64,000 bases of DNA from Planctomycetota bacterium (GTDB lineage: Bacteria > Planctomycetota > UBA8742 > UBA2392). Under the pieces are notes generated by a model. That model searched no databases. It was not told the origin of the DNA and was given only the letters and a program-made list of their open reading frames with translations. The stretch is from NCBI GenBank assembly GCA_019912315.1, contig JAIOJA010000040.1, forward strand, positions 90,254 to 154,253. Reading direction: 5' to 3'. Shown in pieces: positions 1 to 64,000 of this stretch (position 1 is the first letter of the stretch; each line of letters opens with the position of its first letter). Both the position numbers and the translations under genes were made by a program.

Positions 1-588
1 GTGGCGCTTGCTCAGCACCGGCGTGCAGACGGCCTGGATGTCTTCAACTTCGCTGCCCACGATACTCAGGATGATATCCAGGTCGTGGATCATTACGTCC
101 ATTACCACGCCGACGTCCGTTGACCGGAACGGGTACGGGCTCAGGCGGTCGGCCTCGATGAAAGCGACGGTGTTGATGGCGTTGCGAATGCTGGATAGCG
201 CCGGGTTAAACCGCTCGATGTGCCCGACTTGCAGGATGCGCTTGTGTTTTTTGGCCAGTTCATTGAGCTTGTGGCACTCGTCCACCGTGTAGGCCATGGG
301 CTTTTCGACCAGCGTGTGCAGCCCGTTCTCGAAGGCCCAGCTTGCGACCTCATAGTGATGCCGGGTCGGCACGACGACGGTGACGGCGTCTACCCGTCCC
401 TTGAGCTGTTTATAGTCCGTCAGCGCTTCGCAGTGAAACCGCTCAGCGATTTCGGCTGCCTTCTTGGGGTCGTTGTCGACTACGGCGACGAGTTCGGCGG
501 CCGGAAGCTCTTTCAACACGCGCGCGTGGTTCTTGCCAAGGTGCCCTACTCCGATGACGGCGATCTTTACGCGCTCTTGCTGTGCCAC
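1..588 (-). CDS. Gfo/Idh/MocA family NAD(P)-dependent oxidoreductase (3' end cut off by window)
   Basis: Only the first 196 codons are visible, read from a GTG at 588; the gene continues past the left edge. It opens with a Rossmann dinucleotide-binding segment (IAVIGVGHLGKNHARVL, residues 9-25), keeps the family EKP motif at residues 95-97, which carries the catalytic lysine, and continues into the start of the substrate domain with a HDLDIIL stretch. Family members oxidise or reduce sugars and sugar nucleotides. It lies in the same direction as lpxC and fabZ, with one gene between. Gfo/Idh genes often accompany lpxA (the GnnA oxidoreductase that makes UDP-GlcNAc3N for lipid A is one example), so a sugar-nucleotide role in envelope synthesis is reasonable but is inference. 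Substrate cannot be told from this fragment. Confidence 0.85.
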   Translation of the reverse strand, partial: MAQQERVKIAVIGVGHLGKNHARVLKELPAAELVAVVDNDPKKAAEIAERFHCEALTDYKQLKGRVDAVTVVVPTRHHYEVASWAFENGLHTLVEKPMAYTVDECHKLNELAKKHKRILQVGHIERFNPALSSIRNAINTVAFIEADRLSPYPFRSTDVGVVMDVMIHDLDIILSIVGSEVEDIQAVCTPVLSKRH

Positions 589-659
589 TGCGCTGTCCTG
601 TGTTAGTGAGTCCTAAGGTTCTACTTGGTGCAAGTCGTCTTTACAAGTTTCTGACAGTC

Positions 660-1892
660 CTACAGATCATAGATCAGGCAGTGGCTGCCGTTAACACCAG
701 AAAGGGTGAAGCTGGCGTCTTCCACCAACGCAAGGTCGCGTGCGCGGATGATCTGGACGGCATACTTGTGCCGGGCCGTCACCACGAAGTAGCGCTTGTC
801 CAGCGTAAGCGCGATGCCGCAGGCTTCCTTCATTTCGAAGCTGTTCAGGAACGCGCCGGTCTTGATATCCCAGAAAGTGCAGATATCGCCGGCCGGGTTG
901 GTCGCGCCGACGATGTTCAGTTCTTCGTGAATAGCGAGGCTCAGAGTTTCACCAAGCATGTTTTCGGTGACCGCCGCGGGTTCGCCCACTTTGGTCGCCG
1001 CGCTGCCGCTGGGGCGCAACGTGAGTGCGCCGGGGATTTTCTTGAAGGCATCCGGGTCCGGGCCCGGCGGGTTGTGCGGGGTTGAGCCGACTGCGAGGTC
1101 GCCTTTGCTGGAGCGCCCGGTGATGGCGAGGTGCCCAGCCATGTATACCGGGATGGGCACTCGCTCGAGCAGTGTCCGCGTTTCGATGTCCACGAAGGTG
1201 ACGCAGCCCTCTTCGTCGTCGCCCGTTCCGCCGCCGTTGGTGATGGCGAGAGTCTTGCCTTCGTCAAGAATATGGCAGTCGTGGGGCATTTTGCCGAAGG
1301 TCGGGAACTCACCCAGCACCTTCATGTCTGCGGCGTCGCGGACCACCACATATCCGGCGTATGCGCCCTGACTGCGGGGCTCACTTTCGACGGCGTAAAG
1401 CGTCTGTCCGTCCTTTGACCAGGCGCCGTGCCCGTAGAACTCGCGCCCGGGCGTCGCCTGAATGTCGCGGATGACACGTTTTTCGCCCAGGTCAACCTCG
1501 CAACCGCCCGGCCCCCACTTCGCGAAAACCGCCACACGGGTGCGCTCAATGGGGTGCGGGATTACCGCGTGCCCGAAAAACGTCATCGGAATCAGTACAG
1601 GCTTGAGTTCGCCGGTGACGAACTTCGGCGTCTGGTTCAGGTCAACCAGTCCCAGCCAGGTTTCGAGGCCGCCATCTTTGCCGCGGAAACCTGTGCCGAT
1701 CAGCGTGCCCAGGTTGCCGGTTTCGAGCGTGGCGGGCTCGGGCTTCGGGTCGGGGGAGTCGTTGCCGCTGGGTGCGTTCGCCTGTGTATTGCCCGGCGCG
1801 TTGTTTGTGCCGCGGTTTGAACACGCGGCAAGCAGGGCCAGCGCGCCCGAAGCCGAGGCGGCATACAGAAAGTTGCGACGGTGTTGGTCCAC
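660..1892 (-). CDS. DUF1513-like beta-propeller Tat lipoprotein
   Basis: The start is set at a GTG (1892) preceded by ACGGAG; a longer frame exists but lacks a signal. The N-terminus has a twin-arginine stretch (HRRNFL), a hydrophobic segment and a lipobox ending LAAC, so it is probably a Tat-exported lipoprotein of about 410 aa. A linker rich in Asn, Pro and Gly follows. The body has WD/NHL-like blade motifs, including GHGAWSKDGQTLYAVE and PHDCHILDEGKTLAITNGG, which match the pattern of DUF1513 proteins (family recognised from the conserved HD...LPDG..L...NGG block). DUF1513 proteins elsewhere sit with imelysin-type iron uptake genes; no such partner is visible here. It sits between fabZ and a Gfo/Idh oxidoreductase, where lpxA would often be found. 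Confidence 0.72.
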   Translation of the reverse strand: MDQHRRNFLYAASASGALALLAACSNRGTNNAPGNTQANAPSGNDSPDPKPEPATLETGNLGTLIGTGFRGKDGGLETWLGLVDLNQTPKFVTGELKPVLIPMTFFGHAVIPHPIERTRVAVFAKWGPGGCEVDLGEKRVIRDIQATPGREFYGHGAWSKDGQTLYAVESEPRSQGAYAGYVVVRDAADMKVLGEFPTFGKMPHDCHILDEGKTLAITNGGGTGDDEEGCVTFVDIETRTLLERVPIPVYMAGHLAITGRSSKGDLAVGSTPHNPPGPDPDAFKKIPGALTLRPSGSAATKVGEPAAVTENMLGETLSLAIHEELNIVGATNPAGDICTFWDIKTGAFLNSFEMKEACGIALTLDKRYFVVTARHKYAVQIIRARDLALVEDASFTLSGVNGSHCLIYDL

Positions 1893-1956
1893 GGCATTGC
1901 TCCGTAAGTTCGTCCGAGTCGCGGTGCAAGCAACATACCAACACCGGGCTGTGCCG

Positions 1957-2418
1957 CTACTTGGGGCGCTCACCCGTCACCATGAACTTCACAGTAGCCT
2001 CGCAGGCCAGCTCGCCTTCGACGGTGGCCTTGCCCTGCACGATGCAGAGCCCGCGCTTTTCCTTTAACAACTCGACTTCAAGGCGCACCTGGTCGCCGGG
2101 TACGACCGTGCGACGCCATTTTACTTCATCGGCGCCAGTGAAGAAGGCGAGCTTGCCTTTGTTTTCATCGCGGCTCAGTACGAGAAAGCCGCCGATCTGC
2201 GCCAGGGCTTCGAGCATGAGTACACCCGGAAAAATCGGGCGACCGGGAAAGTGCCCTGTGAAGCAGGGCTCGTTGACCGTGACGTTCTTGATGCCGACGG
2301 CCGTGGTGGTCGTCTGCTCAAGAATCCGGTCCACCATCAGGAACGGGTAGCGGTGCGGGGCCACGTCCAGGATGCCCTGGATATCAACTGCACCCTTGTC
2401 GGCCGGTGTTTCATTCAT
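1957..2418 (-). CDS. fabZ: 3-hydroxyacyl-ACP dehydratase FabZ
   Basis: A 153-aa hot-dog-fold dehydratase of the FabZ type, which removes water from (3R)-hydroxyacyl-ACP in cytosolic fatty acid elongation. The signature FTGHFPGRPIFPGVLMLEAL is complete, with catalytic His56 and Glu70. The start ATG overlaps the lpxC stop in an ATGA arrangement, so the two are translationally coupled. This pairing makes sense because LpxC and FabZ compete for the (3R)-hydroxyacyl-ACP pool; in Bacteroidetes they are fused. The length is normal and no lpxA follows directly. Confidence 0.95.
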   Translation of the reverse strand: MNETPADKGAVDIQGILDVAPHRYPFLMVDRILEQTTTTAVGIKNVTVNEPCFTGHFPGRPIFPGVLMLEALAQIGGFLVLSRDENKGKLAFFTGADEVKWRRTVVPGDQVRLEVELLKEKRGLCIVQGKATVEGELACEATVKFMVTGERPK

Positions 2419-3251
2419 CGGGATTCCTCGTACTGCTTGCGCAGCGCTTTGGCTATCAGCTGATTCTGACTGTGCCCTGACTTGATGGCCGTGACCTTTG
2501 CGTTCAGGCGCAGCCCGGTGACGGCCAGGTCGCCAACCACATCCAGCAGCTTGTGGCGCGCGTATTCGTCGTCAAATCGCAGGGTGTTCTCAATGGGCCC
2601 GTCAGGGCTGACCACCAGTGTGTTCTGCGTGTTCGCGCCCTTGCCGAAACCCATGGCCTGCAGCATCTGCGCTTCTCTTTCGAGGCAGAAGGTGCGGGCG
2701 GAGCATATCTGGTGCTCAAAGCTGTCGGGAGTTACGGCAAACTCAACCGTCGTGCGCGGCATGAACGGCACGCCGTAATCGAGCGTGTAGTTGACGGTGA
2801 GTCCGTCTTCAGCGGGCTCGATCTTGATGGAAGCCTTTTCGTCGCCGACTTCCACGGTTTCCGTGGGCGTGAACTCCGGGCGGTCGGCGTCCAACTCCGT
2901 GATGCCGGCCTCGCGTGCCAGCTCAACGAAGGCTTTGCTGCTGCCGTCGCCGGCGGGTGGCTCCGGCGCGGAAAGTTCAATGATAGCGTTGTCGACACCG
3001 AGCCCGTAAAGCGCCGCCAGCACGTGCTCAACGGTGTGGACCTCAACACCGTTTTCCATCAGCAGCGTGCGGCGTTGCACTTCCTGAATGTTGTCCGGGT
3101 GCACCCGAATCCGCGCGCCGTCACGGTCTGTCCGGATCAAAACATAGCCCGTACCGGCATCAGCAGGCTTGAGCGTCAAAGTGACCTCATGCCCCTCATG
3201 CAGGCTCGTGCCTGTCATCGAAACGGATTTTCCCAGCGTGAATTGTTTCAT
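2415..3251 (-). CDS. lpxC: UDP-3-O-acyl-N-acetylglucosamine deacetylase LpxC
   Basis: Zinc deacetylase for the committed step of lipid A synthesis, 278 aa, close to the normal length (about 300). Zinc ligands are recognisable: His76 in HTVEHVLAALYGLGVDN, and His233 and Asp237 in RHKLLDVVGDLAVTG. The C-terminal catalytic His is in KSGHSQNQ (about residue 260). The N-terminus starts directly with the usual QFTLGKSVSMTGTSLHEG fold-forming strand. It is followed by fabZ with a 4-base overlap. Its presence implies the cell makes lipid A and has an outer membrane. Confidence 0.96.
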   Translation of the reverse strand: MKQFTLGKSVSMTGTSLHEGHEVTLTLKPADAGTGYVLIRTDRDGARIRVHPDNIQEVQRRTLLMENGVEVHTVEHVLAALYGLGVDNAIIELSAPEPPAGDGSSKAFVELAREAGITELDADRPEFTPTETVEVGDEKASIKIEPAEDGLTVNYTLDYGVPFMPRTTVEFAVTPDSFEHQICSARTFCLEREAQMLQAMGFGKGANTQNTLVVSPDGPIENTLRFDDEYARHKLLDVVGDLAVTGLRLNAKVTAIKSGHSQNQLIAKALRKQYEESR

Positions 3252-3316
3252 GCAGCGGCACTATGCCTGCAAGGCTCGCCCGTGCAAAGCACGAAGGCGG
3301 GCTGATGACCGAGCGG

Positions 3317-4468
3317 CTACTGCGGCGGCTTGCCGACGATCTTTAGAATTTCATCACCGTAGCGCTCAACTCTGCTCATCCCGACCCGTTCTACTTTCGC
3401 GAGCTCCGCGGTTGTGCTCGGGGGCTCGGTGATCAGATCTTTCAGCACGGCCGTGGGCAGGATGGCCTGCAAGCCTACGCCCCTGCGCTCCGCTTCCTTT
3501 TCGCGCCAGCGTTTGAGGCGCCCGAGTCTCTCCCTTTGCTGTGGGTCGAGGCGCTGAACGGGCTCCGTTGGTTTGCGTCGGGGTGGGCGCACGCCGGTTG
3601 GCGACGCGAGACCGTTTTCGACTGCCGCCAGCATGGCGCGTCCGTGGTCTTTGATGACCCACTCGCCGACGCCACGCACGCTTTCCAGCGCGTTCAGGTC
3701 CTTCGGCAACTTGCGGGCGATTTCAAGCAGCGTTGCGTCACCCATCACGCGGAAGGGCGCGCGATCAAGCTGCGATGCCAGCTCGTCGCGCCAGGCGTAG
3801 ATAGCCTGCAAGGCGCCGCGCTGCTGATCGGACAAGTCGCCGTGCCCCTTGATGCGCCGGAATCGCTCCGGGTCAAACTCGCGCTTGCGAGGCTCCGATT
3901 GCGCGACGGCGTCGCACTCGAGGCGGTATTCGTCAAGCAGCTCGTGCTTCTTCAACTCGTCCTCGATCAGGTCATGCAACCGGAACAAGTGCCGGGTGTC
4001 GTTGATGAGGTACTGCATGTGTTCAAGCTCAATGGGACGGCGGCTCCAGTCGTGGCGCTGCAACTCTTTCTCGAGCTTCATGCCCAGGTAAACATGGCTC
4101 AGGGCTGCCAGCCCGGTCTGCTGCAAACCGAGCAGCATGGCAGCGACGGCCGTGTCGTGTACCAGGGCGAAATTCATTTCATAGTCGCGCTTGAGGGCCA
4201 GCACGTCGTTCTGGCCGGAGTGCATGAGCACCGGCACGTCCGGGCGGTCAAGCAGCTTCTGCATCAGGATAGCTTCACCGTTGAGCGCCAGCGTATCGAC
4301 GACATAGTCCCGTTCCTCGCTGCTGAGCGTGACGATGCAGACGCGGTCGCGGTAGTTGTAGAAACCGTCGGACTCGATATCGAGTGAGATGCGCGGGGCC
4401 TGCAAGAGTTCGTCGATAACGCGTTCTAAGCCCGACGCGTCGGTGATGATCTCGGTTTTATCTGGCAA
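3317..4468 (-). CDS. rnd: ribonuclease D (DEDD 3'-5' exonuclease with HRDC domains)
   Basis: DEDDy exonuclease acting on tRNA 3' ends. Exo I motif LDIESDGF, exo II MHSGQNDVLALKRD and exo III YLINDTRHLFRLHDL are all present, so the four acidic metal ligands look intact. The C-terminal half carries HRDC-type helical repeats (around LRGALQAIYAWRDELA and again near the C-terminus). The frame can also be opened from another TTG at 4504, but the TTG at 4468 has AAGGA just upstream and starts right before the conserved exonuclease fold, so I prefer it (383 aa). It ends 65 bases upstream of lpxC. Confidence 0.9.
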   Translation of the reverse strand: MPDKTEIITDASGLERVIDELLQAPRISLDIESDGFYNYRDRVCIVTLSSEERDYVVDTLALNGEAILMQKLLDRPDVPVLMHSGQNDVLALKRDYEMNFALVHDTAVAAMLLGLQQTGLAALSHVYLGMKLEKELQRHDWSRRPIELEHMQYLINDTRHLFRLHDLIEDELKKHELLDEYRLECDAVAQSEPRKREFDPERFRRIKGHGDLSDQQRGALQAIYAWRDELASQLDRAPFRVMGDATLLEIARKLPKDLNALESVRGVGEWVIKDHGRAMLAAVENGLASPTGVRPPRRKPTEPVQRLDPQQRERLGRLKRWREKEAERRGVGLQAILPTAVLKDLITEPPSTTAELAKVERVGMSRVERYGDEILKIVGKPPQ

Positions 4469-4549
4469 GTTGTCCTTCCACCGCCGGCGAGGGTGGAGGT
4501 TCAAGGCAGGCGGCTTCGTGAAGCAGCCAACCTCGAACCCCGTTCCCGC

Positions 4550-5053
4550 TCAGGCTTTCCAGTCTCCGCTTTTGCCGCCGGATTTTTCCAGCAGTCTGAT
4601 GCCCGTGATCTCCATGCCCTTCTCGACGGCTTTGGCCATGTCGTAGATCGTCAATACCGCCACCGATGCACCGTGCAGGGCCTCCATTTCGACGCCCGTG
4701 CGCCCGGTACATTTAACTGTAACGCTTACCCGCATGCCCGCACGCCCTGAATCATCGGGGGATAATGTGTGGTCAAACGTGACGTCCACACCGTTGATCT
4801 GAAGCGGGTGGCACATCGGGATGGCCTCGTGCGTGCGCTTGGCAGCCATGATCGCGGCAATGCGGGCCGTGCTGAACACGTCACCCTTGGGCAGGTTGCC
4901 GGCCACCAGTTTGACGTGTGTATTCGGCGACATGCGGATGATGGCTTCGGCCGTCGCGCTGCGGGTCGTGACTTCCTTGCCGCCGACATCAACCATACGC
5001 GCCTCACCCTTGTCGTTGAGGTGCGTCAAACCCTGTTTGTCAGCGTCGCTCAT
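4550..5053 (-). CDS. moaC: cyclic pyranopterin monophosphate synthase MoaC
   Basis: 167 aa, typical length. MoaC converts 3',8-cyclo-GTP to cyclic pyranopterin monophosphate in molybdenum cofactor synthesis, in the cytosol as a hexamer. Conserved blocks are all present: MVDVGGKEVT near the start, MCHPLQINGVDV with the active-site His, and TGRTGVEMEALHGASVA followed by TIYDMAKAVEKGM. The frame stays open upstream to 5410, but that extension looks like non-coding sequence; the ATG at 5053 lies behind GGTGGGGG and gives the family-standard N-terminus. No other moa gene is adjacent, although a MobB-like P-loop gene lies at 8462. Confidence 0.95.
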   Translation of the reverse strand: MSDADKQGLTHLNDKGEARMVDVGGKEVTTRSATAEAIIRMSPNTHVKLVAGNLPKGDVFSTARIAAIMAAKRTHEAIPMCHPLQINGVDVTFDHTLSPDDSGRAGMRVSVTVKCTGRTGVEMEALHGASVAVLTIYDMAKAVEKGMEITGIRLLEKSGGKSGDWKA

Positions 5054-5145
5054 GCCCCCACCATAACGCAAAGCGCCCCCGTTTTCACAGGGGCGACGCA
5101 ACATCGCCTTCCAGGCGTGAAGCATGCATCGGCAGGATGTCGATG

Positions 5146-5805
5146 CTACGCAATCATCGCCACGGTTTCGCGGACGGCCTTTTCTACTCCTTCGGCCACG
5201 TGGGCAATGCTGGGCCCGAGCATCCAGGCCGGGGTGGTGACTATCTTGCGTTCCTTGTCGACGACAAAGTCGCGGGTGCCGCAGCTTTCGTGTTTCGCGC
5301 CGCATTTTTCCAGAGCGCCTGCTGTGCCTTCGTCGTTGCCGATCGTCAGCAGCGGGTGCTCTCCGCCGAGCACCTTCGCGAGAATCGCCGGTGCGATGCA
5401 GATGGCACATATCGGCTTGCCTGCTGTGTGGACATCGCGAACCAATCTCGCAACGTCAGCGTTCACTTGGGCGTCCGGACCTTTCAGGGCGAAGTCGCTC
5501 AAATTCAGCGCCGCGCCGAAACCGCCCGGGAGTATCAGTGCATCAAGATCATCGGCCTTCACCTGCGCAATGTCTTTAATCTCGCCACGGCAGATGCGCG
5601 CGCTTTCAACCAGCACGTTGCGTTTCTCGTCGGCGTCTTCGCCGGTAAGGTGGTTGGTGACCTTGCGCTGTTCAATGTCCGGCGCCATGCAGATTGTTTT
5701 GGCGCCGACACGATCGAGTGCCAGCAGCGTGCAAACGGCCTCATGGATCTCCGCGCCGTCCTGAAAACCGCAACCGGAAAGCATCACTCCGACTCTGTGT
5801 GGCAT
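5146..5805 (-). CDS. elbB: ElbB-like DJ-1/PfpI family protein (glyoxalase type)
   Basis: 219 aa, DJ-1/PfpI fold. Features seen are VGVMLSGCGFQDGAEIHEAV at the N-terminus, LILPGGFGAALNLSDF (the acidic and oxyanion-loop region) and the nucleophile elbow PICAICIAPA with the conserved Cys. This layout matches ElbB, called an isoprenoid biosynthesis glyoxalase in E. coli, where a link to isoprenoid synthesis was proposed and a weak glyoxalase activity is known. The gene stands alone between moaC and a terminator that closes the pilB-like gene. Confidence 0.88.
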   Translation of the reverse strand: MPHRVGVMLSGCGFQDGAEIHEAVCTLLALDRVGAKTICMAPDIEQRKVTNHLTGEDADEKRNVLVESARICRGEIKDIAQVKADDLDALILPGGFGAALNLSDFALKGPDAQVNADVARLVRDVHTAGKPICAICIAPAILAKVLGGEHPLLTIGNDEGTAGALEKCGAKHESCGTRDFVVDKERKIVTTPAWMLGPSIAHVAEGVEKAVRETVAMIA

Positions 5806-5824
5806 GACTTCGCTCCGCTCAGTA

Positions 5825-5897
5825 AGTCAAAAGGCAAAACAAAAGGCCGAGCTGTGATGGTAGCTCGACCTTTTGACTTTGTACTTTTTACTTTTGC
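5825..5897. repeat. heptamer-repeat element A (inverted arms round a terminator hairpin)
   Basis: The right arm (5870-5897) is four 7-base units, CTTTTGA/CTTTGTA/CTTTTTA/CTTTTGC. The left arm (5825-5845) is about three units of the reverse complement, TCAAAAG/GCAAAAC/AAAAGGC. Between them is the hairpin listed as a terminator. The layout (degenerate 7-mers, inverted arms, central hairpin) recurs with other 7-mers elsewhere in this window. Confidence 0.75.
5841..5874 (-). terminator. intrinsic terminator after the GspE/PilB-like gene
   Basis: AAAAGGCCGAGCT and AGCTCGACCTTTT pair over 13 positions with one mismatch round an 8-base loop. Read on the minus strand, the stem is followed by TTTTGTTTTGCC, 40 bases after the stop of the secretion ATPase. 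Confidence 0.7.
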
Positions 5898-5914
5898 CTT
5901 GGCGGCGCAAGCCG

Positions 5915-7615
5915 CTACAGGTCGTCACGGTGGGTAATCGTCAGTACTTCCTCAACCGTACTGGTGCCCAGCAACACCTTGCGTACGCCGTCTTCCTGCA
6001 GCGTGGTCATACCGTTCTGGCGCGCCTCGCCGCGGATCTTCAGCGAGTTCGCCTTCTGGAACGTCAACTCGCGGATGATCGGGTTCATTTCCAGCAGTTC
6101 GTACACACCCATGCGCCCGCGGTAGCCGGCCCCACCGCATTCCTTGCAGCCAACCGGGCGGTAAATCGTGCGCCCGCGAATCGCCTCGGGTTTCAACCCG
6201 ACCGTTTTCAGCTCGGCCGCGTCGGGCACGTAGGGCTGCTTGCAGTGCTTGCAAAGCACGCGCACAAGGCGCTGCGCCAGAATCGCCTGCACGGCACTTG
6301 CCACCAGGAACGGCTTCACACCCATGTCCATCAGGCGGGTCAGCGCGCCCGGCGCGTCGTTGGTGTGCAGGGTGCTGAATACCAGGTGACCCGTGAGTGC
6401 GGCCTGGATGGCAATTTCAGCCGTCTCATGGTCACGAATTTCGCCGACCAGAATGATATTCGGTGCCTGACGCAGCATGGCGCGCAGGATACGGGAGAAC
6501 GTCAACTCGATGCCGTGGTTCACTTGGCTCTGGTTGATGCCGGACAGGTTGTACTCGACTGGATCCTCGGCCGTGATGATCTTGACGTCCGGCGTGTTCA
6601 GCGCCGACAGTGCCGCGTACAGCGTGGTCGTCTTGCCGGAGCCGGTGGGCCCGGTCACCAGGAAGATGCCGTTGGGCTTCTTGAGGATTTTCTGGAAGCG
6701 GTCGAAGTCCGTGGCGTGCATACCCAGCACTTCAAGGCCAACCAGATTCTTCTGTTTGTCGAGAATACGCATGACGACGGACTCGCCCCAGCTGCATGGC
6801 AGGGCGCTGACGCGTAAGTCGATGTCGCGCCCCTCAACGCGGGTTTTGATTCGCCCGTCCTGGGGGATGCGCTTTTCTTCGATCTTCATTTTGCTGAGAA
6901 TCTTGATGCGCTGGATCAGCGGGCCTTGCAGGCGTTTGGGCGGCGCTTCCATTTCCTGACAATCGCCGTCAACGCGGTAGCGAATGCGCAGTTTTTCTTC
7001 CATGGGCTCGACGTGAATGTCGCTCGCGCGCTGTTTGATGGCGTCCGTAATCAGCAGTTGCACCAGTTGCGCGACATAACCTTCTTCGTCGTCGGTGGTG
7101 ACTTCCAGGGCGTCGAAATCCTTGTATTCAACGTCAATGCTTTTGCCTTCGTCGTCCAACATCTCGCCCATACCGCCGATCTGGTAGTACTTCTTCATGG
7201 CGGTCTTGACGTGACTTTCGGGCGCGATGACCCAGTCAACCTCATTGCCAAGAATAAAGCGCAGGTTGTCGAGGGCGTAGAACTCCAGCACGCGGTGGGT
7301 CGCGACGGTGACGTTGCGTCCCTTCTTCATGACGGGGATAATTTCGTGCTCTTCGACCACATCCTTGCTGACCAGTTTCAGCAGGTCCGCCGGAAGATCG
7401 TACTTGTTCAGGCTGACGAATTTCACGCCCTGTTGCTTGGCCAGCGCGCGGGCAAGCTTTTCATCATCGAGATAGCTGAGTTCAATCAACGACTCGCCCA
7501 GCATCATCATGTTGTCTTTGCCGTGCTTGAGCCCTTCCTTGACTTGCTCCACGGAACAGAATTTCAGCCCGACAAGGATCTTGCCCAGGGGCATCTTCTT
7601 GGACTCTGTCAACAT
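5915..7615 (-). CDS. GspE/PilB-type secretion or pilus assembly ATPase
   Basis: 566 aa cytoplasmic hexameric ATPase that powers type II secretion or type IV pilus assembly. An N-terminal MshEN-type domain spans about residues 8-150. The catalytic core has Walker A GPTGSGKTT (322-330), an acidic Asp-box region around 350 (ITAEDPVEYNL), Walker B ILVGEIRD (388-395) and a His box (TGHLVFSTLHTNDA). A zinc-binding tetracysteine is present (Cys455, Cys458, Cys490, Cys493), as in GspE/PilB and unlike the retraction ATPase PilT. No GspF, GspD or prepilin peptidase is in the window, but four pseudopilin genes lie at 22-30.6 kb and may use this motor. It is followed by a clear terminator. Confidence 0.92.
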   Translation of the reverse strand: MLTESKKMPLGKILVGLKFCSVEQVKEGLKHGKDNMMMLGESLIELSYLDDEKLARALAKQQGVKFVSLNKYDLPADLLKLVSKDVVEEHEIIPVMKKGRNVTVATHRVLEFYALDNLRFILGNEVDWVIAPESHVKTAMKKYYQIGGMGEMLDDEGKSIDVEYKDFDALEVTTDDEEGYVAQLVQLLITDAIKQRASDIHVEPMEEKLRIRYRVDGDCQEMEAPPKRLQGPLIQRIKILSKMKIEEKRIPQDGRIKTRVEGRDIDLRVSALPCSWGESVVMRILDKQKNLVGLEVLGMHATDFDRFQKILKKPNGIFLVTGPTGSGKTTTLYAALSALNTPDVKIITAEDPVEYNLSGINQSQVNHGIELTFSRILRAMLRQAPNIILVGEIRDHETAEIAIQAALTGHLVFSTLHTNDAPGALTRLMDMGVKPFLVASAVQAILAQRLVRVLCKHCKQPYVPDAAELKTVGLKPEAIRGRTIYRPVGCKECGGAGYRGRMGVYELLEMNPIIRELTFQKANSLKIRGEARQNGMTTLQEDGVRKVLLGTSTVEEVLTITHRDDL

Positions 7616-7776
7616 TCGGCCTTCCCTTTAAACCGCGTATGACGCGGCGATGCTGCGGACATGCCCGCCCGGCTAAGGAAACTGGGGGATTCCCTTCAAG
7701 GTGTGGAGCGCACGGGCCAATGTACCCGCCACGCCCTACGTGTCAATGTTTCGGCGAATCCGGAACGCGGCAGGAG

Positions 7777-8316
7777 TCACGCCTCGCGAATGCCCAGATA
7801 CTGGTCCAGCAACGCGCGCATTCCCGCCAGGGCAACCACCACGGAAGCAATCACGGCCCAGCCCGGCGGCGAAGTCCCCACCACGCCCACGATGTCCAAT
7901 GACGTGGTCGCCGACACCGGAATCCACAACAGGGACAGCCCCGCAGCAGCGGTCAACAACTGGCGCAGGGTTTCGCCCGTGTTGCGCTTCAGGGGCTGCC
8001 CGCGTGCCACGCTGATCGTGTGTAACCCGTTCGCTATCAGCGCGTGGATCACGACCGCGATGGCCACGCCGATCGCCCACGGCTCAAATGCCGCCAGCCC
8101 GATCGCGGGCAAAGACTCCGATGCCCCGCGAAACGCGCGCTCAACGGGCAGGGCAAAGCGCACCCGTGATTGCAGCAGCCCGATGATGTCGGATGCGGCC
8201 GCAGCGGCCGCGCCCGGTGCAACCAGCCAGACGGTCTCAAGCAACGCGCCGCTGATCAGCGCCAGCATGGCAATGGTGGCGAAGGTAAGACGGAAATGAA
8301 GCAGCCTGGACACCAT
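7777..8316 (-). CDS. predicted inner-membrane protein, unknown function
   Basis: 179 aa with four likely membrane segments (residues about 10-35, 72-95, 119-137 and 153-172). The second lies in a PAIGLAAFEPWAIGVAIAVV stretch, and the loop SVARGQPLKRNTGETLRQ between segments 2 and 3 is positively charged. No motif allowed assignment. It begins with a good ATG at 8316, reads toward the pilB-like gene, and its upstream side faces the divergent P-loop gene across heptamer element B. Codon use with G/C in third positions agrees with its neighbours. Confidence 0.6.
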   Translation of the reverse strand: MVSRLLHFRLTFATIAMLALISGALLETVWLVAPGAAAAAASDIIGLLQSRVRFALPVERAFRGASESLPAIGLAAFEPWAIGVAIAVVIHALIANGLHTISVARGQPLKRNTGETLRQLLTAAAGLSLLWIPVSATTSLDIVGVVGTSPPGWAVIASVVVALAGMRALLDQYLGIREA

Positions 8317-8333
8317 GGGGCCTAACTAGATTC

Positions 8334-8427
8334 GGTCAGTGATCAATTGCCAATTCGCCCGTAGTGGCGGGGCAATCAATCGTGGATGCGCCATTCAACA
8401 ATGACCACCGGGCGTTGACCATTACCG
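8334..8427. repeat. heptamer-repeat element B between divergent genes
   Basis: The left arm (8334-8354) reads GGTCAGT/GATCAAT/TGCCAAT. The right arm (8393-8427) reads ATTCAAC/AATGACC/ACCGGGC/GTTGACC/ATTACCG. The consensus of the right arm, ATTGACC, is the reverse complement of the left-arm consensus GGTCAAT, so the element is an inverted pair. It fills most of the gap between the genes starting at 8316 (minus) and 8462 (plus). Confidence 0.6.
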
Positions 8428-8461
8428 ACCGCTGCCGCCTGCCGCACCGAACTGCTACTCT

Positions 8462-9145
8462 GTGAGTATGGACTTGCAGGCGATCATCATTGCGGCTCCC
8501 AGCGCCAATTGCGGCAAGACCGAGCTCGCCTGCCGCCTGATTCGCGCGTTGCCCGGCGCCCAGGCGCTCAAAATCACACGCTTTCACCGTGAGTCCCATT
8601 GCCCCGTCCACGGCATTGACGAGCACGGCGACGACAACTGCGATGGTTGCGCGCCCGTGCCCGCCGGATTTGAAATCGTGGATGACGATGCCACGTTGCG
8701 CACGCCCGGAAAGGACTCCGACCGCATGATCAAGGCCGGCGCGTCTCCGGTGCTGTGGCTGCGCGCGGCGCCCCACGTGTTCGAGTACGCGCTGAGGGCG
8801 GCGATGATGAGGTTTGATCCGTCCCGCCCCTTGGTGCTGGAAGGCAACTCCGCTGCGACGATAATCGGATTCAAAGGGCGGGTTGTCCTGTTATGGCCGC
8901 AGAAAACCCGCGGCGTCAAGACGAGTGTCTTGCCAGCCCTGCGGCGTGTGGACCATCTGGTGCTGGTGGAATCGATGGGACGGAAAGTCATACCGAACAC
9001 GCTGAAGTCAGCTTTGTCACGAAATGAGATGAAACAAAATGACCTGCCCGAGTTGTTATGGCTACCGGAAAACTGGTGGCGGCAGGAACCGAGTGAACCG
9101 GAAAAAGCTTTGATTGCAGGCCTTGTAGAGGTTTCAGGGCGATAA
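8462..9145 (+). CDS. P-loop NTPase with Cys/His cluster, MobB-like
   Basis: 227 aa. An N-terminal Walker A (APSANCGKTEL, residues 12-22) has the G-K-T/S arrangement of the SIMIBI NTPases such as MobB. It is followed at residues 45-63 by SHCPVHGIDEHGDDNCDGC, which supplies Cys47, His50, His55, Cys60 and Cys63 as possible metal ligands. Later blocks include PLVLEGNSAATIIGF and VDHLVLVESMGRKVIPN, resembling the second and third GTPase motifs, but no NKxD-type base motif is obvious. MobB helps attach GMP to molybdopterin and moaC is in the window, so a cofactor role is possible, but that is inference. Start may be the GTG at 8462 or the ATG at 8468; neither has a clear ribosome site. Confidence 0.7.
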   Translation: MSMDLQAIIIAAPSANCGKTELACRLIRALPGAQALKITRFHRESHCPVHGIDEHGDDNCDGCAPVPAGFEIVDDDATLRTPGKDSDRMIKAGASPVLWLRAAPHVFEYALRAAMMRFDPSRPLVLEGNSAATIIGFKGRVVLLWPQKTRGVKTSVLPALRRVDHLVLVESMGRKVIPNTLKSALSRNEMKQNDLPELLWLPENWWRQEPSEPEKALIAGLVEVSGR

Positions 9146-9173
9146 AATGTCAGACGAAAGTGCAACGCACTGT

Positions 9174-9202
9174 TTGCACAGATTGTTTGAAAATGGTAAA
9201 TT
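9174..9202 (+). promoter_or_regulatory. sigma70-like promoter upstream of the RsbW-like gene
   Basis: TTGCAC and TAAATT are separated by exactly 17 bases in an AT-rich island of the otherwise GC-rich sequence, about 100 bases upstream of the ATG at 9311. Prediction from consensus only. Confidence 0.45.
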
Positions 9203-9310
9203 CGCCGTTTTCGCTTGAAGTGGGACGGCAGAATAGCACCCTGCTACCAACCAGAACGTAGTATGTGAGTCCTGTCAAAGACCTGCACGCTGCAACGAAA
9301 GCCGTACCGC

Positions 9311-9760
9311 ATGATCCAGACAACCCGTCGTGAACTTGACGTCCCCATCGACACGCGCTCGCTTGCGCCGCTGCGTGAGTTCGTGCGTGAGGTGTTGTCT
9401 GAAGGCAAGATCGGCAAAAAGGGCGCGCGCCAGGTTGTCATCGCTATCGACGAGGCGTGCAGCAGCATCATCCTCAACGCCAAAGAACACGGGGCCAACG
9501 GGAATCTGCGCCTTCTCATCGACATAGACCCGACGCGGGTCAAGATTCATATCACAGACACGGCCAACGACTATGACGTCGGCGACGTCACCCGCGAGGA
9601 ACTGCTGAAGGAATTCACCCGCAGCAAGAAGAACGAACTCGGGACATTTCTGATCCGCCGCGTGGTTGACGAGTTCAAGTACACCTTCCGTAAGGGCTTT
9701 CAGTCTGAGATCGAGATGATCAAGTTCCTGTACGAAGAGCAGGAATCGGAAGCGAATTAG
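9311..9760 (+). CDS. RsbW-like anti-sigma factor histidine kinase (HATPase_c)
   Basis: 149 aa, the usual size of a free-standing GHKL serine kinase of the RsbW/SpoIIAB group, which binds a sigma factor or phosphorylates an anti-anti-sigma factor. The N-box AIDEACSSIILNAKEHG is well conserved (Glu and Asn for Mg-ATP). The G1 region reads ITDTANDYD where D-x-G-x-G is expected, and G2 reads LGTFLIRRVVDEF, so ATP-lid glycines are partly replaced. No anti-anti-sigma partner is adjacent. The gene stands alone between a predicted promoter and a strong terminator, so it is probably monocistronic. Confidence 0.82.
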   Translation: MIQTTRRELDVPIDTRSLAPLREFVREVLSEGKIGKKGARQVVIAIDEACSSIILNAKEHGANGNLRLLIDIDPTRVKIHITDTANDYDVGDVTREELLKEFTRSKKNELGTFLIRRVVDEFKYTFRKGFQSEIEMIKFLYEEQESEAN

Positions 9761-9768
9761 GTGTCCCT

Positions 9769-9861
9769 GGTTGAAAGTCAGTAGCCGATGGGCGCGGAGA
9801 CGCGCCCATCGTTACTTTTTCCGGGCATTGACCAGTTGCGACCGACCACCGACTATCAGCC
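9769..9861. repeat. heptamer-repeat element J, arms flanking a terminator
   Basis: The left arm (9769-9789) reads GGTTGAA/AGTCAGT/AGCCGAT. The right arm (9827-9861) reads ATTGACC/AGTTGCG/ACCGACC/ACCGACT/ATCAGCC, approximately complementary to the left. The perfect hairpin at 9787-9810 lies in the middle. The right arm ends one base before the ATG at 9863. Confidence 0.55.
9787..9820 (+). terminator. strong intrinsic terminator after the RsbW-like gene
   Basis: GATGGGCGCG, loop GAGA, CGCGCCCATC: a perfect 10-bp stem with a GNRA tetraloop, followed by GTTACTTTTT. Because it contains the ATG at 9788, that ATG is unlikely to start the next gene. Confidence 0.85.
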
Positions 9862-9862
9862 T

Positions 9863-10660
9863 ATGGTCAAGGCTGTCTTCATCAAGATCATTGCCATTGT
9901 CGGCGTATTGGCCGTCCTGCGTTTCGGCAACCCGCCGGAATCATGGATCGTGGCCGCTGCGATCGTGATACTGGCGCTGGGATGGATGGCGTGGGGCGTT
10001 TTCAACGTCAACAGCGGTATGTGGGCCGATACCGCCTGGCGCTCCTATGCCGCCACAAAGTCCGTTGCGCTTACATTTGACGACGGCCCCGACCCGGAGT
10101 TCACGCCGCAGATCCTGGATGTGCTGAAGGACAAGAACGTGAGGGCCTGTTTTTTCAGCGTGGGACAGCGGGTGATCGAGCACCCGGAAATCACCCTCGA
10201 AGTCAAGAAGCAGGGGCATCTTCTGGGCAATCACAGCGACAGCCACGCCATGTGGATCAATTTCAGTCTGCACAGGCGCCTGCGCCGCGAGGTCCGCGAC
10301 ACGAACGCCGCCATCAAGTCAGCGGCCGGCGTAACGCCAAAACTCTATCGCGCGCCTCATGGCTTCAAGAACCCGGCTTTAGGTGACGTGCTGGCCGGCG
10401 AGGAGATGCTGGCGATCGGGTGGCAGATTCGGGGCTTTGACGCCGTCAGCACCAACGCGGCGAGAATCGCCGAGCGCATTGTGGACGGCGCGAAGCCGGG
10501 CGGTGTGATCCTGTTGCACGACGGCGCCGGGTTGCAGGGCGGCACTGATCGCGGCGCAACTGTGGAAGCACTGCCCGTAATCATTGACGGGTTGCGCGCC
10601 CGGGGGTTCAACCTGGTCAGGCTCGACGAGTTGCTGCAACTGGAGCCCTACGCTGAGTAG
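9863..10660 (+). CDS. membrane-anchored polysaccharide deacetylase (NodB homology domain)
   Basis: 265 aa from the ATG at 9863. Two hydrophobic segments (residues about 5-20 and 27-48) anchor it, and a NodB domain follows. Motif 1 is TFDDGPDPEFT (catalytic and metal Asp), motif 2 is HSDSH (metal His pair), motif 3 is RAPHG and motif 5 is VILLHDG; all key residues are present. Such enzymes remove N-acetyl groups from peptidoglycan, chitin-like or other envelope polysaccharides outside the membrane. An in-frame ATG at 9788 would add 25 residues but lies inside the terminator hairpin of the previous gene, which argues against it. The downstream gene is convergent, only two bases away. Confidence 0.88.
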   Translation: MVKAVFIKIIAIVGVLAVLRFGNPPESWIVAAAIVILALGWMAWGVFNVNSGMWADTAWRSYAATKSVALTFDDGPDPEFTPQILDVLKDKNVRACFFSVGQRVIEHPEITLEVKKQGHLLGNHSDSHAMWINFSLHRRLRREVRDTNAAIKSAAGVTPKLYRAPHGFKNPALGDVLAGEEMLAIGWQIRGFDAVSTNAARIAERIVDGAKPGGVILLHDGAGLQGGTDRGATVEALPVIIDGLRARGFNLVRLDELLQLEPYAE

Positions 10661-10662
10661 AT

Positions 10663-11010
10663 TCAGATTTCCGCTTCGCACCACATGCAGCTCTTGGCCA
10701 TGTGGTTGTTCTGGCGCTTGCATTTCGGGCAGGTCAGCGGCTCGTATTCCGGCTTGGACTTGCCGTCCAGTAGACCGTCCTGGATGTCCACGAAGTCCTG
10801 CATGTCCTGGTACTCGGCTTCTGTGAACACGCCCTTCTGCTGGCAGATACTCGCCAGCGACTTGACGATCAGGCGCAGCTGTTCGATTTCATGCTGCAGC
10901 TCGCCGATGTCTTCCTGGGCGTTCTCAAGCTTCCAGTTGGTGGATTTTTCAAGTGCCGCGACTTTGCCGCGTTCGCGGCGAGTGGCCAGACCCATTACTT
11001 CCCACAGCAT
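10663..11010 (-). CDS. small coiled-coil protein with C-terminal zinc ribbon, unknown
   Basis: 115 aa. The first 70 residues predict as helical and coiled coil (NAQEDIGELQHEIEQLRLIV); the last 30 carry CPKCKRQNNHMAKSCMWC, a four-Cys zinc-ribbon pattern. No known family recognised. It is convergent with the deacetylase and starts with a normal ATG. Codon use fits the genome. A role in binding nucleic acid or protein is only a guess from the ribbon. Confidence 0.7.
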   Translation of the reverse strand: MLWEVMGLATRRERGKVAALEKSTNWKLENAQEDIGELQHEIEQLRLIVKSLASICQQKGVFTEAEYQDMQDFVDIQDGLLDGKSKPEYEPLTCPKCKRQNNHMAKSCMWCEAEI

Positions 11011-11079
11011 GTTCGTTCCCCCAAAGAGTGTGCAACAGTGTACTGAGTATCGCGACGCCGTAAACGCAATCGAATCGCG

Positions 11080-11271
11080 TCAGGCCCGGCGGCGTGGCGG
11101 GAATTTCGGATACAGCGCGGCCTTGTGATCCGGCTGTCCGTCGGCTTGCGCGCCGCGCCCCGCGTGCGTGGGGGCGTACTGCGGCGCCTGGTGCGCGACC
11201 AGGGCATCTTCTTCGGTGCCCTTCAGGGCTTTGGCGTTGCCGCCTTCTTCGTGCCAGTTGGCCTGTCTCAT
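11080..11271 (-). CDS. small hydrophilic protein (63 aa), coupled to the redoxin gene
   Basis: The ATG at 11271 overlaps the stop of the redoxin gene in an ATGA arrangement, the same coupling seen at lpxC/fabZ. Codons show strong G/C preference in the third position, as in neighbouring genes, which argues for real coding. The product is hydrophilic and rich in Ala, Gln and His, without Cys or a membrane segment. No family recognised. Confidence 0.5.
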   Translation of the reverse strand: MRQANWHEEGGNAKALKGTEEDALVAHQAPQYAPTHAGRGAQADGQPDHKAALYPKFPPRRRA

Positions 11272-12017
11272 GGCGTTGTGGGCTCCGGTTCCGGCGCGCC
11301 TAGTTTGTCGATCGGGCAGCACCCCTTGGCGGGCTGATAGCGCCATTCGGGTTCCTCGCCGCGTAGCAACTGCCCCAGTACCGTGCGCAGGTACTTCACG
11401 GCGACCATGTCCATGTTGCGCGCGTCGTCGATACCACCGCGATACTGCAACCTGCCGGTGCGATCGAACACGAACACTTCCGCGCTGACGCGTGCGCCGA
11501 ACCGGTCGGCGATCACGTTTCCGTCATCTTTCAGGACCGTCAGCCGCAGGCGCTCCGGGTGCCCGTCGTGAAAATGGGCTTTGAGTTCGTCCACGCTTTC
11601 CATCGCGCTGCTGTTGATCGCCCAGAAACGCACGTCGGCGAAGTCTGCCGCCAGTTCGTTCAGGCGGGTTTCGTAGATTTTGCTGGTGGGGCAGAAGCTC
11701 GAGACCCAGACAACCGCCGTCAGTTTGCCGCCGGAAAGGTCAACTTCATGCTGCTCGCCGTCGATGTCCGGCAGGCTGAATGGCTCGACGCTGTCGTGCA
11801 GCTTCAGCCCGGGCAGGGCGTCCGGTATGCTGCCGTCGGCGGTCGGACCCTCGAACTGGACGTGCTCCACGCCCGGAGTCTCGGAGACTCCCTCCGGCGC
11901 GAGCAGCCCCAGGTATTCGCAGCATTCGTCAACAACCTTGTCAGGCAGAAACAGGTACGTCGCGTAGCCCGTAAAGCCCACAAGCGCAATCACGATCAGA
12001 GGTGTCAGGTATTTCAT
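11268..12017 (-). CDS. membrane-anchored redoxin/AhpC-TSA-like protein
   Basis: 249 aa with an N-terminal membrane segment (residues about 5-26) and a thioredoxin-fold body. The fold is introduced by PFSLPDIDGEQHEVDLSGG and the active-site region WVSSFCPTSKIYETRLNEL holds a single Cys where redoxins have CxxC or a peroxidatic Cys. A second Cys pair lies near the end (KGCCPI), as in several redoxin-like planctomycete proteins. It probably acts in the periplasm in thiol redox chemistry or as a copper/cytochrome assembly helper; which of these is not shown by the sequence. An ECCEYLGLL motif just after the membrane anchor adds two more cysteines. Confidence 0.75.
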   Translation of the reverse strand: MKYLTPLIVIALVGFTGYATYLFLPDKVVDECCEYLGLLAPEGVSETPGVEHVQFEGPTADGSIPDALPGLKLHDSVEPFSLPDIDGEQHEVDLSGGKLTAVVWVSSFCPTSKIYETRLNELAADFADVRFWAINSSAMESVDELKAHFHDGHPERLRLTVLKDDGNVIADRFGARVSAEVFVFDRTGRLQYRGGIDDARNMDMVAVKYLRTVLGQLLRGEEPEWRYQPAKGCCPIDKLGAPEPEPTTP

Positions 12018-12083
12018 GGTCGAATTTTTCGCAACATCCCACAGTCATTAGTGTTTCATGCAGTATAACATAAGGAGCAACCC

Positions 12084-12902
12084 ATGAAACGCGCGGTCAT
12101 GCTATCGGCATTCCTCGGGTGCCTCGCTTTCGCGGGCGCGGGCTACGCCCAGGACAAACCAGACCCAGACAAAAAAGCAGAAGGCGACAAGCCCGAACAG
12201 GAAGCCAAGCCCGCACGCCCGTCCCGCACCGCGCTTGGCGACCGCCGCGTCGCTGGCGAAATGGGGCGAATCCTGCGCGACAAGGACGGTGACCGTGACA
12301 ACAAGCTTAGCCCCGACGAGTTCGGTGATGCCGACGCCTTCAAGTCCATCGACAAGAACGAGGACGGTTTCCTGACGATAGAGGAACTGGTCGCCGGCGC
12401 AAAGGCCGTCAGCGCGTCCGTCGAGAAGCAGGCCTTGGGCGTCATGGAGGAAGAGTTCAGGATTCTGGACCGCGACGACGACGGGCGACTTACGAAGGCG
12501 GAACTCGGCGACGACTTCGTCGGGCTGTTGGTCAATGGCGACAAGAACGACGACAAGAAGTTGGACCTGGTTGAGTGGCAGGGCGCGCGCGCAGCTGCGA
12601 GCGAGCCGCGCAACGACCGTGCCGGTGACGACGGCGGCAGTATTATGGCCCGCATTGACAAGGACGGCGACGGCAAGATCAGCAAGGAAGAGGCGCCGGA
12701 TCGTCTGAAGGAGAACTTTGACAAGCTTGACAAGAACAGCGACGGCTTCCTGACGGAGGATGAAGTGAATTCCGCCCGGGCGGTGCGCCGCGACCGCAAG
12801 CCCCCCGAAGCACCCCCCGAGCCACCCAAGGACGAGAAGCAGCCGACGGACAAGGACAAACCCGACGACGACACGTCCAGGGAAATGGAAGACGAGTTCT
12901 AG
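12084..12902 (+). CDS. secreted EF-hand calcium-binding protein
   Basis: 272 aa with a good ribosome site (AAGGAG) and a Sec signal peptide (cleavage likely after GAGYAQ, about residue 23). Six EF-hand-like loops occur in three pairs: DKDGDRDNKLSPDE, DKNEDGFLTIEE, DRDDDGRLTKAE, DKNDDKKLDLVE, DKDGDGKISKEE and DKNSDGFLTEDE. Loops 1, 2, 3, 5 and 6 have the D-x-[DN]-x-[DN]-G-like ligand pattern; loop 4 lacks the central Gly. The C-terminus is Pro/Lys/Asp-rich. EF-hand exported proteins are common in Planctomycetota. It is monocistronic and closed by a strong terminator; partner and role are unknown. Confidence 0.88.
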   Translation: MKRAVMLSAFLGCLAFAGAGYAQDKPDPDKKAEGDKPEQEAKPARPSRTALGDRRVAGEMGRILRDKDGDRDNKLSPDEFGDADAFKSIDKNEDGFLTIEELVAGAKAVSASVEKQALGVMEEEFRILDRDDDGRLTKAELGDDFVGLLVNGDKNDDKKLDLVEWQGARAAASEPRNDRAGDDGGSIMARIDKDGDGKISKEEAPDRLKENFDKLDKNSDGFLTEDEVNSARAVRRDRKPPEAPPEPPKDEKQPTDKDKPDDDTSREMEDEF

Positions 12903-12923
12903 ATTTCACTGAGTTACCAAGCC

Positions 12924-12952
12924 ACCGCGCCGAGACCGTCGGCGCGGTTTTC
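12924..12952 (+). terminator. intrinsic terminator after the EF-hand gene
   Basis: ACCGCGCCGA, loop GACCG, TCGGCGCGGT: perfect 10-bp GC-rich stem running into TTTTC, 21 bases after the stop codon. Confidence 0.85.
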
Positions 12953-13029
12953 GTTCGCGCTACCCAAGCCGTGATACCGCGGGCTACTTCCTGCGTTCAC
13001 CGTCGTGACCGGCCTGCTATAACCCTGCC

Positions 13030-14577
13030 ATGATAGTGAAGATCTCAAGCGCAGGGGTCAGTGGCATATCGGCCGTGCCTGTCGATGTGGAAGTCGATGG
13101 CGCGTCCTATTCCGGTGAAGGCGCGCCGCCGTTCCACGTGGTCGGGCTGCCCGACAAGTCCATTGGCGAAGCGCGAGAGCGCGTCCGCGCCGCGGTGCAG
13201 AACGCGAGTTATGACTTTCCCGGTATGCGGCTTACCGTCAACCTTGCGCCCGCGGACTTCAAGAAGGAGGGTCCGGCCTACGACCTGCCGATCGCGGTGG
13301 GTATTCTGACCGTCAGCCATCAGGTTGACGCTGACAGTGTTGCGCGCCACGCCATGATCGGTGAGCTGGCACTGGATGGGCGCATCCGGCGCGTCAGCGG
13401 CATCCTGCCGATCGCGCTGAGCCTGAAGAAACAGCACGTGAAATCGCTGATCGTGCCCGAAGACAACGCGGGCGAGGCGGCGGTGGTGGAGGGCCTCGAC
13501 ATCATCCCCGTGGGGCACCTGCGCGAAGTGGTTGCGTTCATCAACGGCAATCTGCCCATCGAGGCGTTCCGGGCCGACATAGACAGCTACTTTGACCACG
13601 CCGAAGACTACGGCGCCGATTTCGGCGACGTGAAAGGCCAGGAATCCGCCAAGCGCGCGCTGATGATCGCCGCTGCAGGCGGGCACAACGTGCTGATGCT
13701 TGGCAACCCGGGCGTCGGCAAAAGTATGCTTAGCAAGCGCCTGCCGACGGTGCTGCCCCGCATGACACTCGATGAAGCGCTGGAGACGACCAAGATTTAC
13801 AGCGTCGCGGGGCTGGTAACAAAGGACATGCCCCTGATTACGCGGCGCCCGTTTCGCAGCCCGCATCACACGATCAGCGACGCCGGCATGATTGGCGGCG
13901 GCACCAACCCGCGCCCCGGCGAGATCAGTCTTAGCCACAACGGCGTGCTGTTCCTGGACGAGTTTCCCGAGTTCAACCGCAAGACGCTCGAAGTGATGCG
14001 CCAGCCGCTTGAAGACGGAACGGTCACCATCAGTCGCGCGGCCGGCAGTCAGACCTACCCGGCCCGCATGATGATGGTGGCGGCCATGAACCCTTGCCCC
14101 TGCGGCTATCTCGGGCACGGGACCAAGCGTTGCGTTTGCAGCCCGCGGCAGATTGCGCAGTACCGGGGGCGGATCAGCGGGCCGTTGCTTGACCGGATAG
14201 ATATTCACCTGGAAGTGCCGAGCGTGGACTACAAGGAACTGAGCGGTGGCGCGGTGGGGCTCAGCAGCGCGCAGATGCGCGCCAAGGTGCAGGCCGCGCG
14301 GGATGTGCAGACCGCGCGTTTCAAGTCGGCCCGCAAGGGGCTGCACAACAACGCCGGCATGAGTGACAAGGAGGTCGGCAAATACGCCGAGTTGGCGGGG
14401 CCTGTGAAAGCCCTGCTGGACACCGCGATGGAGAGTCTGCAACTCAGCGCGAGGGCATACACACGCATCCGCAAACTCGCCCGCACGATCGCGGACCTTG
14501 AAGGCATCGCCGACATCCAGGCCGAGCATGTAACGGAGGCCGTGGGCTACCGAACCCTCGACCGCGCTGAGGCGTAG
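13030..14577 (+). CDS. yifB: YifB/ComM family Mg-chelatase-like AAA+ ATPase
   Basis: 515 aa, standard length. The N-terminal ChlI-like Lon-protease-type domain (residues about 20-145: FHVVGLPDKSIGEARERVRAA) precedes the AAA+ core with Walker A GNPGVGKSML (about 224-233), Walker B VLFLDEFPEF and the arginine-bearing segment RQPLEDGTVTISRA. A Cys cluster (NPCPCGYLGH, then RCVCSP) follows. The C-terminal Mg_chelatase_C region ends with AYTRIRKLARTIADLEG. ComM, the characterised relative, is a helicase that helps integrate DNA during natural transformation. It is the first gene of a plus-strand series; the decayed toxin-antitoxin remnant begins 16 bases downstream. Confidence 0.93.
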   Translation: MIVKISSAGVSGISAVPVDVEVDGASYSGEGAPPFHVVGLPDKSIGEARERVRAAVQNASYDFPGMRLTVNLAPADFKKEGPAYDLPIAVGILTVSHQVDADSVARHAMIGELALDGRIRRVSGILPIALSLKKQHVKSLIVPEDNAGEAAVVEGLDIIPVGHLREVVAFINGNLPIEAFRADIDSYFDHAEDYGADFGDVKGQESAKRALMIAAAGGHNVLMLGNPGVGKSMLSKRLPTVLPRMTLDEALETTKIYSVAGLVTKDMPLITRRPFRSPHHTISDAGMIGGGTNPRPGEISLSHNGVLFLDEFPEFNRKTLEVMRQPLEDGTVTISRAAGSQTYPARMMMVAAMNPCPCGYLGHGTKRCVCSPRQIAQYRGRISGPLLDRIDIHLEVPSVDYKELSGGAVGLSSAQMRAKVQAARDVQTARFKSARKGLHNNAGMSDKEVGKYAELAGPVKALLDTAMESLQLSARAYTRIRKLARTIADLEGIADIQAEHVTEAVGYRTLDRAEA

Positions 14578-14592
14578 CGTACACTGGTCGCA

Positions 14593-15036
14593 TGGCAACA
14601 CGCTTACATCCGAGCAGGTCGCGCAGTTCACGCTGGAGGAGCGCTACCAACTGCTTGAGATGATCATTGAGAGTATCGCCAAAGAAGCTGCCGACGAGCC
14701 CGCGCCGGAATGGCAGCGCGAATTGATCCGTGAGCGAGCAAAGGAATACAGGCGCAACCCTGAGGGTGGTGAAGACGTTCGCTCGATTCGCGCCCACTAC
14801 GACCAGAAACGCCGCGGACTGGGGCGGGAGTTTGTGGCGCGGCTCTTTAGGGTCGCGCGGCGTGTGGCGGAGTTCCCTGAGAGTTTCTTTGAAATAGAAG
14901 AAGGGGTCCGTTGGGACATGACCCGGCAGTTCCCGTTCAAAGTCTTTTTCATGCCCGGCGAAGCCCGATCCCGGTAATCGCCGTCACCGATGCGTCCCAA
15001 TCCCCGGATGCCTGGAAACAGAACTTGGAACCGTAG
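14593..15036 (+). pseudogene. decayed antitoxin-ParE toxin fusion (remnant toxin-antitoxin module)
   Basis: An intact frame of 105 codons from 14660 to 14977 joins two halves. Residues upstream of and including the start (readable from about 14603: LTSEQVAQFTLEERYQLLEM) through RAKEYRRNPEGG resemble the short addiction-module antitoxins of the Unstab_antitox type. The rest, AHYDQKRRGLGREFVARLF to RQFPFKVFFMPGE, is ParE/RelE-type toxin sequence without its normal N-terminus. The antitoxin start is lost: the ATG at 14593 is out of frame by one base and no start codon lies in frame before 14660. At 14974 a one-base shift restores the expected toxin C-terminus (VIAVTDASQSPDAWK, stop at 15034-15036). 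So one internal deletion and two frame disruptions can be inferred. The module is almost surely inactive. Confidence 0.75.
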
Positions 15037-15090
15037 AACCCTGCCGACACCCGGATAGTCACCGCAACCTTTGCCGGTTAAGGTCGTGTT

Positions 15091-15567
15091 ATGGCCAAGG
15101 ATGAAGAGTCCGGGCGCAAGGTGATTGCCAGCAATCGCCGCGCTTATCACGACTACCACGTGCTTGAAAAGTACGAGGCCGGTCTGAAGTTAACCGGCGG
15201 CGAAGTGAAATCCTTGCGCGCCGGGCATTGCGTGATCAGTGACGCTCACGCGATGATTGACAAGAAGAGCCCGACCGCCTGGTTACTGAACCTGCAAATC
15301 CCGGAATGGAACCGGGGCAACCAGATTGAAGTGCATGAGCCGAAGCGAAAGCGCGCGCTGCTGCTGCACAAGAACGAAATCCTGAAGCTGCGCCAGAAGC
15401 TGCAACAGGAGCAAGGGCTTACGCTGGTCCCTCTGGCGGTCTATTTCAAGCGGGGTTGGGCAAAGGTCGAGATCGGATTGTGCAAGGGCAAGAAGCTGCA
15501 TGACAAACGCCAGGCGTTGAAAGAGAAACAAGCCAAGCGCGAAATTGCCCGCAGGGTCAAACGCTGA
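15091..15567 (+). CDS. smpB: SsrA-binding protein SmpB
   Basis: 158 aa, standard length. SmpB binds tmRNA and takes it to stalled ribosomes for trans-translation. Conserved blocks are NRRAYHDYHVLEKYEAGLKLTGGEVKS at the start, a central region with an unusual RGNQIEVHEPKRKRALLLHKNEI, and a C-terminal basic tail (DKRQALKEKQAKREIARRVKR) that enters the mRNA channel. All parts expected are present. The tmRNA gene itself is not in the window. Confidence 0.96.
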   Translation: MAKDEESGRKVIASNRRAYHDYHVLEKYEAGLKLTGGEVKSLRAGHCVISDAHAMIDKKSPTAWLLNLQIPEWNRGNQIEVHEPKRKRALLLHKNEILKLRQKLQQEQGLTLVPLAVYFKRGWAKVEIGLCKGKKLHDKRQALKEKQAKREIARRVKR

Positions 15568-15634
15568 GTTTTGCCCGCACTTGCCATATTGATGGGGTAC
15601 ACTGAAGTCGCTCACGCCGCACCGGGAGTTCACC

Positions 15635-16102
15635 ATGTCGGACGAAGTCAAGAAAAGCTGGATCATGCGCATCCAGGGGCTCGACCGTTTTGCCCGCTCA
15701 GGCGACAACGTGCGCGACAAATGCGACATCATGTCGTTCAGCCACGGCATATACGCCGATCCGCCCATGTCGGGCTCGCCACGTCGCGTCCAGCTGTATG
15801 ACGTCAGCATCGTGCGCGAAACGGACGCAGCCACCCCCCTCCTGATGCGCCTTTGCCAGACCGGCGACACGCTGCAGCAGGTCACCGTCGAAATGCGCGC
15901 CGAAAAGGATGGCAAGGAAATTTACCGCCTCGTGTATGAACTGCTGAACGCCCGGATCAGTCGCCTGCACCCTGGCGGCGGGATACACGGCCCGGATTAC
16001 CGTCCCGTGGAGGATATCGGGCTCAGCTTTGAAAAACTGCGCATCCATGTTAAGGAAGGCGAGCAGCAAGGCAGCGCGGAATTGACGCCTACTTCACCGT
16101 AA
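15635..16102 (+). CDS. Hcp-like protein (type VI secretion tube protein family), orphan
   Basis: 155 aa. The order of elements matches Hcp: an N-terminal strand (WIMRIQGL), the CDIMSFSHGIYADP turn (compare the usual ...SFSHGI...), DVSIVRETDAATPLLMRLC (usual VTKELDKASPKLL..C), VTVEMRAEKDGKEIYRLVYEL and a SRLHPGGG loop, then EDIGLSFEKLRIHVKE. Hcp monomers form hexameric rings stacked into the T6SS tube; Hcp-like proteins are also found alone in Planctomycetota and other phyla. No other T6SS component is in this window; neighbours are smpB and ispE. The start ATG has GGGAG nearby. Function outside a T6SS is unknown. Confidence 0.78.
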   Translation: MSDEVKKSWIMRIQGLDRFARSGDNVRDKCDIMSFSHGIYADPPMSGSPRRVQLYDVSIVRETDAATPLLMRLCQTGDTLQQVTVEMRAEKDGKEIYRLVYELLNARISRLHPGGGIHGPDYRPVEDIGLSFEKLRIHVKEGEQQGSAELTPTSP

Positions 16103-16130
16103 CTGGTGTATTGAGCAGACACTGAAGTCC

Positions 16131-16997
16131 ATGCTGACCATCAAAGCTCCTGCCAAGATCAACTGGTTCCTTGAGGTTAAGGGCAAGCGTCCCGACGGCT
16201 TTCACGAGGTCGAAACCGTCATGCAGTCCATCGGGCTGTTTGACGAGATTACCGTGGAAAACGCGGACGAGTTGGCCCTTACCTGCAACATCGACCTCGG
16301 GGACCCACGTCAGAACCTGGTGTTTCGGGCGGCGGAGATATTGCGGCGCGAATACGCAGCGGGTCACGGCGCACGAATCTCTCTGAACAAACAGATCCCG
16401 CACGGGGCCGGGCTCGGTGGCGGCAGCAGCGACGCCGCGAACGCGCTGGTGGCCCTGAACCGTCTGTGGGGGTTGGGGCTGGACAACGACGTCCTGCGCG
16501 AAATCGCTTCCCGTGTGGGCAGTGACTGTCCGTTCTTCATTGAGGGAGGAACGGCCGTATGCACCGGGCGCGGCGAAATCGTGAGCCAGATGCCGGATAT
16601 CGCTGGGATTGACCTGGTGGTGCTGTACCCGAATGCGGTCTGCCCGACGGCACCTGTGTATCGGGAATTGTCAGGAGACTTGACGCACGATGTGACAAGT
16701 TGTTACTTATTTCATGATCTGCAAGACAGCCCCGGTGCCGGCGACGTGGCTCCGTTGGTCATGAACCGCCTGCAGGAGCCCGCATTACGGGTGTCGGCGC
16801 GGATGCGTGACGCGTGGAACAGAACCGCACAGGAACGTGATGTTTTTGTGCAATTTGTGAGTGGCTCGGGCTCGTCCGTTGTATTCTTGTTGCCCAACCA
16901 ACGGTCAGGGGACCGGTTGGCGCAGTCGCTCAGAGCCAGGCAATTGGGGCAGGTCTTCGTCGTAAAGACTTTGCCTCGAGGTGCAGTGTGGGGATAA
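16131..16997 (+). CDS. ispE: 4-diphosphocytidyl-2-C-methyl-D-erythritol kinase IspE
   Basis: 288 aa GHMP kinase, normal length. IspE phosphorylates CDP-ME in the cytosolic MEP isoprenoid pathway. Seen: PAKINWFLEVKGKRPDGFHE with the catalytic Lys, the ATP-binding GHMP loop PHGAGLGGGSSDAANAL, the conserved RVGSDCPFF block with catalytic Asp, and a C-terminal VSGSGSSVVFLL motif 3. spoVG starts four bases after its stop codon, an ispE-spoVG adjacency found also in Firmicutes and other phyla. Together with elbB this is the only isoprenoid-linked gene here. Confidence 0.95.
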   Translation: MLTIKAPAKINWFLEVKGKRPDGFHEVETVMQSIGLFDEITVENADELALTCNIDLGDPRQNLVFRAAEILRREYAAGHGARISLNKQIPHGAGLGGGSSDAANALVALNRLWGLGLDNDVLREIASRVGSDCPFFIEGGTAVCTGRGEIVSQMPDIAGIDLVVLYPNAVCPTAPVYRELSGDLTHDVTSCYLFHDLQDSPGAGDVAPLVMNRLQEPALRVSARMRDAWNRTAQERDVFVQFVSGSGSSVVFLLPNQRSGDRLAQSLRARQLGQVFVVKTLPRGAVWG

Positions 16998-17001
16998 GCC
17001 C

Positions 17002-17412
17002 ATGCGTGACATTGAAGTCACGGAAGTACGGGTGAAATTAGCCTCCGAAGACGACGACAAGCTACTCGGCTATTGCAGCGTGACGCTCAACAATGCGTTC
17101 GTCATCAAGGACCTGAAAATCATCCAGGGGGATGAGCAGCCGTTTATTGCCATGCCGTCCCGCAAGATCACGGACAAGTGCGGCAAATGCGGCTACAAAA
17201 ACCACCTGCGTGCGAAGTTCTGCAATGAATGCGGCGGCAAACAGCCGCACAACCGTGCAGATACCGACGCCCGTGGGCGCGCCAAGCTGCACTTTGACCT
17301 GGTACATCCCATCCGCAGTGAAGTGCGCGACTACGTACACAAGGCGATTCTGGATGCCTATGCCGTCGAAGCCGCACGCCGCGCGGCCGGTGGCGTCGAC
17401 GAGGACGAGTGA
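17002..17412 (+). CDS. spoVG: SpoVG family regulator with inserted zinc ribbon
   Basis: 136 aa from the ATG at 17002; an upstream GTG in frame (16981) would overlap ispE and is not needed. The SpoVG core is clear: VTEVRVKLASEDDDKLLGYCSVTLNNAFVIKDLKII, then QPFIAMPSRK, and at the C-terminus FDLVHPIRSEVRDYVHKAI. Between the RNA/DNA-binding core and the helix lies CGKCGYKNHLRAKFCNEC, a four-Cys zinc-ribbon insert absent from Bacillus SpoVG (97 aa). SpoVG proteins bind DNA and RNA and influence gene expression. It is coupled to ispE. The next gene is convergent and ends one base away. Confidence 0.93.
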   Translation: MRDIEVTEVRVKLASEDDDKLLGYCSVTLNNAFVIKDLKIIQGDEQPFIAMPSRKITDKCGKCGYKNHLRAKFCNECGGKQPHNRADTDARGRAKLHFDLVHPIRSEVRDYVHKAILDAYAVEAARRAAGGVDEDE

Positions 17413-19356
17413 TCAACGCTGCAAAGCGCTGACGATTTCCTCTTTTGATTTGTGATTATCGCAGATGTCCCGAAGTTCTTGACGGGTCAATACCGCGTCG
17501 CCGCGCATCTCGATTTCCGCGAACTCGTCACCGAGAATCACGCAGTCCAGCACTTCGGTCTGGTGGCCGGGGATTTCTTCCCATTCCTTTGGCTCATCGC
17601 CGTCCGCGGGCAATGGGCGCCAACTGGGTTTCCGCGCGTAGCTTGCGGCGAGACGAATCGGGCGCACGCCCATGGTGCACCAGAATCGCGTGTACTCGCC
17701 GGGCAAGCGGTAGATCGGCACAGCCACGCGCGTGTCACGCGCGAGATCCGGGTCGTTGACCCAGTCTTTCAGCCACTCGCTGGCGATGCCTTGCGTGTAC
17801 TCCGGCTCAAGTTCGTTCAACTCGCCGTCCTTGAGCTGAGGGGCGAAGCCGATGTCCTCGCAACTGATGAAGTACAGCCCGTAGAACAACATGCGCATGT
17901 AGTTCAGTTCTTCGCCCAAGGGGCGCTTGCGCGGGCCGTCGCCAGTCCAGCCGGTGATTCTGTCGGGTTGCTCGATCATGGTTTGGACCAGCCGCTGCAC
18001 GAACGCGTAGCTGCGGGCGATACGTAGGTAGTAGGTCGGGTTGGGCTCAATGCGCAGGCGGGGTTTGATGGCCGCTTGCGGCGGCTCGGCCGCCGAGCCA
18101 ACGGCGCCCGCACTCTGCCGAATATGAGTTTCGCGGGTCTTCGTGATCATGGACTTGAATGCCTCGAGCAGACGCTGCTTATACTTTTTGGTCAGCAGCA
18201 GTTTCTCGTTCTCCGGCGCTTTTTCCGGGAGTAGCAGAGTTTCCAAGGCGTGCAGCTGGTAGTCATACCAGCCGCTGTTGGCGTCCGGGCTGAGGTCAAT
18301 CTTGCCATCGCGGATCGCCTTGATCAGGTCCCGCATCAACTCAGCATTCGCAGGCACGCCAAGCGGATACAGGCGCTCGAACAACGCGACTTCTTTGGAA
18401 TCGGAATAGGGAAGGAAAGAAACAACGGCGCGGCGCACGTCCTTGACCTTGGCAATCTCGGCTAGCGTGCTGCCAGCGTAATCCTCTTCGCTGATGTCCA
18501 GCAGCGACAGCCCGATAAACGGGTTGGTCAGTCGCCCGTAGAACTCCAACATGCGGGCGTACTGCTCGCGGGCCTGGGAGTTGCGGCGCAACGCGTTGGC
18601 CAGCACGTTCGGCGCACCTTCACGAACCGGAAACCCGTGCTGCAGATAGCGCAGAAACTGAAAGACGCGCGCCAGGTTCTCGTTCCAGGTGTAGAAACCC
18701 ACAGGCTGCGCCTCGGGGCTGGCCAGAAACCCGCGTGCGAAAAGGCTGACTTGCTCCGGCAATCGGCTGTGCTCATCGGGCGACAGCATGCGTCCCACTT
18801 CGAGGCTCGCATAAAGCCAGGCGTACGCCTCGCCCTTGGGGTTGAGTTCCGTCAGGATGGCGCGGACGCACAGCTCAATGTCGCGCACGCCCTCTTCGGC
18901 GTTCTGGGCCATGTAGGCATCGAGCGCGGCATACAGCCCGTCGTCGAACTGTTTGGCCTTGCCGCCGATCAGGTTGACGCTGGGCAGCACGTCATAGCCG
19001 GCGCCCTCGAGCGCCGTGGCCGCTTCGGCGTAGCTGGGGTAAAGGCGGTGCATGGCCTCGTGCTCGTCGCTGCGGGTGTCCCGAACATCCAGGGCAGTGA
19101 CGGCGGCGCTCGCATTGAGTTGCCACTGGTTTTCGCCGTCGCTGATGAGTCGCGAGTCGATCAGTTGCGGGTTGAACGCGGGCTGCTTGTCTTCAAGTCT
19201 GTCGTCGTTCAGCAGGTCGCGCGGACTGGAGTGGTCAACGTCCGTGCGCTCGCGTTCGTAGGTTTCGTACCCGACCAGGTTGGCGAAGTAGGCGACGCCA
19301 ACAAGCCCACCCACCAGGGCGACGACGGCGATGATGATTTTGATGCTTCGCTTCAT
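17413..19356 (-). CDS. large membrane-anchored exported protein, unknown function
   Basis: 647 aa. An N-terminal uncleaved-looking membrane segment (IIIAVVALVGGLVGVAYFANLVGY, residues 7-30) follows basic residues, so the bulk is probably periplasmic. The body is mainly helical and charged with no repeat I could define; notable stretches are HALETLLLPEKAPENEKLLL and YYLRIARSYAFVQRLVQTM. Near the C-terminus it has an aromatic-rich region around RLPGEYTRFWCTMGVRPI. No enzyme motif is visible and I do not recognise the family. It is transcribed alone, divergent from the lipoprotein at 19473. Confidence 0.75.
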   Translation of the reverse strand: MKRSIKIIIAVVALVGGLVGVAYFANLVGYETYERERTDVDHSSPRDLLNDDRLEDKQPAFNPQLIDSRLISDGENQWQLNASAAVTALDVRDTRSDEHEAMHRLYPSYAEAATALEGAGYDVLPSVNLIGGKAKQFDDGLYAALDAYMAQNAEEGVRDIELCVRAILTELNPKGEAYAWLYASLEVGRMLSPDEHSRLPEQVSLFARGFLASPEAQPVGFYTWNENLARVFQFLRYLQHGFPVREGAPNVLANALRRNSQAREQYARMLEFYGRLTNPFIGLSLLDISEEDYAGSTLAEIAKVKDVRRAVVSFLPYSDSKEVALFERLYPLGVPANAELMRDLIKAIRDGKIDLSPDANSGWYDYQLHALETLLLPEKAPENEKLLLTKKYKQRLLEAFKSMITKTRETHIRQSAGAVGSAAEPPQAAIKPRLRIEPNPTYYLRIARSYAFVQRLVQTMIEQPDRITGWTGDGPRKRPLGEELNYMRMLFYGLYFISCEDIGFAPQLKDGELNELEPEYTQGIASEWLKDWVNDPDLARDTRVAVPIYRLPGEYTRFWCTMGVRPIRLAASYARKPSWRPLPADGDEPKEWEEIPGHQTEVLDCVILGDEFAEIEMRGDAVLTRQELRDICDNHKSKEEIVSALQR

Positions 19357-19472
19357 GCCAAGAGTTTAGTCCGTGCGTTCCGGTTTAGGGTTCATTAAAC
19401 AGTGACCACTGGCAAGCGCGCCGCGAATTTGCAAACTCGTGCGGTCGCTGACGTCGTGAACATGGAGAACAC

Positions 19473-20021
19473 ATGAGGCTTCTGGCTACGTTATTCTTTG
19501 TCTGCATCGGGGCCGTACTGGCGGGCTGCGGCGGTATGCCAAAGCCGGAGATTGAGTCCGTGGCCCCCCGCGCCGATGCCACACACGTGCGCGCGGTACT
19601 TGCCGCCACCAACTATGACGAAAGCTGGGACAAGGAAAACCTCCGCCTGCGCTGCCACCAGATATGGCTGAACGACGACGGCGTACCCACGAACAAGGAG
19701 CAGGTGTTCGAGGCTGGCTACAACGACCACGCCGGTGCACGGCGCGGTACCCTCAAAATGAAAGAAGCGGACGGCGACAGCACAAGCCGTGTGCGCCTGG
19801 GTTTTGAGCTGGTCAGCGGCGAGAACGCGGCCACAGAAAACATCAGCGCCGGCACCACGATCGAGTGGAATCTGAGCAGCAGCTACAACAACAAGGACAT
19901 CGTGTTCGTGGCGGTGATCAGTCGCAAAACGAAAAACAACTACAAGATTGACGTGCTGTACGCCCTGAACCCCGAAACCGGCGAGCTTGAGCAGGTGTTG
20001 CCCAGCAACGACGAGGAGTAG
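19473..20021 (+). CDS. lipoprotein of unknown function
   Basis: 182 aa with a Sec lipoprotein signal (VCIGAVLAGC; the lipobox Cys is about residue 19). The mature part is a short beta-rich domain (TTIEWNLSSSYNNKDIVFVAVISRKTK) followed by an acidic tail. No family recognised. A strong terminator follows 22 bases after the stop, so it appears to be a single-gene unit. Confidence 0.75.
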   Translation: MRLLATLFFVCIGAVLAGCGGMPKPEIESVAPRADATHVRAVLAATNYDESWDKENLRLRCHQIWLNDDGVPTNKEQVFEAGYNDHAGARRGTLKMKEADGDSTSRVRLGFELVSGENAATENISAGTTIEWNLSSSYNNKDIVFVAVISRKTKNNYKIDVLYALNPETGELEQVLPSNDEE

Positions 20022-20042
20022 GCGATTCCGCTTGCAGCCAGC

Positions 20043-20072
20043 AAAGCCCCCGCCACGCGGGGGCTTTGTTAT
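20043..20072 (+). terminator. intrinsic terminator between convergent genes
   Basis: AAAGCCCCCGC, loop CAC, GCGGGGGCTTT: perfect 11-bp stem followed by GTTATT. It sits between the lipoprotein (plus) and the propeller protein (minus) and could serve both. Confidence 0.85.
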
Positions 20073-20085
20073 TCCGCGTGAAGCC

Positions 20086-21651
20086 TCAATCCTTTTCCGG
20101 GTTGTCGTTCGTTTCGCCTTCTTTGTTTTCGGCGGGCTTCAGTGTCGCGCCACCCCAGATGTAGGGGTTGCCCAGAGTCAACAGGTTGTCGCCTCGCAGG
20201 TGCGGCTCGTCCTCTCCGTGCAGGTTGTAGCCCCAGACGTTGACCAGAAATTCATCTGGAAGCTTGCCCTCACCGAACACGGCCGTCAGGGGTACCGCGT
20301 ACTCGAACGCCCAGGATCTGCCTTCGACCTGCCCGCCCGCCTTGAGCCCGGGGATGGGCGTGAGCTTGAACCCGTCCGGGTTCAGCTTCCAGGCATCCAC
20401 GCCAGTGGCGCCGTTGTCACCCAGCCACAGGTGGGTTTCGTCGCCGGTCAGGAAGTCCGTCCACTCACTGCCTATCATCACAACCAGCGCGGTCCCAAGG
20501 CGATCGCCCCGTTCGCTGCTGCTGTTGAAGCTGTCGTACTCAAAGCGTCCGGCCAGCATCAGGTAGGCGCCACAGATCTTCCAGCGCAGGTACTCACCCT
20601 TGCGCATGTTCTTCAGCTTGAATTCGTACGCCCCCTCGGCCCAGGCTTTGCCCGCGCCGTCGAGCTCGACGTCTTCAGATTGCATGGGCAACTCGGCCTG
20701 CGCCCATTCCGGCAGCAGGAACTCGTACTTGCTGGACAGAAAGTCGTTGACCCTGAAGAACTGCCCCTGCTCGTTGCCGTAGACCAGCGCCCTGTCGTGG
20801 ATGCACAGACTTTCACACTGCTGGGCGTAGATCAGCACATTGCGCTCAGGCTTGCCGTCGAGTTTGTCTCCGTATACGTAAACACGCGTATAGCTCAGCA
20901 ACAGCAGCTTCTTTGCCACAGGGTCGAAGTCCGCAGCCGTGATCATGACGCGCTCATCAACGTCAAGTTTGCACACAAGCTCGCCGGTGTTGCGTTCGCC
21001 CTCACGTAAATCGGCGAAGCGGTACACCCCCGTGAAGCCCTCGCCCCGGTTCTTGCTGATGATGTGAAGCACGCCGTCAATCTCCGCGGCGGCCTCAGCG
21101 TCGTGTTTGCCGTCCGGGTAGGCGATCTTGTACTTGGCCTTGAGCGTGAGTTTCGCGTCGTCGGTGTTCCAGCCCACGCGGTACAGTGTGAGGTCTTTGC
21201 GCCGCCGGTCGTTGTCGCCGATGTCGCAGACAAGCAGGTCTTCGCCAAGGGTGGTTATGTCTTCCCAGTCGGTCGCGACGGCGCCCGGTACGGCATATCG
21301 CCGCGCGTTGTTGAACGAGAGGTCCGTGGATCGGTAAAGGTACGCGCCGTCGCCGGCGTCGTTGTGAGACCACCAGGCGTCCTGCCAGTGCTCAAGCCCG
21401 CTGCTTTCGTTCAGGTCCTTGTAGTCGATGGTGCGGTACGGCTTGACGACGCCGTGCGTGTCGTATGTTTCGAACACGGAATCCGGCAACCGTGCAACCG
21501 GCTTGTCGTCACCTTCCGGCGGCGGCGTGGGGTTTTGTGTGGGCGGAGGGGGCGGCGGCTCAGGCGGGGTCGGAGGCGGCGGAAGTTCCTGCGCGGAAAT
21601 CACGAACACGCCGAGCAGCAGCAGCATGGTGGCAACAAGCGTTCTTCTCAT
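20086..21651 (-). CDS. secreted propeller-like protein with CBM9-like C-terminal domain
   Basis: 521 aa. Signal peptide (cut near VISAQE, about residue 21), then a Pro-rich linker (residues about 22-50). The next 230 residues look like a propeller found in secreted proteins: NESSGLEHWQDAWWSHNDAGDG, DWEDITTLGEDLLVCDIGDNDRRR and DAEAAAEIDGVLHIISKNRG are the typical order. The C-terminal 170 residues fit a CBM9/DOMON-like beta-sandwich with SWAFEYAVPLTAVFG and a late LVNVWGYNLHGED, as in periplasmic carbohydrate- or heme-binding modules. Substrate unknown. It is divergent from the pseudopilin operon across a 556-base gap. Confidence 0.72.
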   Translation of the reverse strand: MRRTLVATMLLLLGVFVISAQELPPPPTPPEPPPPPPTQNPTPPPEGDDKPVARLPDSVFETYDTHGVVKPYRTIDYKDLNESSGLEHWQDAWWSHNDAGDGAYLYRSTDLSFNNARRYAVPGAVATDWEDITTLGEDLLVCDIGDNDRRRKDLTLYRVGWNTDDAKLTLKAKYKIAYPDGKHDAEAAAEIDGVLHIISKNRGEGFTGVYRFADLREGERNTGELVCKLDVDERVMITAADFDPVAKKLLLLSYTRVYVYGDKLDGKPERNVLIYAQQCESLCIHDRALVYGNEQGQFFRVNDFLSSKYEFLLPEWAQAELPMQSEDVELDGAGKAWAEGAYEFKLKNMRKGEYLRWKICGAYLMLAGRFEYDSFNSSSERGDRLGTALVVMIGSEWTDFLTGDETHLWLGDNGATGVDAWKLNPDGFKLTPIPGLKAGGQVEGRSWAFEYAVPLTAVFGEGKLPDEFLVNVWGYNLHGEDEPHLRGDNLLTLGNPYIWGGATLKPAENKEGETNDNPEKD

Positions 21652-22207
21652 GTCATCTCATCTCCGGTCTCGGGTCTGTTTCAGGAAGTCCGCAACTGTA
21701 CTCCATGCCAGAACGCATTTGCACGCCCCTCGGTTCGCCTGAAAAACGAAAACGGGCCGTGCGCTTGGCCCGGCCTCGTCTTCTTTTCAGCTAACCACCT
21801 GTGCCGCTGCATGAACAGTTTGTGCACCCTTTAAGAGCAAAGTGGGTGGGTTCCGGCCTGTCCAACCCGTCCCTCAACGAAGTGGGAGGGCGTGAATTAT
21901 AGACAGGACGAGATGGTCCTCCCCGTGCACGTTCATCGGCGCCGCAAACTTAGTCGTCAGGCTGGCGAACACTGCAGATAGCGCGACCATTGTAAGGGCG
22001 CCCCGGATGCCCGCAAGGGCAACCGGCCGGTGCAAAAAAAAGGACAACCCTTGCCACTTCGCGCAGGCGTTAATCCGGAGTGCGGAAGGACGAAACCGCG
22101 CCGCCCGCACGGCTTGCATCCACTGCTTGATTTGCGAGACTGACTTCAGCGCGTTTTCTACCGCTGTTAAGGCACCACCCCCGCCCCCGCGCTGGTGTTG
22201 TATGTGT
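21652..22207. other. 556-base intergenic region upstream of the pseudopilin operon
   Basis: No convincing gene. A short hairpin (CGGGCC at 21753-21758 with GGCCCG at 21767-21772, loop of 8) is followed by CTCGTCTTCTTTT. Otherwise the stretch is GC-rich without heptamer repeats. Probably it holds the promoters of the two divergent units; no clear -35/-10 pair could be defined. Short frames on either strand here have no recognisable product. Confidence 0.5.
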
Positions 22208-23494
22208 ATGTCGTCATCAAGTGATACCTGCTATTCCCGCCCGCGAGGCGATCGCGATGCGGGCTGCGTCCGAGGCAACGCCACTGGCACCCCAGGCAGG
22301 CGGAACCGGCGTGGCTTTACCATGCTGGAGTTGCTGGTGGTGATCTGCATCCTCGTGGTTGCTGTGCTGGTGTTCGCCACGTTCCTTGGGCCCAGTTCGA
22401 TCGGACCGGCCCTTGAGCGCAACGCCCGCGGCATTCGGACCATGGTCGCAAACGTGCGCCAGAACAGCAGCACCCGCAAAGTCCACAGCGAGCTGGTGGT
22501 CGATTACAAGCACGATCAGGTGATTGCCCTTGCACGCCGCCGTCTCGTGACGTTCGCGTTTGACGGGCAGTCGCCAACTCTTGGCAGCGGCAACCTGATC
22601 GGTGACCTGCGCGGCGACGCTACCACAACGACCGATCGCCGCCTGCAACTGGTAGACGGCGGCGCGCTTGAACTTCCCGACGCGCAATCGTCATTCGCCA
22701 TACCGTGGTCCGAGACTTTCAACGTGACCGGCGACTACGAGGGCATGGCGGTTTCGTTCGACTACTTCCCGACGCCCGGCGGCGGCTCCACGCTGGTCAG
22801 CATGGGCGGCGTGTACACCATTCAGGTTTCGCAGGGCGCCCGTGATTCGGTGCGCTTGACCCTGGCAAGTGGCGGCGTAAGCGTCACCGCACGCAGCTAT
22901 CTGGCGCCGTACCGCTGGGTCAGCGTCGAGATTGCCGTCAGCCGCTACGGCGTCAGCCTGTACGTGGACGGACGCGTTAACGAGGGCGTGCTGCCGCCGG
23001 ACGGCTTTGCTGTGCCGAGCGCCCTTGGTAATGAAACCCGCATCGGCGGCGTGCCCTGCCGCATCGACAATTTCGAGATGTTCAGCCTGGTCAGCAGCCA
23101 GGTGTTGCAGCTTAACGACGTGCAGTTGGTGCCCGATGGCGTAAACCCGCAACTTGAGGTTGAGGGCGGCGCAGAAGACATCTATCGCTGGGAAGCCGAG
23201 CCCCCGAAATCCAACGGCCCGATCACCCAAGGCAACGCACCAAGCGAAACGCCCCCCGATCCGAGTCTGCCGCAAAACGTGCCGGCCATCATGCACGTGT
23301 ACTTTGATACGTCCGGCAAGCTTGACCCGGTGCGCCATAGCGGCGCCGTGTACGTGAACATGGTGGCCGTGGTCGACGGCGCGCTCACGCGCATGGTGGT
23401 CACCATTCATCCGCTGGGCACCGTGACCTGGGACTACACGGACAGGTTCTGGTGGGAGCCGCCACCGGCGCCTCCCGGAGGGGACTCTCCATGA
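22208..23494 (+). CDS. pseudopilin, GspH-like, with LamG-like domain
   Basis: About 428 aa from the ATG at 22208 (an ATG at 22202 is equally possible; neither has a strong ribosome site). A long leader ends in RRNRRG, followed by the class III prepilin helix FTMLELLVVICILVVAVLVF with Glu at +5, so prepilin peptidase should cut after Gly. After the helix comes a GspH-type region (VANVRQNSSTRKVHSEL). Residues about 165-295 look like a LamG/concanavalin-like sandwich (AVSFDYFPTPGGGSTLVSMG, YGVSLYVDGRVNEG, RIDNFEMFSL). GspH is normally about 170 aa, so this is an enlarged form. First gene of a four-gene pseudopilin operon; its TGA overlaps the next ATG. Confidence 0.85.
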   Translation: MSSSSDTCYSRPRGDRDAGCVRGNATGTPGRRNRRGFTMLELLVVICILVVAVLVFATFLGPSSIGPALERNARGIRTMVANVRQNSSTRKVHSELVVDYKHDQVIALARRRLVTFAFDGQSPTLGSGNLIGDLRGDATTTTDRRLQLVDGGALELPDAQSSFAIPWSETFNVTGDYEGMAVSFDYFPTPGGGSTLVSMGGVYTIQVSQGARDSVRLTLASGGVSVTARSYLAPYRWVSVEIAVSRYGVSLYVDGRVNEGVLPPDGFAVPSALGNETRIGGVPCRIDNFEMFSLVSSQVLQLNDVQLVPDGVNPQLEVEGGAEDIYRWEAEPPKSNGPITQGNAPSETPPDPSLPQNVPAIMHVYFDTSGKLDPVRHSGAVYVNMVAVVDGALTRMVVTIHPLGTVTWDYTDRFWWEPPPAPPGGDSP

Positions 23495-26400
23495 ACGCGA
23501 AACGCAAAGGTGCGGCCCTGATGATGGTGATGGTCATACTGGCCCTGTTGCTGGTGCTGGCCGTCAGCTTCACGTTCCTGATGTCGCAGCAGCAGGGGAC
23601 CAGCGTCGCGAGCCTCGGCGGCGAACAGACGCGCATCATGACCCGTACGGGCGCGGATCACGCCTACGCCCGCCTGAACCCGCGCAACCGCCTGAATGAA
23701 TTTGATCGCTGGTACAACACGCCGCCCGCGGACGTGACGCTCGAAGACGACCCGTTTATTGACTGGTACAACGAAAGCTATATCGATCTGCTGGCCGACT
23801 TCGAGGGCTGGGGCGACCAAGCCCCGCTGTTCGCGGGGCTGGTTGATGAAGACGGCAACCCGCTGTTTCGCATTGAGGACCCGCGCCGCCGTGTGCTCGG
23901 TATGAACGTGCAGGATGAGTCCGGCAAGATCAACCTGAACTTCTCAACGCCGGGCATGATCGGCAACCTGATCGGCAGCGCGACCGTGGCAGCCAATGCG
24001 CCCGCCGTGGGCGGAATGTACGAAGCCATTGACCTGACGGACGCGAGCTTCCTTGATCCCTTCGACGGGAATGCCGGCGGCTACGTCGTGATTGACGACC
24101 AGCTTTTCAGCTACGCCTGGCGCAAGGGCAATCGTCTGTTCCTGTGTACGCCCAACGCCAACTACATTGGCCCACCACCCGGCAATGCCATGTTCGTGGT
24201 CCGCAGTGCGGGGCGCGAAATTCAGACTGGCGAGTTCGTGACAGTGCCCCTGGCATACAAGCTGGCGCACTACCGCTGGCTGATGGCCCGCAACGGACGT
24301 CCCGCCCTGTACAACAGCATTGGCGACACCCGGCGCGTGGCGGACATGCCGCGCTGGTTCACGCCTGATCCCGCCAAGGGCCCCGACGATCTCGACGGTG
24401 TACTTGAGGGCATGGACCCCGTCACCTACCAGTGGCTGCAGGAGAACGCCACGGTAGTTGCCCCGACCGAATACTTCGACGGCGGCTGGAGCTATCCGCA
24501 CGTCGTCACATGGGGCGACATGGTCCCCTGGGGCGAAAGCGGACATCAGATTTTCCAGATCCGCTACGACGATCAACTTGGCGTGCAACAGGACTACTAT
24601 GTCCCCCTCGACCCCCGTCGCCCGAACCCGCAGAACAACATCGCCCAATGGGCCGGGCTGGACGCCGGCAACCTGATACGCCTGCGCCGCACGGACACCG
24701 GGCGCATCATCTTTGGAAGCGTCGTCGCGTCGATTCGCGGCAACCAGCAGGGCAACCTTGGCACGCTGTATCTGGCCGTTGAGGGTGAGCACGAGATCAA
24801 CCCCGGCGAGCCATGGATCATCGAAGTGGCCGAGCGCGCAAGCATCAACATCAACACCGCGAACGGGGATACACTGGCGGCTGTCTTCCACGGCATCGGC
24901 CCGCGCAGCCAGAGCAGCCCGCCCATTGACTGGATCAGCGCAAGGGCCATCGCGTCGCGCATTCTTTCGCGCACGCAGAGTGGCGTCGCGGATGACGCGT
25001 TCACGGACCTGGATGACGTGCTGAACTTTCTGCGCGACCTGGTGCAGGAGCAGCCGCCGGTACTGACTGCCGAGCAACTGAACGCATTCGCGACGCAGCA
25101 GCGTTACCCGTACGCGCGGCGAAACCAGGGGTTGATTACGGCGCAATTCCGCTACGACACGCTGGACACCTACATGGTGGACGCCTACGCCACGCGCTAC
25201 CTGCCCAGTGGCGGCACCATGGCGCGCGACGCCTTCCGCGAATGGGTGCAGATCGGCAGCGACCGCGAACAAACCTACCGCTGGTTCAGTTACCCGCAGT
25301 TTCAGCAAGCGATGGCCGTGCCGCAGGGCAACATCATGCAGCTTCACGCCTCCGGCACCGAGAACGACCGCCTGCTCGGCATGGTTGAACTGCCGTATCT
25401 GCACTACCTGGCCGATGAGCGCTATGTCCGCACCTGGCGCCAGGCGCCGTGGACGACACCACAACCCCGCGACGTCTATGCCATGGGCGTGGACTCCCAG
25501 CGACCCGAGAAGTTCTACCGCAACATTGTGATGGCCCAGCCCACACCCACCAGCAGCTACCAGGCCGGCGACCTCGAGGCCGGCATGTTCAGCTTCTGGT
25601 ATCGCCCGCAATGGCAGGACCACGCGGCCAACCACTACCTGTTCGACGTAGCCGAGCAGGAGTACAGCAACCGCATGAGCATGTTGTGGTGGGGTGACAG
25701 GCGCACAGCTTATCGCATGGCCGGGAAGAATAGCGGGCTGGTGATGCGGGTGAAGGACCGCACGTTGCAGGAGGCGTATACGGAGTTGCGCTTTGAGCTT
25801 GACCCGGCACACTTCCGGCAGAACGACTGGTACCACATGAGCCTGAACTGGAAGGGCACGGAGTTAAGCCACGTCAATCTGCTGCTCGATGGCGACCAGT
25901 CCAGCACGTCCGGCGGGCAGGCCATTCAGCCCGTCGTGAATCACACGTTCCGCGACACCAACGGCGCCTGGTTTACGCTCACGACGAACCTGCAGGACGA
26001 CCTGGAAGACCCGCGCTTCACGCCGATGACGCAGTTCGACATACGCATCGACGCGCAGGATATTGATGGCTTTCCCGACCGGGGCGTGATCGTCATCGGC
26101 GACGAGGCCATCGAATACAGCGGCAACAACGGCTTCGCCCTGACGGGTATTTATCGCGGCCCGCCCATGTGGGACACCTCCGTCAACCCGGCGGTCCCGA
26201 TTCCCGGTACAGCCAGCGGCGCCCGGGGCACGACGGCGGGTTTCCATCCGGCAGGCAGCAAGATCACCGTGTTCGGCTACACGGCGCCGGTCGTTCGCTA
26301 CCAGCAGCAGAACAACCCCAACCAGGTGTGGCGCCCGCGTTTCCCGCACCTGCCCGGCACGCAGGGGCTGCTGACGAGCCCCTTGGGTAGCAAGGGCGCG

Positions 26401-28878
26401 TACCGCATCAGCCGTGTGGGCAGCGCCAACAGCAATTACTACCGTCCCGAGGAGCTCGGCCCCGACGCCGGCTTTCCGGGCAGCGGGTCGGGGGGCAACG
26501 CCAACCTGCTGCCTCTGGATGACTATTCCGGGTTGCCTCAGCGCGGCTTGGTAATGGTTGTGGGCTACGCCTGGATCGGCTATTTCCCGCCGGGGACCCA
26601 GGGCATACCGACGGGGGGCGTGAGCTATCCGCGCTTTGAGGGCGGTCGGGTCGGCGACGACGATGACGCTGCAACGCCGCCCGCGCCACCTGCACGATTC
26701 CCCATGCCCCACTTCGGCGGCGCGCTGCAATGCGAGTATGTCTACTATGACGGCATTACCACCGGCGGGCTGAATGTCGTCGCGCGCTATGACGGCGACT
26801 TCAACTACAAGGACCCGGCCAACTGGTGGCATTTCCTCGGCACATATCCGCAGGTTGGTTCAGGTAACGAGCTGATTCTGCCGCAGCAGCCGACGACATC
26901 CCCCAATTACCAGACCGAAGTAAACTGGATCAATTTCTTTTCGCGTGGCAGCTTGGTCATGCCCGTCAGCATAGGCGTCGATGATGTCAGTGGGTATCAC
27001 AACCGCAGCATCGCGCAGATTGACACCGAGTGGCTGTACTACAACAAGGTGTGGGACAGCACCCAGACAATCGACGCGTCGGGCGGCACGCTGACCGGCG
27101 ACGACGACAACTATTTCCCTGGGCTGCTGTTCATCGCGCCCTGGAGCAAAGCCATCAACGCGGGCTGGTATGGCTGGATCAACAACCTGGCCGCCAATGA
27201 CACCCAGGCAATCGTACCGCGAGCGCCATGGCGAGGCGCCTGTGGAACCGGTATTCGCACACACCAAGCCGCGGCGCCGGTGGTGCCGACTTTTGGAACG
27301 ACGGTCACGACCGGCGAGCACGACATCATCACGCTGGTAGCGGGCAAGAACCAGTCGAAAGAACAGCGCCAGATTCGCGTGCACCGCCAGCTTGGGCTGT
27401 ACACCGGCGATTTCTTTTACATGTTCCCCGGCATGATCAACAACTGGAACGTCACCTCCAACGAGTACATCTGCGGGCTGTCGGACCACGTTCCGATTGA
27501 CTACCAGCCCAACACGGGCAATCCCAACAACGCGAACTATCCCTACACCGGCAGCAACCTGTGCAAGTTCCCGACCGGCGAGTTGCCCGTCGAGTTGCCG
27601 ATCACCTGGACGTTCGCCGGGGCTGACTCGCGCACACTGGATGCCGGTACCCAGGGGCAGGGGCTTGTGCATACGGGCGACTTCGATTCGTTCGAGTTCC
27701 GCATGTACAACAAGGGAGACTTCCGTCTAGTTAGTGACATGACCGACACGATCCCCGCCAACGCAGGCGAGATTCAGGTGAACACCCAGTTGCCCCCGAA
27801 TCTGGGGGTCGTTCGTATTGACAACGAACTCGTCGCCTACCGCGCCACGGACGTGCGCCAGAGCACCGTCACGCTGCCGAACGGCACGACGACGACCATC
27901 ACTACCTACCACCTGACCGACATTACCCGCGGGATTCTGGGCTCGCGCGTTGAGGCCCACGCGGGCGGCACGCCCATCATGAACATGGCCAGTATGCGCG
28001 TAGGGCGACCGGACAGTGCGGGCTCACCGAACACCAACTACATTGTCACGACCCTTGGCGAAGAAACCTTCAAGCCCTACGGCTTCATCCGCGTCGAGGA
28101 TGAGCAGGGCAACATCGAGATTATGGGCTACCAGCGCTACAACGAAAGCCAGGTGGCGGGCCCGAACGGCGGCACGATCCGCAAGGGCAACATCACCAGC
28201 GGGCTGTATCACGATCAGAACGCGACCCAGGCGTTGTTTCGCGGCGCCTACGGCACCCGGGCACGATCCTACGACCAGCGGGCGCTGTTCTTCGACCAGC
28301 CGGTGCGCTTCCCGGACTGGTTCCCCGGCTATCACAGTGAACTCGACCGAAACAGCACGACCGACTATGCGCCTTTCCATGACAACGAGCTGCAAGGCGT
28401 GCCTGGCGCGGCCAGCCCGGAGATCAGCTATTTCCAGGGCGCGGCCACGTTCCGGAACTCTGAGTTCCGCCGCTTCCGCTGGCGCATTCAGTATTCGCCG
28501 CTGGCGGACATGTCGCGCCACAGCAACGCCATCGGCGCGCGTCTGGTAATGCGTTTCAAGCAGCCGGGACAAACGATGCCGGAGTGGGACTCCGTGCCGA
28601 CCAACCTGCCGGGCGGGTTGTATTCATTCGATTTCGATCCGGGGCTTACCAACTGTGAGGACCTGGGCATGACCCTGTGGGAGCAGACTCAGGATTTCAC
28701 GCAGATGCGAGGCACACCCAACGGCATTCGCGCCGACCGCGTGGAATGGCGCGTGTATTTCTACTTCAAGCGCGACGCCTTCGTGAACGAGGACTACAAG
28801 ACCACCTTGCAGTTTCACGGAGCAAGCATGGATGTCCACCAGTTCACGCGCGTATTGCGACACGAGGAGAAGCGCTAG
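23491..28878 (+). CDS. giant GspK-like minor pseudopilin with LamG-like and repeated RGxxGT modules
   Basis: 1,795 aa from the ATG at 23491 (good AGGGGA site; ATGA overlap with the previous gene). The leader KRKGAALMMVMVILALLLVL lacks Glu at +5, as in GspK. GspK-like blocks follow: DESGKINLNF (about residue 145) and SININTANGDTLAAVFHGIG (about 448-470), then a helix-hairpin region with ARAIASRIL and a DLDDVLNFL element. A LamG-like sandwich lies at about 695-805. The rest holds several copies of a 60-90-residue module with G-x-V-x-I-x-x-E-x-x-x-Y, then RG-x-x-GT-x-x-x-x-H (for example SGARGTTAGFH, WRGACGTGIRTH, TRGILGSRVEAH, FRGAYGTRARSY). Usual GspK is about 320 aa. Probably a pseudopilus tip protein; no ligand can be named. 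Confidence 0.8.
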   Translation: MNAKRKGAALMMVMVILALLLVLAVSFTFLMSQQQGTSVASLGGEQTRIMTRTGADHAYARLNPRNRLNEFDRWYNTPPADVTLEDDPFIDWYNESYIDLLADFEGWGDQAPLFAGLVDEDGNPLFRIEDPRRRVLGMNVQDESGKINLNFSTPGMIGNLIGSATVAANAPAVGGMYEAIDLTDASFLDPFDGNAGGYVVIDDQLFSYAWRKGNRLFLCTPNANYIGPPPGNAMFVVRSAGREIQTGEFVTVPLAYKLAHYRWLMARNGRPALYNSIGDTRRVADMPRWFTPDPAKGPDDLDGVLEGMDPVTYQWLQENATVVAPTEYFDGGWSYPHVVTWGDMVPWGESGHQIFQIRYDDQLGVQQDYYVPLDPRRPNPQNNIAQWAGLDAGNLIRLRRTDTGRIIFGSVVASIRGNQQGNLGTLYLAVEGEHEINPGEPWIIEVAERASININTANGDTLAAVFHGIGPRSQSSPPIDWISARAIASRILSRTQSGVADDAFTDLDDVLNFLRDLVQEQPPVLTAEQLNAFATQQRYPYARRNQGLITAQFRYDTLDTYMVDAYATRYLPSGGTMARDAFREWVQIGSDREQTYRWFSYPQFQQAMAVPQGNIMQLHASGTENDRLLGMVELPYLHYLADERYVRTWRQAPWTTPQPRDVYAMGVDSQRPEKFYRNIVMAQPTPTSSYQAGDLEAGMFSFWYRPQWQDHAANHYLFDVAEQEYSNRMSMLWWGDRRTAYRMAGKNSGLVMRVKDRTLQEAYTELRFELDPAHFRQNDWYHMSLNWKGTELSHVNLLLDGDQSSTSGGQAIQPVVNHTFRDTNGAWFTLTTNLQDDLEDPRFTPMTQFDIRIDAQDIDGFPDRGVIVIGDEAIEYSGNNGFALTGIYRGPPMWDTSVNPAVPIPGTASGARGTTAGFHPAGSKITVFGYTAPVVRYQQQNNPNQVWRPRFPHLPGTQGLLTSPLGSKGAYRISRVGSANSNYYRPEELGPDAGFPGSGSGGNANLLPLDDYSGLPQRGLVMVVGYAWIGYFPPGTQGIPTGGVSYPRFEGGRVGDDDDAATPPAPPARFPMPHFGGALQCEYVYYDGITTGGLNVVARYDGDFNYKDPANWWHFLGTYPQVGSGNELILPQQPTTSPNYQTEVNWINFFSRGSLVMPVSIGVDDVSGYHNRSIAQIDTEWLYYNKVWDSTQTIDASGGTLTGDDDNYFPGLLFIAPWSKAINAGWYGWINNLAANDTQAIVPRAPWRGACGTGIRTHQAAAPVVPTFGTTVTTGEHDIITLVAGKNQSKEQRQIRVHRQLGLYTGDFFYMFPGMINNWNVTSNEYICGLSDHVPIDYQPNTGNPNNANYPYTGSNLCKFPTGELPVELPITWTFAGADSRTLDAGTQGQGLVHTGDFDSFEFRMYNKGDFRLVSDMTDTIPANAGEIQVNTQLPPNLGVVRIDNELVAYRATDVRQSTVTLPNGTTTTITTYHLTDITRGILGSRVEAHAGGTPIMNMASMRVGRPDSAGSPNTNYIVTTLGEETFKPYGFIRVEDEQGNIEIMGYQRYNESQVAGPNGGTIRKGNITSGLYHDQNATQALFRGAYGTRARSYDQRALFFDQPVRFPDWFPGYHSELDRNSTTDYAPFHDNELQGVPGAASPEISYFQGAATFRNSEFRRFRWRIQYSPLADMSRHSNAIGARLVMRFKQPGQTMPEWDSVPTNLPGGLYSFDFDPGLTNCEDLGMTLWEQTQDFTQMRGTPNGIRADRVEWRVYFYFKRDAFVNEDYKTTLQFHGASMDVHQFTRVLRHEEKR

Positions 28879-28977
28879 GTGAATCGTGGACCGTGGATCG
28901 TGAGTCGTGAATCGAACTTCGCCTTCGGCGAAGCACCGGCGTTTCGGGCCACGATTCACGAACCACGATCCACGAAG
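28879..28977. repeat. heptamer-repeat element C (inverted arms inside the 5' end of a gene)
   Basis: Left arm 28879-28913: GTGAATC/GTGGACC/GTGGATC/GTGAGTC/GTGAATC. Right arm 28950-28977: CACGATT/CACGAAC/CACGATC/CACGAAG, the reverse complement. In the centre CTTCGCC-TTC-GGCGAAG (28917-28933) is a perfect short hairpin. The first GTG is the start codon of the GspJ-like gene. Confidence 0.85.
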
Positions 28978-30072
28978 AGAGGCTTCACCCTCATCGAGTT
29001 GATGGTCGCCATCGGCATTCTGCTGGTTCTGGGCGTGATGCTGATCGGCTTTCTGCGCGGCGCGCTGTCCATGACGCGCACCGGCACCGCACGCGGCGCA
29101 CAGTTCGAGACCGCGCAGACCACCCTGCGCATGATTGAGGAAGACCTCAGCCAGGTGGTGGCACTGCCCGCACACCCGGACGGGCCTGCCGACGACCCCG
29201 CCTTCATTGTCGGTGAGGATCCATTCGGTCGCCAGTTTCTGGCGTTTACTCGCGCCTGGGGTGAGGAACAATCGACCTTGGCCGGCTACGACTCCGGGCG
29301 CGGTGCGACCAGTCAGGGCTACAGCGACGACTTCACCGGCAGCAACCCGCGCGCCGCCATGCGCGCGAGCACGGGCAACATCGAGGTCGTTTACCTGTTC
29401 GAGCCGCTGCTTCACAGCACGCGCCTTTACCGGGCCGTGCGGTCGCCACCGGATGTGGCAAACGGATTGATCACCAAGGTCGGCATGTGGGCCGGCGATC
29501 ACGCGGGCGCGACGGGCGACGACCCGGGCCCGATGTTCAGCGCGGTCAGTACGGGCGGTGCCTACGACCTGACCGGGGCGAGCGGCGCGCCGGTTTCTCT
29601 GTGGTCTCAGTTTGAGCTGGTGGCTGACGACGTGGTCGCCTTCGGCGTTGAGTGCTGGGATGACGAACTGACCTCGACCTGGCATGGGCGTGCGGGCGGG
29701 CCGGCTACGCGCTGGTCCATTGGCGACCAGGTTGCGGCCGGGCGTTTGCCGCTGCCGCGGGCGGTGCGCGTAACGTTGATCGTCGCGGCGAGCGAGCCCC
29801 TGCGTGCGGAAACAATTGTAACCGGTGCCATCGGCGCCAACGACACGTCGATTTACGTAGATGAGTCGGACGGTTTTCCCGACGTAGGCTCGCCCAGCGC
29901 GTACCTGCGCGTGGGGGCGGAGCTTGTGGCCTACGGCGCGCGCTCCGGGCGCACGTTCGGGTCGGGTATCCGGGGCGCGCTGGGCACACGTGCGCAGGCG
30001 CATACGAACGGCGAGCTTGTGCTCGCGGGTGAGGCGTTTCAGAAAGTGGTTCAGTTACCGGTGACGAGATGA
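28879..30072 (+). CDS. pseudopilin, GspJ-like, starting in a heptamer repeat and ending in an RGxxGT module
   Basis: 397 aa. The start is a GTG directly after the previous stop, with GAGGAGA eight bases upstream. The first 33 codons run through heptamer element C, so the leader ends RSTKRG before FTLIELMVAIGILLVL (Glu at +5). A GspJ-type helix region follows (QTTLRMIEEDLSQVVALP). Residues about 314-389 are the same module as in the giant neighbour: SIYVDESDGFPDVGSP, then LRVGAELVAYGARSGRTF and IRGALGTRAQAHTNG. GspJ is usually about 200 aa. ATGA overlap with the next gene. No start codon lies nearer the cleavage site in frame, except a second GTG at 28900. Confidence 0.85.
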   Translation: MNRGPWIVSRESNFAFGEAPAFRATIHEPRSTKRGFTLIELMVAIGILLVLGVMLIGFLRGALSMTRTGTARGAQFETAQTTLRMIEEDLSQVVALPAHPDGPADDPAFIVGEDPFGRQFLAFTRAWGEEQSTLAGYDSGRGATSQGYSDDFTGSNPRAAMRASTGNIEVVYLFEPLLHSTRLYRAVRSPPDVANGLITKVGMWAGDHAGATGDDPGPMFSAVSTGGAYDLTGASGAPVSLWSQFELVADDVVAFGVECWDDELTSTWHGRAGGPATRWSIGDQVAAGRLPLPRAVRVTLIVAASEPLRAETIVTGAIGANDTSIYVDESDGFPDVGSPSAYLRVGAELVAYGARSGRTFGSGIRGALGTRAQAHTNGELVLAGEAFQKVVQLPVTR

Positions 30073-30563
30073 TCCACGATCTACGATCCACGAAACACGG
30101 CTTCACGTTGATCGAAATCCTGATGGCCATGTCCATCCTGCTGCTCGGCATCGTGGGCGTGTACGCGATCTTTGCGGTGGGGCTGGTGAACCACAAACGG
30201 GCGGTGGACAACACGACGGCGAGTGTGCTGGCGGGCAGCGTTTTTGACGACATCGCGGCGAACTACAGCATGTACTACTACGACCGCAACTTTAATGGCC
30301 GCCCGGACCTGTCCGAAGACGGCAACAGCAACGGCGTGCCGGACTGGTTCGAGCCCACCCAGAGCGGGCAACTGCGCTATCCCATTCCGTTCCGGCGCGG
30401 CTACCGGTACGACATTCGGTATGAGCGCAGCCATGAGGTCCCGCAGGAACTATTCGTCAGCATCAGTATCTACTGGCGTGCCGAAGACAGCGAACGGGTG
30501 GAGACGTTCCAGCGCAGCATCTTCATCAAGCACCTGCCCCTGGATGACGATCAGAGCGGGTAG
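30069..30563 (+). CDS. pseudopilin, GspI-like, with two calcium-loop-like motifs
   Basis: 164 aa. A short leader MIHDLRSTKHG precedes the prepilin helix FTLIEILMAMSILLLGIVGV (Glu at +5). The leader is nearly the same as the end of the GspJ-like leader (RSTKRG) and comes from heptamer element D. Residues about 72-94 read DRNFNGRPDLSEDGNSNGVPD, two D-x-N-x-N-G-x-x-D loops of the kind that bind calcium; this is where calcium binds in some pseudopilins and in dockerin/TSP3-like repeats. The C-terminal part resembles GspI (ELFVSISIYWRAEDSERVETF). Last pseudopilin of the operon; start overlaps the previous stop (ATGA). Confidence 0.83.
   Translation: MIHDLRSTKHGFTLIEILMAMSILLLGIVGVYAIFAVGLVNHKRAVDNTTASVLAGSVFDDIAANYSMYYYDRNFNGRPDLSEDGNSNGVPDWFEPTQSGQLRYPIPFRRGYRYDIRYERSHEVPQELFVSISIYWRAEDSERVETFQRSIFIKHLPLDDDQSG
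30071..30098 (+). repeat. heptamer-repeat element D (single arm, coding for a pseudopilin leader)
   Basis: Four 7-base units, GATCCAC/GATCTAC/GATCCAC/GAAACAC, directly after the ATG at 30069. The unit is the same word family as the right arm of element C, which encodes the leader of the preceding pseudopilin. Confidence 0.75.
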
Positions 30564-30631
30564 ACACCATCTCACGACGGGATGTTCACGAGACTCAGCG
30601 CCACAATGATCCATTTCCTGCCGGCACTGCC

Positions 30632-30666
30632 CATTGATCATTGCCCGATCAACGTTAATCATCGGG
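30632..30666 (+). repeat. heptamer-repeat element E (single arm)
   Basis: CATTGAT/CATTGCC/CGATCAA/CGTTAAT/CATCGGG, five degenerate units ending six bases before the ATG at 30672. CCCGAT and ATCGGG inside it can pair. Confidence 0.5.
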
Positions 30667-30671
30667 CTATT

Positions 30672-31391
30672 ATGCGGATACTGCCCTTCATCCTTCTGGC
30701 TCTGCTGTTTACCGCGTGCATGAATGCACCGGAAATCGAGCGCGACAACCTGCGCCGGGGCGCCAGAGACGCCGAGCCCGAACAGCACGAAGCGAAGCGC
30801 GCCGAGTTGCGCACCGTGCTGGGCGGCGGTGCGGACTCCCCGCGCGACGCCGACCCGCACCTGCGCGCAACGGCGGCGCAGGGGCTGGGAATGCTGGGCT
30901 ATGCCGACGACTACGAAGCCCTGCTGGATGCCCTGCTTGGACCACTTGCGGACGAGAACATGCTGGTGCGCATGGAGTGCGCGATCGCGCTGGGCAAGCT
31001 CGCCTACAGCGGACGCACCGACGAGCGCCGCCTGGAAGTCATACTGCAACTGCGCCGCCGCGTCGCATTTGAACGCGATGACAACGGGCGCCTGTTTGAG
31101 ACCGAGTTCCTGGTTCGCTCCGCCATGCTCAACAGCCTGATTGCCATCGGTGGGCGGGATTCCGCGGCCGCTATCCATGACATCGCGTCGCGAATACACA
31201 GTGACCTCGAAAGCACGGAGGCCGTGTTCACCAGCGCAAGTGACCGCGGGCTGCTGGACCGCTGTTTCCAAGGGCTCGCCGCACTGACCGGCGTGCCCCT
31301 GCGCGAGGCGGCGGACAACCGCTTCGCAAGCGACGACCTGACCGATCACATCGACTGGTGGGCAAGCCGGATTTCCGAAATGCCGGAGTAG
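30672..31391 (+). CDS. lipoprotein with HEAT-like repeats
   Basis: 239 aa from the ATG at 30672, which gives a clean lipoprotein signal (MRILPFILLALLFTAC); the frame is open further upstream but that part is repeat sequence. The mature protein contains helical repeats typical of HEAT/PBS-lyase proteins: LRATAAQGLGMLGYADDYEALLDALL, VRMECAIALGKLAYSGR and FLVRSAMLNSLIAIGGRDSA. These act as protein-protein scaffolds. It follows the pseudopilin operon by about 110 bases, so could belong to the same unit, but no direct link can be shown. Confidence 0.78.
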   Translation: MRILPFILLALLFTACMNAPEIERDNLRRGARDAEPEQHEAKRAELRTVLGGGADSPRDADPHLRATAAQGLGMLGYADDYEALLDALLGPLADENMLVRMECAIALGKLAYSGRTDERRLEVILQLRRRVAFERDDNGRLFETEFLVRSAMLNSLIAIGGRDSAAAIHDIASRIHSDLESTEAVFTSASDRGLLDRCFQGLAALTGVPLREAADNRFASDDLTDHIDWWASRISEMPE

Positions 31392-32743
31392 GGGAACGCC
31401 CCCTGAACATCACGGACAAAACCGATCGACTGGTTACCGCGACCCTGCTTGGCGGCGCGCTGATTCTTGTGGGCTTCACCCTCTGGTTGCAGTGGTTCTG
31501 GGCAGGCAGCTCCATGGACATCGACGTGTACTGGGAGGCCGGTACGCGCATGATGGGCGGCGGCGCGGAGCTGTACCAGGAATCGCAAGACCCTGTGAAC
31601 CGCGTGGGGCTTTTCATTTACCCGCCGTTTTTCGCGACGCTGTTCGCGCCCCTGACGGTACTGCCGCGCTGGCTCGGCTATGCCGTCTGGGGATTGACCC
31701 AGCTGCTGCTGATCGCCGCCGGCTTCCGCGGCACGCGACGCCTGTGCGACGTGCGGGGCGGGCCCGCGGGGCGCCTGTTCTATCTGCTGATGGGGCTCGG
31801 GCTGATTGGCGCGATCTGGACGAACTTGCAGGAAGGCCAGGTCAACATGCTGCTGTTAAGCCTGCTGGCCACGGGGCTCTACCAGCTTGAGCGCGGCAGG
31901 AATATGAGCGGCGGGCTGTTGCTCGCCGCGGCGACGCACCTCAAGGTCATCCCGATTGTGCTGCTGCCCCTGCTGATCGCGCAGCGACGCTTCAAGGCGG
32001 CGGGCATGATGGCGGGCGGGCTCGTCGTGCTGTGGCTGGCACCCCTGCTTTACAGCGTGCCCAACTACGGGCTGGCGGAAGGCTTACGGTCGAATATTCG
32101 AATCACGCGGGACTATGCGGACAGGATCGTGTCGCCTCGCCTTGAGAAACAGTCGGCCTTCGCCCTGGGAGGCGCGCGTGCCCCCAACAACGCCCTGTCG
32201 GCCGTCGCGCGCCGCTACTTTGATGACGGGCACAAGCTGTCCCTGAACACGGACGAGCGCGCTCCGCTGATCGCCCAGCTGCCCGAGGGGCTCGTCAAAT
32301 GGTCCGGGCTGGCGGTCGGCGCGCTGCTTGGTGCCCTTGCCATGCTGCTTGCATGGCGGCGACGCGACTCGCGCCTTGCCCGTGCGGGTTCCGTGGGGCT
32401 GGGGCTGTTGGCCGCGGCACTGGCGAACTTGCTGTTCTGGCCGCACCACCTTTGCCTGCTGCTACTGGTGTTGGGGCCGCTGGTTGCAGCCGGTATTCGG
32501 CGCGGCGATCTGCGCCGAGGGATGGTCGCCGTGGGACTTGTGCTGGTGCTGTGTTATCTGCCGCTGCTGGACCGTTTTGCTCCGTTCGACTGGATGGCGA
32601 TCCTCGGCGCGCCAACACTGGGCGTGCTGATGGTGTTCGCGCTGGTGTTTATCCACTTCCTGCGCCGCGCCGTTGCAGAGACGAACGACGCCCCTATACT
32701 TCCCACCAATGAAGAGACGCCCACCGGGAATTCTGCTGCTTGA
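31358..32743 (+). CDS. GT87/DUF2029-like integral membrane glycosyltransferase
   Basis: About 460 aa with some 10-12 membrane segments. After the first segment comes SSMDIDVYWEAGTRMMGGGAELYQ, the D-x-D-x-Y-W pattern in the first periplasmic loop of DUF2029/GT87 polyprenyl-phosphate-mannose transferases, then a YPPFFATLFAPL motif that is also characteristic. Such enzymes move sugar from a lipid carrier to an envelope acceptor on the outer face of the inner membrane. The GTG at 31358 overlaps the previous gene by 34 bases; a CTG at 31403 with GGGGA upstream is an alternative. It overlaps carA at its 3' end. Confidence 0.78.
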   Translation: MGKPDFRNAGVGERPLNITDKTDRLVTATLLGGALILVGFTLWLQWFWAGSSMDIDVYWEAGTRMMGGGAELYQESQDPVNRVGLFIYPPFFATLFAPLTVLPRWLGYAVWGLTQLLLIAAGFRGTRRLCDVRGGPAGRLFYLLMGLGLIGAIWTNLQEGQVNMLLLSLLATGLYQLERGRNMSGGLLLAAATHLKVIPIVLLPLLIAQRRFKAAGMMAGGLVVLWLAPLLYSVPNYGLAEGLRSNIRITRDYADRIVSPRLEKQSAFALGGARAPNNALSAVARRYFDDGHKLSLNTDERAPLIAQLPEGLVKWSGLAVGALLGALAMLLAWRRRDSRLARAGSVGLGLLAAALANLLFWPHHLCLLLLVLGPLVAAGIRRGDLRRGMVAVGLVLVLCYLPLLDRFAPFDWMAILGAPTLGVLMVFALVFIHFLRRAVAETNDAPILPTNEETPTGNSAA

Positions 32744-33860
32744 AGATGGCCGCGCCTTCCGCGGCCGCCTTTTTGGGTCGCTTCGCAGCGGCTTCGGCGA
32801 GGTGGTGTTCAACACTGCCCTCAGCGGCTACCAGGAAATCATCACCGACCCAAGCTACGCGGGGCAGATCGTCACCATGACCGCCACCCAGATCGGCAAC
32901 TACGGCATTAACATAGAAGACGACGAAGCGGATAAGCCGTGGCTGAGTGGCTTCGTCTGCCGTGAACTAAGCGGCATCGTCAGCAATTTCCGCAGCCAGC
33001 GTACGCTTGATGACTATCTGAAAGCGCAAGACGTACCCGCCATCGACGGCATCGACACCCGCGCACTGACTCTGCACCTCCGCAAGCACGGCGCCATGCG
33101 CGGCGTGATCGCTGCTGAGCAGGATGTCGAAAAGCTCCTGGCGGAAGTAAAGGCCAGCCCGACCATGGAGGGCCAGGACCTCGTCAAGGTCGTCAGCAAC
33201 CACGAGCCGTACGACCTCAACACCGGCTACGACTCGGCCTTTGCCGAAGACAGCGTGCTAAGCGCCGACGGCGACCGCAAACTCAAGTGCGCAGCGATCG
33301 ACTACGGCGCCAAGAAGAACATTCTGAAATGCCTGGTCCAGGTTGGCTTTCAGGTGCGCGTGTTCTGCGCCACTGCGACGGCCGAAGAGATTCTGGCCTG
33401 GGGGCCTGACGCGGTCTTCCTCAGCAACGGCCCCGGCGACCCGGCCGCGCTGGATTACGCGATCAAGGAAATCAAAACGCTGGTGGCGCAGAAACTGCCG
33501 ATCTTCGGCATCTGCCTCGGGCATCAGCTGTTGACCTGGGCATTGGGCGGAACCACTTACAAGCTGAAATTCGGGCATCATGCGGCCAACCACCCGGTCA
33601 TGGAGCTTGCGACCGGCAAGGTCGAGATCACCAGCCAGAACCACGGCTTTGCCAGCGACCCGAAGAGCTTGCCCGAGGATGTTGAGGTCACACACGTCAA
33701 CCAGAACGACCAGACGGTCAGCGGGTTGCGACACAAGACCGAGCCGATTTTCTGTGTGCAGTACCACCCCGAGGCCAGCCCCGGGCCACACGACAGTCTG
33801 CACCTGTTCCGGCGCTTTTATCGCATGGCGCTGGAACACGTCCCGACGACGAGTACCTGA
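32709..33860 (+). CDS. carA: carbamoyl-phosphate synthase small (glutaminase) subunit
   Basis: 383 aa from the ATG at 32709. The N-terminal CPSase small-subunit domain is recognised by TALSGYQEIITDPSYAGQIVTMT and GIDTRALTLHLRKHGAMRG. The class I glutaminase domain has GICLGHQLL with the nucleophile Cys and the C-terminal QYHPEASPG with catalytic His and Glu. It delivers ammonia from glutamine to the large subunit (CarB), which is not in the window. The start lies 35 bases inside the previous membrane-protein gene, so the two are probably co-transcribed. Confidence 0.95.
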   Translation: MKRRPPGILLLEDGRAFRGRLFGSLRSGFGEVVFNTALSGYQEIITDPSYAGQIVTMTATQIGNYGINIEDDEADKPWLSGFVCRELSGIVSNFRSQRTLDDYLKAQDVPAIDGIDTRALTLHLRKHGAMRGVIAAEQDVEKLLAEVKASPTMEGQDLVKVVSNHEPYDLNTGYDSAFAEDSVLSADGDRKLKCAAIDYGAKKNILKCLVQVGFQVRVFCATATAEEILAWGPDAVFLSNGPGDPAALDYAIKEIKTLVAQKLPIFGICLGHQLLTWALGGTTYKLKFGHHAANHPVMELATGKVEITSQNHGFASDPKSLPEDVEVTHVNQNDQTVSGLRHKTEPIFCVQYHPEASPGPHDSLHLFRRFYRMALEHVPTTST

Positions 33861-33868
33861 GAGCGCGC

Positions 33869-34843
33869 ATGGCAGCCCTCGTATCGGCAATCGTTCCAAC
33901 CTTCAATCGCGGCGAGGCGATGCGCCCGAGCATCGAGTCCATCCTTGACCAGACCTACCGCCCGCTTGAGCTGGTGATCGTGGACGACGGCAGCACCAAC
34001 GACACGCCCCAGGTTATCCAGCGTATGGGTGAACTGGCGCGCGAGCGGGGCGTCGAGTTCCAGACCATGCGCCAGGAAAACGCGGGTGCGCCGGCGGCGC
34101 GCAACGCGGGGATGAGTATTGCCAAGGGCGACTATTTCGCGCACCTCGACGACGACGACCGCTGGTACCCGACCAAGCTGGAGAAGCAGATCGCCGAGCT
34201 CGAACGCACGGGCGCGGACCTGTGCGCCTGCTACACGGTGCGCAACAGCGTCAAGGGGACCAGCAGCCGTATGCCCGGCAAGGGCAGGCCGCTGCTCGGG
34301 CAGGGCACTCCGGGTGACGTTATCAGCGGGCGCTCAAGCGCGCACATCAACAGCCTTGTCCATACACGCCGCATGATCGATCAGCATGGCGGCTTTGACG
34401 CGCGCCTGCGCAACTGTTTCGACCACGAGTTCATGACGCGTTTCGCGCTGACGGTCAAAACCTGCCAGGTTGAGGAAGTGCTTGCGACTTATGACTGTCG
34501 CGCCGATTCCCTGACGCGTTCAGGACAGTGGGAAAAGCAGCTTCGCAAGAACAACTATCGCGTCATGATGGCCCGCACGCTCAAGGAAAAGCTCTCCGGG
34601 CTGCCGCAATGGGATGAACAGGCTTGGCTAGACCGGACCGCCATGGTTGTGCGGCAGACTGTAAAGCACTACCTGTGGCGGGTAGACTTCGCCGGCGCGC
34701 GCGAGCAGTTGCAGCTGATGCACTCCCTTGTCGGCAACCACCCGGAGTACCGCCAGATGAAGCGTCGATACCTCAAGTATCGCGTACTTGCGGCCATCGG
34801 CTTCCCGGTAAAGAAAGATCGCTGGTCGGATGCGGACGCATAG
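33869..34843 (+). CDS. family 2 glycosyltransferase
   Basis: 324 aa, GT-A fold. The N-terminus VSAIVPTFNRGEAMRPSIES and LVIVDDGSTNDTPQVI is the nucleotide-sugar site; HLDDDDRWYPTKLE holds the DxD metal motif; NCFDHEFMTRFAL carries the probable catalytic Asp region. No membrane segment, so it acts on the cytoplasmic face. With the GT87-like protein and an FkbM methyltransferase it suggests a small glycan-building group mixed with carA. Start ATG has no strong ribosome site. Confidence 0.88.
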   Translation: MAALVSAIVPTFNRGEAMRPSIESILDQTYRPLELVIVDDGSTNDTPQVIQRMGELARERGVEFQTMRQENAGAPAARNAGMSIAKGDYFAHLDDDDRWYPTKLEKQIAELERTGADLCACYTVRNSVKGTSSRMPGKGRPLLGQGTPGDVISGRSSAHINSLVHTRRMIDQHGGFDARLRNCFDHEFMTRFALTVKTCQVEEVLATYDCRADSLTRSGQWEKQLRKNNYRVMMARTLKEKLSGLPQWDEQAWLDRTAMVVRQTVKHYLWRVDFAGAREQLQLMHSLVGNHPEYRQMKRRYLKYRVLAAIGFPVKKDRWSDADA

Positions 34844-34850
34844 GGCTATG

Positions 34851-35267
34851 ATGCCGCCCATGAACGCCGTTGAATCTGCGCGAACCATGCTGCGAAAATT
34901 CGGGCTGCGTGTCACCGTGACCCGCGCGACGCTCGTGGCCGCCATGCTGGAAGCGCACGAGCCTGTCAGCATGGACGACGCCGTACGCCTGTGTGGCGAA
35001 AACGGCGGCGACCCGGCGACGATCTACCGTAACCTGCAAGCCCTGACGGAAGCGGGCATCCTCCAGCCGGTGCGCGGCGTGGGGCGGCGCGAGATGTTCG
35101 AGCTCGTGCATGATCCGCACTCGCACGCCCATGTCAGTTGCACGCGCTGCGGACGCGTCGAGTGCATAGACCTGGAGAAACTGCCCGCCCGCCCCGCCGC
35201 CCCTTCCGGTTGGATCGTTGACGACGTCACCGTCACCGTGTGGGGCTTGTGTCCGGAGTGCCGCTGA
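34851..35267 (+). CDS. Fur-family metal- or peroxide-responsive regulator
   Basis: 138 aa from the ATG at 34851, which has AGGG five bases upstream (ATGs at 34830, 34848 and 34860 are also in frame). The winged helix (TVTRATLVAAMLEAHEPVSMDDAV, then DPATIYRNLQALTEAGIL) is typical of Fur. The dimer/metal domain has HDPHSHAHVSCTRCGRVECI with HxHxH and CxxC, and a second CPEC at the extreme C-terminus, giving the four-Cys structural zinc site. Whether it senses iron, zinc or peroxide (Fur, Zur or PerR) cannot be said. No metal-uptake gene is near; it overlaps the end of the GT2 region and precedes an FkbM gene. Confidence 0.88.
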   Translation: MPPMNAVESARTMLRKFGLRVTVTRATLVAAMLEAHEPVSMDDAVRLCGENGGDPATIYRNLQALTEAGILQPVRGVGRREMFELVHDPHSHAHVSCTRCGRVECIDLEKLPARPAAPSGWIVDDVTVTVWGLCPECR

Positions 35268-35270
35268 ACC

Positions 35271-36155
35271 ATGCCGAGCATCCGTGAACGTATCGCGTTC
35301 CTGCGCCGCGCGGGCGTCGGTTATGCTTGGCTGCTGCTGCTGCGGCGCCTTGGCAAGAAGCGCGCGCGCCGCCTGCACGGCGACCGCAGGTTCCTGGTGC
35401 CGCTTGACACCGCGGGCGGCATCCAGTTGATGCGCAAGGGCGAAGTATGGATGGTACCGCTGTTGCGCGCGGTACTGCCGGTTACCTCCGGCAGTTTCAT
35501 CGACGCCGGCGCCAGCGTCGGGCAGACCCTGCTGCAACTTCGCGCCGCGGATGAAGAGCGCCCGTGGATCGGCTTTGAGCCGTCGGCGCAGCCGTGCGAG
35601 ACAATCCGCGCGCTGGTAAAACTGAACGGGCTGCGCAACACCCGCCTGTTTGAATCCGGGCTGTCAGATCGCCACGGTGACGCCGTGCTGCACGGCATCA
35701 GCAGCACCGACGGCTCGGCCAGCATGATCAGGGACTATCACGGATCGAGCCATCCTTCGCAGAACATGACGTTCAACGTCACGCTCACGGACGGCGCGAC
35801 GCTTACGGATGAGCAACTCGAAGCGCCCGTCGGAGTCGTCAAGATCGATGTCGAGGGCATGGAGCTTGAAGTCATCCGGGGCTTGCGGGGCGTCATCGAG
35901 CGAGACCGCCCTTTGCTGGTATGCGAGATCCTGCCCATGCCCGACGAAGGCACCGAGCGCACCAGGCGCCTGCTGGCGCGGCAGCAGGATTTGATGGCGC
36001 TGCTGTGCGACCTGCGCTATCGCCTTGTACATATCGGTATGGTCGGCGGCTACACCGACGTCGAAGCCCCGCGCAACGACGTGGATCGCCATGCCGGGAA
36101 CTATCTGTTGATACCGGCGGAGCGTTACGGGCAGATCAGAAAGCTGCTGTCGTGA
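35271..36155 (+). CDS. FkbM family methyltransferase
   Basis: 294 aa. The SAM-binding motif FIDAGASVGQTLLQL (about residue 75), IGFEPSAQPCETI as the acidic-loop strand and VGVVKIDVEGMELEVIRGL as the FkbM signature are present. FkbM-type enzymes methylate hydroxyl groups of sugars and natural products. It starts three bases after the Fur-family stop and ends 20 bases before the convergent ctaAB fusion. Target unknown; the GT2 and GT87-like genes suggest a glycan. Confidence 0.86.
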   Translation: MPSIRERIAFLRRAGVGYAWLLLLRRLGKKRARRLHGDRRFLVPLDTAGGIQLMRKGEVWMVPLLRAVLPVTSGSFIDAGASVGQTLLQLRAADEERPWIGFEPSAQPCETIRALVKLNGLRNTRLFESGLSDRHGDAVLHGISSTDGSASMIRDYHGSSHPSQNMTFNVTLTDGATLTDEQLEAPVGVVKIDVEGMELEVIRGLRGVIERDRPLLVCEILPMPDEGTERTRRLLARQQDLMALLCDLRYRLVHIGMVGGYTDVEAPRNDVDRHAGNYLLIPAERYGQIRKLLS

Positions 36156-36175
36156 ATGGCGCCGTTACACGTTCG

Positions 36176-38074
36176 CTACCACACGTCGAACAACAGCACG
36201 CCCAGCAGCAGCGGCAGGTACAGCAGGCTGGCGAAGAACACGCCGCGGGTCGATTCCCGCGTGCGCTTGAACTGGTTGACCACGCCCGCCGTCGTGAACC
36301 CAGCGCCCAGGGCAAGCGCGCCGATCGTGTACGTCCAGCCCGCCATGCCCACCCAGGCCGGCATGAAGCTGGTGAACATCAGCACCAGGCACCACAGTAC
36401 GATCTGTCGCGCCACCATCGCGCCGTCCGGGTCCTCGACGCTCAGCATTTTCATCCCGCCCTGCTTGTAGTCCTCGCGGTACAGCCACGCGATCGACCAG
36501 AAGTGCGGCAACTGCCAGACGAACAGGATCGCGCCCAGCACAAACGCCCCAAGCTCAATCCCGCCTGTGGCCGCGGTCCAGCCGATCATCGGTGGCAGCG
36601 CCCCGGGGATCGCACCCACCAGCGTGTTCAGGGTCGTGCGGGTCTTGAGCGGTGTGTAGATCAGCAGATAGATCGCGCTGGTCGCTGCGGTCATGCCGGC
36701 CGCCAGGACGCTCACCCCAAGCAGCACGATCAGCAGCCCGCCCAAGATGCTCAGCCATCCGAACGCCAGCGCCTCGGCGGGCTGCATCCGTCCGGTGGGC
36801 AGGGGGCGGTTGCGCGTGCGTGGCATGCGCGCGTCCCGGTCGCGCTCGATGTACTGGTTCAGGGCGCCCGTGCCCGCCGCCACGAGGCTCACGCCGATCA
36901 TCGTCGCGCCCAGCACGGCCAGATTGGGCATGCCTGGCGCGGCGATAAAGTACCCCGCCGCGACGGTGACCATCACGAGCCCCGACAGGCGGGCCTTGCT
37001 CAGAACCGTGTAGTCATGCAGGCGCGTGCGCATGGAGTATTCGAACTCACCGGCAGTGGTGACGGCCGGTCGCTCACCGTCGCCGGGCAGCACCAGGCGA
37101 TGCAGCCATAGGGCCTGCACACTGAGGGTCGCGAGCAGCAACGCGCCCGTGGTGACGTGGGCCGTGCGCAGCAGGGCGACAAGGCTGGCAGGGTCCGACG
37201 ACACGAGGTTGCCCTGGGTCAGCATCCAGGGCACCAGTCCCAGAAACACCTGCACGACCAGAAGGAAGGCGGCGCCTGCCGCGACGTGCCGCAGGGGGGC
37301 GAACTTCGAATGATAGTGGAAGACGCGCATGATCATGTACGTCACGCCGATGGTCACGACGAATGCGCCCCCGACGTGCCACATGACGTGGTTGCCGGTC
37401 TGGCGCACCAGGGTGCCCAGCGCGAGTTGCGCGATGGCCAGTATCACCAGGGCAAGGCTGAGCTTGCGCGACGCGCCGCCTGCGGGCGACTTCTGCGCCT
37501 GCCAAGTCGTCGCCCAGCGCGCCGAGGACACGATCATGACGCAGCCCAGGAAGGCGAAAATCACCTGTCCGATAACCCCGTGGAACATCGCCTTGACGGC
37601 GCGGCGCAGCTCAACGTCGTAGCCGCCGCCGGTGTAGGCCAGCACGGTGTCCCGCACGCCTTCGTCACTGACAACCAGCACGCGCAAGCCGCCGATCAGT
37701 CCCTGCAGACAGACCAAGGCCAGTGCGATTACGCCCAGCCAGCGGCGCGGGCTGCCATTGCTCCCCTTCCACAACGCGACGGCCAGCCCGATGGCGGCGA
37801 AACCGATCACTGTGCCGATCACGCGGTGCCCGTCTTCCCAGGCGCGACCGCCGTCGGCCTGCCACCATGAGGTGAACCATTCCCAGAAGCGCAGTGACCA
37901 GCCGGGGTTGGTGTCGCCGGCGCGGGTGGTCGTGACCATGGCGCCGACGATGATCATGAACAGTAACAGGGCCACACAGGCAACCGCGAAGCGGTGCGCC
38001 CATTTTTGCCATACCTTTGCCTGGAGCTCGTTGCCCATGGGGGCGTCTTTTAAACTCTCCATAGCGGACAGCAT
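36176..38074 (-). CDS. ctaAB: fused heme A synthase (CtaA/COX15) and protoheme IX farnesyltransferase (CtaB/COX10)
   Basis: 632 aa. Residues about 20-345 form the COX15/CtaA part, with HRFAVACVALLLFMIIVGAMV, a GDTNPGWS loop and His in DGHRVIG and MFHGVIGQ, later GNHVMWHVGG and TAHVTTGALL as heme-ligand helices. Residues about 355-632 are the COX10/CtaB part: SKARLSGLVMVTVAAGYF, LNQYIERDRDARMPRTRNRPLP (the N-x-x-x-D-x-x-x-D motif for polyprenyl diphosphate) and YTPLKTRTTLNTLVGAIPGALPP. Normally two genes; fusion would make heme B to O to A in one membrane protein. It is divergent from SCO1 and the oxidase operon it serves. Start codon choice among 38074, 38062 and 38038 is open. Confidence 0.93.
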   Translation of the reverse strand: MLSAMESLKDAPMGNELQAKVWQKWAHRFAVACVALLLFMIIVGAMVTTTRAGDTNPGWSLRFWEWFTSWWQADGGRAWEDGHRVIGTVIGFAAIGLAVALWKGSNGSPRRWLGVIALALVCLQGLIGGLRVLVVSDEGVRDTVLAYTGGGYDVELRRAVKAMFHGVIGQVIFAFLGCVMIVSSARWATTWQAQKSPAGGASRKLSLALVILAIAQLALGTLVRQTGNHVMWHVGGAFVVTIGVTYMIMRVFHYHSKFAPLRHVAAGAAFLLVVQVFLGLVPWMLTQGNLVSSDPASLVALLRTAHVTTGALLLATLSVQALWLHRLVLPGDGERPAVTTAGEFEYSMRTRLHDYTVLSKARLSGLVMVTVAAGYFIAAPGMPNLAVLGATMIGVSLVAAGTGALNQYIERDRDARMPRTRNRPLPTGRMQPAEALAFGWLSILGGLLIVLLGVSVLAAGMTAATSAIYLLIYTPLKTRTTLNTLVGAIPGALPPMIGWTAATGGIELGAFVLGAILFVWQLPHFWSIAWLYREDYKQGGMKMLSVEDPDGAMVARQIVLWCLVLMFTSFMPAWVGMAGWTYTIGALALGAGFTTAGVVNQFKRTRESTRGVFFASLLYLPLLLGVLLFDVW

Positions 38075-38101
38075 ACCCCGCGGCGGACGAAATCGGACGC
38101 A

Positions 38102-38125
38102 TAAACGGACACATTTGTCCGTTTA
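38102..38125. promoter_or_regulatory. perfect palindrome, candidate operator between ctaAB and the oxidase operon
   Basis: TAAACGGACA, spacer CATT, TGTCCGTTTA: a perfect 10-bp inverted repeat 28 bases upstream of the ctaAB start and before SCO1. A half-site TGTCCATTTA (one mismatch) lies at 38175-38184. A possible plus-strand -35 TTGTCC (38115-38120) and -10 TAGAAT (38136-38141; spacer only 15) overlap it, so a repressor could control both divergent units. There is no T-run, so it is not a terminator. The regulator is unknown. Confidence 0.6.
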
Positions 38126-38320
38126 CAGGGGGCGATAGAATAGTCTACACATCGACCGGCAAACTGGTCAGGAATGTCCATTTATGTGGGCTGAGACGAC
38201 TGTCTCTTGCCGCGAACGCGCTGTGAAAAACCCCCTGTAAACCGCATCGTGAACATGCTAAAGCACCCTCATTCCGGGGGCGGAAATCCGCCTCCGTTGG
38301 CACACTCTGTCCGGTCGTTC

Positions 38321-39172
38321 ATGTACTTGAAGTTCATACCTTCGATACTGGTAGTTTCGCTGTTTGCGGCGTGCTGTTGCGCGCAGTCACGCGCGCAACT
38401 TGAGTATGAGCTGCGCGGCGTGGATGTCGTTGAACGCATTGGCGATAGGATCCCGACCGGACTCAGCTTTACCGACGACGACAACCGCCATGTCACCCTG
38501 GGCCAGTACCTCAAGCCGGGGCGCCCGCTGCTGATCTCGTTGAACTACAGCAATTGCCCGCGCCTGTGCAGCTACCAGCTCAATGATCTGTCACGCGCTC
38601 TCAGCCAGATGGAATGGACGCCAGGCAACGAATTCGTGGCCCTCACCATCAGCATCGACCCCACGGAAGACTACAAGCAGGCGAAACAAACCAAGCTGCG
38701 TTACTTGGGCCAAGTCGGCAAAGCCGAGGCGGACCACGGCTGGCATTTTCTTACCAGCGGCGATGAGTCTCAGGTGCTGGCCCTGGCCAAGGCACTGGGC
38801 TACAGCTATCGGTTCGACGGGGAGTCCGGTGAATACCGCCACAAGGCTGCAATGTTCATTGTGAACGGCGACGGCGTGATCTCGCACTACCTGCGAAATC
38901 TGGCTTACGACCCGAAGGACCTGACCGCGCAACTGAAGGCGTCGGCCGATGGCAAGATGGGGCAGCCCAGCACGGACGCCTCGGGTTTCGGGCTGAACTG
39001 TTTTGCGTTCGAGTACACGGATAACATGAGCCGCGCTTTCAACTTCATGCGAATCGGCGGCGTGGGTATTCTCCTGTTCCTGTTTTCCTTCGTCGGTTAC
39101 TGGTGGTTCCGCGAACTGCGCAAGCCGCGCGAGGCGAAGGTGGATGATAGTGTTCAACCGGAAGCGACCTGA
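38321..39172 (+). CDS. SCO1/SenC-like copper chaperone with C-terminal membrane anchor
   Basis: 283 aa from the ATG at 38321, which places a Sec signal (FIPSILVVSLFAACCCAQ) at the N-terminus; in-frame ATGs upstream (38255, 38207 region) give implausible leaders. Thioredoxin fold with the SCO copper site: Cys in NYSNCPRLCSYQLNDL (CxxxC, about residue 78) and the distal His in YRHKAAMFIV. A C-terminal membrane segment (GGVGILLFLFSFVGYWWF) is present. It delivers copper to the CuA centre of subunit II, whose gene starts with a one-base TGATG overlap. Confidence 0.92.
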   Translation: MYLKFIPSILVVSLFAACCCAQSRAQLEYELRGVDVVERIGDRIPTGLSFTDDDNRHVTLGQYLKPGRPLLISLNYSNCPRLCSYQLNDLSRALSQMEWTPGNEFVALTISIDPTEDYKQAKQTKLRYLGQVGKAEADHGWHFLTSGDESQVLALAKALGYSYRFDGESGEYRHKAAMFIVNGDGVISHYLRNLAYDPKDLTAQLKASADGKMGQPSTDASGFGLNCFAFEYTDNMSRAFNFMRIGGVGILLFLFSFVGYWWFRELRKPREAKVDDSVQPEAT

Positions 39173-40215
39173 TGATGGCTGATCTCGCTTTGGGAAGTCT
39201 GTTGCCGCTGGCCGACGCCGGTGGATCGTTCTGGTTCCCGCCGGAGGCATCCAGTGTCGCCGCGGGCTCGGACTTCACCTACGACTTCATACTGTGGCTG
39301 AGCATTCTGTTCTTCGTCGCCATCTGCGGCGTGACCGGGTACTTCGTGTTCAAGTACCGCAAGCGCCCCGGCCACACAGAAGAGATTACATCTACCCACA
39401 ACACACGTCTCGAGCTCGCCTGGTCGATCATACCGCTGTTTCTGCTGATGGCGATTTTCGGCATCAGCACCTACTGGTACCTGATCATGGTCACCCCGCC
39501 GACCGAGGACGTAACCGAAATTGAGGTCACCGCCAAGCAGTGGAACTGGACCTTCAGCTACCAGGGCAACGGGCTGCCCGCAGGCAAGAAGTTCATGGTG
39601 CCGGCGGCGCTGCATGTTGTGAAAGACCGCAACTATCAGTTGATCATGACCACGCCGGACCGCGATGTGCTGCACTCGCTTTTCATACCGGCCTTCCGCG
39701 TCAAGCAGGACTGCGTGCCCGGGCGGTACAACAAGCTTTGGTTCCGCCCGACGATGTCGCACATGGAGTCCGGCAACGAGGACGGCTTCATGCTGTACTG
39801 TACCGAGTACTGCGGGCGCGACCACTCGGTAATGACCGCGCGCGTATTTGTCTGGGAGACCGAAGCCGAGTGGCGAACCGCCATTGTGAAGGGGGGCGAC
39901 ATCACCCAGATCAAGGATTTGGTCACCCGCGGCGAGTCCATCTACAACCAGAACTGTGCGAGTTGCCACAGCCTTGACGGGACGGTTCCGCCGGGCGGCG
40001 GGCCTTCCTGGCAGGGTTTGTGGGGCAAAGAAGAGACAATGACCGACGGCAGCAAGGTCGTCGTAGACGAAACCTATGTTCGCGATTCGACCAAAGAGCC
40101 GGGCAAGCAGGTCGTGCAGGGATACCCCGATGTCATGACACCATTTGATTGGGGCGACCAGAACGACGCCTACATCGAAGGCATTATCGCTTACATGAAA
40201 TCACTGAAGGAATAG
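39172..40215 (+). CDS. coxB: cytochrome c oxidase subunit II with fused cytochrome c (caa3 type)
   Basis: 347 aa. Two membrane helices (about residues 38-60 and 80-102), then a cupredoxin domain with the CuA ligands: His in RDVLHSLF and CTEYCGRDHSVM (two Cys, His, Met). After residue 240 comes a class I cytochrome c: CASCH heme site (about 263-267) and a Met ligand probably in YPDVMTPF. The fused cytochrome c makes this a caa3-type oxidase taking electrons directly from a c-type carrier. The first ATG overlaps the SCO1 stop; the ATG at 39175 is also possible. Confidence 0.95.
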   Translation: MMADLALGSLLPLADAGGSFWFPPEASSVAAGSDFTYDFILWLSILFFVAICGVTGYFVFKYRKRPGHTEEITSTHNTRLELAWSIIPLFLLMAIFGISTYWYLIMVTPPTEDVTEIEVTAKQWNWTFSYQGNGLPAGKKFMVPAALHVVKDRNYQLIMTTPDRDVLHSLFIPAFRVKQDCVPGRYNKLWFRPTMSHMESGNEDGFMLYCTEYCGRDHSVMTARVFVWETEAEWRTAIVKGGDITQIKDLVTRGESIYNQNCASCHSLDGTVPPGGGPSWQGLWGKEETMTDGSKVVVDETYVRDSTKEPGKQVVQGYPDVMTPFDWGDQNDAYIEGIIAYMKSLKE

Positions 40216-40231
40216 CCAAGGACGCATACCC

Positions 40232-41956
40232 ATGGCCGGTGGCACTGTTGAAGAACCCTCTTCGGGCGATGTCATTCACCCGAAAGTCCATTACCTGAAC
40301 GCAACCAAAGGGTTGAAGTCCTGGCTGGTGACGCTTGACCACAAGCGCATCGCGATCATGTACCTGATCGCGGTTAGTGTCGCCTTGCTGCTTGGTGGGT
40401 TCTGGGCCGTGCTGCTGCGCACGGAACTACTTAGCCCCGGCGGCGTCGGCGAGCAGGCCAACTTCGTCCTGAGCAACGACTGGTACAACAAAGCCTTCAC
40501 GCTTCACGGCGCGATCATGGTGTTCCTGTTCATCATCCCGGGAATACCGGCCAGTCTTGGCAACTTCATTCTGCCCATGCAGCTTGGCGCCAAGGACTTG
40601 GCCCTGCCGCGCATCAACCTGTTCAGTTGGTACCTCTACATCATGGGGTTGATCTTCTTCCTGGGCGTGCTGTTCCTTGGCGGGCTCGACACCGGCTGGA
40701 CCTTGTACCCGCCGCTGTCATCAGGGCGACCCGTTCAAATGAGCCTGATATTCGCCTACACAGCCGTGTTTATTCTGGGCTTCAGCAGCATTCTGACCGG
40801 ACTGAACTTCATCGCGACGATTCACAAGCTGCGCCCGCGCGGCATGACCATGTACAAGATGCCCCTGTTCCTCTGGGCGCTGTACGCGACGTCGCTGATC
40901 CAGGTGCTGGCGACGCCGGTCATCGGGCTGACGCTGGGCCTGTCCATGATCGAGCACGTCTTCAAGGTCGGCATCTTCCTGCCGCAGTACGGCGGTGACC
41001 CGGTCATGTACCAGCACTTCTTCTGGTTCTACAGCCACCCGGCCGTGTACATCATGGTGCTGCCGGCCATGGGCGTGCAGTCGGAACTGATCGCGGTGTA
41101 TTCGCGCAAGCACGTGTTCGGCTACAAGGCGATCGCCTGGTCGTCGATCGCGATTGCGGCAATCGGCTTCCTTGTCTGGGGTCACCACATGTTCGTGTCG
41201 GGGCAGTCACCGACGGCGGGCATTGTGTTCAGCTTCCTTACCTTCCTGGTGGCGATTCCGAGTGCCATCAAGGTCTTCAACTGGGTGGCGACGCTTTACA
41301 GGGGGTCGATCGACTTCAAGGCGCCCATGATCTACGCCCTGGCGTTCATTTATCTGTTTGGCATCGGCGGCCTGACCGGGCTGTTCCTGGCCAGCATTGC
41401 CACCAATGTGCACTTGCACGACACGTACTTCGTAATCGCGCACTTCCACATGGTGATGGTTGGCTCGGTGTTGACTGCCTTCCTGGGCGGCGTGCATCAC
41501 TGGTGGCCGAAGCTGGTAGGCCGGATGTACAACGAAACGCTGGCACGCATCTGTGCGGTGCTCGTGTTCGTCGGCTTCAATGTGACGTTCATGCCGCAGT
41601 TCGTGGCGGGCACGCGGGGCATGCCGCGGCGCTATGCCAATTATCTTGATGAGTTCACCATCTTCCACCAGGTCAGCACCGTTGGTGCCTACATTCTTGG
41701 TGCGGCCGTGGTGATCCAGGCGGGCTACCTTGTGCACTCGTTGTTCAAGGGCAAGAAGGCTCCCCCGAACCCATACGGCGGCGCCAGCATTGAATGGCAG
41801 AGCACAAGCCCGCCGGACTTCCACAACTTCACCGAGGAGCCGATCACAACCGGCGCCTATGATTTTGAGAACTGGCAGTACATCTCCGAGGACGAGGGCT
41901 ACAAGCTGAAGCCGAAAGTCCTTGTCACGCGCCAGAGCCTGTCGGAGGTCCACTGA
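40232..41956 (+). CDS. coxA: cytochrome c oxidase subunit I, A2-type (YSHPxV)
   Basis: 574 aa with 12 or more helices. Heme a and a3/CuB ligands are present: HGAIMVFLF, WFYSHPAVY (His269, cross-linked Tyr273), WGHHMFVSG and HDTYFVIAHFHMVMVGS. In helix VI the proton-channel Glu of A1 oxidases (HPEVY) is Ala271, and Tyr267-Ser268 precede His, the YSHPxV signature of A2 oxidases such as that of Rhodothermus marinus. N-terminal segment SWLVTLDHKRIAIMYL is usual. Terminal electron acceptor reduction to water with proton pumping in the inner membrane. Confidence 0.97.
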   Translation: MAGGTVEEPSSGDVIHPKVHYLNATKGLKSWLVTLDHKRIAIMYLIAVSVALLLGGFWAVLLRTELLSPGGVGEQANFVLSNDWYNKAFTLHGAIMVFLFIIPGIPASLGNFILPMQLGAKDLALPRINLFSWYLYIMGLIFFLGVLFLGGLDTGWTLYPPLSSGRPVQMSLIFAYTAVFILGFSSILTGLNFIATIHKLRPRGMTMYKMPLFLWALYATSLIQVLATPVIGLTLGLSMIEHVFKVGIFLPQYGGDPVMYQHFFWFYSHPAVYIMVLPAMGVQSELIAVYSRKHVFGYKAIAWSSIAIAAIGFLVWGHHMFVSGQSPTAGIVFSFLTFLVAIPSAIKVFNWVATLYRGSIDFKAPMIYALAFIYLFGIGGLTGLFLASIATNVHLHDTYFVIAHFHMVMVGSVLTAFLGGVHHWWPKLVGRMYNETLARICAVLVFVGFNVTFMPQFVAGTRGMPRRYANYLDEFTIFHQVSTVGAYILGAAVVIQAGYLVHSLFKGKKAPPNPYGGASIEWQSTSPPDFHNFTEEPITTGAYDFENWQYISEDEGYKLKPKVLVTRQSLSEVH

Positions 41957-42687
41957 TGAGCACTGGCGTCGCTGAACCGGAAAAGTCGCAAGCTCTGCCC
42001 GAAAGGCCCAAAGAGCTTGCCATGCACTTTGACAGCCTGCACCAGCAGTACAACGCCGGCAAGCTGGGCGTGTGGCTGTTCCTGGGACAGGAGTTGCTGT
42101 TCTTCTGCGGGTTGTTCACCGCCTATGCGGTCTACCGCGGCAACCACCAGGAGATGTTCCATTACGCGCACTACTTCCTTGACTGGAAGCTTGGCGGCCT
42201 GAACACCGTTGTGCTGCTGACAAGCTCGTTGACCGCCGCGTGGTCTGTGCGCGCGGCACAGCTTGAGCAGCGCAAGACCCTGATTGCGACACTGGTAATC
42301 ACGTTCCTGTGTGCCGCCGCATTCATGGTGGTGAAGTACATTGAGTACAGCCACAAGATCCACATCGGCGCGGTCTGGAGCAGCCATTTTGCTGTGGCCG
42401 ACGCCGACCTGCCCGCGGCCCTGACCGAGCGCTACCCGGACATCAAGGGTGAAGACCTGCAGCGCATGGGCATGGGAACTTTCTTCGCCATCTATTTCTG
42501 CATGACCGGCCTGCACGGCATCCACGTGCTGGTCGGCATGGGGCTGTACATCTGGCTGATCATTCGTGCCGTGCGCGGAGATTTTAACCGCAAGTACTAC
42601 GGCGCCGTGGACTTCGTGGCGCTGTACTGGCACATCGTTGACATCATCTGGATCTTCCTGTTCCCGCTGTTGTATTTGATCGGGTAA
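41956..42687 (+). CDS. coxC: cytochrome c oxidase subunit III
   Basis: 243 aa with about five or six membrane helices, consistent with the shorter prokaryotic form. Signature stretches are AGKLGVWLFLGQELLFFCGLF near the start, TFFAIYFCMTGLHGIHVLVGM (subunit III motif) and YWHIVDIIWIFLFPLLYL at the end. It starts on the last base of coxA (one-base overlap). Stabilises subunit I. Confidence 0.95.
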   Translation: MSTGVAEPEKSQALPERPKELAMHFDSLHQQYNAGKLGVWLFLGQELLFFCGLFTAYAVYRGNHQEMFHYAHYFLDWKLGGLNTVVLLTSSLTAAWSVRAAQLEQRKTLIATLVITFLCAAAFMVVKYIEYSHKIHIGAVWSSHFAVADADLPAALTERYPDIKGEDLQRMGMGTFFAIYFCMTGLHGIHVLVGMGLYIWLIIRAVRGDFNRKYYGAVDFVALYWHIVDIIWIFLFPLLYLIG

Positions 42688-42697
42688 GGGCAAAGCA

Positions 42698-43105
42698 ATG
42701 ACTGAAGCAACTGCAGATCATGCGCACCACGACCATCATGACGAAGCCCTGCCGGGCACCATCGGGCACGTCAGCCACTGGCAGACGCTCGTGAAGGTGC
42801 TGGTGACGTTGCTGGCCCTGACGGTGATCACGGTGCTGGTCGCGCAGGTTGACCTGGGGCGTCTCAATGTTGTGGGCGCGATCGGCATTGCCTGCGTGAA
42901 GGCGAGCATCGTGGCCATGTGGTTCATGCACCTGCGCTACGACAAGCGCTTCAACTTCTGGATTCTCGTGGGCTCGATCGCGTTTGTCGCCTGGATGGTC
43001 GGCTACATCCTGTTTGACAGCGCGCTGTATCAGGACAACATACGCGAGTATCGCGAGGCACACCCGTTACCGACTCGCCCGGCCACACCAAGCGGCGACC
43101 ACTAG
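42698..43105 (+). CDS. coxD: cytochrome c oxidase subunit IV (prokaryotic type)
   Basis: 135 aa. A His-rich N-terminus (DHAHHDHHDEALPG) precedes three membrane helices: LVKVLVTLLALTVITVL, a segment with CVKASIVAMWFMHLRYDK, and FWILVGSIAFVAWMVGYIL. This is the usual short CoxD/CyoD-like subunit at the end of cox operons. The His-rich start could bind metal, a guess. Heptamer element F follows two bases after the stop, and no intrinsic terminator with a clean T-run is seen. Confidence 0.88.
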   Translation: MTEATADHAHHDHHDEALPGTIGHVSHWQTLVKVLVTLLALTVITVLVAQVDLGRLNVVGAIGIACVKASIVAMWFMHLRYDKRFNFWILVGSIAFVAWMVGYILFDSALYQDNIREYREAHPLPTRPATPSGDH

Positions 43106-43106
43106 G

Positions 43107-43203
43107 GGATTTTGGATTTTCGATTTTGGATTTTGGATTGGTCCTGACAGTGACTTCACGGTTCAGTTCAATCCAAAATCTAAAATCCAAAATCTAAAAT
43201 TTT
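43107..43203. repeat. heptamer-repeat element F (inverted arms)
   Basis: Left arm 43107-43141: GGATTTT/GGATTTT/CGATTTT/GGATTTT/GGATTGG. Right arm 43170-43203: AATCCAA/AATCTAA/AATCCAA/AATCTAA then AATTTTC, the reverse complement. The 28-base centre is unrelated. It fills the whole gap between coxD and the HerA-like gene and could act as a terminator or an mRNA-processing element. Confidence 0.88.
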
Positions 43204-43206
43204 CCT

Positions 43207-45612
43207 ATGTCCGACTTCTTCATTGGCTTTGACAGAACATCAGCCGAGGGCGAACCTTCGCCCGAGATCGAGTTGCAGGCCGGCTCGATGTTGCGTCACA
43301 TGATGGCGCTTGGCAGCAGCGGCTCGGGCAAAACAGTGCTGTGCAAGGCGGTCGTCGAGGAGATGGTCCGCAACGGCATTCCCGCTATCTGCATCGACCC
43401 CCAGGGCGACCTTTGCAGCCTGGCTTTGAACGCCGACAATCCCGACTACCTGCGTGAAAAAGGCATCGACCCGGACCTCGCCGATGAGTTCGCGCGATGT
43501 GTAGATCCGGTCGTCTTCACGCCTGCCAGCCGCAAGGGCGTTGCCCTGTCCGCTGACCCCATGGCGATCGATGTGGACGCCCTTAAAGCGCGTGATCGCG
43601 TCTATGCAATCACCAGTATCGCGACCATGGTCGTCAGTCTGCTGGGCTATGATCTCGACAGCGACGACGGCGCCGGCCTGATTGCCGTGTTCGACAAGGC
43701 GCTGGCGCAGCTACAGCAGCGCGGTCAGATGCCGCGCAACCTGGACGCCTTCACCAGGTACCTGCTGAACCTGGACGACGCAACCAAGTCTGAATTCGGG
43801 CGCTACCTCGACGCGAAGAAGATCGACTCGGCCTGCCAGAAACTCGCACGTCTGGACGTCGGTGCGCGTCGTTTGCTGTTTCACGAAGGCCTGGCGCTGG
43901 ACATTGACCTGCTGCTTGGGCTGGGTGATGACTGTGCGGCAATTGAGGGCAAGACGCGCCTGAGCGTTGTTTACCTGAACACCCTGCACAGCCAGGAAGA
44001 CAAGGAGTTCTTCGTCGCCGCACTCGTGGAGCGTCTCTACAACTGGATGCTGCGCAACCCGAGCAATCAGCCGCAGGCGCTATTCTACATAGATGAAGTC
44101 GCGCCGTTCATTCCGCCTGTGCGCAAGCCCGCTTGCAAGCCGGCGCTGAGCCTGCTGTTCAAACAGGCCCGCAAGTACGGCGTATGTTGTCTGATGGCAA
44201 CCCAGAACCCGGGCGACGTGGACTACAAGGCCATGGCGCAGTTCGGCACCTGGGCAATCGGGCGACTCACGACACGCCAGGACATGAAGAAGGTCCAGCC
44301 GACAGTGAAAGCGCTGGATCCGGTGAACGTCGACATGATCATGGAAGAGCTGCCGGCGCAAAAGCCCGGCCAGTTCGTGCTGATCAGCCCGGACAACTTC
44401 GACAACACGCACCGCCTGCGATGCCGCTGGCTCTACACAAAGCACGAGACACTGGACGACGAGCGCATCGAAGCGCTGATGGATCTGCCTCTGGCGGCTG
44501 CAATTCCGCTGGATCCGCCGGACGAGTTTGACGACGAGGAGGGGGAGATTGTCGATACACCTCCCGACGCGCCAGACAGCGTATCGGTCGAAGAGCCGGA
44601 GCCGCCGCTGAGTGTGCGCGAGCGTTTCTATGAGCTCGAAGACGACCTTGCTGTCCGCACCCTGGATGCCAGGCCCGAGCCTGAGCCGGAAGACGACCCG
44701 CTGCCAGCCGGCGAAACGGGCGGCGCAGAAGCGGACATCACGGAAAGCCTGCCGACGCCCACCTCGAAAGAAATGAAGGCGGCGGCGCATGTTACCGAAA
44801 TCGAAATGCCCGCTCCCGTCGTTGACATTGAGTTGGAAGCCGGCGACAAACTGCTGGTGAAGGCGGGTTCTCTGAGCGTGAAAGAATTCGCCGCCAAAGC
44901 TGGAATCGGGCAGGCCGCGGCGCGCGGGCGCCTGATGCGCCTGCTGGCGGCCAAGCGGGTAAAGAAGTACCGCTCCGGACGTGAGCACCGCTACTACTCG
45001 CTGGCGTCAGGTCTGCGCCCGGACCTGGGGCTCGACCGCAAAGTGAAAGTGATCGTCAGCCGCGTCACCAGCAACGACGCGGAGCGTGCGGCACGGGAAG
45101 TCCGCCAAAGCGGGGCGCTGTTCGGTTTGCTGGGCGCGGAAGAAGAGTTCGAGCGGGCGGAGTTAAGCCACCGCCTCGTGATCCAGATTGAGTTCACGGA
45201 AAAAGTCACCCGCATGTTCCTGAAGCGTCTGTTCGGGCCGCGGCACGACGAGCGCCTGGACTACGTGTATCTGCACCCCGCCAACCTGAAGGTGGTGGTG
45301 TTCGACCCGGAGGGGGGCGTGAAGCTGGAGGATCAGCCTGAGCGTCACGCCAGCCGTGTGCTTGATTTCGACGGGCGCGTGACGTTTGAAGAAAAGCTGC
45401 CCGGCGAGATGCGGCTGCATGAGATTGAGTTGCGCGAGCGCAAGCCGGACGACGTGATCAAGGACAGTTTCAAGCAGCGCTTTGCCGCGAGACCCAAAAA
45501 GATCACTCCGGTGTTCCTGCCGGTCTGGAACCTGCACCTCAGAACCAGAGGGCGTACGGGTACGCGCATCGTCACTGTTGACGGGCTTGCGGGCAAACCG
45601 ATCGAGTGGTAG
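43207..45612 (+). CDS. HerA/DUF87-like ATPase with C-terminal winged-helix region
   Basis: 801 aa. Walker A GSSGSGKTVLCKAVVEEM (about residues 36-53) and a Walker B ALFYIDEVAPFIPPV in a FtsK/HerA-type RecA fold; MATQNPGDVDYKAM and FGTWAIGRLTTRQD are the sensor and following regions typical of helicase HerA-like (DUF853) proteins. An acidic, Pro/Glu-rich linker (about 450-540) leads to SLSVKEFAAKAGIGQAAARGRLMRLLA, a helix-turn-helix-like segment, and a further unknown domain. Substrate (DNA end or other polymer) is unknown. The start lies right behind heptamer element F and has no purine-rich ribosome site. Confidence 0.82.
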   Translation: MSDFFIGFDRTSAEGEPSPEIELQAGSMLRHMMALGSSGSGKTVLCKAVVEEMVRNGIPAICIDPQGDLCSLALNADNPDYLREKGIDPDLADEFARCVDPVVFTPASRKGVALSADPMAIDVDALKARDRVYAITSIATMVVSLLGYDLDSDDGAGLIAVFDKALAQLQQRGQMPRNLDAFTRYLLNLDDATKSEFGRYLDAKKIDSACQKLARLDVGARRLLFHEGLALDIDLLLGLGDDCAAIEGKTRLSVVYLNTLHSQEDKEFFVAALVERLYNWMLRNPSNQPQALFYIDEVAPFIPPVRKPACKPALSLLFKQARKYGVCCLMATQNPGDVDYKAMAQFGTWAIGRLTTRQDMKKVQPTVKALDPVNVDMIMEELPAQKPGQFVLISPDNFDNTHRLRCRWLYTKHETLDDERIEALMDLPLAAAIPLDPPDEFDDEEGEIVDTPPDAPDSVSVEEPEPPLSVRERFYELEDDLAVRTLDARPEPEPEDDPLPAGETGGAEADITESLPTPTSKEMKAAAHVTEIEMPAPVVDIELEAGDKLLVKAGSLSVKEFAAKAGIGQAAARGRLMRLLAAKRVKKYRSGREHRYYSLASGLRPDLGLDRKVKVIVSRVTSNDAERAAREVRQSGALFGLLGAEEEFERAELSHRLVIQIEFTEKVTRMFLKRLFGPRHDERLDYVYLHPANLKVVVFDPEGGVKLEDQPERHASRVLDFDGRVTFEEKLPGEMRLHEIELRERKPDDVIKDSFKQRFAARPKKITPVFLPVWNLHLRTRGRTGTRIVTVDGLAGKPIEW

Positions 45613-45615
45613 CGG

Positions 45616-48600
45616 CTATCGCGAGTAGCGGGGCGGCGCCATGCCCTGGCCTATGCTGACTCCAAGGAAGCCGCGTTTGACCGTGATTTCAGAATCCTCA
45701 AACTGCCACGCAACGAACCCGTCCTCGTCAGCGATCGTCTTGCCCCTGGCGTCGCGCGCCGGTACAAGGGCGCCATCCTTGATCGCGTAGCGCCGCACCG
45801 ACACCTTCACTTCCGTGCCCGGCGGAATCGGTCCCCAGAACGCGATGAAATCATCGAAGCTCCGGAGCCTGTTTCCGTTCATGCTCCGGATTTCATCGAA
45901 CCTGCGCAGCCCATACTGCCAGGCGGGCGCGCCCTCCGTGACATCAACCAGCAGCACGATTTCATCGTACAGCGACTCCGACCGTGTCCCCGCCGGCGCT
46001 CGCAACGCCTCCAGTGCAAGCGCCCAACCCTCCGTGTCGGTTACGAATTCGAAGCTGCCGCCCTCCCATCCGGACGGAAGGTCTGACACCCTCAGCCCGG
46101 CATTGGCACCGTCCAGAATGGCCTTCACAGCCGCCGCCAGCGCCGCTTGTTCAGCCTCGTAGCGGTCGATTGCGTCCAGTGCCCGCAGCTTCGGCAGCTT
46201 TTCATGCAACGGATCCACGCTTGTGAACTTGCCGGCGCGGTGCATCTCCGCAAGCCCGGCCAGGGCGTTGGCCTTGTTCAGGTAAAAAGCCCCGTCCAGA
46301 AAGCGCCCAAGCCTTTCGCGATCGGCGCACAGGTCCAGCACGTCCAGGTTATAAGCTCGCCCGCCGCCGCTCATCAGGGCTTCGATCATGCGGTCCTGTG
46401 CGTGGCACAGCAGCACCAGGTCCGCGGAGGCGAGGTTCGCGCGGGACTGTTCGCGCAACAGTCGCAAGCCTTCAAGCATCGCGCCTGCCTGGGCTTCCTC
46501 GCGCACCATGTACACGGACGCCCCGCCGCGCACAGCCAGCATCATCGCCTTTCCGATGGCCTCGCGGGCGTTGGAGGGCTGCGCATCCAGCAGATGCCGA
46601 TAGCTTAGCGCGTCCAGCCACCAGCGCATGATCGGGATGGTGCCGCCGCCCCAGCGCATATGGCAGAACGGGTTGCGCGCCAAGGCTTCCTCAATCACGA
46701 CCTGGGCGTCGTCGTAGCGCTCGAGCTGAATCAGCGAATCGGCCAGCAGATAGCTTGTGCGGAAATCCGTAGGCTCAATGCGGCTGGCCGCGGCGAAGTC
46801 GCTGGCGGCGTTGGTCAGCTTTTCGCGGCGCTGGTTCAGGAACTCCGCTCCCGCGTCGACGACCGGGTCTTCGCCCCCAATGTTGCGCGAGGTTGCGGTG
46901 GCTTCGCTGAAGCGCGTCCGGTCTTCTTTCTGGGCCATCATGTGCCAGTGCAGCCCGCGGTAGTACCAGGACAGCCATTGTTGCGGATCCGATTCGACGC
47001 TTCGGGTGGCCGTGTCCAGTCCATCAATGTGGCGCCCGTGTGCGAAATGCAATTGCGTAAGCACGCACAACGCCACCGAATCCTCAGGGTTCAGAGCAAC
47101 CGCCTGCGTCGCGTCCTCCATGGCGCCGCCGCCAAGGCTGTAATGCCGCCGCAGCCAGGAGCGCTTCGACCAGGTGCGCCAGTCGCCGGGCCATTTCTCG
47201 ATGGCGCGGGTCATGATGGTTTCGCCTGCGCGCGGGTCGCCCCGGTCGGCCATCAGGTCCGCGTACTCAAGGTAGGTGTCCAAGCGCCAGGGTTGCAGGT
47301 CAAGCGCCTTGTCGAAATCCGCGCGGGCCTCGGGCAGGCTGTAACGCGAGCCGTACACGCGCCCGCGCGCGAGGTAGCCGCGATAATCCTTGGGGCGTTG
47401 TTTGATCGCCAGACTGAAATCCGCAACTCTGGGCTCCCAGGCGCCCGCCGCGTTCCGCACGTGCCCGCGCTCCAGCAGTGCCTCGAAGTTGTCCGGGTCG
47501 ATGGCCAGCGCCTCGTTCAGGTCGGCCTCGGCGTCGCCGGGGCGCCCCAGCGCGAAGTATGCCAGCGCGCGGAGTATCAGCGCGGCGACAGACTTTTCAT
47601 CAAGGTTCAGGGCGCGGCCTGCCGCGAGCTCGGCCGTGGGGAAGTCGCCGCGCGCGATCAGGACGGCGGCGCGGTCGGTCCAGTCCGCGGCGCCGACGGG
47701 GTTGCGCAAACGCGCGGGCAGCGGCAGGTTCGCCACGCCGGCGGAGACCTCGCGCCAGAAATCCAGCCCCAGGCGGTCACGGGCTTCAAACAGCGGCGTC
47801 AGGGCGTCCGCACTGCCGGTAGCGCACAGGGCCATGGCGGCTTCATGCACGAGTTCCGGGCGTTCGGTCTGGGACAGCAGCCCGGACAGCACCACGATCG
47901 CTTCGGCGGGCTGGTTCACGTTGCCCAGCACCCGGCAGATCAGCTTTGCCAGGTCAAATTCACTGCGCGACCACACGGCCGTGTTGCGCGACAGCAGGCT
48001 GTCGAGTTCGGTGCTAAGCAGCCCAATGGTCTGGCGCTCGCGGTAGGTGCTGAGACGACGGATGTACTCGTCCATGTCCGGGGCGTCGGGGTCGCGCCAT
48101 TCGCGATACAGCCCTTCGCGAACGTCAGCTAGTGCCTGGCTGATGCGGGTGCCGTGTAGCTTCAGCAGCTCATTCCTTGACGCCTGCACTTCCGCGCGGG
48201 CGGCGGCCAGGCGCTCCGCGGGCATGCCCGTCGCGCCCAGCAGCAGGATTGCCAACTGGAAGTCGCCGTTGAAACTGGCGAGCCTCGCCGTGTCGAACCG
48301 GATTTCGATCAGCTCCTTGCGTTCAGCTTCCAGATCAATCTGGGCGACTTCACCGGGTAGTTCGGTGCCGGCCGGGCCGGTCAACAGGTCAATCAGCGTC
48401 TGTTTGCTGCTGATATAGCCAAGCATACTCGATAGCAGCACGTCGTTGCCCGTCTGCTCATCGACCGGCAATTCAAGCAGCGCGAGTGCGGGCGGGCCGG
48501 CCAGGCGGGCTTCGTATTCCGCGACGCGGTTGCGGAGGTCGTGTAATGCCGGCTCAATGCGCATTCCGTCGATGGTCTCGATCAGGCGACGGGCTTCGTC

Positions 48601-50355
48601 AACGCGGGAGTTCAACTCCTCCTGTGCGGTCACACGGGCCTCTTCCTCAACCCGTTCTCGTTCGCTACGCTCGAAGTTCGCCAGCGCCAGTGATTCGTCG
48701 GCTTTGCCGCGCGCTTCTTCGGCTTGGCGCTGCGCCGTCTGGGCCTCGTCGCGCTCTTCGGTCAGGCGCTGCATGAAGAAGATCGTGCCCGCCACCAGCA
48801 GCAGGAAGCCCAGCACGCCGACACCGACCGTGGTTCGATGCTGCGCAATGTAGCGCTTGAACATTTCCGTGGCGCTGTACTGGTAGCTGCCGAGTGTGCG
48901 CCCGTCCCGGAAGGCCTTGACTTCGCCGGCCAGTTCCAGCGCGCTACCGATGCGGTCCTTTTTTTCGCGCGCCATGGCCTTTTCGACCAGGGCCTGCAAC
49001 TCCGGCGGCACGTCGCGCTCGCGTACACCGACCCGCAGCGGCGGCCCGCCAAGAACCTGCTGTACGATGAGTGCCGCCATGGGGCCCTCATAGGGCGGAC
49101 TGCCCGTGAGAATCTGGTACAGCACGGCGCCAAGCGCGTAGACGTCGGACTGCTCATCCACGTTTTCGAGTTCGCCGCGGGCCTGCTCCGGCGGCATGTA
49201 GGCCGGTGTCCCGACGATACTGCCATCGAGCGTCAGGGCTTGGCTGTCCGATTCGATCAGGGACTTCGACAGCGCGAGCGTGCCTTTTTGCAGGTCGCGC
49301 ATTGCCTTATCTTCCTGGCCTTTCACCCGTGCCAGCCCCCAGTCCAGCACCTGGGTTTCACCGAAGTCGCCAAGCATGATGTTCTCAGGCTTGAGGTCGC
49401 GGTGGATGACGCCCTTGGAGTGGGCGTAGGCGATGGCCTGGCAGACGTCGATGAAACTGTCCAGCAGGCGAATACGCGCCGCCAGTCGCTGCTGTTTGTT
49501 GAGGGTTTCGTCCTTGCGGATCTCGCGCAGTCGGTCGGCCAGGGTTTTGCCGCGGACGAAGCGCATGGTGTAGTAGATGCTGCCGTCTTCGTGTTTTCCG
49601 ATCTCATAGACCGGCACGATATTCGGGTGCTCCAGCTGGCCCGTGATTTTGGCTTCGCGCAGGAAACGCTCAACGACGCCTCCGCTGTCGTTTGTGTACT
49701 GCTGCGGCACACTGCCGGGAATGCTGCTGTTGCCGGTCATGCCGGGCAGCAGCTCCTTGAGTGCGATGTCGCGCCCGATGGCCTGATCACGCGCCAGCAT
49801 GATACGCCCCATGCCGCCTCGGGCGTGCTCACGGCGGACGTGATAGCGTTCGTTGTTGACGCCGAAGTTCGGAAAGAACTTGCCGGTTGTCAGGCGCAGG
49901 ACGCCCGTGTTGTCTCTGGGGGCATGGGTGGGGCTTTCCGAGTCCGCGGGTTGTTCCGCCCCCGGCCTGATCTCGGTGTCCGCGAGTCTGCGCCCGGAGC
50001 CGGCGATCTGCTTGAACGTGTCGTGCAGTACTCTGTAGCGGGTTTCGTCGCCATTGCCGGTGACGTCGCCAGCGCCGAAATTGAACAGGGTCTGCTGGAT
50101 GTTGTCGGAAATGCCAATGTCTTCGAGGGCGCGGCGCTGCTTGCCCGGGTCATTCAAAACTTCGATGATCGGCAGCTCAAGGGACTCGCCGTTCTCCCCG
50201 GACACGCTGACGATTAGCGCGTTGCCGTCGAAATCCACTAGGGTTGAGGCCTTGCCGGGCTCCTTTAACGCGGCAACGGCCTCATCGGCACCGATGATGC
50301 CGCTGTGCACCGCAAGCAGCGCGGCGACGATGGATTTTCTGCGTTCTTCAGACAT
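45616..50355 (-). CDS. transmembrane Ser/Thr protein kinase with TPR repeats and C-terminal PDZ-like domain
   Basis: 1,579 aa. An N-terminal 160-residue region of unknown type is followed by a PknB-like kinase (about 170-490): glycine loop ARGGMGRIML (178-187), Lys200 in IALKELL, HRD at 318-320 (VIHRDLKPENIML), DWG in place of DFG at 338-340, and GTPAYMPPEQ. A membrane segment (508-528) separates it from a coiled coil (530-590) and a long extracytoplasmic part with TPR-like repeats (about 880-1120, for example AALILRALAYFALGRPGDAEADL). The last 120 residues (APAWQYGLRRFDEIRSMNG) look like PDZ. It is the standard layout of planctomycete sensory kinases. Convergent with the HerA-like gene, 3 bases apart. 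Confidence 0.9.
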   Translation of the reverse strand: MSEERRKSIVAALLAVHSGIIGADEAVAALKEPGKASTLVDFDGNALIVSVSGENGESLELPIIEVLNDPGKQRRALEDIGISDNIQQTLFNFGAGDVTGNGDETRYRVLHDTFKQIAGSGRRLADTEIRPGAEQPADSESPTHAPRDNTGVLRLTTGKFFPNFGVNNERYHVRREHARGGMGRIMLARDQAIGRDIALKELLPGMTGNSSIPGSVPQQYTNDSGGVVERFLREAKITGQLEHPNIVPVYEIGKHEDGSIYYTMRFVRGKTLADRLREIRKDETLNKQQRLAARIRLLDSFIDVCQAIAYAHSKGVIHRDLKPENIMLGDFGETQVLDWGLARVKGQEDKAMRDLQKGTLALSKSLIESDSQALTLDGSIVGTPAYMPPEQARGELENVDEQSDVYALGAVLYQILTGSPPYEGPMAALIVQQVLGGPPLRVGVRERDVPPELQALVEKAMAREKKDRIGSALELAGEVKAFRDGRTLGSYQYSATEMFKRYIAQHRTTVGVGVLGFLLLVAGTIFFMQRLTEERDEAQTAQRQAEEARGKADESLALANFERSERERVEEEARVTAQEELNSRVDEARRLIETIDGMRIEPALHDLRNRVAEYEARLAGPPALALLELPVDEQTGNDVLLSSMLGYISSKQTLIDLLTGPAGTELPGEVAQIDLEAERKELIEIRFDTARLASFNGDFQLAILLLGATGMPAERLAAARAEVQASRNELLKLHGTRISQALADVREGLYREWRDPDAPDMDEYIRRLSTYRERQTIGLLSTELDSLLSRNTAVWSRSEFDLAKLICRVLGNVNQPAEAIVVLSGLLSQTERPELVHEAAMALCATGSADALTPLFEARDRLGLDFWREVSAGVANLPLPARLRNPVGAADWTDRAAVLIARGDFPTAELAAGRALNLDEKSVAALILRALAYFALGRPGDAEADLNEALAIDPDNFEALLERGHVRNAAGAWEPRVADFSLAIKQRPKDYRGYLARGRVYGSRYSLPEARADFDKALDLQPWRLDTYLEYADLMADRGDPRAGETIMTRAIEKWPGDWRTWSKRSWLRRHYSLGGGAMEDATQAVALNPEDSVALCVLTQLHFAHGRHIDGLDTATRSVESDPQQWLSWYYRGLHWHMMAQKEDRTRFSEATATSRNIGGEDPVVDAGAEFLNQRREKLTNAASDFAAASRIEPTDFRTSYLLADSLIQLERYDDAQVVIEEALARNPFCHMRWGGGTIPIMRWWLDALSYRHLLDAQPSNAREAIGKAMMLAVRGGASVYMVREEAQAGAMLEGLRLLREQSRANLASADLVLLCHAQDRMIEALMSGGGRAYNLDVLDLCADRERLGRFLDGAFYLNKANALAGLAEMHRAGKFTSVDPLHEKLPKLRALDAIDRYEAEQAALAAAVKAILDGANAGLRVSDLPSGWEGGSFEFVTDTEGWALALEALRAPAGTRSESLYDEIVLLVDVTEGAPAWQYGLRRFDEIRSMNGNRLRSFDDFIAFWGPIPPGTEVKVSVRRYAIKDGALVPARDARGKTIADEDGFVAWQFEDSEITVKRGFLGVSIGQGMAPPRYSR

Positions 50356-50412
50356 TCACGCCCGTGACTGTGGGCGCTGATTATCTGTTCTATATCGACT
50401 GGATGCCAGTCC

Positions 50413-51150
50413 TCATGACAACTTGAAGTCGATTACAAGTGGCAGGTGATCCGAGGCACGGCTGGTCAGCCGGGACTTCACGATGTGGGCGCGCTCCACA
50501 ACGACGCGGTTGCAGCAGAAGGCTTTGTCCAGGCTGCCCACGGGCATGTAGGCCGGGAAGCTGCGAAAGCGCGAGGGCGGCGCGGTAATCTGCGCCAGCT
50601 CGTTCCGCGCCAAGGCGCCGCGATGCAATGTGTTGCGCCAGTCGTTGCAGTCGCCGGCCAGCAGCGTCGGCATACCGGCGTATCTACGGAAGCGGTCGGT
50701 TTCGAGCAGCTTGGCGACCTGCGAGTGGCGCTCTTTCTCGCTCAGTCCCAGATGCCAGTTGATAAGGCGCACCGGCCCCGATTGCGTTTCAATGACGACC
50801 AGTTGCGCCCGGCGGTTTTTGCGTCCGCGGATTCGCAGGCTAAGGTTGTGGCGCTGCGTAATCGGCTCGCGGGATAGCACCAGGTTGCCGTAGCCGGCGG
50901 GGCCGGTGCCGGGCCCGCGCCCCTCGCCCACCCGGTGATTGAACTGATAGGCGATGTGCTCGAACTCAAGTGTTTCGGCCAGCAGTGTCGGCTGGTCGTC
51001 AAACCTGCTGCGCTTGACATGCCGATCCACTTCCTGCAGGCAGACGATGTCGGGGCGCTGGGTGCGAATGGCGTCAATGACGCGCTCCAGGCGGTACAGG
51101 CGGTCGCGCCCGCCGATACCCTTGTGGATGTTGTAGGTCATCACGCGCAT
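50413..51150 (-). CDS. endonuclease/exonuclease/phosphatase (EEP) family protein
   Basis: 245 aa, DNase I-like fold. MRVMTYNIHKGIGGRDRLYRLE at the start (Asn ligand), DIVCLQEVDRH with the metal Glu, INWHLGLSEKERHSQV, LLAGDCNDWRN with Asp and Asn, and the C-terminal SRASDHLPLVIDFKL with the catalytic Asp-His. No signal peptide, so probably cytoplasmic. Family members hydrolyse phosphodiesters in DNA, RNA, or phosphoinositol/sphingolipids; the target is unknown. Its upstream region is heptamer element G. Confidence 0.88.
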   Translation of the reverse strand: MRVMTYNIHKGIGGRDRLYRLERVIDAIRTQRPDIVCLQEVDRHVKRSRFDDQPTLLAETLEFEHIAYQFNHRVGEGRGPGTGPAGYGNLVLSREPITQRHNLSLRIRGRKNRRAQLVVIETQSGPVRLINWHLGLSEKERHSQVAKLLETDRFRRYAGMPTLLAGDCNDWRNTLHRGALARNELAQITAPPSRFRSFPAYMPVGSLDKAFCCNRVVVERAHIVKSRLTSRASDHLPLVIDFKLS

Positions 51151-51155
51151 GGGGT

Positions 51156-51190
51156 CAGGGTACAGCTTACAGTGATCAGGTTTCAGGGGG
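51156..51190 (+). repeat. heptamer-repeat element G (single arm)
   Basis: CAGGGTA/CAGCTTA/CAGTGAT/CAGGTTT/CAGGGGG: five units sharing CAG as the first three bases, six bases upstream of the ATG of the EEP gene (minus strand). Confidence 0.65.
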
Positions 51191-51222
51191 AAAGACGCGG
51201 CAGATCGTCATCGAAACGAAGC

Positions 51223-51250
51223 AGGTGCCAGAGGCAGCCCCCTGGCACCT
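51223..51250. repeat. palindromic hairpin in the gap between the EEP and Pro-rich genes
   Basis: AGGTGCCAG, a 10-base loop, CTGGCACCT: perfect 9-bp stem with no T-run on either side. It may be an mRNA-stabilising or REP-like element. It lies in 167 bases of otherwise featureless sequence. Confidence 0.6.
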
Positions 51251-51317
51251 TGCCCACAAGCCGGTGGATCGCACAGGCAACATCGCCGTCAGCAATCCCT
51301 GATCTCTGAGCCTTGCC

Positions 51318-52793
51318 TTATCCGCCGCTGACGCCGTAGTCGCGGTACGAGAATGTTTCCTTGATGGTCGGGGGTTCCAGTCCGAAACTCCCGATCACCT
51401 CGCGCGAGTAATTGAAGTAAGCCGAGTCCATCAGAATGCTGTAAACGCCCCAGTCGGGCATGGCACCGGCCCCGATGTTGATGTTGCTCGCCGGCGCGGA
51501 GCGGGTTTCCTTATCGTAAAGCTGCCCGCCCTTGCGGTCATACAGCTTCAGCCCCCAGTCCACGACGATGCCGAACAACAGCCCCTTCGAGGTCTGGCGC
51601 CCGTTGGCGTCCGTTTCATAGTTGTTGAAGTGTGACGGTACGCGCACGATGGTTGAGGACACCTCAAGCACATACTTGCCGTCACGGGATTCGCCGCTTT
51701 CAAGGGGCTTCAGGGTCAGCAGGTTGGCGTCGAAAGACTGCCGGAAGGCTTCGCCCGCGACCTCCATGAAGCTCTGCCTGCGGGCGGCGTCGTATTCACT
51801 GGAAAAGGCCTTGCCCGGGTCGATCACCAGCACGTTGCCGTCCGGGAACGACGTTTTGACACTGGGCTCCGTGGCGAACCAGTCCTTCACGTCTTCTTCT
51901 GATCCGGGCGGCTTTTCAAGCTGCGCGGTATTCGTGAACGCCACGTATACGTCTGGCGTCGGCGCCTTGGCCAGATCGGTCAGGATGGTCTTGAAGGCCG
52001 CGCGCAGGTCTTCGTCCGCAGCGAACTCGGCGTCTTCGCCGGCTTGGCCCGGCTTACCGAGTTTTTCGAGAACCGCGTTGTAGCGCTTCTGCAATTCGCC
52101 GCTGGCGGTGTCGAAGGCGAGCTTGTAGTGCGGGTCATCCTTGTAGTTGATGGCCAGGTCGTAGACGTGCTGGCGCAACTCGACCAGGTTGTTGTCCTGG
52201 ATGGATTCGCGAACTTCGATGTACTTGCGCATACCGGGCGCTTCTTCGCGTTGGTACTCGCGCGGTATCATATCGAAGTACTCGTGGTCCCATTCCCAGT
52301 GATTGACGTAGTCTTCCGGCCCGCTGTAGCTGGACAGTTCGTTCCAGGTGCTTTGCTCGCGTGACTGCCAGTAGCCTTCACTGACGGGCGGGCCGGCAAA
52401 GGTGCCGACCAGCAGCCCAACCAGCACGATGCCGAATGACGGCAGCAGCGGAATCTTCTTGCCGACGACGTTTGCGCCGCCTGTCACCATGAAGCGCAGC
52501 CCGAGACCCAGAAAGGCGCCAAGAATCGCGCCGGCGCCAAGCCCGTCGTAGCCCGCGACCAGCAGCCCGACTCCGAAACCAGCAGTCATGCCGAAACCGA
52601 CCAGCACCTTCAGTATGCCCAGCCCCTTGCTGGGGCCGGTCTTGATGGGGCGTTGCTGAAACTGCTGCGGATGCTGCGGGGGGTACTGTCCCGGCGGCGG
52701 CGGGTAGCCATACTGGCCCTGGGGCGGCGGCGACTGATAGCCGCCCTGGTTCGCGGGCGGGTTTCCATATCCACCCTGCGGGGGATGGTTCAT
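51318..52793 (-). CDS. Pro/Gly/Gln/Tyr-rich N-terminus membrane protein, unknown function
   Basis: 491 aa. The first 45 residues are low-complexity, based on PPQGQYGYPPPP-like repeats, a cytoplasmic disordered tail. Two or three membrane helices follow (about 58-82, 85-105, 110-135, including LGILKVLVGFGMTAGFGVGLL). The remaining 350 residues are soluble and probably periplasmic, mixed alpha/beta (MRKYIEVRESIQDNNLVELRQHVYDLA; DWGVYSILMDSAYFNYSREVI). No enzyme motif recognised. Stands alone. Confidence 0.75.
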   Translation of the reverse strand: MNHPPQGGYGNPPANQGGYQSPPPQGQYGYPPPPGQYPPQHPQQFQQRPIKTGPSKGLGILKVLVGFGMTAGFGVGLLVAGYDGLGAGAILGAFLGLGLRFMVTGGANVVGKKIPLLPSFGIVLVGLLVGTFAGPPVSEGYWQSREQSTWNELSSYSGPEDYVNHWEWDHEYFDMIPREYQREEAPGMRKYIEVRESIQDNNLVELRQHVYDLAINYKDDPHYKLAFDTASGELQKRYNAVLEKLGKPGQAGEDAEFAADEDLRAAFKTILTDLAKAPTPDVYVAFTNTAQLEKPPGSEEDVKDWFATEPSVKTSFPDGNVLVIDPGKAFSSEYDAARRQSFMEVAGEAFRQSFDANLLTLKPLESGESRDGKYVLEVSSTIVRVPSHFNNYETDANGRQTSKGLLFGIVVDWGLKLYDRKGGQLYDKETRSAPASNINIGAGAMPDWGVYSILMDSAYFNYSREVIGSFGLEPPTIKETFSYRDYGVSGG

Positions 52794-52908
52794 AGGTTAC
52801 TCCTGGTAGGGTCCGTCGTGAGCGGGCATAAGCATAACGACGGCACAAAACCTTGTGGATAGTCCAGGACGATCTTGCGGGAAACTTTCACCGCCGCCGC
52901 GCTTCCCC

Positions 52909-52966
52909 GATACGCAATGAATGGATGGCCAAAAACCTGATGCGCGATGGCGAATGCGCAATCCCC
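52909..52966 (+). repeat. heptamer-repeat element H (seven units, one orientation)
   Basis: 52909-52929 GATACGC/AATGAAT/GGATGGC, a nine-base break, then 52939-52966 GATGCGC/GATGGCG/AATGCGC/AATCCCC. The gap between the two divergent genes (52794-53024) holds no other obvious feature. Confidence 0.6.
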
Positions 52967-53024
52967 TTGGGTGCGCCGCGGCCACCGGGTAACCTGTGGT
53001 AGACAGCCCGCACCCGGAGCATGA

Positions 53025-55577
53025 ATGCGCTACCTTCGATTCAGTTTGCTTTGTTTCGTCCTGTTGGTGCCGTTCTGTGTCACGACGGCCCAGGACGCTC
53101 CCGCGCCGGATCAGCCAAGCTTCTCGGATGCCGAGATCGACCTGGCCGAAAAAGTCGTATCCGCGCTGACACCGGAACAGCAAATCCTGATCAACGGTCT
53201 GCGCTATCTGATGCGCCCCGACTATGAAGCCGAGGTAATGGGGAAGCGAAAGTTCCGCCCGAGTGTGCTGCCGCCATTTGAAACCATTCCGGCCGAGCCC
53301 ATGACCCGCCTCGAAATGCTTCGCTTGTGGGCTGTGCTGCAGAGCGGGCTGCCGGTCAGCCCCTCCATGAAGGTGCATGTGGGGCGGTTTCTTGAGACGC
53401 CCATGTTGCCCGAGTCATCCAACTACGCGCCGGCCGGCGTCGCCATGGGCGTGTGTCTGGAAATCGCCCGGCGCGATGAACTGGGTCGCGCCGAGGACGC
53501 CAAAGCCAAAGCCGCGGACATCATGAAGGCGCTGATGGACCTGCGCGACCTGACGGACGAAAAGTCGCCCTTGACGCTCGGCGGGAAAGCGCCGGCGCGC
53601 TGGTTTGCAGCGCACCTGTGGCGCTACTTGAGTTGCCGAGTGGCACTTGAGCTCGGCATTGAATTCAATGAGCGCGTATGGGAGGGCGACATCCGCGCCC
53701 TGGCCGGGGCCTACGACAAGCACAAGGGCTGGAGTACCACGGGCAAGGGTGCCAAGGATGTGTCGGGCGACCTGAACGCCAACCTGATCGGCATGGCCTG
53801 TGTCGCGCTGGTTACTCAGGCGCCCCCGGAGGCCATCAGCAGCGGCGTGTTGCGCACCCTCGACAAGCGCGTCAAGTACATCCCGGAGCAGCTTTCCCGC
53901 CTGGACAAGGACTACCAGTTCCAGCGCCTGGTCGGCGGGCGCCTGCTGATGACCCGGTCGTTTGACCCGCAATGGACGCCTGAGCGCGTGTCGGCCGAAA
54001 CCTGGCGGCAGGATGTCATGCGCCACGCCGCAGCCTACGAGGCAACGGGCGCCGTCAAAGACTTCGATGCGGGCGCCGATGATCTGGCGCTGGTCAGCGC
54101 GGGCGACGGCCGCTTTGACGTCATCGCCATGGAAACCTGCCTTTCGTGCCTGGCGGCGGGTGGCGGTGTGTTTCGTGCCGCGAACACCGAGTATGCCCTT
54201 GCAAGCCTGACACTGCCCGAAATCGGGCGGGCCATGCACGCTTTTTCCGTGCTGCACGCCCACCGCGTACCACCGGACTCTGACGGCTTCAGTGGCCCGA
54301 TCCGCGGCGCCGAAGAGGCCATCAAGCTCGGTTGCGAATGGCTTGACGGGCTGCAAAAGAAGAACGGCAGCTTTCCGGGCCAGAGCGAGATGTACTCCGG
54401 CAACACCGCGATCTGTTTGCTGGCGCTGCTGCATGGCGGCTGGCGGCGCGACAGCCAGGTAATCCAGCGCGGGCTGGACTGGCTGGTGGATTACAACCCC
54501 GGCAAGACGCAGCGGGGGCGCGAGGTCGCCGGCGTGGGTTATCGCAACACCTACAGCGACGCGCTGGTGCTGATGTTGCTGCAGAAATACTACGAGCGCG
54601 AACAGCGGGCTTCCGGCATGTTCCTGGCCGCAACGCCCAAGGAATTTGAGGACGCACGCAAAGAAGTATGGAAGGAAGTCAGCGACAAACACCGCAAACT
54701 GATCGACTGGTCCGTGAAGAACCTCGACGAAGCCCACTGCGACAAGGGCTGGGGCTACTACCCAGGCAACGTGCCGTACCCGGATGGAATGGCAGGCAAC
54801 TTCGCGGGCTACGCCGACAACTCATGCAGCCAGTACGCCATGCTGGGCTACAAGGCCGCCAGTCTGCTTGGCGCGAAAACAGGCACGGCCCTTCTGGTTG
54901 CCGAAGCAAACCGCCTGATTGGCGACTACTCACCCGCGGGCGGAACGCCCGTCGAGTACCTGCACAGGCCGGATGAGAAGACAGGCGACGAAAAGAAGCA
55001 GACCATAGTGCCGGGCGGCTGGGGCTATGCGGGCAAGGGCGGCGCCAGCCTGCAGATGACCGCGGCGGGCATTTCCAGCCTGGTGATCGCGCAGGACGAG
55101 CTGAAAGTGCGGGGTGAGTTGAAAGACGATCTGGCGGCGAAGATCGGGCTGACCATTCATGGCGCGCAGACCTGGCTTGCGACCTGCTACTATAAGCCGG
55201 GCGCGGACGGCACGGTAATCGACAAGGCCTTCGAAGCAAGCTGGAGCGACGGCTGGAGCATCTACTACAACCTGTATTCCGTGGAACGCGCCTGCGAGCT
55301 GGCAAGCCTCGCGACCTTGGGAAGCGAGGTCGATTGGTACGAAATCGGCGCGGAGGCCCTGATCCGTAACCAGACTTCAACTGGCGGCTGGGGGCTGACC
55401 TCAGACGCGCGCTCGGCGGCCCTGGGCGGGCAACCGCAAGTCATCAACACCAGTATGGCGATTCTGTTTCTGAAGCGGGCGTCCATGCCGGTGATAACAG
55501 ACCCGAAGCGCCGTGCCAAAGAGGGCGAAGAAAAGCCCCCCGAGCCCAAACCCGACAGTCCGGTGACCGGCAAGTAG
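53025..55577 (+). CDS. secreted alpha/alpha-toroid (squalene-cyclase/prenyltransferase-like) repeat protein
   Basis: 850 aa with a Sec signal (MRYLRFSLLCFVLLVPFCVTTAQ). GGAG lies six bases upstream of the ATG. The body carries QW-like toroid repeats: QKKNGSFPGQSEMYSGNTAICLLAL, DKGWGYYPGN, PGGWGYAGKGGASLQMTAAGISSL and NQTSTGGWGLTSDAR, interspersed with long helical segments. These belong to the terpenoid cyclase/prenyltransferase fold. Catalytic residues of true squalene-hopene cyclases (DxDD) are not seen, and it is exported, so a cyclase activity is doubtful; a protein-binding or alpha-2-macroglobulin-like toroid role is possible. Pro-rich C-terminal tail. Confidence 0.8.
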   Translation: MRYLRFSLLCFVLLVPFCVTTAQDAPAPDQPSFSDAEIDLAEKVVSALTPEQQILINGLRYLMRPDYEAEVMGKRKFRPSVLPPFETIPAEPMTRLEMLRLWAVLQSGLPVSPSMKVHVGRFLETPMLPESSNYAPAGVAMGVCLEIARRDELGRAEDAKAKAADIMKALMDLRDLTDEKSPLTLGGKAPARWFAAHLWRYLSCRVALELGIEFNERVWEGDIRALAGAYDKHKGWSTTGKGAKDVSGDLNANLIGMACVALVTQAPPEAISSGVLRTLDKRVKYIPEQLSRLDKDYQFQRLVGGRLLMTRSFDPQWTPERVSAETWRQDVMRHAAAYEATGAVKDFDAGADDLALVSAGDGRFDVIAMETCLSCLAAGGGVFRAANTEYALASLTLPEIGRAMHAFSVLHAHRVPPDSDGFSGPIRGAEEAIKLGCEWLDGLQKKNGSFPGQSEMYSGNTAICLLALLHGGWRRDSQVIQRGLDWLVDYNPGKTQRGREVAGVGYRNTYSDALVLMLLQKYYEREQRASGMFLAATPKEFEDARKEVWKEVSDKHRKLIDWSVKNLDEAHCDKGWGYYPGNVPYPDGMAGNFAGYADNSCSQYAMLGYKAASLLGAKTGTALLVAEANRLIGDYSPAGGTPVEYLHRPDEKTGDEKKQTIVPGGWGYAGKGGASLQMTAAGISSLVIAQDELKVRGELKDDLAAKIGLTIHGAQTWLATCYYKPGADGTVIDKAFEASWSDGWSIYYNLYSVERACELASLATLGSEVDWYEIGAEALIRNQTSTGGWGLTSDARSAALGGQPQVINTSMAILFLKRASMPVITDPKRRAKEGEEKPPEPKPDSPVTGK

Positions 55578-55861
55578 TGGGGCGGGCAGGCCACTTCTCG
55601 CGCATTCGCAAACGGGTGTCGATGCCTGTGCGGGGTCGCTCAGATCGGCGAGGTTTCTCTTTTCTGCCGCGCGTAGCTAGTTAAAGTGGCACCGAACGCA
55701 CACCGTTCCGCGTGTATGATTCATCTGACAAAAACTGCGGAAGAATTTCGGGAACTTCGTACCAGTATCCGGCGTAACCAACACGCAGCTGTTTAGCCAC
55801 AATGGAAATTTCTAGGCGTGTCCCGGCGCGCCCGACGGTCTGAGTACACAGGGGGTCACCC
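55578..55861. other. 284-base intergenic region upstream of the PDZ-toroid gene
   Basis: It is less GC-rich than its surroundings and probably holds the promoter of the PDZ-toroid gene. No terminator with a T-run was found after the previous gene. An in-frame minus-strand reading of about 60 codons exists but has unlike codon use. Confidence 0.4.
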
Positions 55862-58486
55862 ATGAAACTTGGTTGGATGCTACTTGCGATGTTTGGCGGG
55901 CTGCTGGTATTCAGCGCCTCCCTGAGCACGGACAAAGTTCAACCCTTGCCGGAAAAGTCCGAGCCCGTTGCCGCCGCGCCGCAAAGCGACGTCGCGCTGC
56001 CGCCTTCCGTGAACGACGCCCTGCTGGCGGATTCCGTGCGGAATACACCCATGGCGATTCTGCTGGACATCCAGCCGGGCAGCAGCGGCGTGCAACCCAT
56101 GCAGCAGGATCGCAGCCTGCCCGCCGGCTGGAAGCCCGACCCACCCTTGAACCTCAGCGGCCCCATGCCCAGCGACGAAGAAGTACGCGCGGCAATCGTG
56201 AAGGGCGTCAACTACGTTCTGGATCAGCAGAACGAAAACGGTTCATGGGACGTTGAACTTACCGGCACGCTGCTTTCGCAGACCGCCGACCAGGCCGTGG
56301 ATGCCATCGCGGCGACCAGTCTCGCGGGCTACGCCCTGCGGCGTCACATAAAGGTTGACCCGGGGCGCATCGAGCCCGCGATCAACAAGGCCGCGCTGTT
56401 CGTGTTTGACCGCGTCTATCGCGGCAAGCTGCCTCAGAACGTGTGGTACGCCAATTGGCGCTACACGCTGGGGCTGAAGTTCCTGCACCAGGAGTACATC
56501 AACACAACGGATGAAGATTACCAGGGCGAGATCAAAGCCGTCTGCCGTCGTCTGGTGACCGGGCTGTTGAAGCTGCAGCTCAGCAACAGTGAGGCGCCCG
56601 CTCTTGAGCGGAAGCGCCGCACTCGCATCAGCTCACGCTTCAGGGACAGCGCCATGCCCAGCCAGCTCGGCGTCGTGCTTGCGCCACCGACGGACGAAGA
56701 GTACCGCGGTGGTGCCCGCGTAACCGGCGTCCTGCCGGGCAGCGCGGCGGAAAAAACCGGCATCAAGGTCGGTGACCGCATTGTCGAAACCGAGGGTTTG
56801 CGCGTCGAAAATGCGCTGGACTACTACATGCAGGAGACCGGCTTCCTTGGCGGTCAGAAAATCAACATCAAGGTCAAGCGCGACGGTGGGGGCGACTTCA
56901 AGAAGGACGTTCAGCTTGCGCAGATCTGGCCGGGATATCTGGGAATCAAAGTGAACCCGGGCTTCGGCGGCGGCCCGGTGATTGAGGGTTTCCTGCCTTT
57001 CAGCCCGGCCAAAGAAAAGCTCGAAATCGGCGACGTGATCTATGAAGCCGACGGCAAGGAGATCAAGAAGATCGAGGACCTGCGCGAAATCGAACGTGCC
57101 ATTGAACCGGGCGACAAAGTCCGCCTGAAGGTCCTGCGCGGCGAGAAGCAGCGCAAGAACAGCGAGAGCATCGAAGCTATTGGCGCTCCCGAGGGTTGGT
57201 TCGGATTCGGCATCGAAGAGGAAGACAAGGGCGACGACAACGGCGTGGTGGTCGCAGGCGACCCGCACCCGAGTTCGCCGGCCGGCGCTGCTGGTCTGCA
57301 AGAAGGCGACCGCGTGACCTGGATCGGCGACACCCCGATCCTCGGGCTTGACCACCTGTACGACTTTGCCGGTACCGTTGCAGCGGGACGTCCCTACGTA
57401 GTCAAGTGGGTCCGCGATGGCGAGGAAATGCAAGGCGAGATGGCCGCTGATCCGACCCCCCAGCCCTTTGAACTCACGTGCGACGTCGACCTCAACAACC
57501 GGCTTCAGGTGTTCGTCACGGAAGTAACCAAGGGCGGCGCCGCCGAAAAGGCCGGCATGAAGCGCAATGACATCTTCGCCCAGATCAACGGCGTCGTCAC
57601 GCCGACCCTGTTCGAGTGGCGCCGCGAGTACTGGAAACTCAGTGCGGGGCAGATGGTCACCTTCGTCATGCTGCGCGGTAATAAGGAAGTCGAAGTCACC
57701 TATGAGCTGCCCAAGGCCGTGTTCACCGAGGAACTCGACGAGGAAGGTGGCTGGGCGTACTACCCCGAAATGGGCGAATCTCCCAGTTTCTCGACCGCGG
57801 CCGCCGTCCTGGCGCTGATCGACGTGGACAATGACCTCGACATCAAGGGTATGCGCCGTGCGCTCAAGGACCCCCTGAAGGCGGCCGGCAAACTGATCGA
57901 AAGCCTGCGCATCGAGGATTCGGGCAACGGCGGGCAGGAGACCTACGTGTACCGTGCCGGCAGCGTTGACCCGACCGGCAAGAACCGCGCGGGCATGGAC
58001 GTGAAGGGCTGCCAGGGTCGCAACTCGATCTGCGAGCTCGCGCTCGTGCGTCTCGGCAGTTTCGGGCGTCGCAGCGGCGACCTGAAAAAGATGATCAGCC
58101 AGTGGACCAAGTACCGTGGTGAACTCGACGCGGTAAAGCGCATGGAATACTACGCGCCTCCCAACAGGGGCGGGTCACCCCACAACTTCGACCGTAACTT
58201 CAACGCGGCATACTATTGGATGTACGGGCACTACCACACGATGTTGGCCGCCCACGAAGTCGGCGGAAAGACCTTCGATGAGATCAACGAGATCTGCACC
58301 AAGGCCGTGATGCTGGTACGCGAGAATGACGGCACGTGGCTCGGGCACCCCAGCTTCGGCAAACTGTGCGGCACCAGCCTGGCACTGTGGATTCTTGGCG
58401 AATCCGAAGGCGGCTGGCGCGACGGTTACGGCGACCCGACCACCCAGGAAAAGAAGGACAGCGGGGAAACAGACCCCGCCAAGTAG
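55862..58486 (+). CDS. exported toroid-repeat protein with four internal PDZ domains
   Basis: 874 aa. N-terminal membrane segment (GWMLLAMFGGLLVFSASLS), then a toroid-like start (LDQQNENGSWDVELTG; AIAATSLAGYALRRHI, residues about 115-165). Four PDZ domains lie between about 270 and 600: VTGVLPGSAAEKTGIKVGDRI, VIEGFLPFSPAKEKLEIGDVI, VVAGDPHPSSPAGAAGLQEGD and VTEVTKGGAAEKAGMKRND. After them the toroid resumes: EEGGWAYYPEMGESPSFSTAA and REDNGTWLG-like NDGTWLGHPSFGKLCGT near the C-terminus. PDZ domains bind peptide ends, so this may scaffold envelope proteins. No protease catalytic triad is seen. A strong terminator follows. Confidence 0.8.
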   Translation: MKLGWMLLAMFGGLLVFSASLSTDKVQPLPEKSEPVAAAPQSDVALPPSVNDALLADSVRNTPMAILLDIQPGSSGVQPMQQDRSLPAGWKPDPPLNLSGPMPSDEEVRAAIVKGVNYVLDQQNENGSWDVELTGTLLSQTADQAVDAIAATSLAGYALRRHIKVDPGRIEPAINKAALFVFDRVYRGKLPQNVWYANWRYTLGLKFLHQEYINTTDEDYQGEIKAVCRRLVTGLLKLQLSNSEAPALERKRRTRISSRFRDSAMPSQLGVVLAPPTDEEYRGGARVTGVLPGSAAEKTGIKVGDRIVETEGLRVENALDYYMQETGFLGGQKINIKVKRDGGGDFKKDVQLAQIWPGYLGIKVNPGFGGGPVIEGFLPFSPAKEKLEIGDVIYEADGKEIKKIEDLREIERAIEPGDKVRLKVLRGEKQRKNSESIEAIGAPEGWFGFGIEEEDKGDDNGVVVAGDPHPSSPAGAAGLQEGDRVTWIGDTPILGLDHLYDFAGTVAAGRPYVVKWVRDGEEMQGEMAADPTPQPFELTCDVDLNNRLQVFVTEVTKGGAAEKAGMKRNDIFAQINGVVTPTLFEWRREYWKLSAGQMVTFVMLRGNKEVEVTYELPKAVFTEELDEEGGWAYYPEMGESPSFSTAAAVLALIDVDNDLDIKGMRRALKDPLKAAGKLIESLRIEDSGNGGQETYVYRAGSVDPTGKNRAGMDVKGCQGRNSICELALVRLGSFGRRSGDLKKMISQWTKYRGELDAVKRMEYYAPPNRGGSPHNFDRNFNAAYYWMYGHYHTMLAAHEVGGKTFDEINEICTKAVMLVRENDGTWLGHPSFGKLCGTSLALWILGESEGGWRDGYGDPTTQEKKDSGETDPAK

Positions 58487-58507
58487 CCTCCGGTTTCAGG
58501 TATTCAG

Positions 58508-58541
58508 CCCGGGAAGACGTACGCGTCTTCCCGGGTTTTTC
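58508..58541 (+). terminator. intrinsic terminator after the PDZ-toroid gene
   Basis: CCCGGGAAGACG, loop TACG, CGTCTTCCCGGG: perfect 12-bp stem then TTTTTC, 21 bases after the stop. Confidence 0.92.
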
Positions 58542-58644
58542 GTTGGCCGAAAACCGTACGACCATTTGGGCGTGTTCCCGGCGCATTTCCGTGCGTATAC
58601 AGTATACTCCCTGGCTTGATCGAGACTGTTTGGAGACGTCAGAC

Positions 58645-59817
58645 ATGCGGAAACTCGCGAGTGCGCTGGTATTGCTGATGGTCATTGGCGGCATGAACGC
58701 CGCCCAGGAGGCTCGCGGAGAACCCGAGCCACTTACCGGGCAGGTACAGCCCGCCCAGGTCACTGAACTGAAGCTCGAACTGAAGGGCTACAGCGGTGAG
58801 TTGAAGCTCAAGACGCTGCTTGCGCCCGGCACGAGTGTGAAAAAGGGCGATGTCGTGGCCGAGGTCGAGGGCACGGAGCTTGCGGACGCGCTGGAGCGCG
58901 CGGGCGAAAGCGTGGAGCTTGCACGAGGCTCTGTGGCCCACCTGCAGGCCGCTCTGGAACATGCCGACGAGTCTTTCAAGTTGCAGCACGAGCGTGCCAA
59001 GCGAAGTGCCGAACGGGCGCAACAGGATCTCGAATTTTTCATCCAGCACGACAAGGCCGAGAGCATCCGCAACTCGGAAATGGGTCTGGAGAACTACCAG
59101 AACAACATCGAAGACCAGGAAGAGGAACTGGCCCAGCTTGAGCGCCTGTACCAGGGCAACGACTTGGCGAAGGAAAGCCAGGACATCGTGCTGAACCGCT
59201 CCAAGCGCCGCCTGAAGCAAACCAAAGAACGCTACGAAATGTCCAAGAAAGACCACGAGCGTCTGGTGAACGTTCATATGAAGCGCCGCGAGCAGGACCT
59301 TGTCAGCGCGCGCGACCAGGCGGTGCTTGAGCTTGCGCGCCTCGACGGAGAAGCCGAGCGCGGCAACCTCGACCTGGGCGGCAAGCTGACCCGCGCCCGT
59401 CGCGGGCTCAAGGATGCCGAAAAGTCCCTGGCCGACCTGCAAGGCGACCAGGCACGCATGAAGCTGACGGCGCCACACGACGGGCTGGTGGCGGTCGGCG
59501 CCTGGGGCGGCAACGACGGCGCTTCCAACCCGTTCAAGGTCGGCGACGACGTGAAGAACCGGGCCACCCTGGCCACCGTCGTGAACACCGGCAGGCTGAA
59601 AGTCGAAGTCAGCGTCAAGCTTGATTCACGCGCGAAGTTCCCGGCGGGCCAGCCTGTCAACGTGACTGCCAAGGAAGGCGCGACGACGGCAACCGGAAAA
59701 GTGACCGCCATTGGCTTTGTCGTAAACCGCGGCATGGTGACCGCGAGCATCGAGATCGATAACCCCGAGGGCAAACTGCTTCCGGGCCAGAAGGTGGGCG
59801 TGGCACTGCCGGAGTAA
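58645..59817 (+). CDS. HlyD-like periplasmic adaptor (membrane fusion protein) subunit
   Basis: 390 aa from the ATG at 58645 (TGGAGAC seven bases upstream); the frame is open upstream but that region is a terminator and non-coding. Signal peptide MRKLASALVLLMVIGG, then a biotinyl-lipoyl-like half (LLAPGTSVKKGDVVAEVEG), a long coiled coil (about residues 85-265, rich in E, R, Q, K), the second lipoyl half (MKLTAPHDGLVAV) and a beta-barrel (VEVSVKLDSRAKFPAGQPV; GKVTAIGFVVNRGMVTASI). Adaptors link inner-membrane transporters to outer-membrane channels, but no transporter gene is beside it. It precedes a toroid lipoprotein by three bases and is probably co-transcribed with it. Confidence 0.82.
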   Translation: MRKLASALVLLMVIGGMNAAQEARGEPEPLTGQVQPAQVTELKLELKGYSGELKLKTLLAPGTSVKKGDVVAEVEGTELADALERAGESVELARGSVAHLQAALEHADESFKLQHERAKRSAERAQQDLEFFIQHDKAESIRNSEMGLENYQNNIEDQEEELAQLERLYQGNDLAKESQDIVLNRSKRRLKQTKERYEMSKKDHERLVNVHMKRREQDLVSARDQAVLELARLDGEAERGNLDLGGKLTRARRGLKDAEKSLADLQGDQARMKLTAPHDGLVAVGAWGGNDGASNPFKVGDDVKNRATLATVVNTGRLKVEVSVKLDSRAKFPAGQPVNVTAKEGATTATGKVTAIGFVVNRGMVTASIEIDNPEGKLLPGQKVGVALPE

Positions 59818-59820
59818 CCG

Positions 59821-61029
59821 ATGCGCAAGGTGCTGCTGTTCTGTGTACTCGCGGCGGGGCTCGCCGCCTGCGGCAAAGAGGTCACGACAAACAACCCGAC
59901 GCCGGCACCGCATGACGCGCCGGTCGCGCCCGTTGACAAGTCAACACCTGAAACCGGCAGGATCGCCTGGCGCTTCCAAGATAGTCTGGACAAGGGCGTG
60001 CGCTGGATACTGGACAATCAGAAAAAGACCGGCGACTGGGGCTATATGTCCGAGCGCCCCAACGACATCTACCTTGGCAGCATCAACAGCCTGCACGTCT
60101 GGGGCAACGCAAGCTCCGCCCTGTGTGTGATGGGGCTTCTGATGCAGCCCGAAACGGACGAGATCAACCAGGCGCTGGAGAAGGCGCTGGAGTATCTCAT
60201 CGCCGCCCCGGACACGCCGCGCGCTACCATGGATACTTTCTACAATGTGTGGTCGCACGCCTACATGATTCAGGCCCTTGCCAGGGCGTCCACGGACCCG
60301 CGCTATGCGGACAAGAAAACCCGCCTTCGCGAGAGGGCGAAGCACGAACTGCGCCGCCTGCTTGACCACCAGGGGCTTGATGGCGGCTGGGGCTACTACG
60401 ATTTCTCGATGCGTACCTATCGCCCCAGTGGCGACATCAGCACGCCCTTCACCACGGCCGCGGCGCTGGTGGCCTTGCACGACGCGCGGCGCATTGACTT
60501 GCCGATCCGCGACCACAATGTGCAGATAGGGCTGGATTACATGGAGCGCCACCGCATCCCCAACGGCGCCTACTATTACAGCAGCGGGCACATGAATTAT
60601 CCCATGAGCAGCGCGAACCTGCCGCGCGGCAGCCTGGGGCGCTCGCAGTCAGGCGACAACGCGCTGTTCACCTGGGAGCGCAAACTCAAGCCCGACGACC
60701 TGCGCGCCCAGCTTGACTACTTCTTCAAGGATCATGTGTTCATCGAAATCGGGCGCGGACGCCAGTTCCCGCATGAGGCCTGGTACGCCACAGCGCCCTA
60801 CTATTACTACTTCGGGCACTATTACGCCTCGCGCAATGTGCTGTCCCTGCCGAAGGACCTGCAACCGGCATACGGGGACAGGCTGGCCGAGTTTACGGCT
60901 GCAGGTCAGTACGATGACGGCAGCTTCTGGGACTATCCGCTGTATGGCTATCACAAGCCGTACGGCACGGGTTATGGCGTGATCATCCTGAGCAACTGCA
61001 AGCAGGCGGTTGAGCCCACACCGGAGTAA
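59821..61029 (+). CDS. toroid-repeat lipoprotein (squalene-cyclase-like)
   Basis: 402 aa. Lipoprotein signal VLAAGLAAC with the lipid-bearing Cys at about 18. The mature protein has QW-like repeats: LDNQKKTGDWGYMSERP, LDHQGLDGGWGYYDF and YDDGSFWDYPLYGY, plus aromatic-rich segments such as TAPYYYYFGHYYAS. It resembles the toroid proteins at 53025 and 55862, suggesting a family expansion in one locus. No DxDD motif. It directly follows the HlyD-like gene. Confidence 0.82.
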   Translation: MRKVLLFCVLAAGLAACGKEVTTNNPTPAPHDAPVAPVDKSTPETGRIAWRFQDSLDKGVRWILDNQKKTGDWGYMSERPNDIYLGSINSLHVWGNASSALCVMGLLMQPETDEINQALEKALEYLIAAPDTPRATMDTFYNVWSHAYMIQALARASTDPRYADKKTRLRERAKHELRRLLDHQGLDGGWGYYDFSMRTYRPSGDISTPFTTAAALVALHDARRIDLPIRDHNVQIGLDYMERHRIPNGAYYYSSGHMNYPMSSANLPRGSLGRSQSGDNALFTWERKLKPDDLRAQLDYFFKDHVFIEIGRGRQFPHEAWYATAPYYYYFGHYYASRNVLSLPKDLQPAYGDRLAEFTAAGQYDDGSFWDYPLYGYHKPYGTGYGVIILSNCKQAVEPTPE

Positions 61030-61104
61030 GGCGCGCCGCTATTTGATCGCCCCTTCCATCAGTGTAGTCTTCCGGCGGTCGGCGCGGTCGCGCCGGGGGG
61101 TGAA

Positions 61105-62943
61105 GTGAACAACACCAGGCTGATCACACGCATCTTTACCGACGAGCGCGTGGAGGCATGGCGCGGCCGATACTTCTGGGTCAACACCATCACGTCGCTG
61201 CTCGCGCTCGCGAGTTTCCTGCTGTATCACGGCGGCGTGTTTCCCGAACCCTGGACCCCGGCCATCGCCCTGTTCCAGGCGCTTTGCCTGGTGGCCCTGA
61301 TCGGTGAGACGCTGGGGGTGTACGTCGCCAGCCGCGCGCTGGTGGAAGGCTGGAAGCAGGCCCCGGCCGACACGCTGGCGCTGGTGGTCGGTGTGGTGAT
61401 GGGGCTTGGTCTGTTCGTGTCGTCGCACTGGATAAGCGGCGCCCTGACGCGCGCGGAGACCTTCGACGCGTTCGCGCTGTTGACGCAGGCGGGTCTTGGG
61501 GCCTTCGTGGCGCTTCGCCTGCTGCGGGCGTTCAGTTTCGTGACGCACCTGGCGCAAAGCCCCCTGCACGTGTTTCTGGGCAGCTTTGCGGGTCTCATCG
61601 CGCTGGGTACCGGGCTGCTGATGCTGCCGGGCGCCCATACCCCGGGGCATCCGATCACCTTTCTGGACGCGTTCTTCACGGCGACCTCAGCCACTTGTGT
61701 AACCGGGCTCACTGTTGTTGATACCGGCGCCGCCTGGACGCGCTTCGGGCAACTCGTGATCATCACGCTGGTTCAGATTGGCGGGCTGGGCATCATGTCA
61801 TTCGCGGCCTTTTTCGGGCTGGCATTCGGACGCGGCATGGGCGTGCGCGGCGCGGCGGCCGTCGGTGAGATTCTGAACCTCGAGTTGATCGGACGGGTGG
61901 GGCGAGTCACGGTCTGGATTCTCGGCGCGACGTTCGGCTTTGAACTGCTGGGTGTCTATCTGCTGTACGGGCACTGGGTGGACGACGCGGGAAACATGCT
62001 GCCCGCCGGTGAGCAGCTTTATTACTCCGTGTTTCACAGTATCAGCGCCTTCTGCAACGCGGGCTTCGGGCTCTACAGCGACAGCATGGTCCGCTATGCG
62101 GGGCACTGGCCGGTGGTGCTGAGCATCAGCTTTCTGGTGGTGATGGGTGGGCTCGGGTTCGTCGTGATCATGGAGGTCGCGACGTACCGTTTCTGGGCCC
62201 ATCCGCTGGTGCGCCGCGTGCCCTTCCTGCGCCGCAAGGTGAAGAACCTGCGCCTGCCCCGATTGTCCCTGCAAAGCAAGATCGTGCTGGTGACGACGTT
62301 CGGGCTGCTGCTGGTGGGCGCTGCTGGCTTTCTGGTGCTTGAGTGGAACAACACCATGCGGCACCTTGACCCGGTTGACCGCTTTGCCGCCGCAGTTTTC
62401 CAGTCCATGGCGGCGCGCACCGCAGGCTTCAACAGCATCGACACCGTGGACACCACAACCAGCACGCAGTTTTGGACGATCCTGCTTATGTTGATCGGCG
62501 GCAGCCCCGGCAGCGTCGCGGGCGGCATCAAGACCACCACCTTCTTTGTGATGCTGCTGGCCGTCATCAGCACGGTACGCGGCCGCGCGCCGGAGGCATT
62601 CAAGCGGCGCATCCCGGAGTTGCTGATTCGCAAGTCGCTGGTCATGCTGGTGCTGGCGCTGACGTTCATTTTCGTCGCGACCCTGCTGCTGACGATTACG
62701 GAATCCGAGGGCATGGGGGCCCAGAAGTACGGCTTCGAGCACATCCTGTTCGAGGCTGCCAGCGCCTTCTGCACGGTAGGACTCAGCAGCGGCGTCAGCG
62801 CCGAATTGACCCCGGCGGGCAGACTGATCATCATCGCCTGCATGTACATAGGGCGTATTGGTCCCCTTACGCTGGTGCTGGCTGTGGGGCGCAGGCATGT
62901 TCGCAAGTTCGAGTATCCCGAAGAGCAGGTCATGATCGGGTAG
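61105..62943 (+). CDS. ktrB: KtrB/TrkH-type potassium transporter subunit with N-terminal extension
   Basis: 612 aa (GTG start with GGGGGGTGAA upstream). Four pore loops with the K+ filter glycine are visible: ATSATCVTGLTVVDTG, SAFCNAGFGLYSD, MAARTAGFNSIDT and SAFCTVGLSSGVS. Usual KtrB/TrkH length is 450-480, and the extra residues are N-terminal: about four additional membrane segments (residues about 25-165), as in some TrkH-like proteins with extra helices. Forms the pore of a Ktr-type K+ uptake system; the regulator KtrA is downstream. Lies just after the toroid lipoprotein. Confidence 0.93.
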   Translation: MNNTRLITRIFTDERVEAWRGRYFWVNTITSLLALASFLLYHGGVFPEPWTPAIALFQALCLVALIGETLGVYVASRALVEGWKQAPADTLALVVGVVMGLGLFVSSHWISGALTRAETFDAFALLTQAGLGAFVALRLLRAFSFVTHLAQSPLHVFLGSFAGLIALGTGLLMLPGAHTPGHPITFLDAFFTATSATCVTGLTVVDTGAAWTRFGQLVIITLVQIGGLGIMSFAAFFGLAFGRGMGVRGAAAVGEILNLELIGRVGRVTVWILGATFGFELLGVYLLYGHWVDDAGNMLPAGEQLYYSVFHSISAFCNAGFGLYSDSMVRYAGHWPVVLSISFLVVMGGLGFVVIMEVATYRFWAHPLVRRVPFLRRKVKNLRLPRLSLQSKIVLVTTFGLLLVGAAGFLVLEWNNTMRHLDPVDRFAAAVFQSMAARTAGFNSIDTVDTTTSTQFWTILLMLIGGSPGSVAGGIKTTTFFVMLLAVISTVRGRAPEAFKRRIPELLIRKSLVMLVLALTFIFVATLLLTITESEGMGAQKYGFEHILFEAASAFCTVGLSSGVSAELTPAGRLIIIACMYIGRIGPLTLVLAVGRRHVRKFEYPEEQVMIG

Positions 62944-62945
62944 AG

Positions 62946-62983
62946 CCCCGGCCGAAAGGCCGGGGACCGGCGCAGAGCGCCGG
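62946..62983. other. two adjacent perfect hairpins between ktrB and ktrA
   Basis: CCCCGGCC-GAAA-GGCCGGGG (62946-62965) and CCGGCGC-AGA-GCGCCGG (62967-62983). No T-run follows, so read-through is likely; they may reduce ktrA expression or protect the ktrB message. The first stem has a GNRA loop. Confidence 0.7.
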
Positions 62984-63009
62984 AACGCAACACGAAAGAC
63001 AGGACGCAG

Positions 63010-63678
63010 ATGCAGAAAGTCGCGGTAATCGGTCTAGGTCGTTTCGGGCTCGTTCTGGCGGAGACTCTTGCCAGGGAGGGGCTGGAAGTCATTGCTATCG
63101 ACACGGCGCCCGAAGTCGTGGATTACGTCAAGGACAAGGTCGCGCTCGCGGTCACGGCCGACGGCACCAGCCTGGACACCCAGAAGTCACTGGGGCTTGG
63201 CAAGGTGGACACGGTTGTCGTCGCGATCGGCGACAATTTTGAAGCCTGCCAGCTGGCCATGCTTTCCGCGCGCGACCTGGACTATCCGCGCGTAATCGCC
63301 CGCGCCAACGACCGCACCAAGGAAACAATCCTGCGCCGCCTGGGCGCCGACGAAGTCATCATGCCCGAGGAGCAGGCCGCCATGAAACTGGCCCAGAAAC
63401 TGGCCAAGCCAAGTTTGCTCGAGGCCGTGGACATCGGCAGCGAGCACAGTTTCGTGCAGGTGAAGGCCCCGCGCGGGATCGTGGGCAAGACGCTGCTCGA
63501 GCTGCAACTGCGCAAAAACTTCGGCGTGAATTTAGTGGCCATCAAGAAGCCCGGAGTCGGCGGAGCATCGGACGCCATAGCCATCCCCGGCCCCGACACC
63601 AAACCCGCCAACGAAGACGTGCTGATGCTCGTAGGCAAAAACAAAGACATCGACAGGTTTATCAGAGAGACGGAGTAG
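63010..63678 (+). CDS. ktrA: KtrA/TrkA-type regulatory RCK protein
   Basis: 222 aa: an RCK_N Rossmann domain (VAVIGLGRFGLVLAETLA, then VIAIDTAPEVVDYV, and VVVAIGDNFEACQLAML) and a C-terminal RCK_C (VKAPRGIVGKTLLELQLRK). Single-RCK length identifies a KtrA-like protein that binds ATP/ADP or NAD and gates KtrB, in the cytoplasm as an octameric ring. Its start ATG lies 66 bases after the ktrB stop, with AGGACG upstream. Confidence 0.93.
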   Translation: MQKVAVIGLGRFGLVLAETLAREGLEVIAIDTAPEVVDYVKDKVALAVTADGTSLDTQKSLGLGKVDTVVVAIGDNFEACQLAMLSARDLDYPRVIARANDRTKETILRRLGADEVIMPEEQAAMKLAQKLAKPSLLEAVDIGSEHSFVQVKAPRGIVGKTLLELQLRKNFGVNLVAIKKPGVGGASDAIAIPGPDTKPANEDVLMLVGKNKDIDRFIRETE

Positions 63679-63728
63679 CGGCCGGAACCCACCCGCCGGT
63701 TGCGCAACCGCGAGCTACAAGCCGCATC

Positions 63729-63751
63729 AAAAAAGTAGCCTGACCCCTTTT
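63729..63751. repeat. motif AAAAAAGTAGCCTGACCCCTTTT, possible repeat or element end
   Basis: A-rich start, T-rich end and a GGGGTCAGGCTAC core on the other strand, downstream of ktrA. I believe this string recurs in many bacterial genomes beside small transposase genes, but that is from memory and there is no transposase here. The surrounding 215 bases contain no convincing gene. Confidence 0.35.
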
Positions 63752-63893
63752 CGGTTTCCGCAGACTCGTGACACGCTGGGATTACCATGCCGCCAACTTC
63801 CTTGCCTTCGTGCAGCTTGGGTGCATCATCATCCTGTTGCGCCGTTTTTGATACCGCTTCTAATCCCACAAACCTGTTGAGTAGTGACGCCGC

Positions 63894-64000
63894 CTACTCC
63901 GATTCGAAAAAACTCACGTCGTAAGCCCAAAGCCGAAGGCACTCGCCAGATCGAAAGTCGAGGACTTCAATGCAGCTTCCACCGCTCTCGTCTGTAACCA
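63894..64000 (-). CDS. C-terminal fragment of an unidentified protein (cut off by window)
   Basis: An open frame enters at the right edge and ends with TAG at 63894-63896; 34 residues are visible, ending IEVLDFRSGECLRLWAYDVSFFESE. The composition is protein-like, but other frames are also open over this short span, so support is weak. No family can be named. Confidence 0.33.
   Translation of the reverse strand, partial: VTDESGGSCIEVLDFRSGECLRLWAYDVSFFESE

Follow-up and report, generated by a model that had tools for sequence, protein, structure and literature searches.

On the plus strand of the window (the whole 64,000-nucleotide stretch of planctomycetal DNA analysed here), four genes lie in a row at 22208–30563, and they encode H-, K-, J-, and I-like pilins (H, K, J, and I below; Table 1). 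An earlier reading based on the letters and open reading frames (the sequence-only reading) had listed four consecutive genes with ATGA or adjacent junctions, and both statements were confirmed: H and K overlap in an ATGA, J and I also overlap, and K and J abut. It had further assigned a prepilin leader to every protein. N_methyl (PF07963) scored above the Pfam cut-off in H, J, and I, whereas K has a prepilin-type leader and a hydrophobic helix that lacks Glu5.

Table 1. Genes of the pilin operon and features within their products
Feature	Position	Strand	Remarks
H-like pilin	22208..23494	+	428 aa; prepilin leader, LamG/concanavalin-like sandwich
LamG-type sandwich of H, approximate extent	22547..23110	+	residues about 114–301, placed from profile positions 78–265
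K-like giant minor pilin	23491..28878	+	1,795 aa, 200.6 kDa
GspK-type core of K	23500..25263	+	residues 4–591; extra inserts, beta barrel at 334–450
Probable concanavalin/LamG-like region of K	25516..26025	+	residues about 676–845; PF13385 in 9/18 K members; strands in the model
Module copy in K, strong	26029..26292	+	residues 847–934
Module copy in K	26965..27288	+	residues 1159–1266; 13.5 bits vs 5.8 for the best of 400 shuffles
Module copy in K	27772..27978	+	residues 1428–1496; 14.3 bits vs 5.8 for the best of 400 shuffles
Probable further module copy in K	27994..28317	+	residues 1502–1609
C-terminal beta sandwich of K	28315..28857	+	residues about 1609–1789
J-like pilin	28879..30072	+	397 aa, GTG start
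Module at the J C-terminus	29836..30021	+	residues 320–381; 26.7 bits with the K-built model
I-like pilin	30069..30563	+	164 aa

Domain composition of the four pilins

K is a genuine, stable giant. Against a GspK family model of 307 positions, it is almost six times the usual size, in line with the several-fold excess pointed out before. This length did not arise by a recent fusion, since a 33-row alignment of relatives of 1,376–2,205 aa is occupied to the last residues. Glu5 was absent in 33 of 33 K sequences, which carry M, L, I, S, A, or T at residue 5; the residue before the cleavage site was G in 32 of them and A in one. The GspK-like blocks that had been placed at about 145 and 448–470 were located at residues 142–150 (DESGKINLN) and 452–457 (ININTA). 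Sequence models recognized the family weakly: window K matched the NCBIfam GspK model with an E value of 8.9e-7 (28.7 bits, cut-off of 130 not reached). Structure search with the predicted model assigned a GspK-type fold to residues 4–591 (GspK/XcpX, 6utu and 9a1f), a fold whose absence would have spoken against the sequence-only reading.

For the remainder of K, the search with family models, also proposed there, gave a divided answer. Window K contains no Pfam domain at E 0.01, PF13385 included. Among the 18 K members scanned, PF13385 was detected in nine, T2SSK in four, and PF23666 (Rcc01698-like, C-terminal) in three, window K being in none of these groups. Rcc01698 is a tail protein of a gene transfer agent. 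The suggested LamG domain near 700–800 was thus lacking from the Pfam results for window K, but it was present in half of the members of a K alignment that contains window K, and a LamG-like region is probable from the family sequences. No concanavalin fold appeared for this region among the best 50 structure matches, which were filled by the 334–450 barrel and the GspK core.

The H family carries a LamG-type sandwich, judged from its sequence profile. This profile matched the arabinanase LamG domain 5hon (E 1.5e-6) as well as neurexin and laminin LamG domains, with pilins matching at its start. PF13385 was found at E 0.01 in nine of the 24 H-family members (best E 4.4e-18). Window H was not one of them; its own match was weak and below the cut-off (E 0.043, residues 193–261). 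The H leader (PF07963, E 2.9e-5) has a predicted cleavage site after G36.

J and I are recognizable pilins whose matches to the Gsp families remained below the cut-offs. J matched PF07963 with an E value of 3.2e-7, PF11612 (T2SSJ) with 0.0017, and gspJ with 1.5e-5. The corresponding values for I were 3.7e-7 for PF07963, 7.6e-8 for a PilV-type model, also below its cut-off, and 0.0011 for gspI. Glu5 was present in 24/24 H and 25/25 J relatives; these counts are circular, because Glu5 was part of the motif used to detect the relatives. The locus displays the composition of a minor-pilin HIJK set, with four pilins in one operon and a K component devoid of Glu5. It also displays that of modular pilins, in which a pilin module is joined to an unrelated domain: PF13385 in H and K members, and a phage-tail-type module in K and J.

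The latter module occurs in several copies in K and once at the C-terminus of J. The J copy matched phrog_4406 (E 1.4e-4), and the J-family profile matched 8rk3_o, a baseplate chain of phage JBD30 (E 8.3e-4). Window K had no match in PHROG. The phage link of the K module is suggested by the K relatives, by window J, and by the modelled structure. Likeness of the module to baseplate or hub proteins was found in sequence and in fold. The modules may provide a rigid, extended scaffold common to K and J. Two sets of other matches were judged to be due to chance: those of the repeat-only profile, which in the PDB met PDZ domains and abrin B chain at E 0.18 or worse, and those of the J-family profile to mostly thermonuclease (E 0.05–0.16, among the best 60 of 186 matches up to E 1).

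Spread of the operon and its apparent second half

A protein search that scored about 8,000 candidates yielded 35 K homologues including window K. Thirty-two of these have 1,736–1,797 aa and three are shorter (1,282–1,503 aa); the other 34 are 23–82% identical to window K. The named homologues are 'Planctomycetes bacterium' or Planctomycetota records, which assigns the window to a planctomycete. A first K search of genome contigs gave no match. With a profile of K residues 440–935, 144 of 294 phylum genomes (a sample with a completeness of 90% or more, to which the window's genome was added) matched at E 1e-5, mostly in open frames of 1,360–2,400 aa. The match was at 1e-40 or better in 117 genomes and weaker in 27, some of these being partial. 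The operon is also present in the complete chromosome of Planctomycetes bacterium Pla86 (CP036296.1), presumably a cultured isolate.

Comparison of operon order in related genomes, another of the proposed checks, showed that the H-K-J-I order and the size are conserved across the phylum. By the leader rule, H was detected in 23/28, J in 28/30, and I in 27/30 loci with enough flank, and all three in 22/28; two further H genes (L101 and L103) were visible by eye. In distant families, H is preceded by genes for a GspG-like pilin (G below), a TPR protein, a small protein, and a PilM-type protein. An FHA protein similar to the YscD cytoplasmic domain stood before PilM in all five genomes scanned. 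The gene before FHA encodes an FHA-sigma-54 activator in four genomes (G030, G034, G045, and G039) and a protein kinase in G024.

We counted these partners in two sets of loci. In 57 loci from 55 genomes, many cut by contig ends or short flanks and some used in model building, models matched PilM in 28, TPR in 29, G in 31, H in 46, and J in 46. In 20 independent loci, hand-picked from the 144 and mostly one per family, each of the five was matched in 17. The misses were G064 and G133 for all partners, G078 for the upstream genes, and G115 for J at a contig end. K stood without a recognized neighbour in eight of the 57 loci (G025, G044, G064, G133, two of the three in G055, G017, and G019). Contig ends truncate the G017 and G019 loci.

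In the window's family and its sister family, PilM, TPR, and G were not found within flanks of a few kilobases (13 genomes). The window's own genome has them elsewhere: contig C52 (220296–230148) encodes FHA, PilM, two small proteins, TPR, and a GspG-like pilin. The latter is 35% identical to its G030 counterpart (E 5e-32), and the PilM protein matches that of G024 (E 2e-26). FHA scored 128.4 bits with the FhaB model (cut-off 125). PilM matched Amuc_1101 (E 1.5e-17, 63.7 bits, cut-off 650) and pilM (E 9.5e-20, 70.9 bits, cut-off 133). Since this half is present at C52, one system appears to be split into two loci. The K/J phage-tail-type module, the phylum-wide spread, and the other half-operon were absent from the sequence-only reading.

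Genes for a motor and a secretin occur elsewhere in the genome. The GspE/PilB ATPase reported at 5915–7615 is real and lies on the minus strand, 14.6 kb from the operon and on the other strand from it. Its best NCBIfam match was PilB (616.2 bits, cut-off 675.65), followed by GspE (598.4 bits, cut-off 630.25). It is the only one of the genome's ten T2SSE (PF00437) matches, nine of them over the cut-off, that falls in the window. The five secretin matches (four over the cut-off) and six GspF domain matches all lie outside it, on other contigs, in agreement with the sequence-only reading. A GspD-type secretin (L087) reached 352.3 bits (cut-off 351.35), and a GspF-type protein 391.7 bits (cut-off 424).

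A probable filament tip and its alternatives

In our reading, to which we assign a probability of roughly 60%, the H-I-J-K-type minor pilins form a complex at the outer tip of a type IV filament made by planctomycetes. The giant K is predicted to cap this filament and to present ligand-binding and phage-tail-like domains to the outside. The leaders would be cut by prepilin peptidase. From the fold and from known HIJK sets, I and J would pair, the GspK core of K would cap both, and H would link the complex to the GspG-like main pilin. PilM with its small partners, TPR, and FHA may organize assembly, perhaps under phosphorylation control. The ATPase, the GspF-type platform, and the secretin would be borrowed from another system of the same genome. 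The filament would then push a head of roughly 200 kDa out by way of the secretin. Once outside, the LamG-type domain of H, and probably that of K, would bind a ligand, which is most likely to be a polysaccharide. Passage across the outer membrane is an assumption here, because no secretin, ATPase, or GspF was recognized in the operon. With the predicted head of this thin surface filament, the cell would likely be able to hold on to sugars or surfaces.

The first interpretation offered by the sequence-only reading, a pseudopilus tip with large ligand-binding subunits, fits the GspK fold, the 33/33 sequences without Glu5, the LamG-type sandwich of H, and the probable one of K; ligand binding is a prediction. 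LamG folds can also bind proteins or be purely structural, which counts against a ligand-binding tip. So do the 150 of 294 phylum genomes without a K match, the 27 weaker matches, the eight loci in which K has no recognized neighbour, and, for window K, the lack of a Pfam domain and of a concanavalin fold among the 50 structure matches.

Its second interpretation, a machine that secretes very large substrates, was not supported, because the conserved partners are PilM, TPR, GspG-like pilin, and FHA, and no gspC, D, E, or F was recognized among the scanned operon genes. In the corresponding model, a periplasmic pseudopilus of the type II secretion kind would use K and the sandwiches to recruit or push very large enzymes. 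The GspK fold of K, the weak likeness of J and I to GspJ and GspI, and the presence in the genome of a GspD-type secretin and a below-cut-off GspF-type protein speak for it. However, the gspD gene is located on a different contig, C55, where N_methyl found nothing, and among the neighbouring genes scanned there was no operon with GspC–GspM machine genes. We regard this model as unlikely. An envelope-spanning or signalling structure in place of a dynamic filament is less probable still. There, FHA, PilM, and TPR would constitute a platform in the inner membrane, and H-I-J-K a short tether or sensor reaching to the outer membrane. This agrees with the YscD-like FHA next to PilM in 5/5 genomes, with the FhaB score, with the kinase beside FHA in G024, and with the lack of a recognized motor or secretin in cis. 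Conservation of the GspG-like pilin as part of the operon (31/57 loci, 17/20 independent ones) points instead to a polymer.

We also considered a planctomycetal counterpart of the Verru_Chthon cassette (a giant protein A and other pilin-like proteins), with function unspecified. TIGR02600 (protein A) matched K-like and other giants in 20 of 60 genomes, over about its first 50–74 positions only; J matched protein C (E 5.8e-6, and 7e-9 in L106), and the L106 H matched protein D (E 1.2e-7), all within the leader-helix part. Yet no TIGR02600 match exceeded the cut-off (332.3 bits) in any of the 60 genomes, those listed were confined to positions 1–74 of 1,296, and the window's own genome had none. 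The likeness to proteins A, C, and D is one of leader-helix segments, with scores far below the cut-off and bodies without a match. Membership was rejected, and a counterpart relationship seems very improbable. An explanation by fortuitous open frames or faulty assembly has a negligible probability; it is excluded by the order and size kept across the phylum, with 32 of the 35 homologues (window K included) at 1,736–1,797 aa.

Relation to known systems

K has its nearest structural relative in GspK/XcpX (6utu, 9a1f; the solved GspK chain bears the name 'Type II secretion system protein K'). Both have the same prepilin helix, the GspK fold (over residues 4–591 of K), no Glu5, and I- and J-like neighbours. 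K differs in its about 1,200 extra residues, its score under the NCBIfam cut-off, and its location outside any recognized gsp operon.

The closest functional precedent is the lectin-bearing minor pilin PilC of Streptococcus sanguinis (PMC9934059). According to the accessible parts of PMC8179133 and PMC9934059, PilB and PilC are modular minor pilins which, with PilA, are proposed to lie at the filament tip and carry an added ligand-binding domain (a concanavalin-type lectin in PilC). These parts report modular pilins as widespread, list PF13385 among the added domains, and name an 860-residue protein as an extreme case. They do not mention tail-type modules, a GspK-based giant, or a PilM-TPR-G-H-K-J-I operon. 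The operon described here represents a further form of modular pilin tip that occurs widely across the phylum. The Akkermansia Amuc_1101-type PilM matches the own-genome PilM, with bits below the cut-offs, and a secretin was not recognized in the own-genome half-operon. For the JBD30 baseplate chain (8rk3) and the GP4 portal-tail protein (8jov), the common module is the only known likeness.

Among the matches listed in open-licence PubMed Central for planctomycetal pseudopilins, giant minor pilins, FHA/PilM/TPR, and tip lectins, no title or abstract described the operon; the name Verru_Chthon was not found in the papers searched. The available portion of PMC5394234 reports that Planctopirus bears 12-nm fibres resembling pili at its large crateriform structures. 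Dextran labelled with gold was found mainly at such fibres in Planctopirus and Gemmata, and the uptake system was 'still to be characterized'. We propose a link between the operon and these dextran-binding fibres. The complete version of this idea is a long shot: the filament head would be a hybrid of pilus tip and phage tail, consisting of a GspK cap, a lectin-like domain, and tail-type modules on an FHA-PilM-TPR platform. If true, it would give the dextran-binding fibres a protein. That phage tails and a pilus tip have a module in common is relevant to the way in which thin filaments come to carry heads. With its lectin-like subunits for the tip, this conserved filament operon, present in 144/294 genomes by the K profile, supplies named genes to test.

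Giant pilin-like proteins in other genomes

Additional giant proteins, mostly 1,000–2,100 aa long, were found on contig C25 of G044 and on several contigs of G055, both sampled Planctomycetota genomes. Their likeness was limited to a GspK/Verru_Chthon-like start. Because several giants with only this common start occurred per genome in some genomes, the sequences suggest that giant N-terminal pilins form a wider class.

The K-like gene of G001, a genome of the same genus as that of the window, was broken (locus L117). The match was split into three pieces with one in-frame TGA, and the longest open frames covered 1,429 and 606 aa. This break may reflect either decay or an assembly error.

Further prepilin clusters and other genes

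Genome G000 carried other prepilin gene clusters. The one at L073 included a GspG-type pilin, and its neighbour on the contig was the gene for a DNA polymerase III alpha subunit. In the double-FHA proteins of L136 and L147, CBM_4_9, a carbohydrate-binding-type domain, gave a weak match below the cut-off.

Coordinates of the additional features
Locus	Position	Feature	Remark
L073	6565-9178	Second cluster, four prepilin-type genes	Ordinary size; G000:C2 near 11.5-14.2 kb
L074	5346-9091	Cluster with five prepilin-motif matches	G000:C35
L136	12670-15030	Double-FHA protein	Upstream of PilM
L147	11057-13666	Double-FHA protein	Upstream of PilM
Window	30582-31391	HEAT-repeat protein	Directly after I gene; PF13646, E 4.1e-8
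Window	45616-50355	Very long open frame, 1,579 aa	- strand
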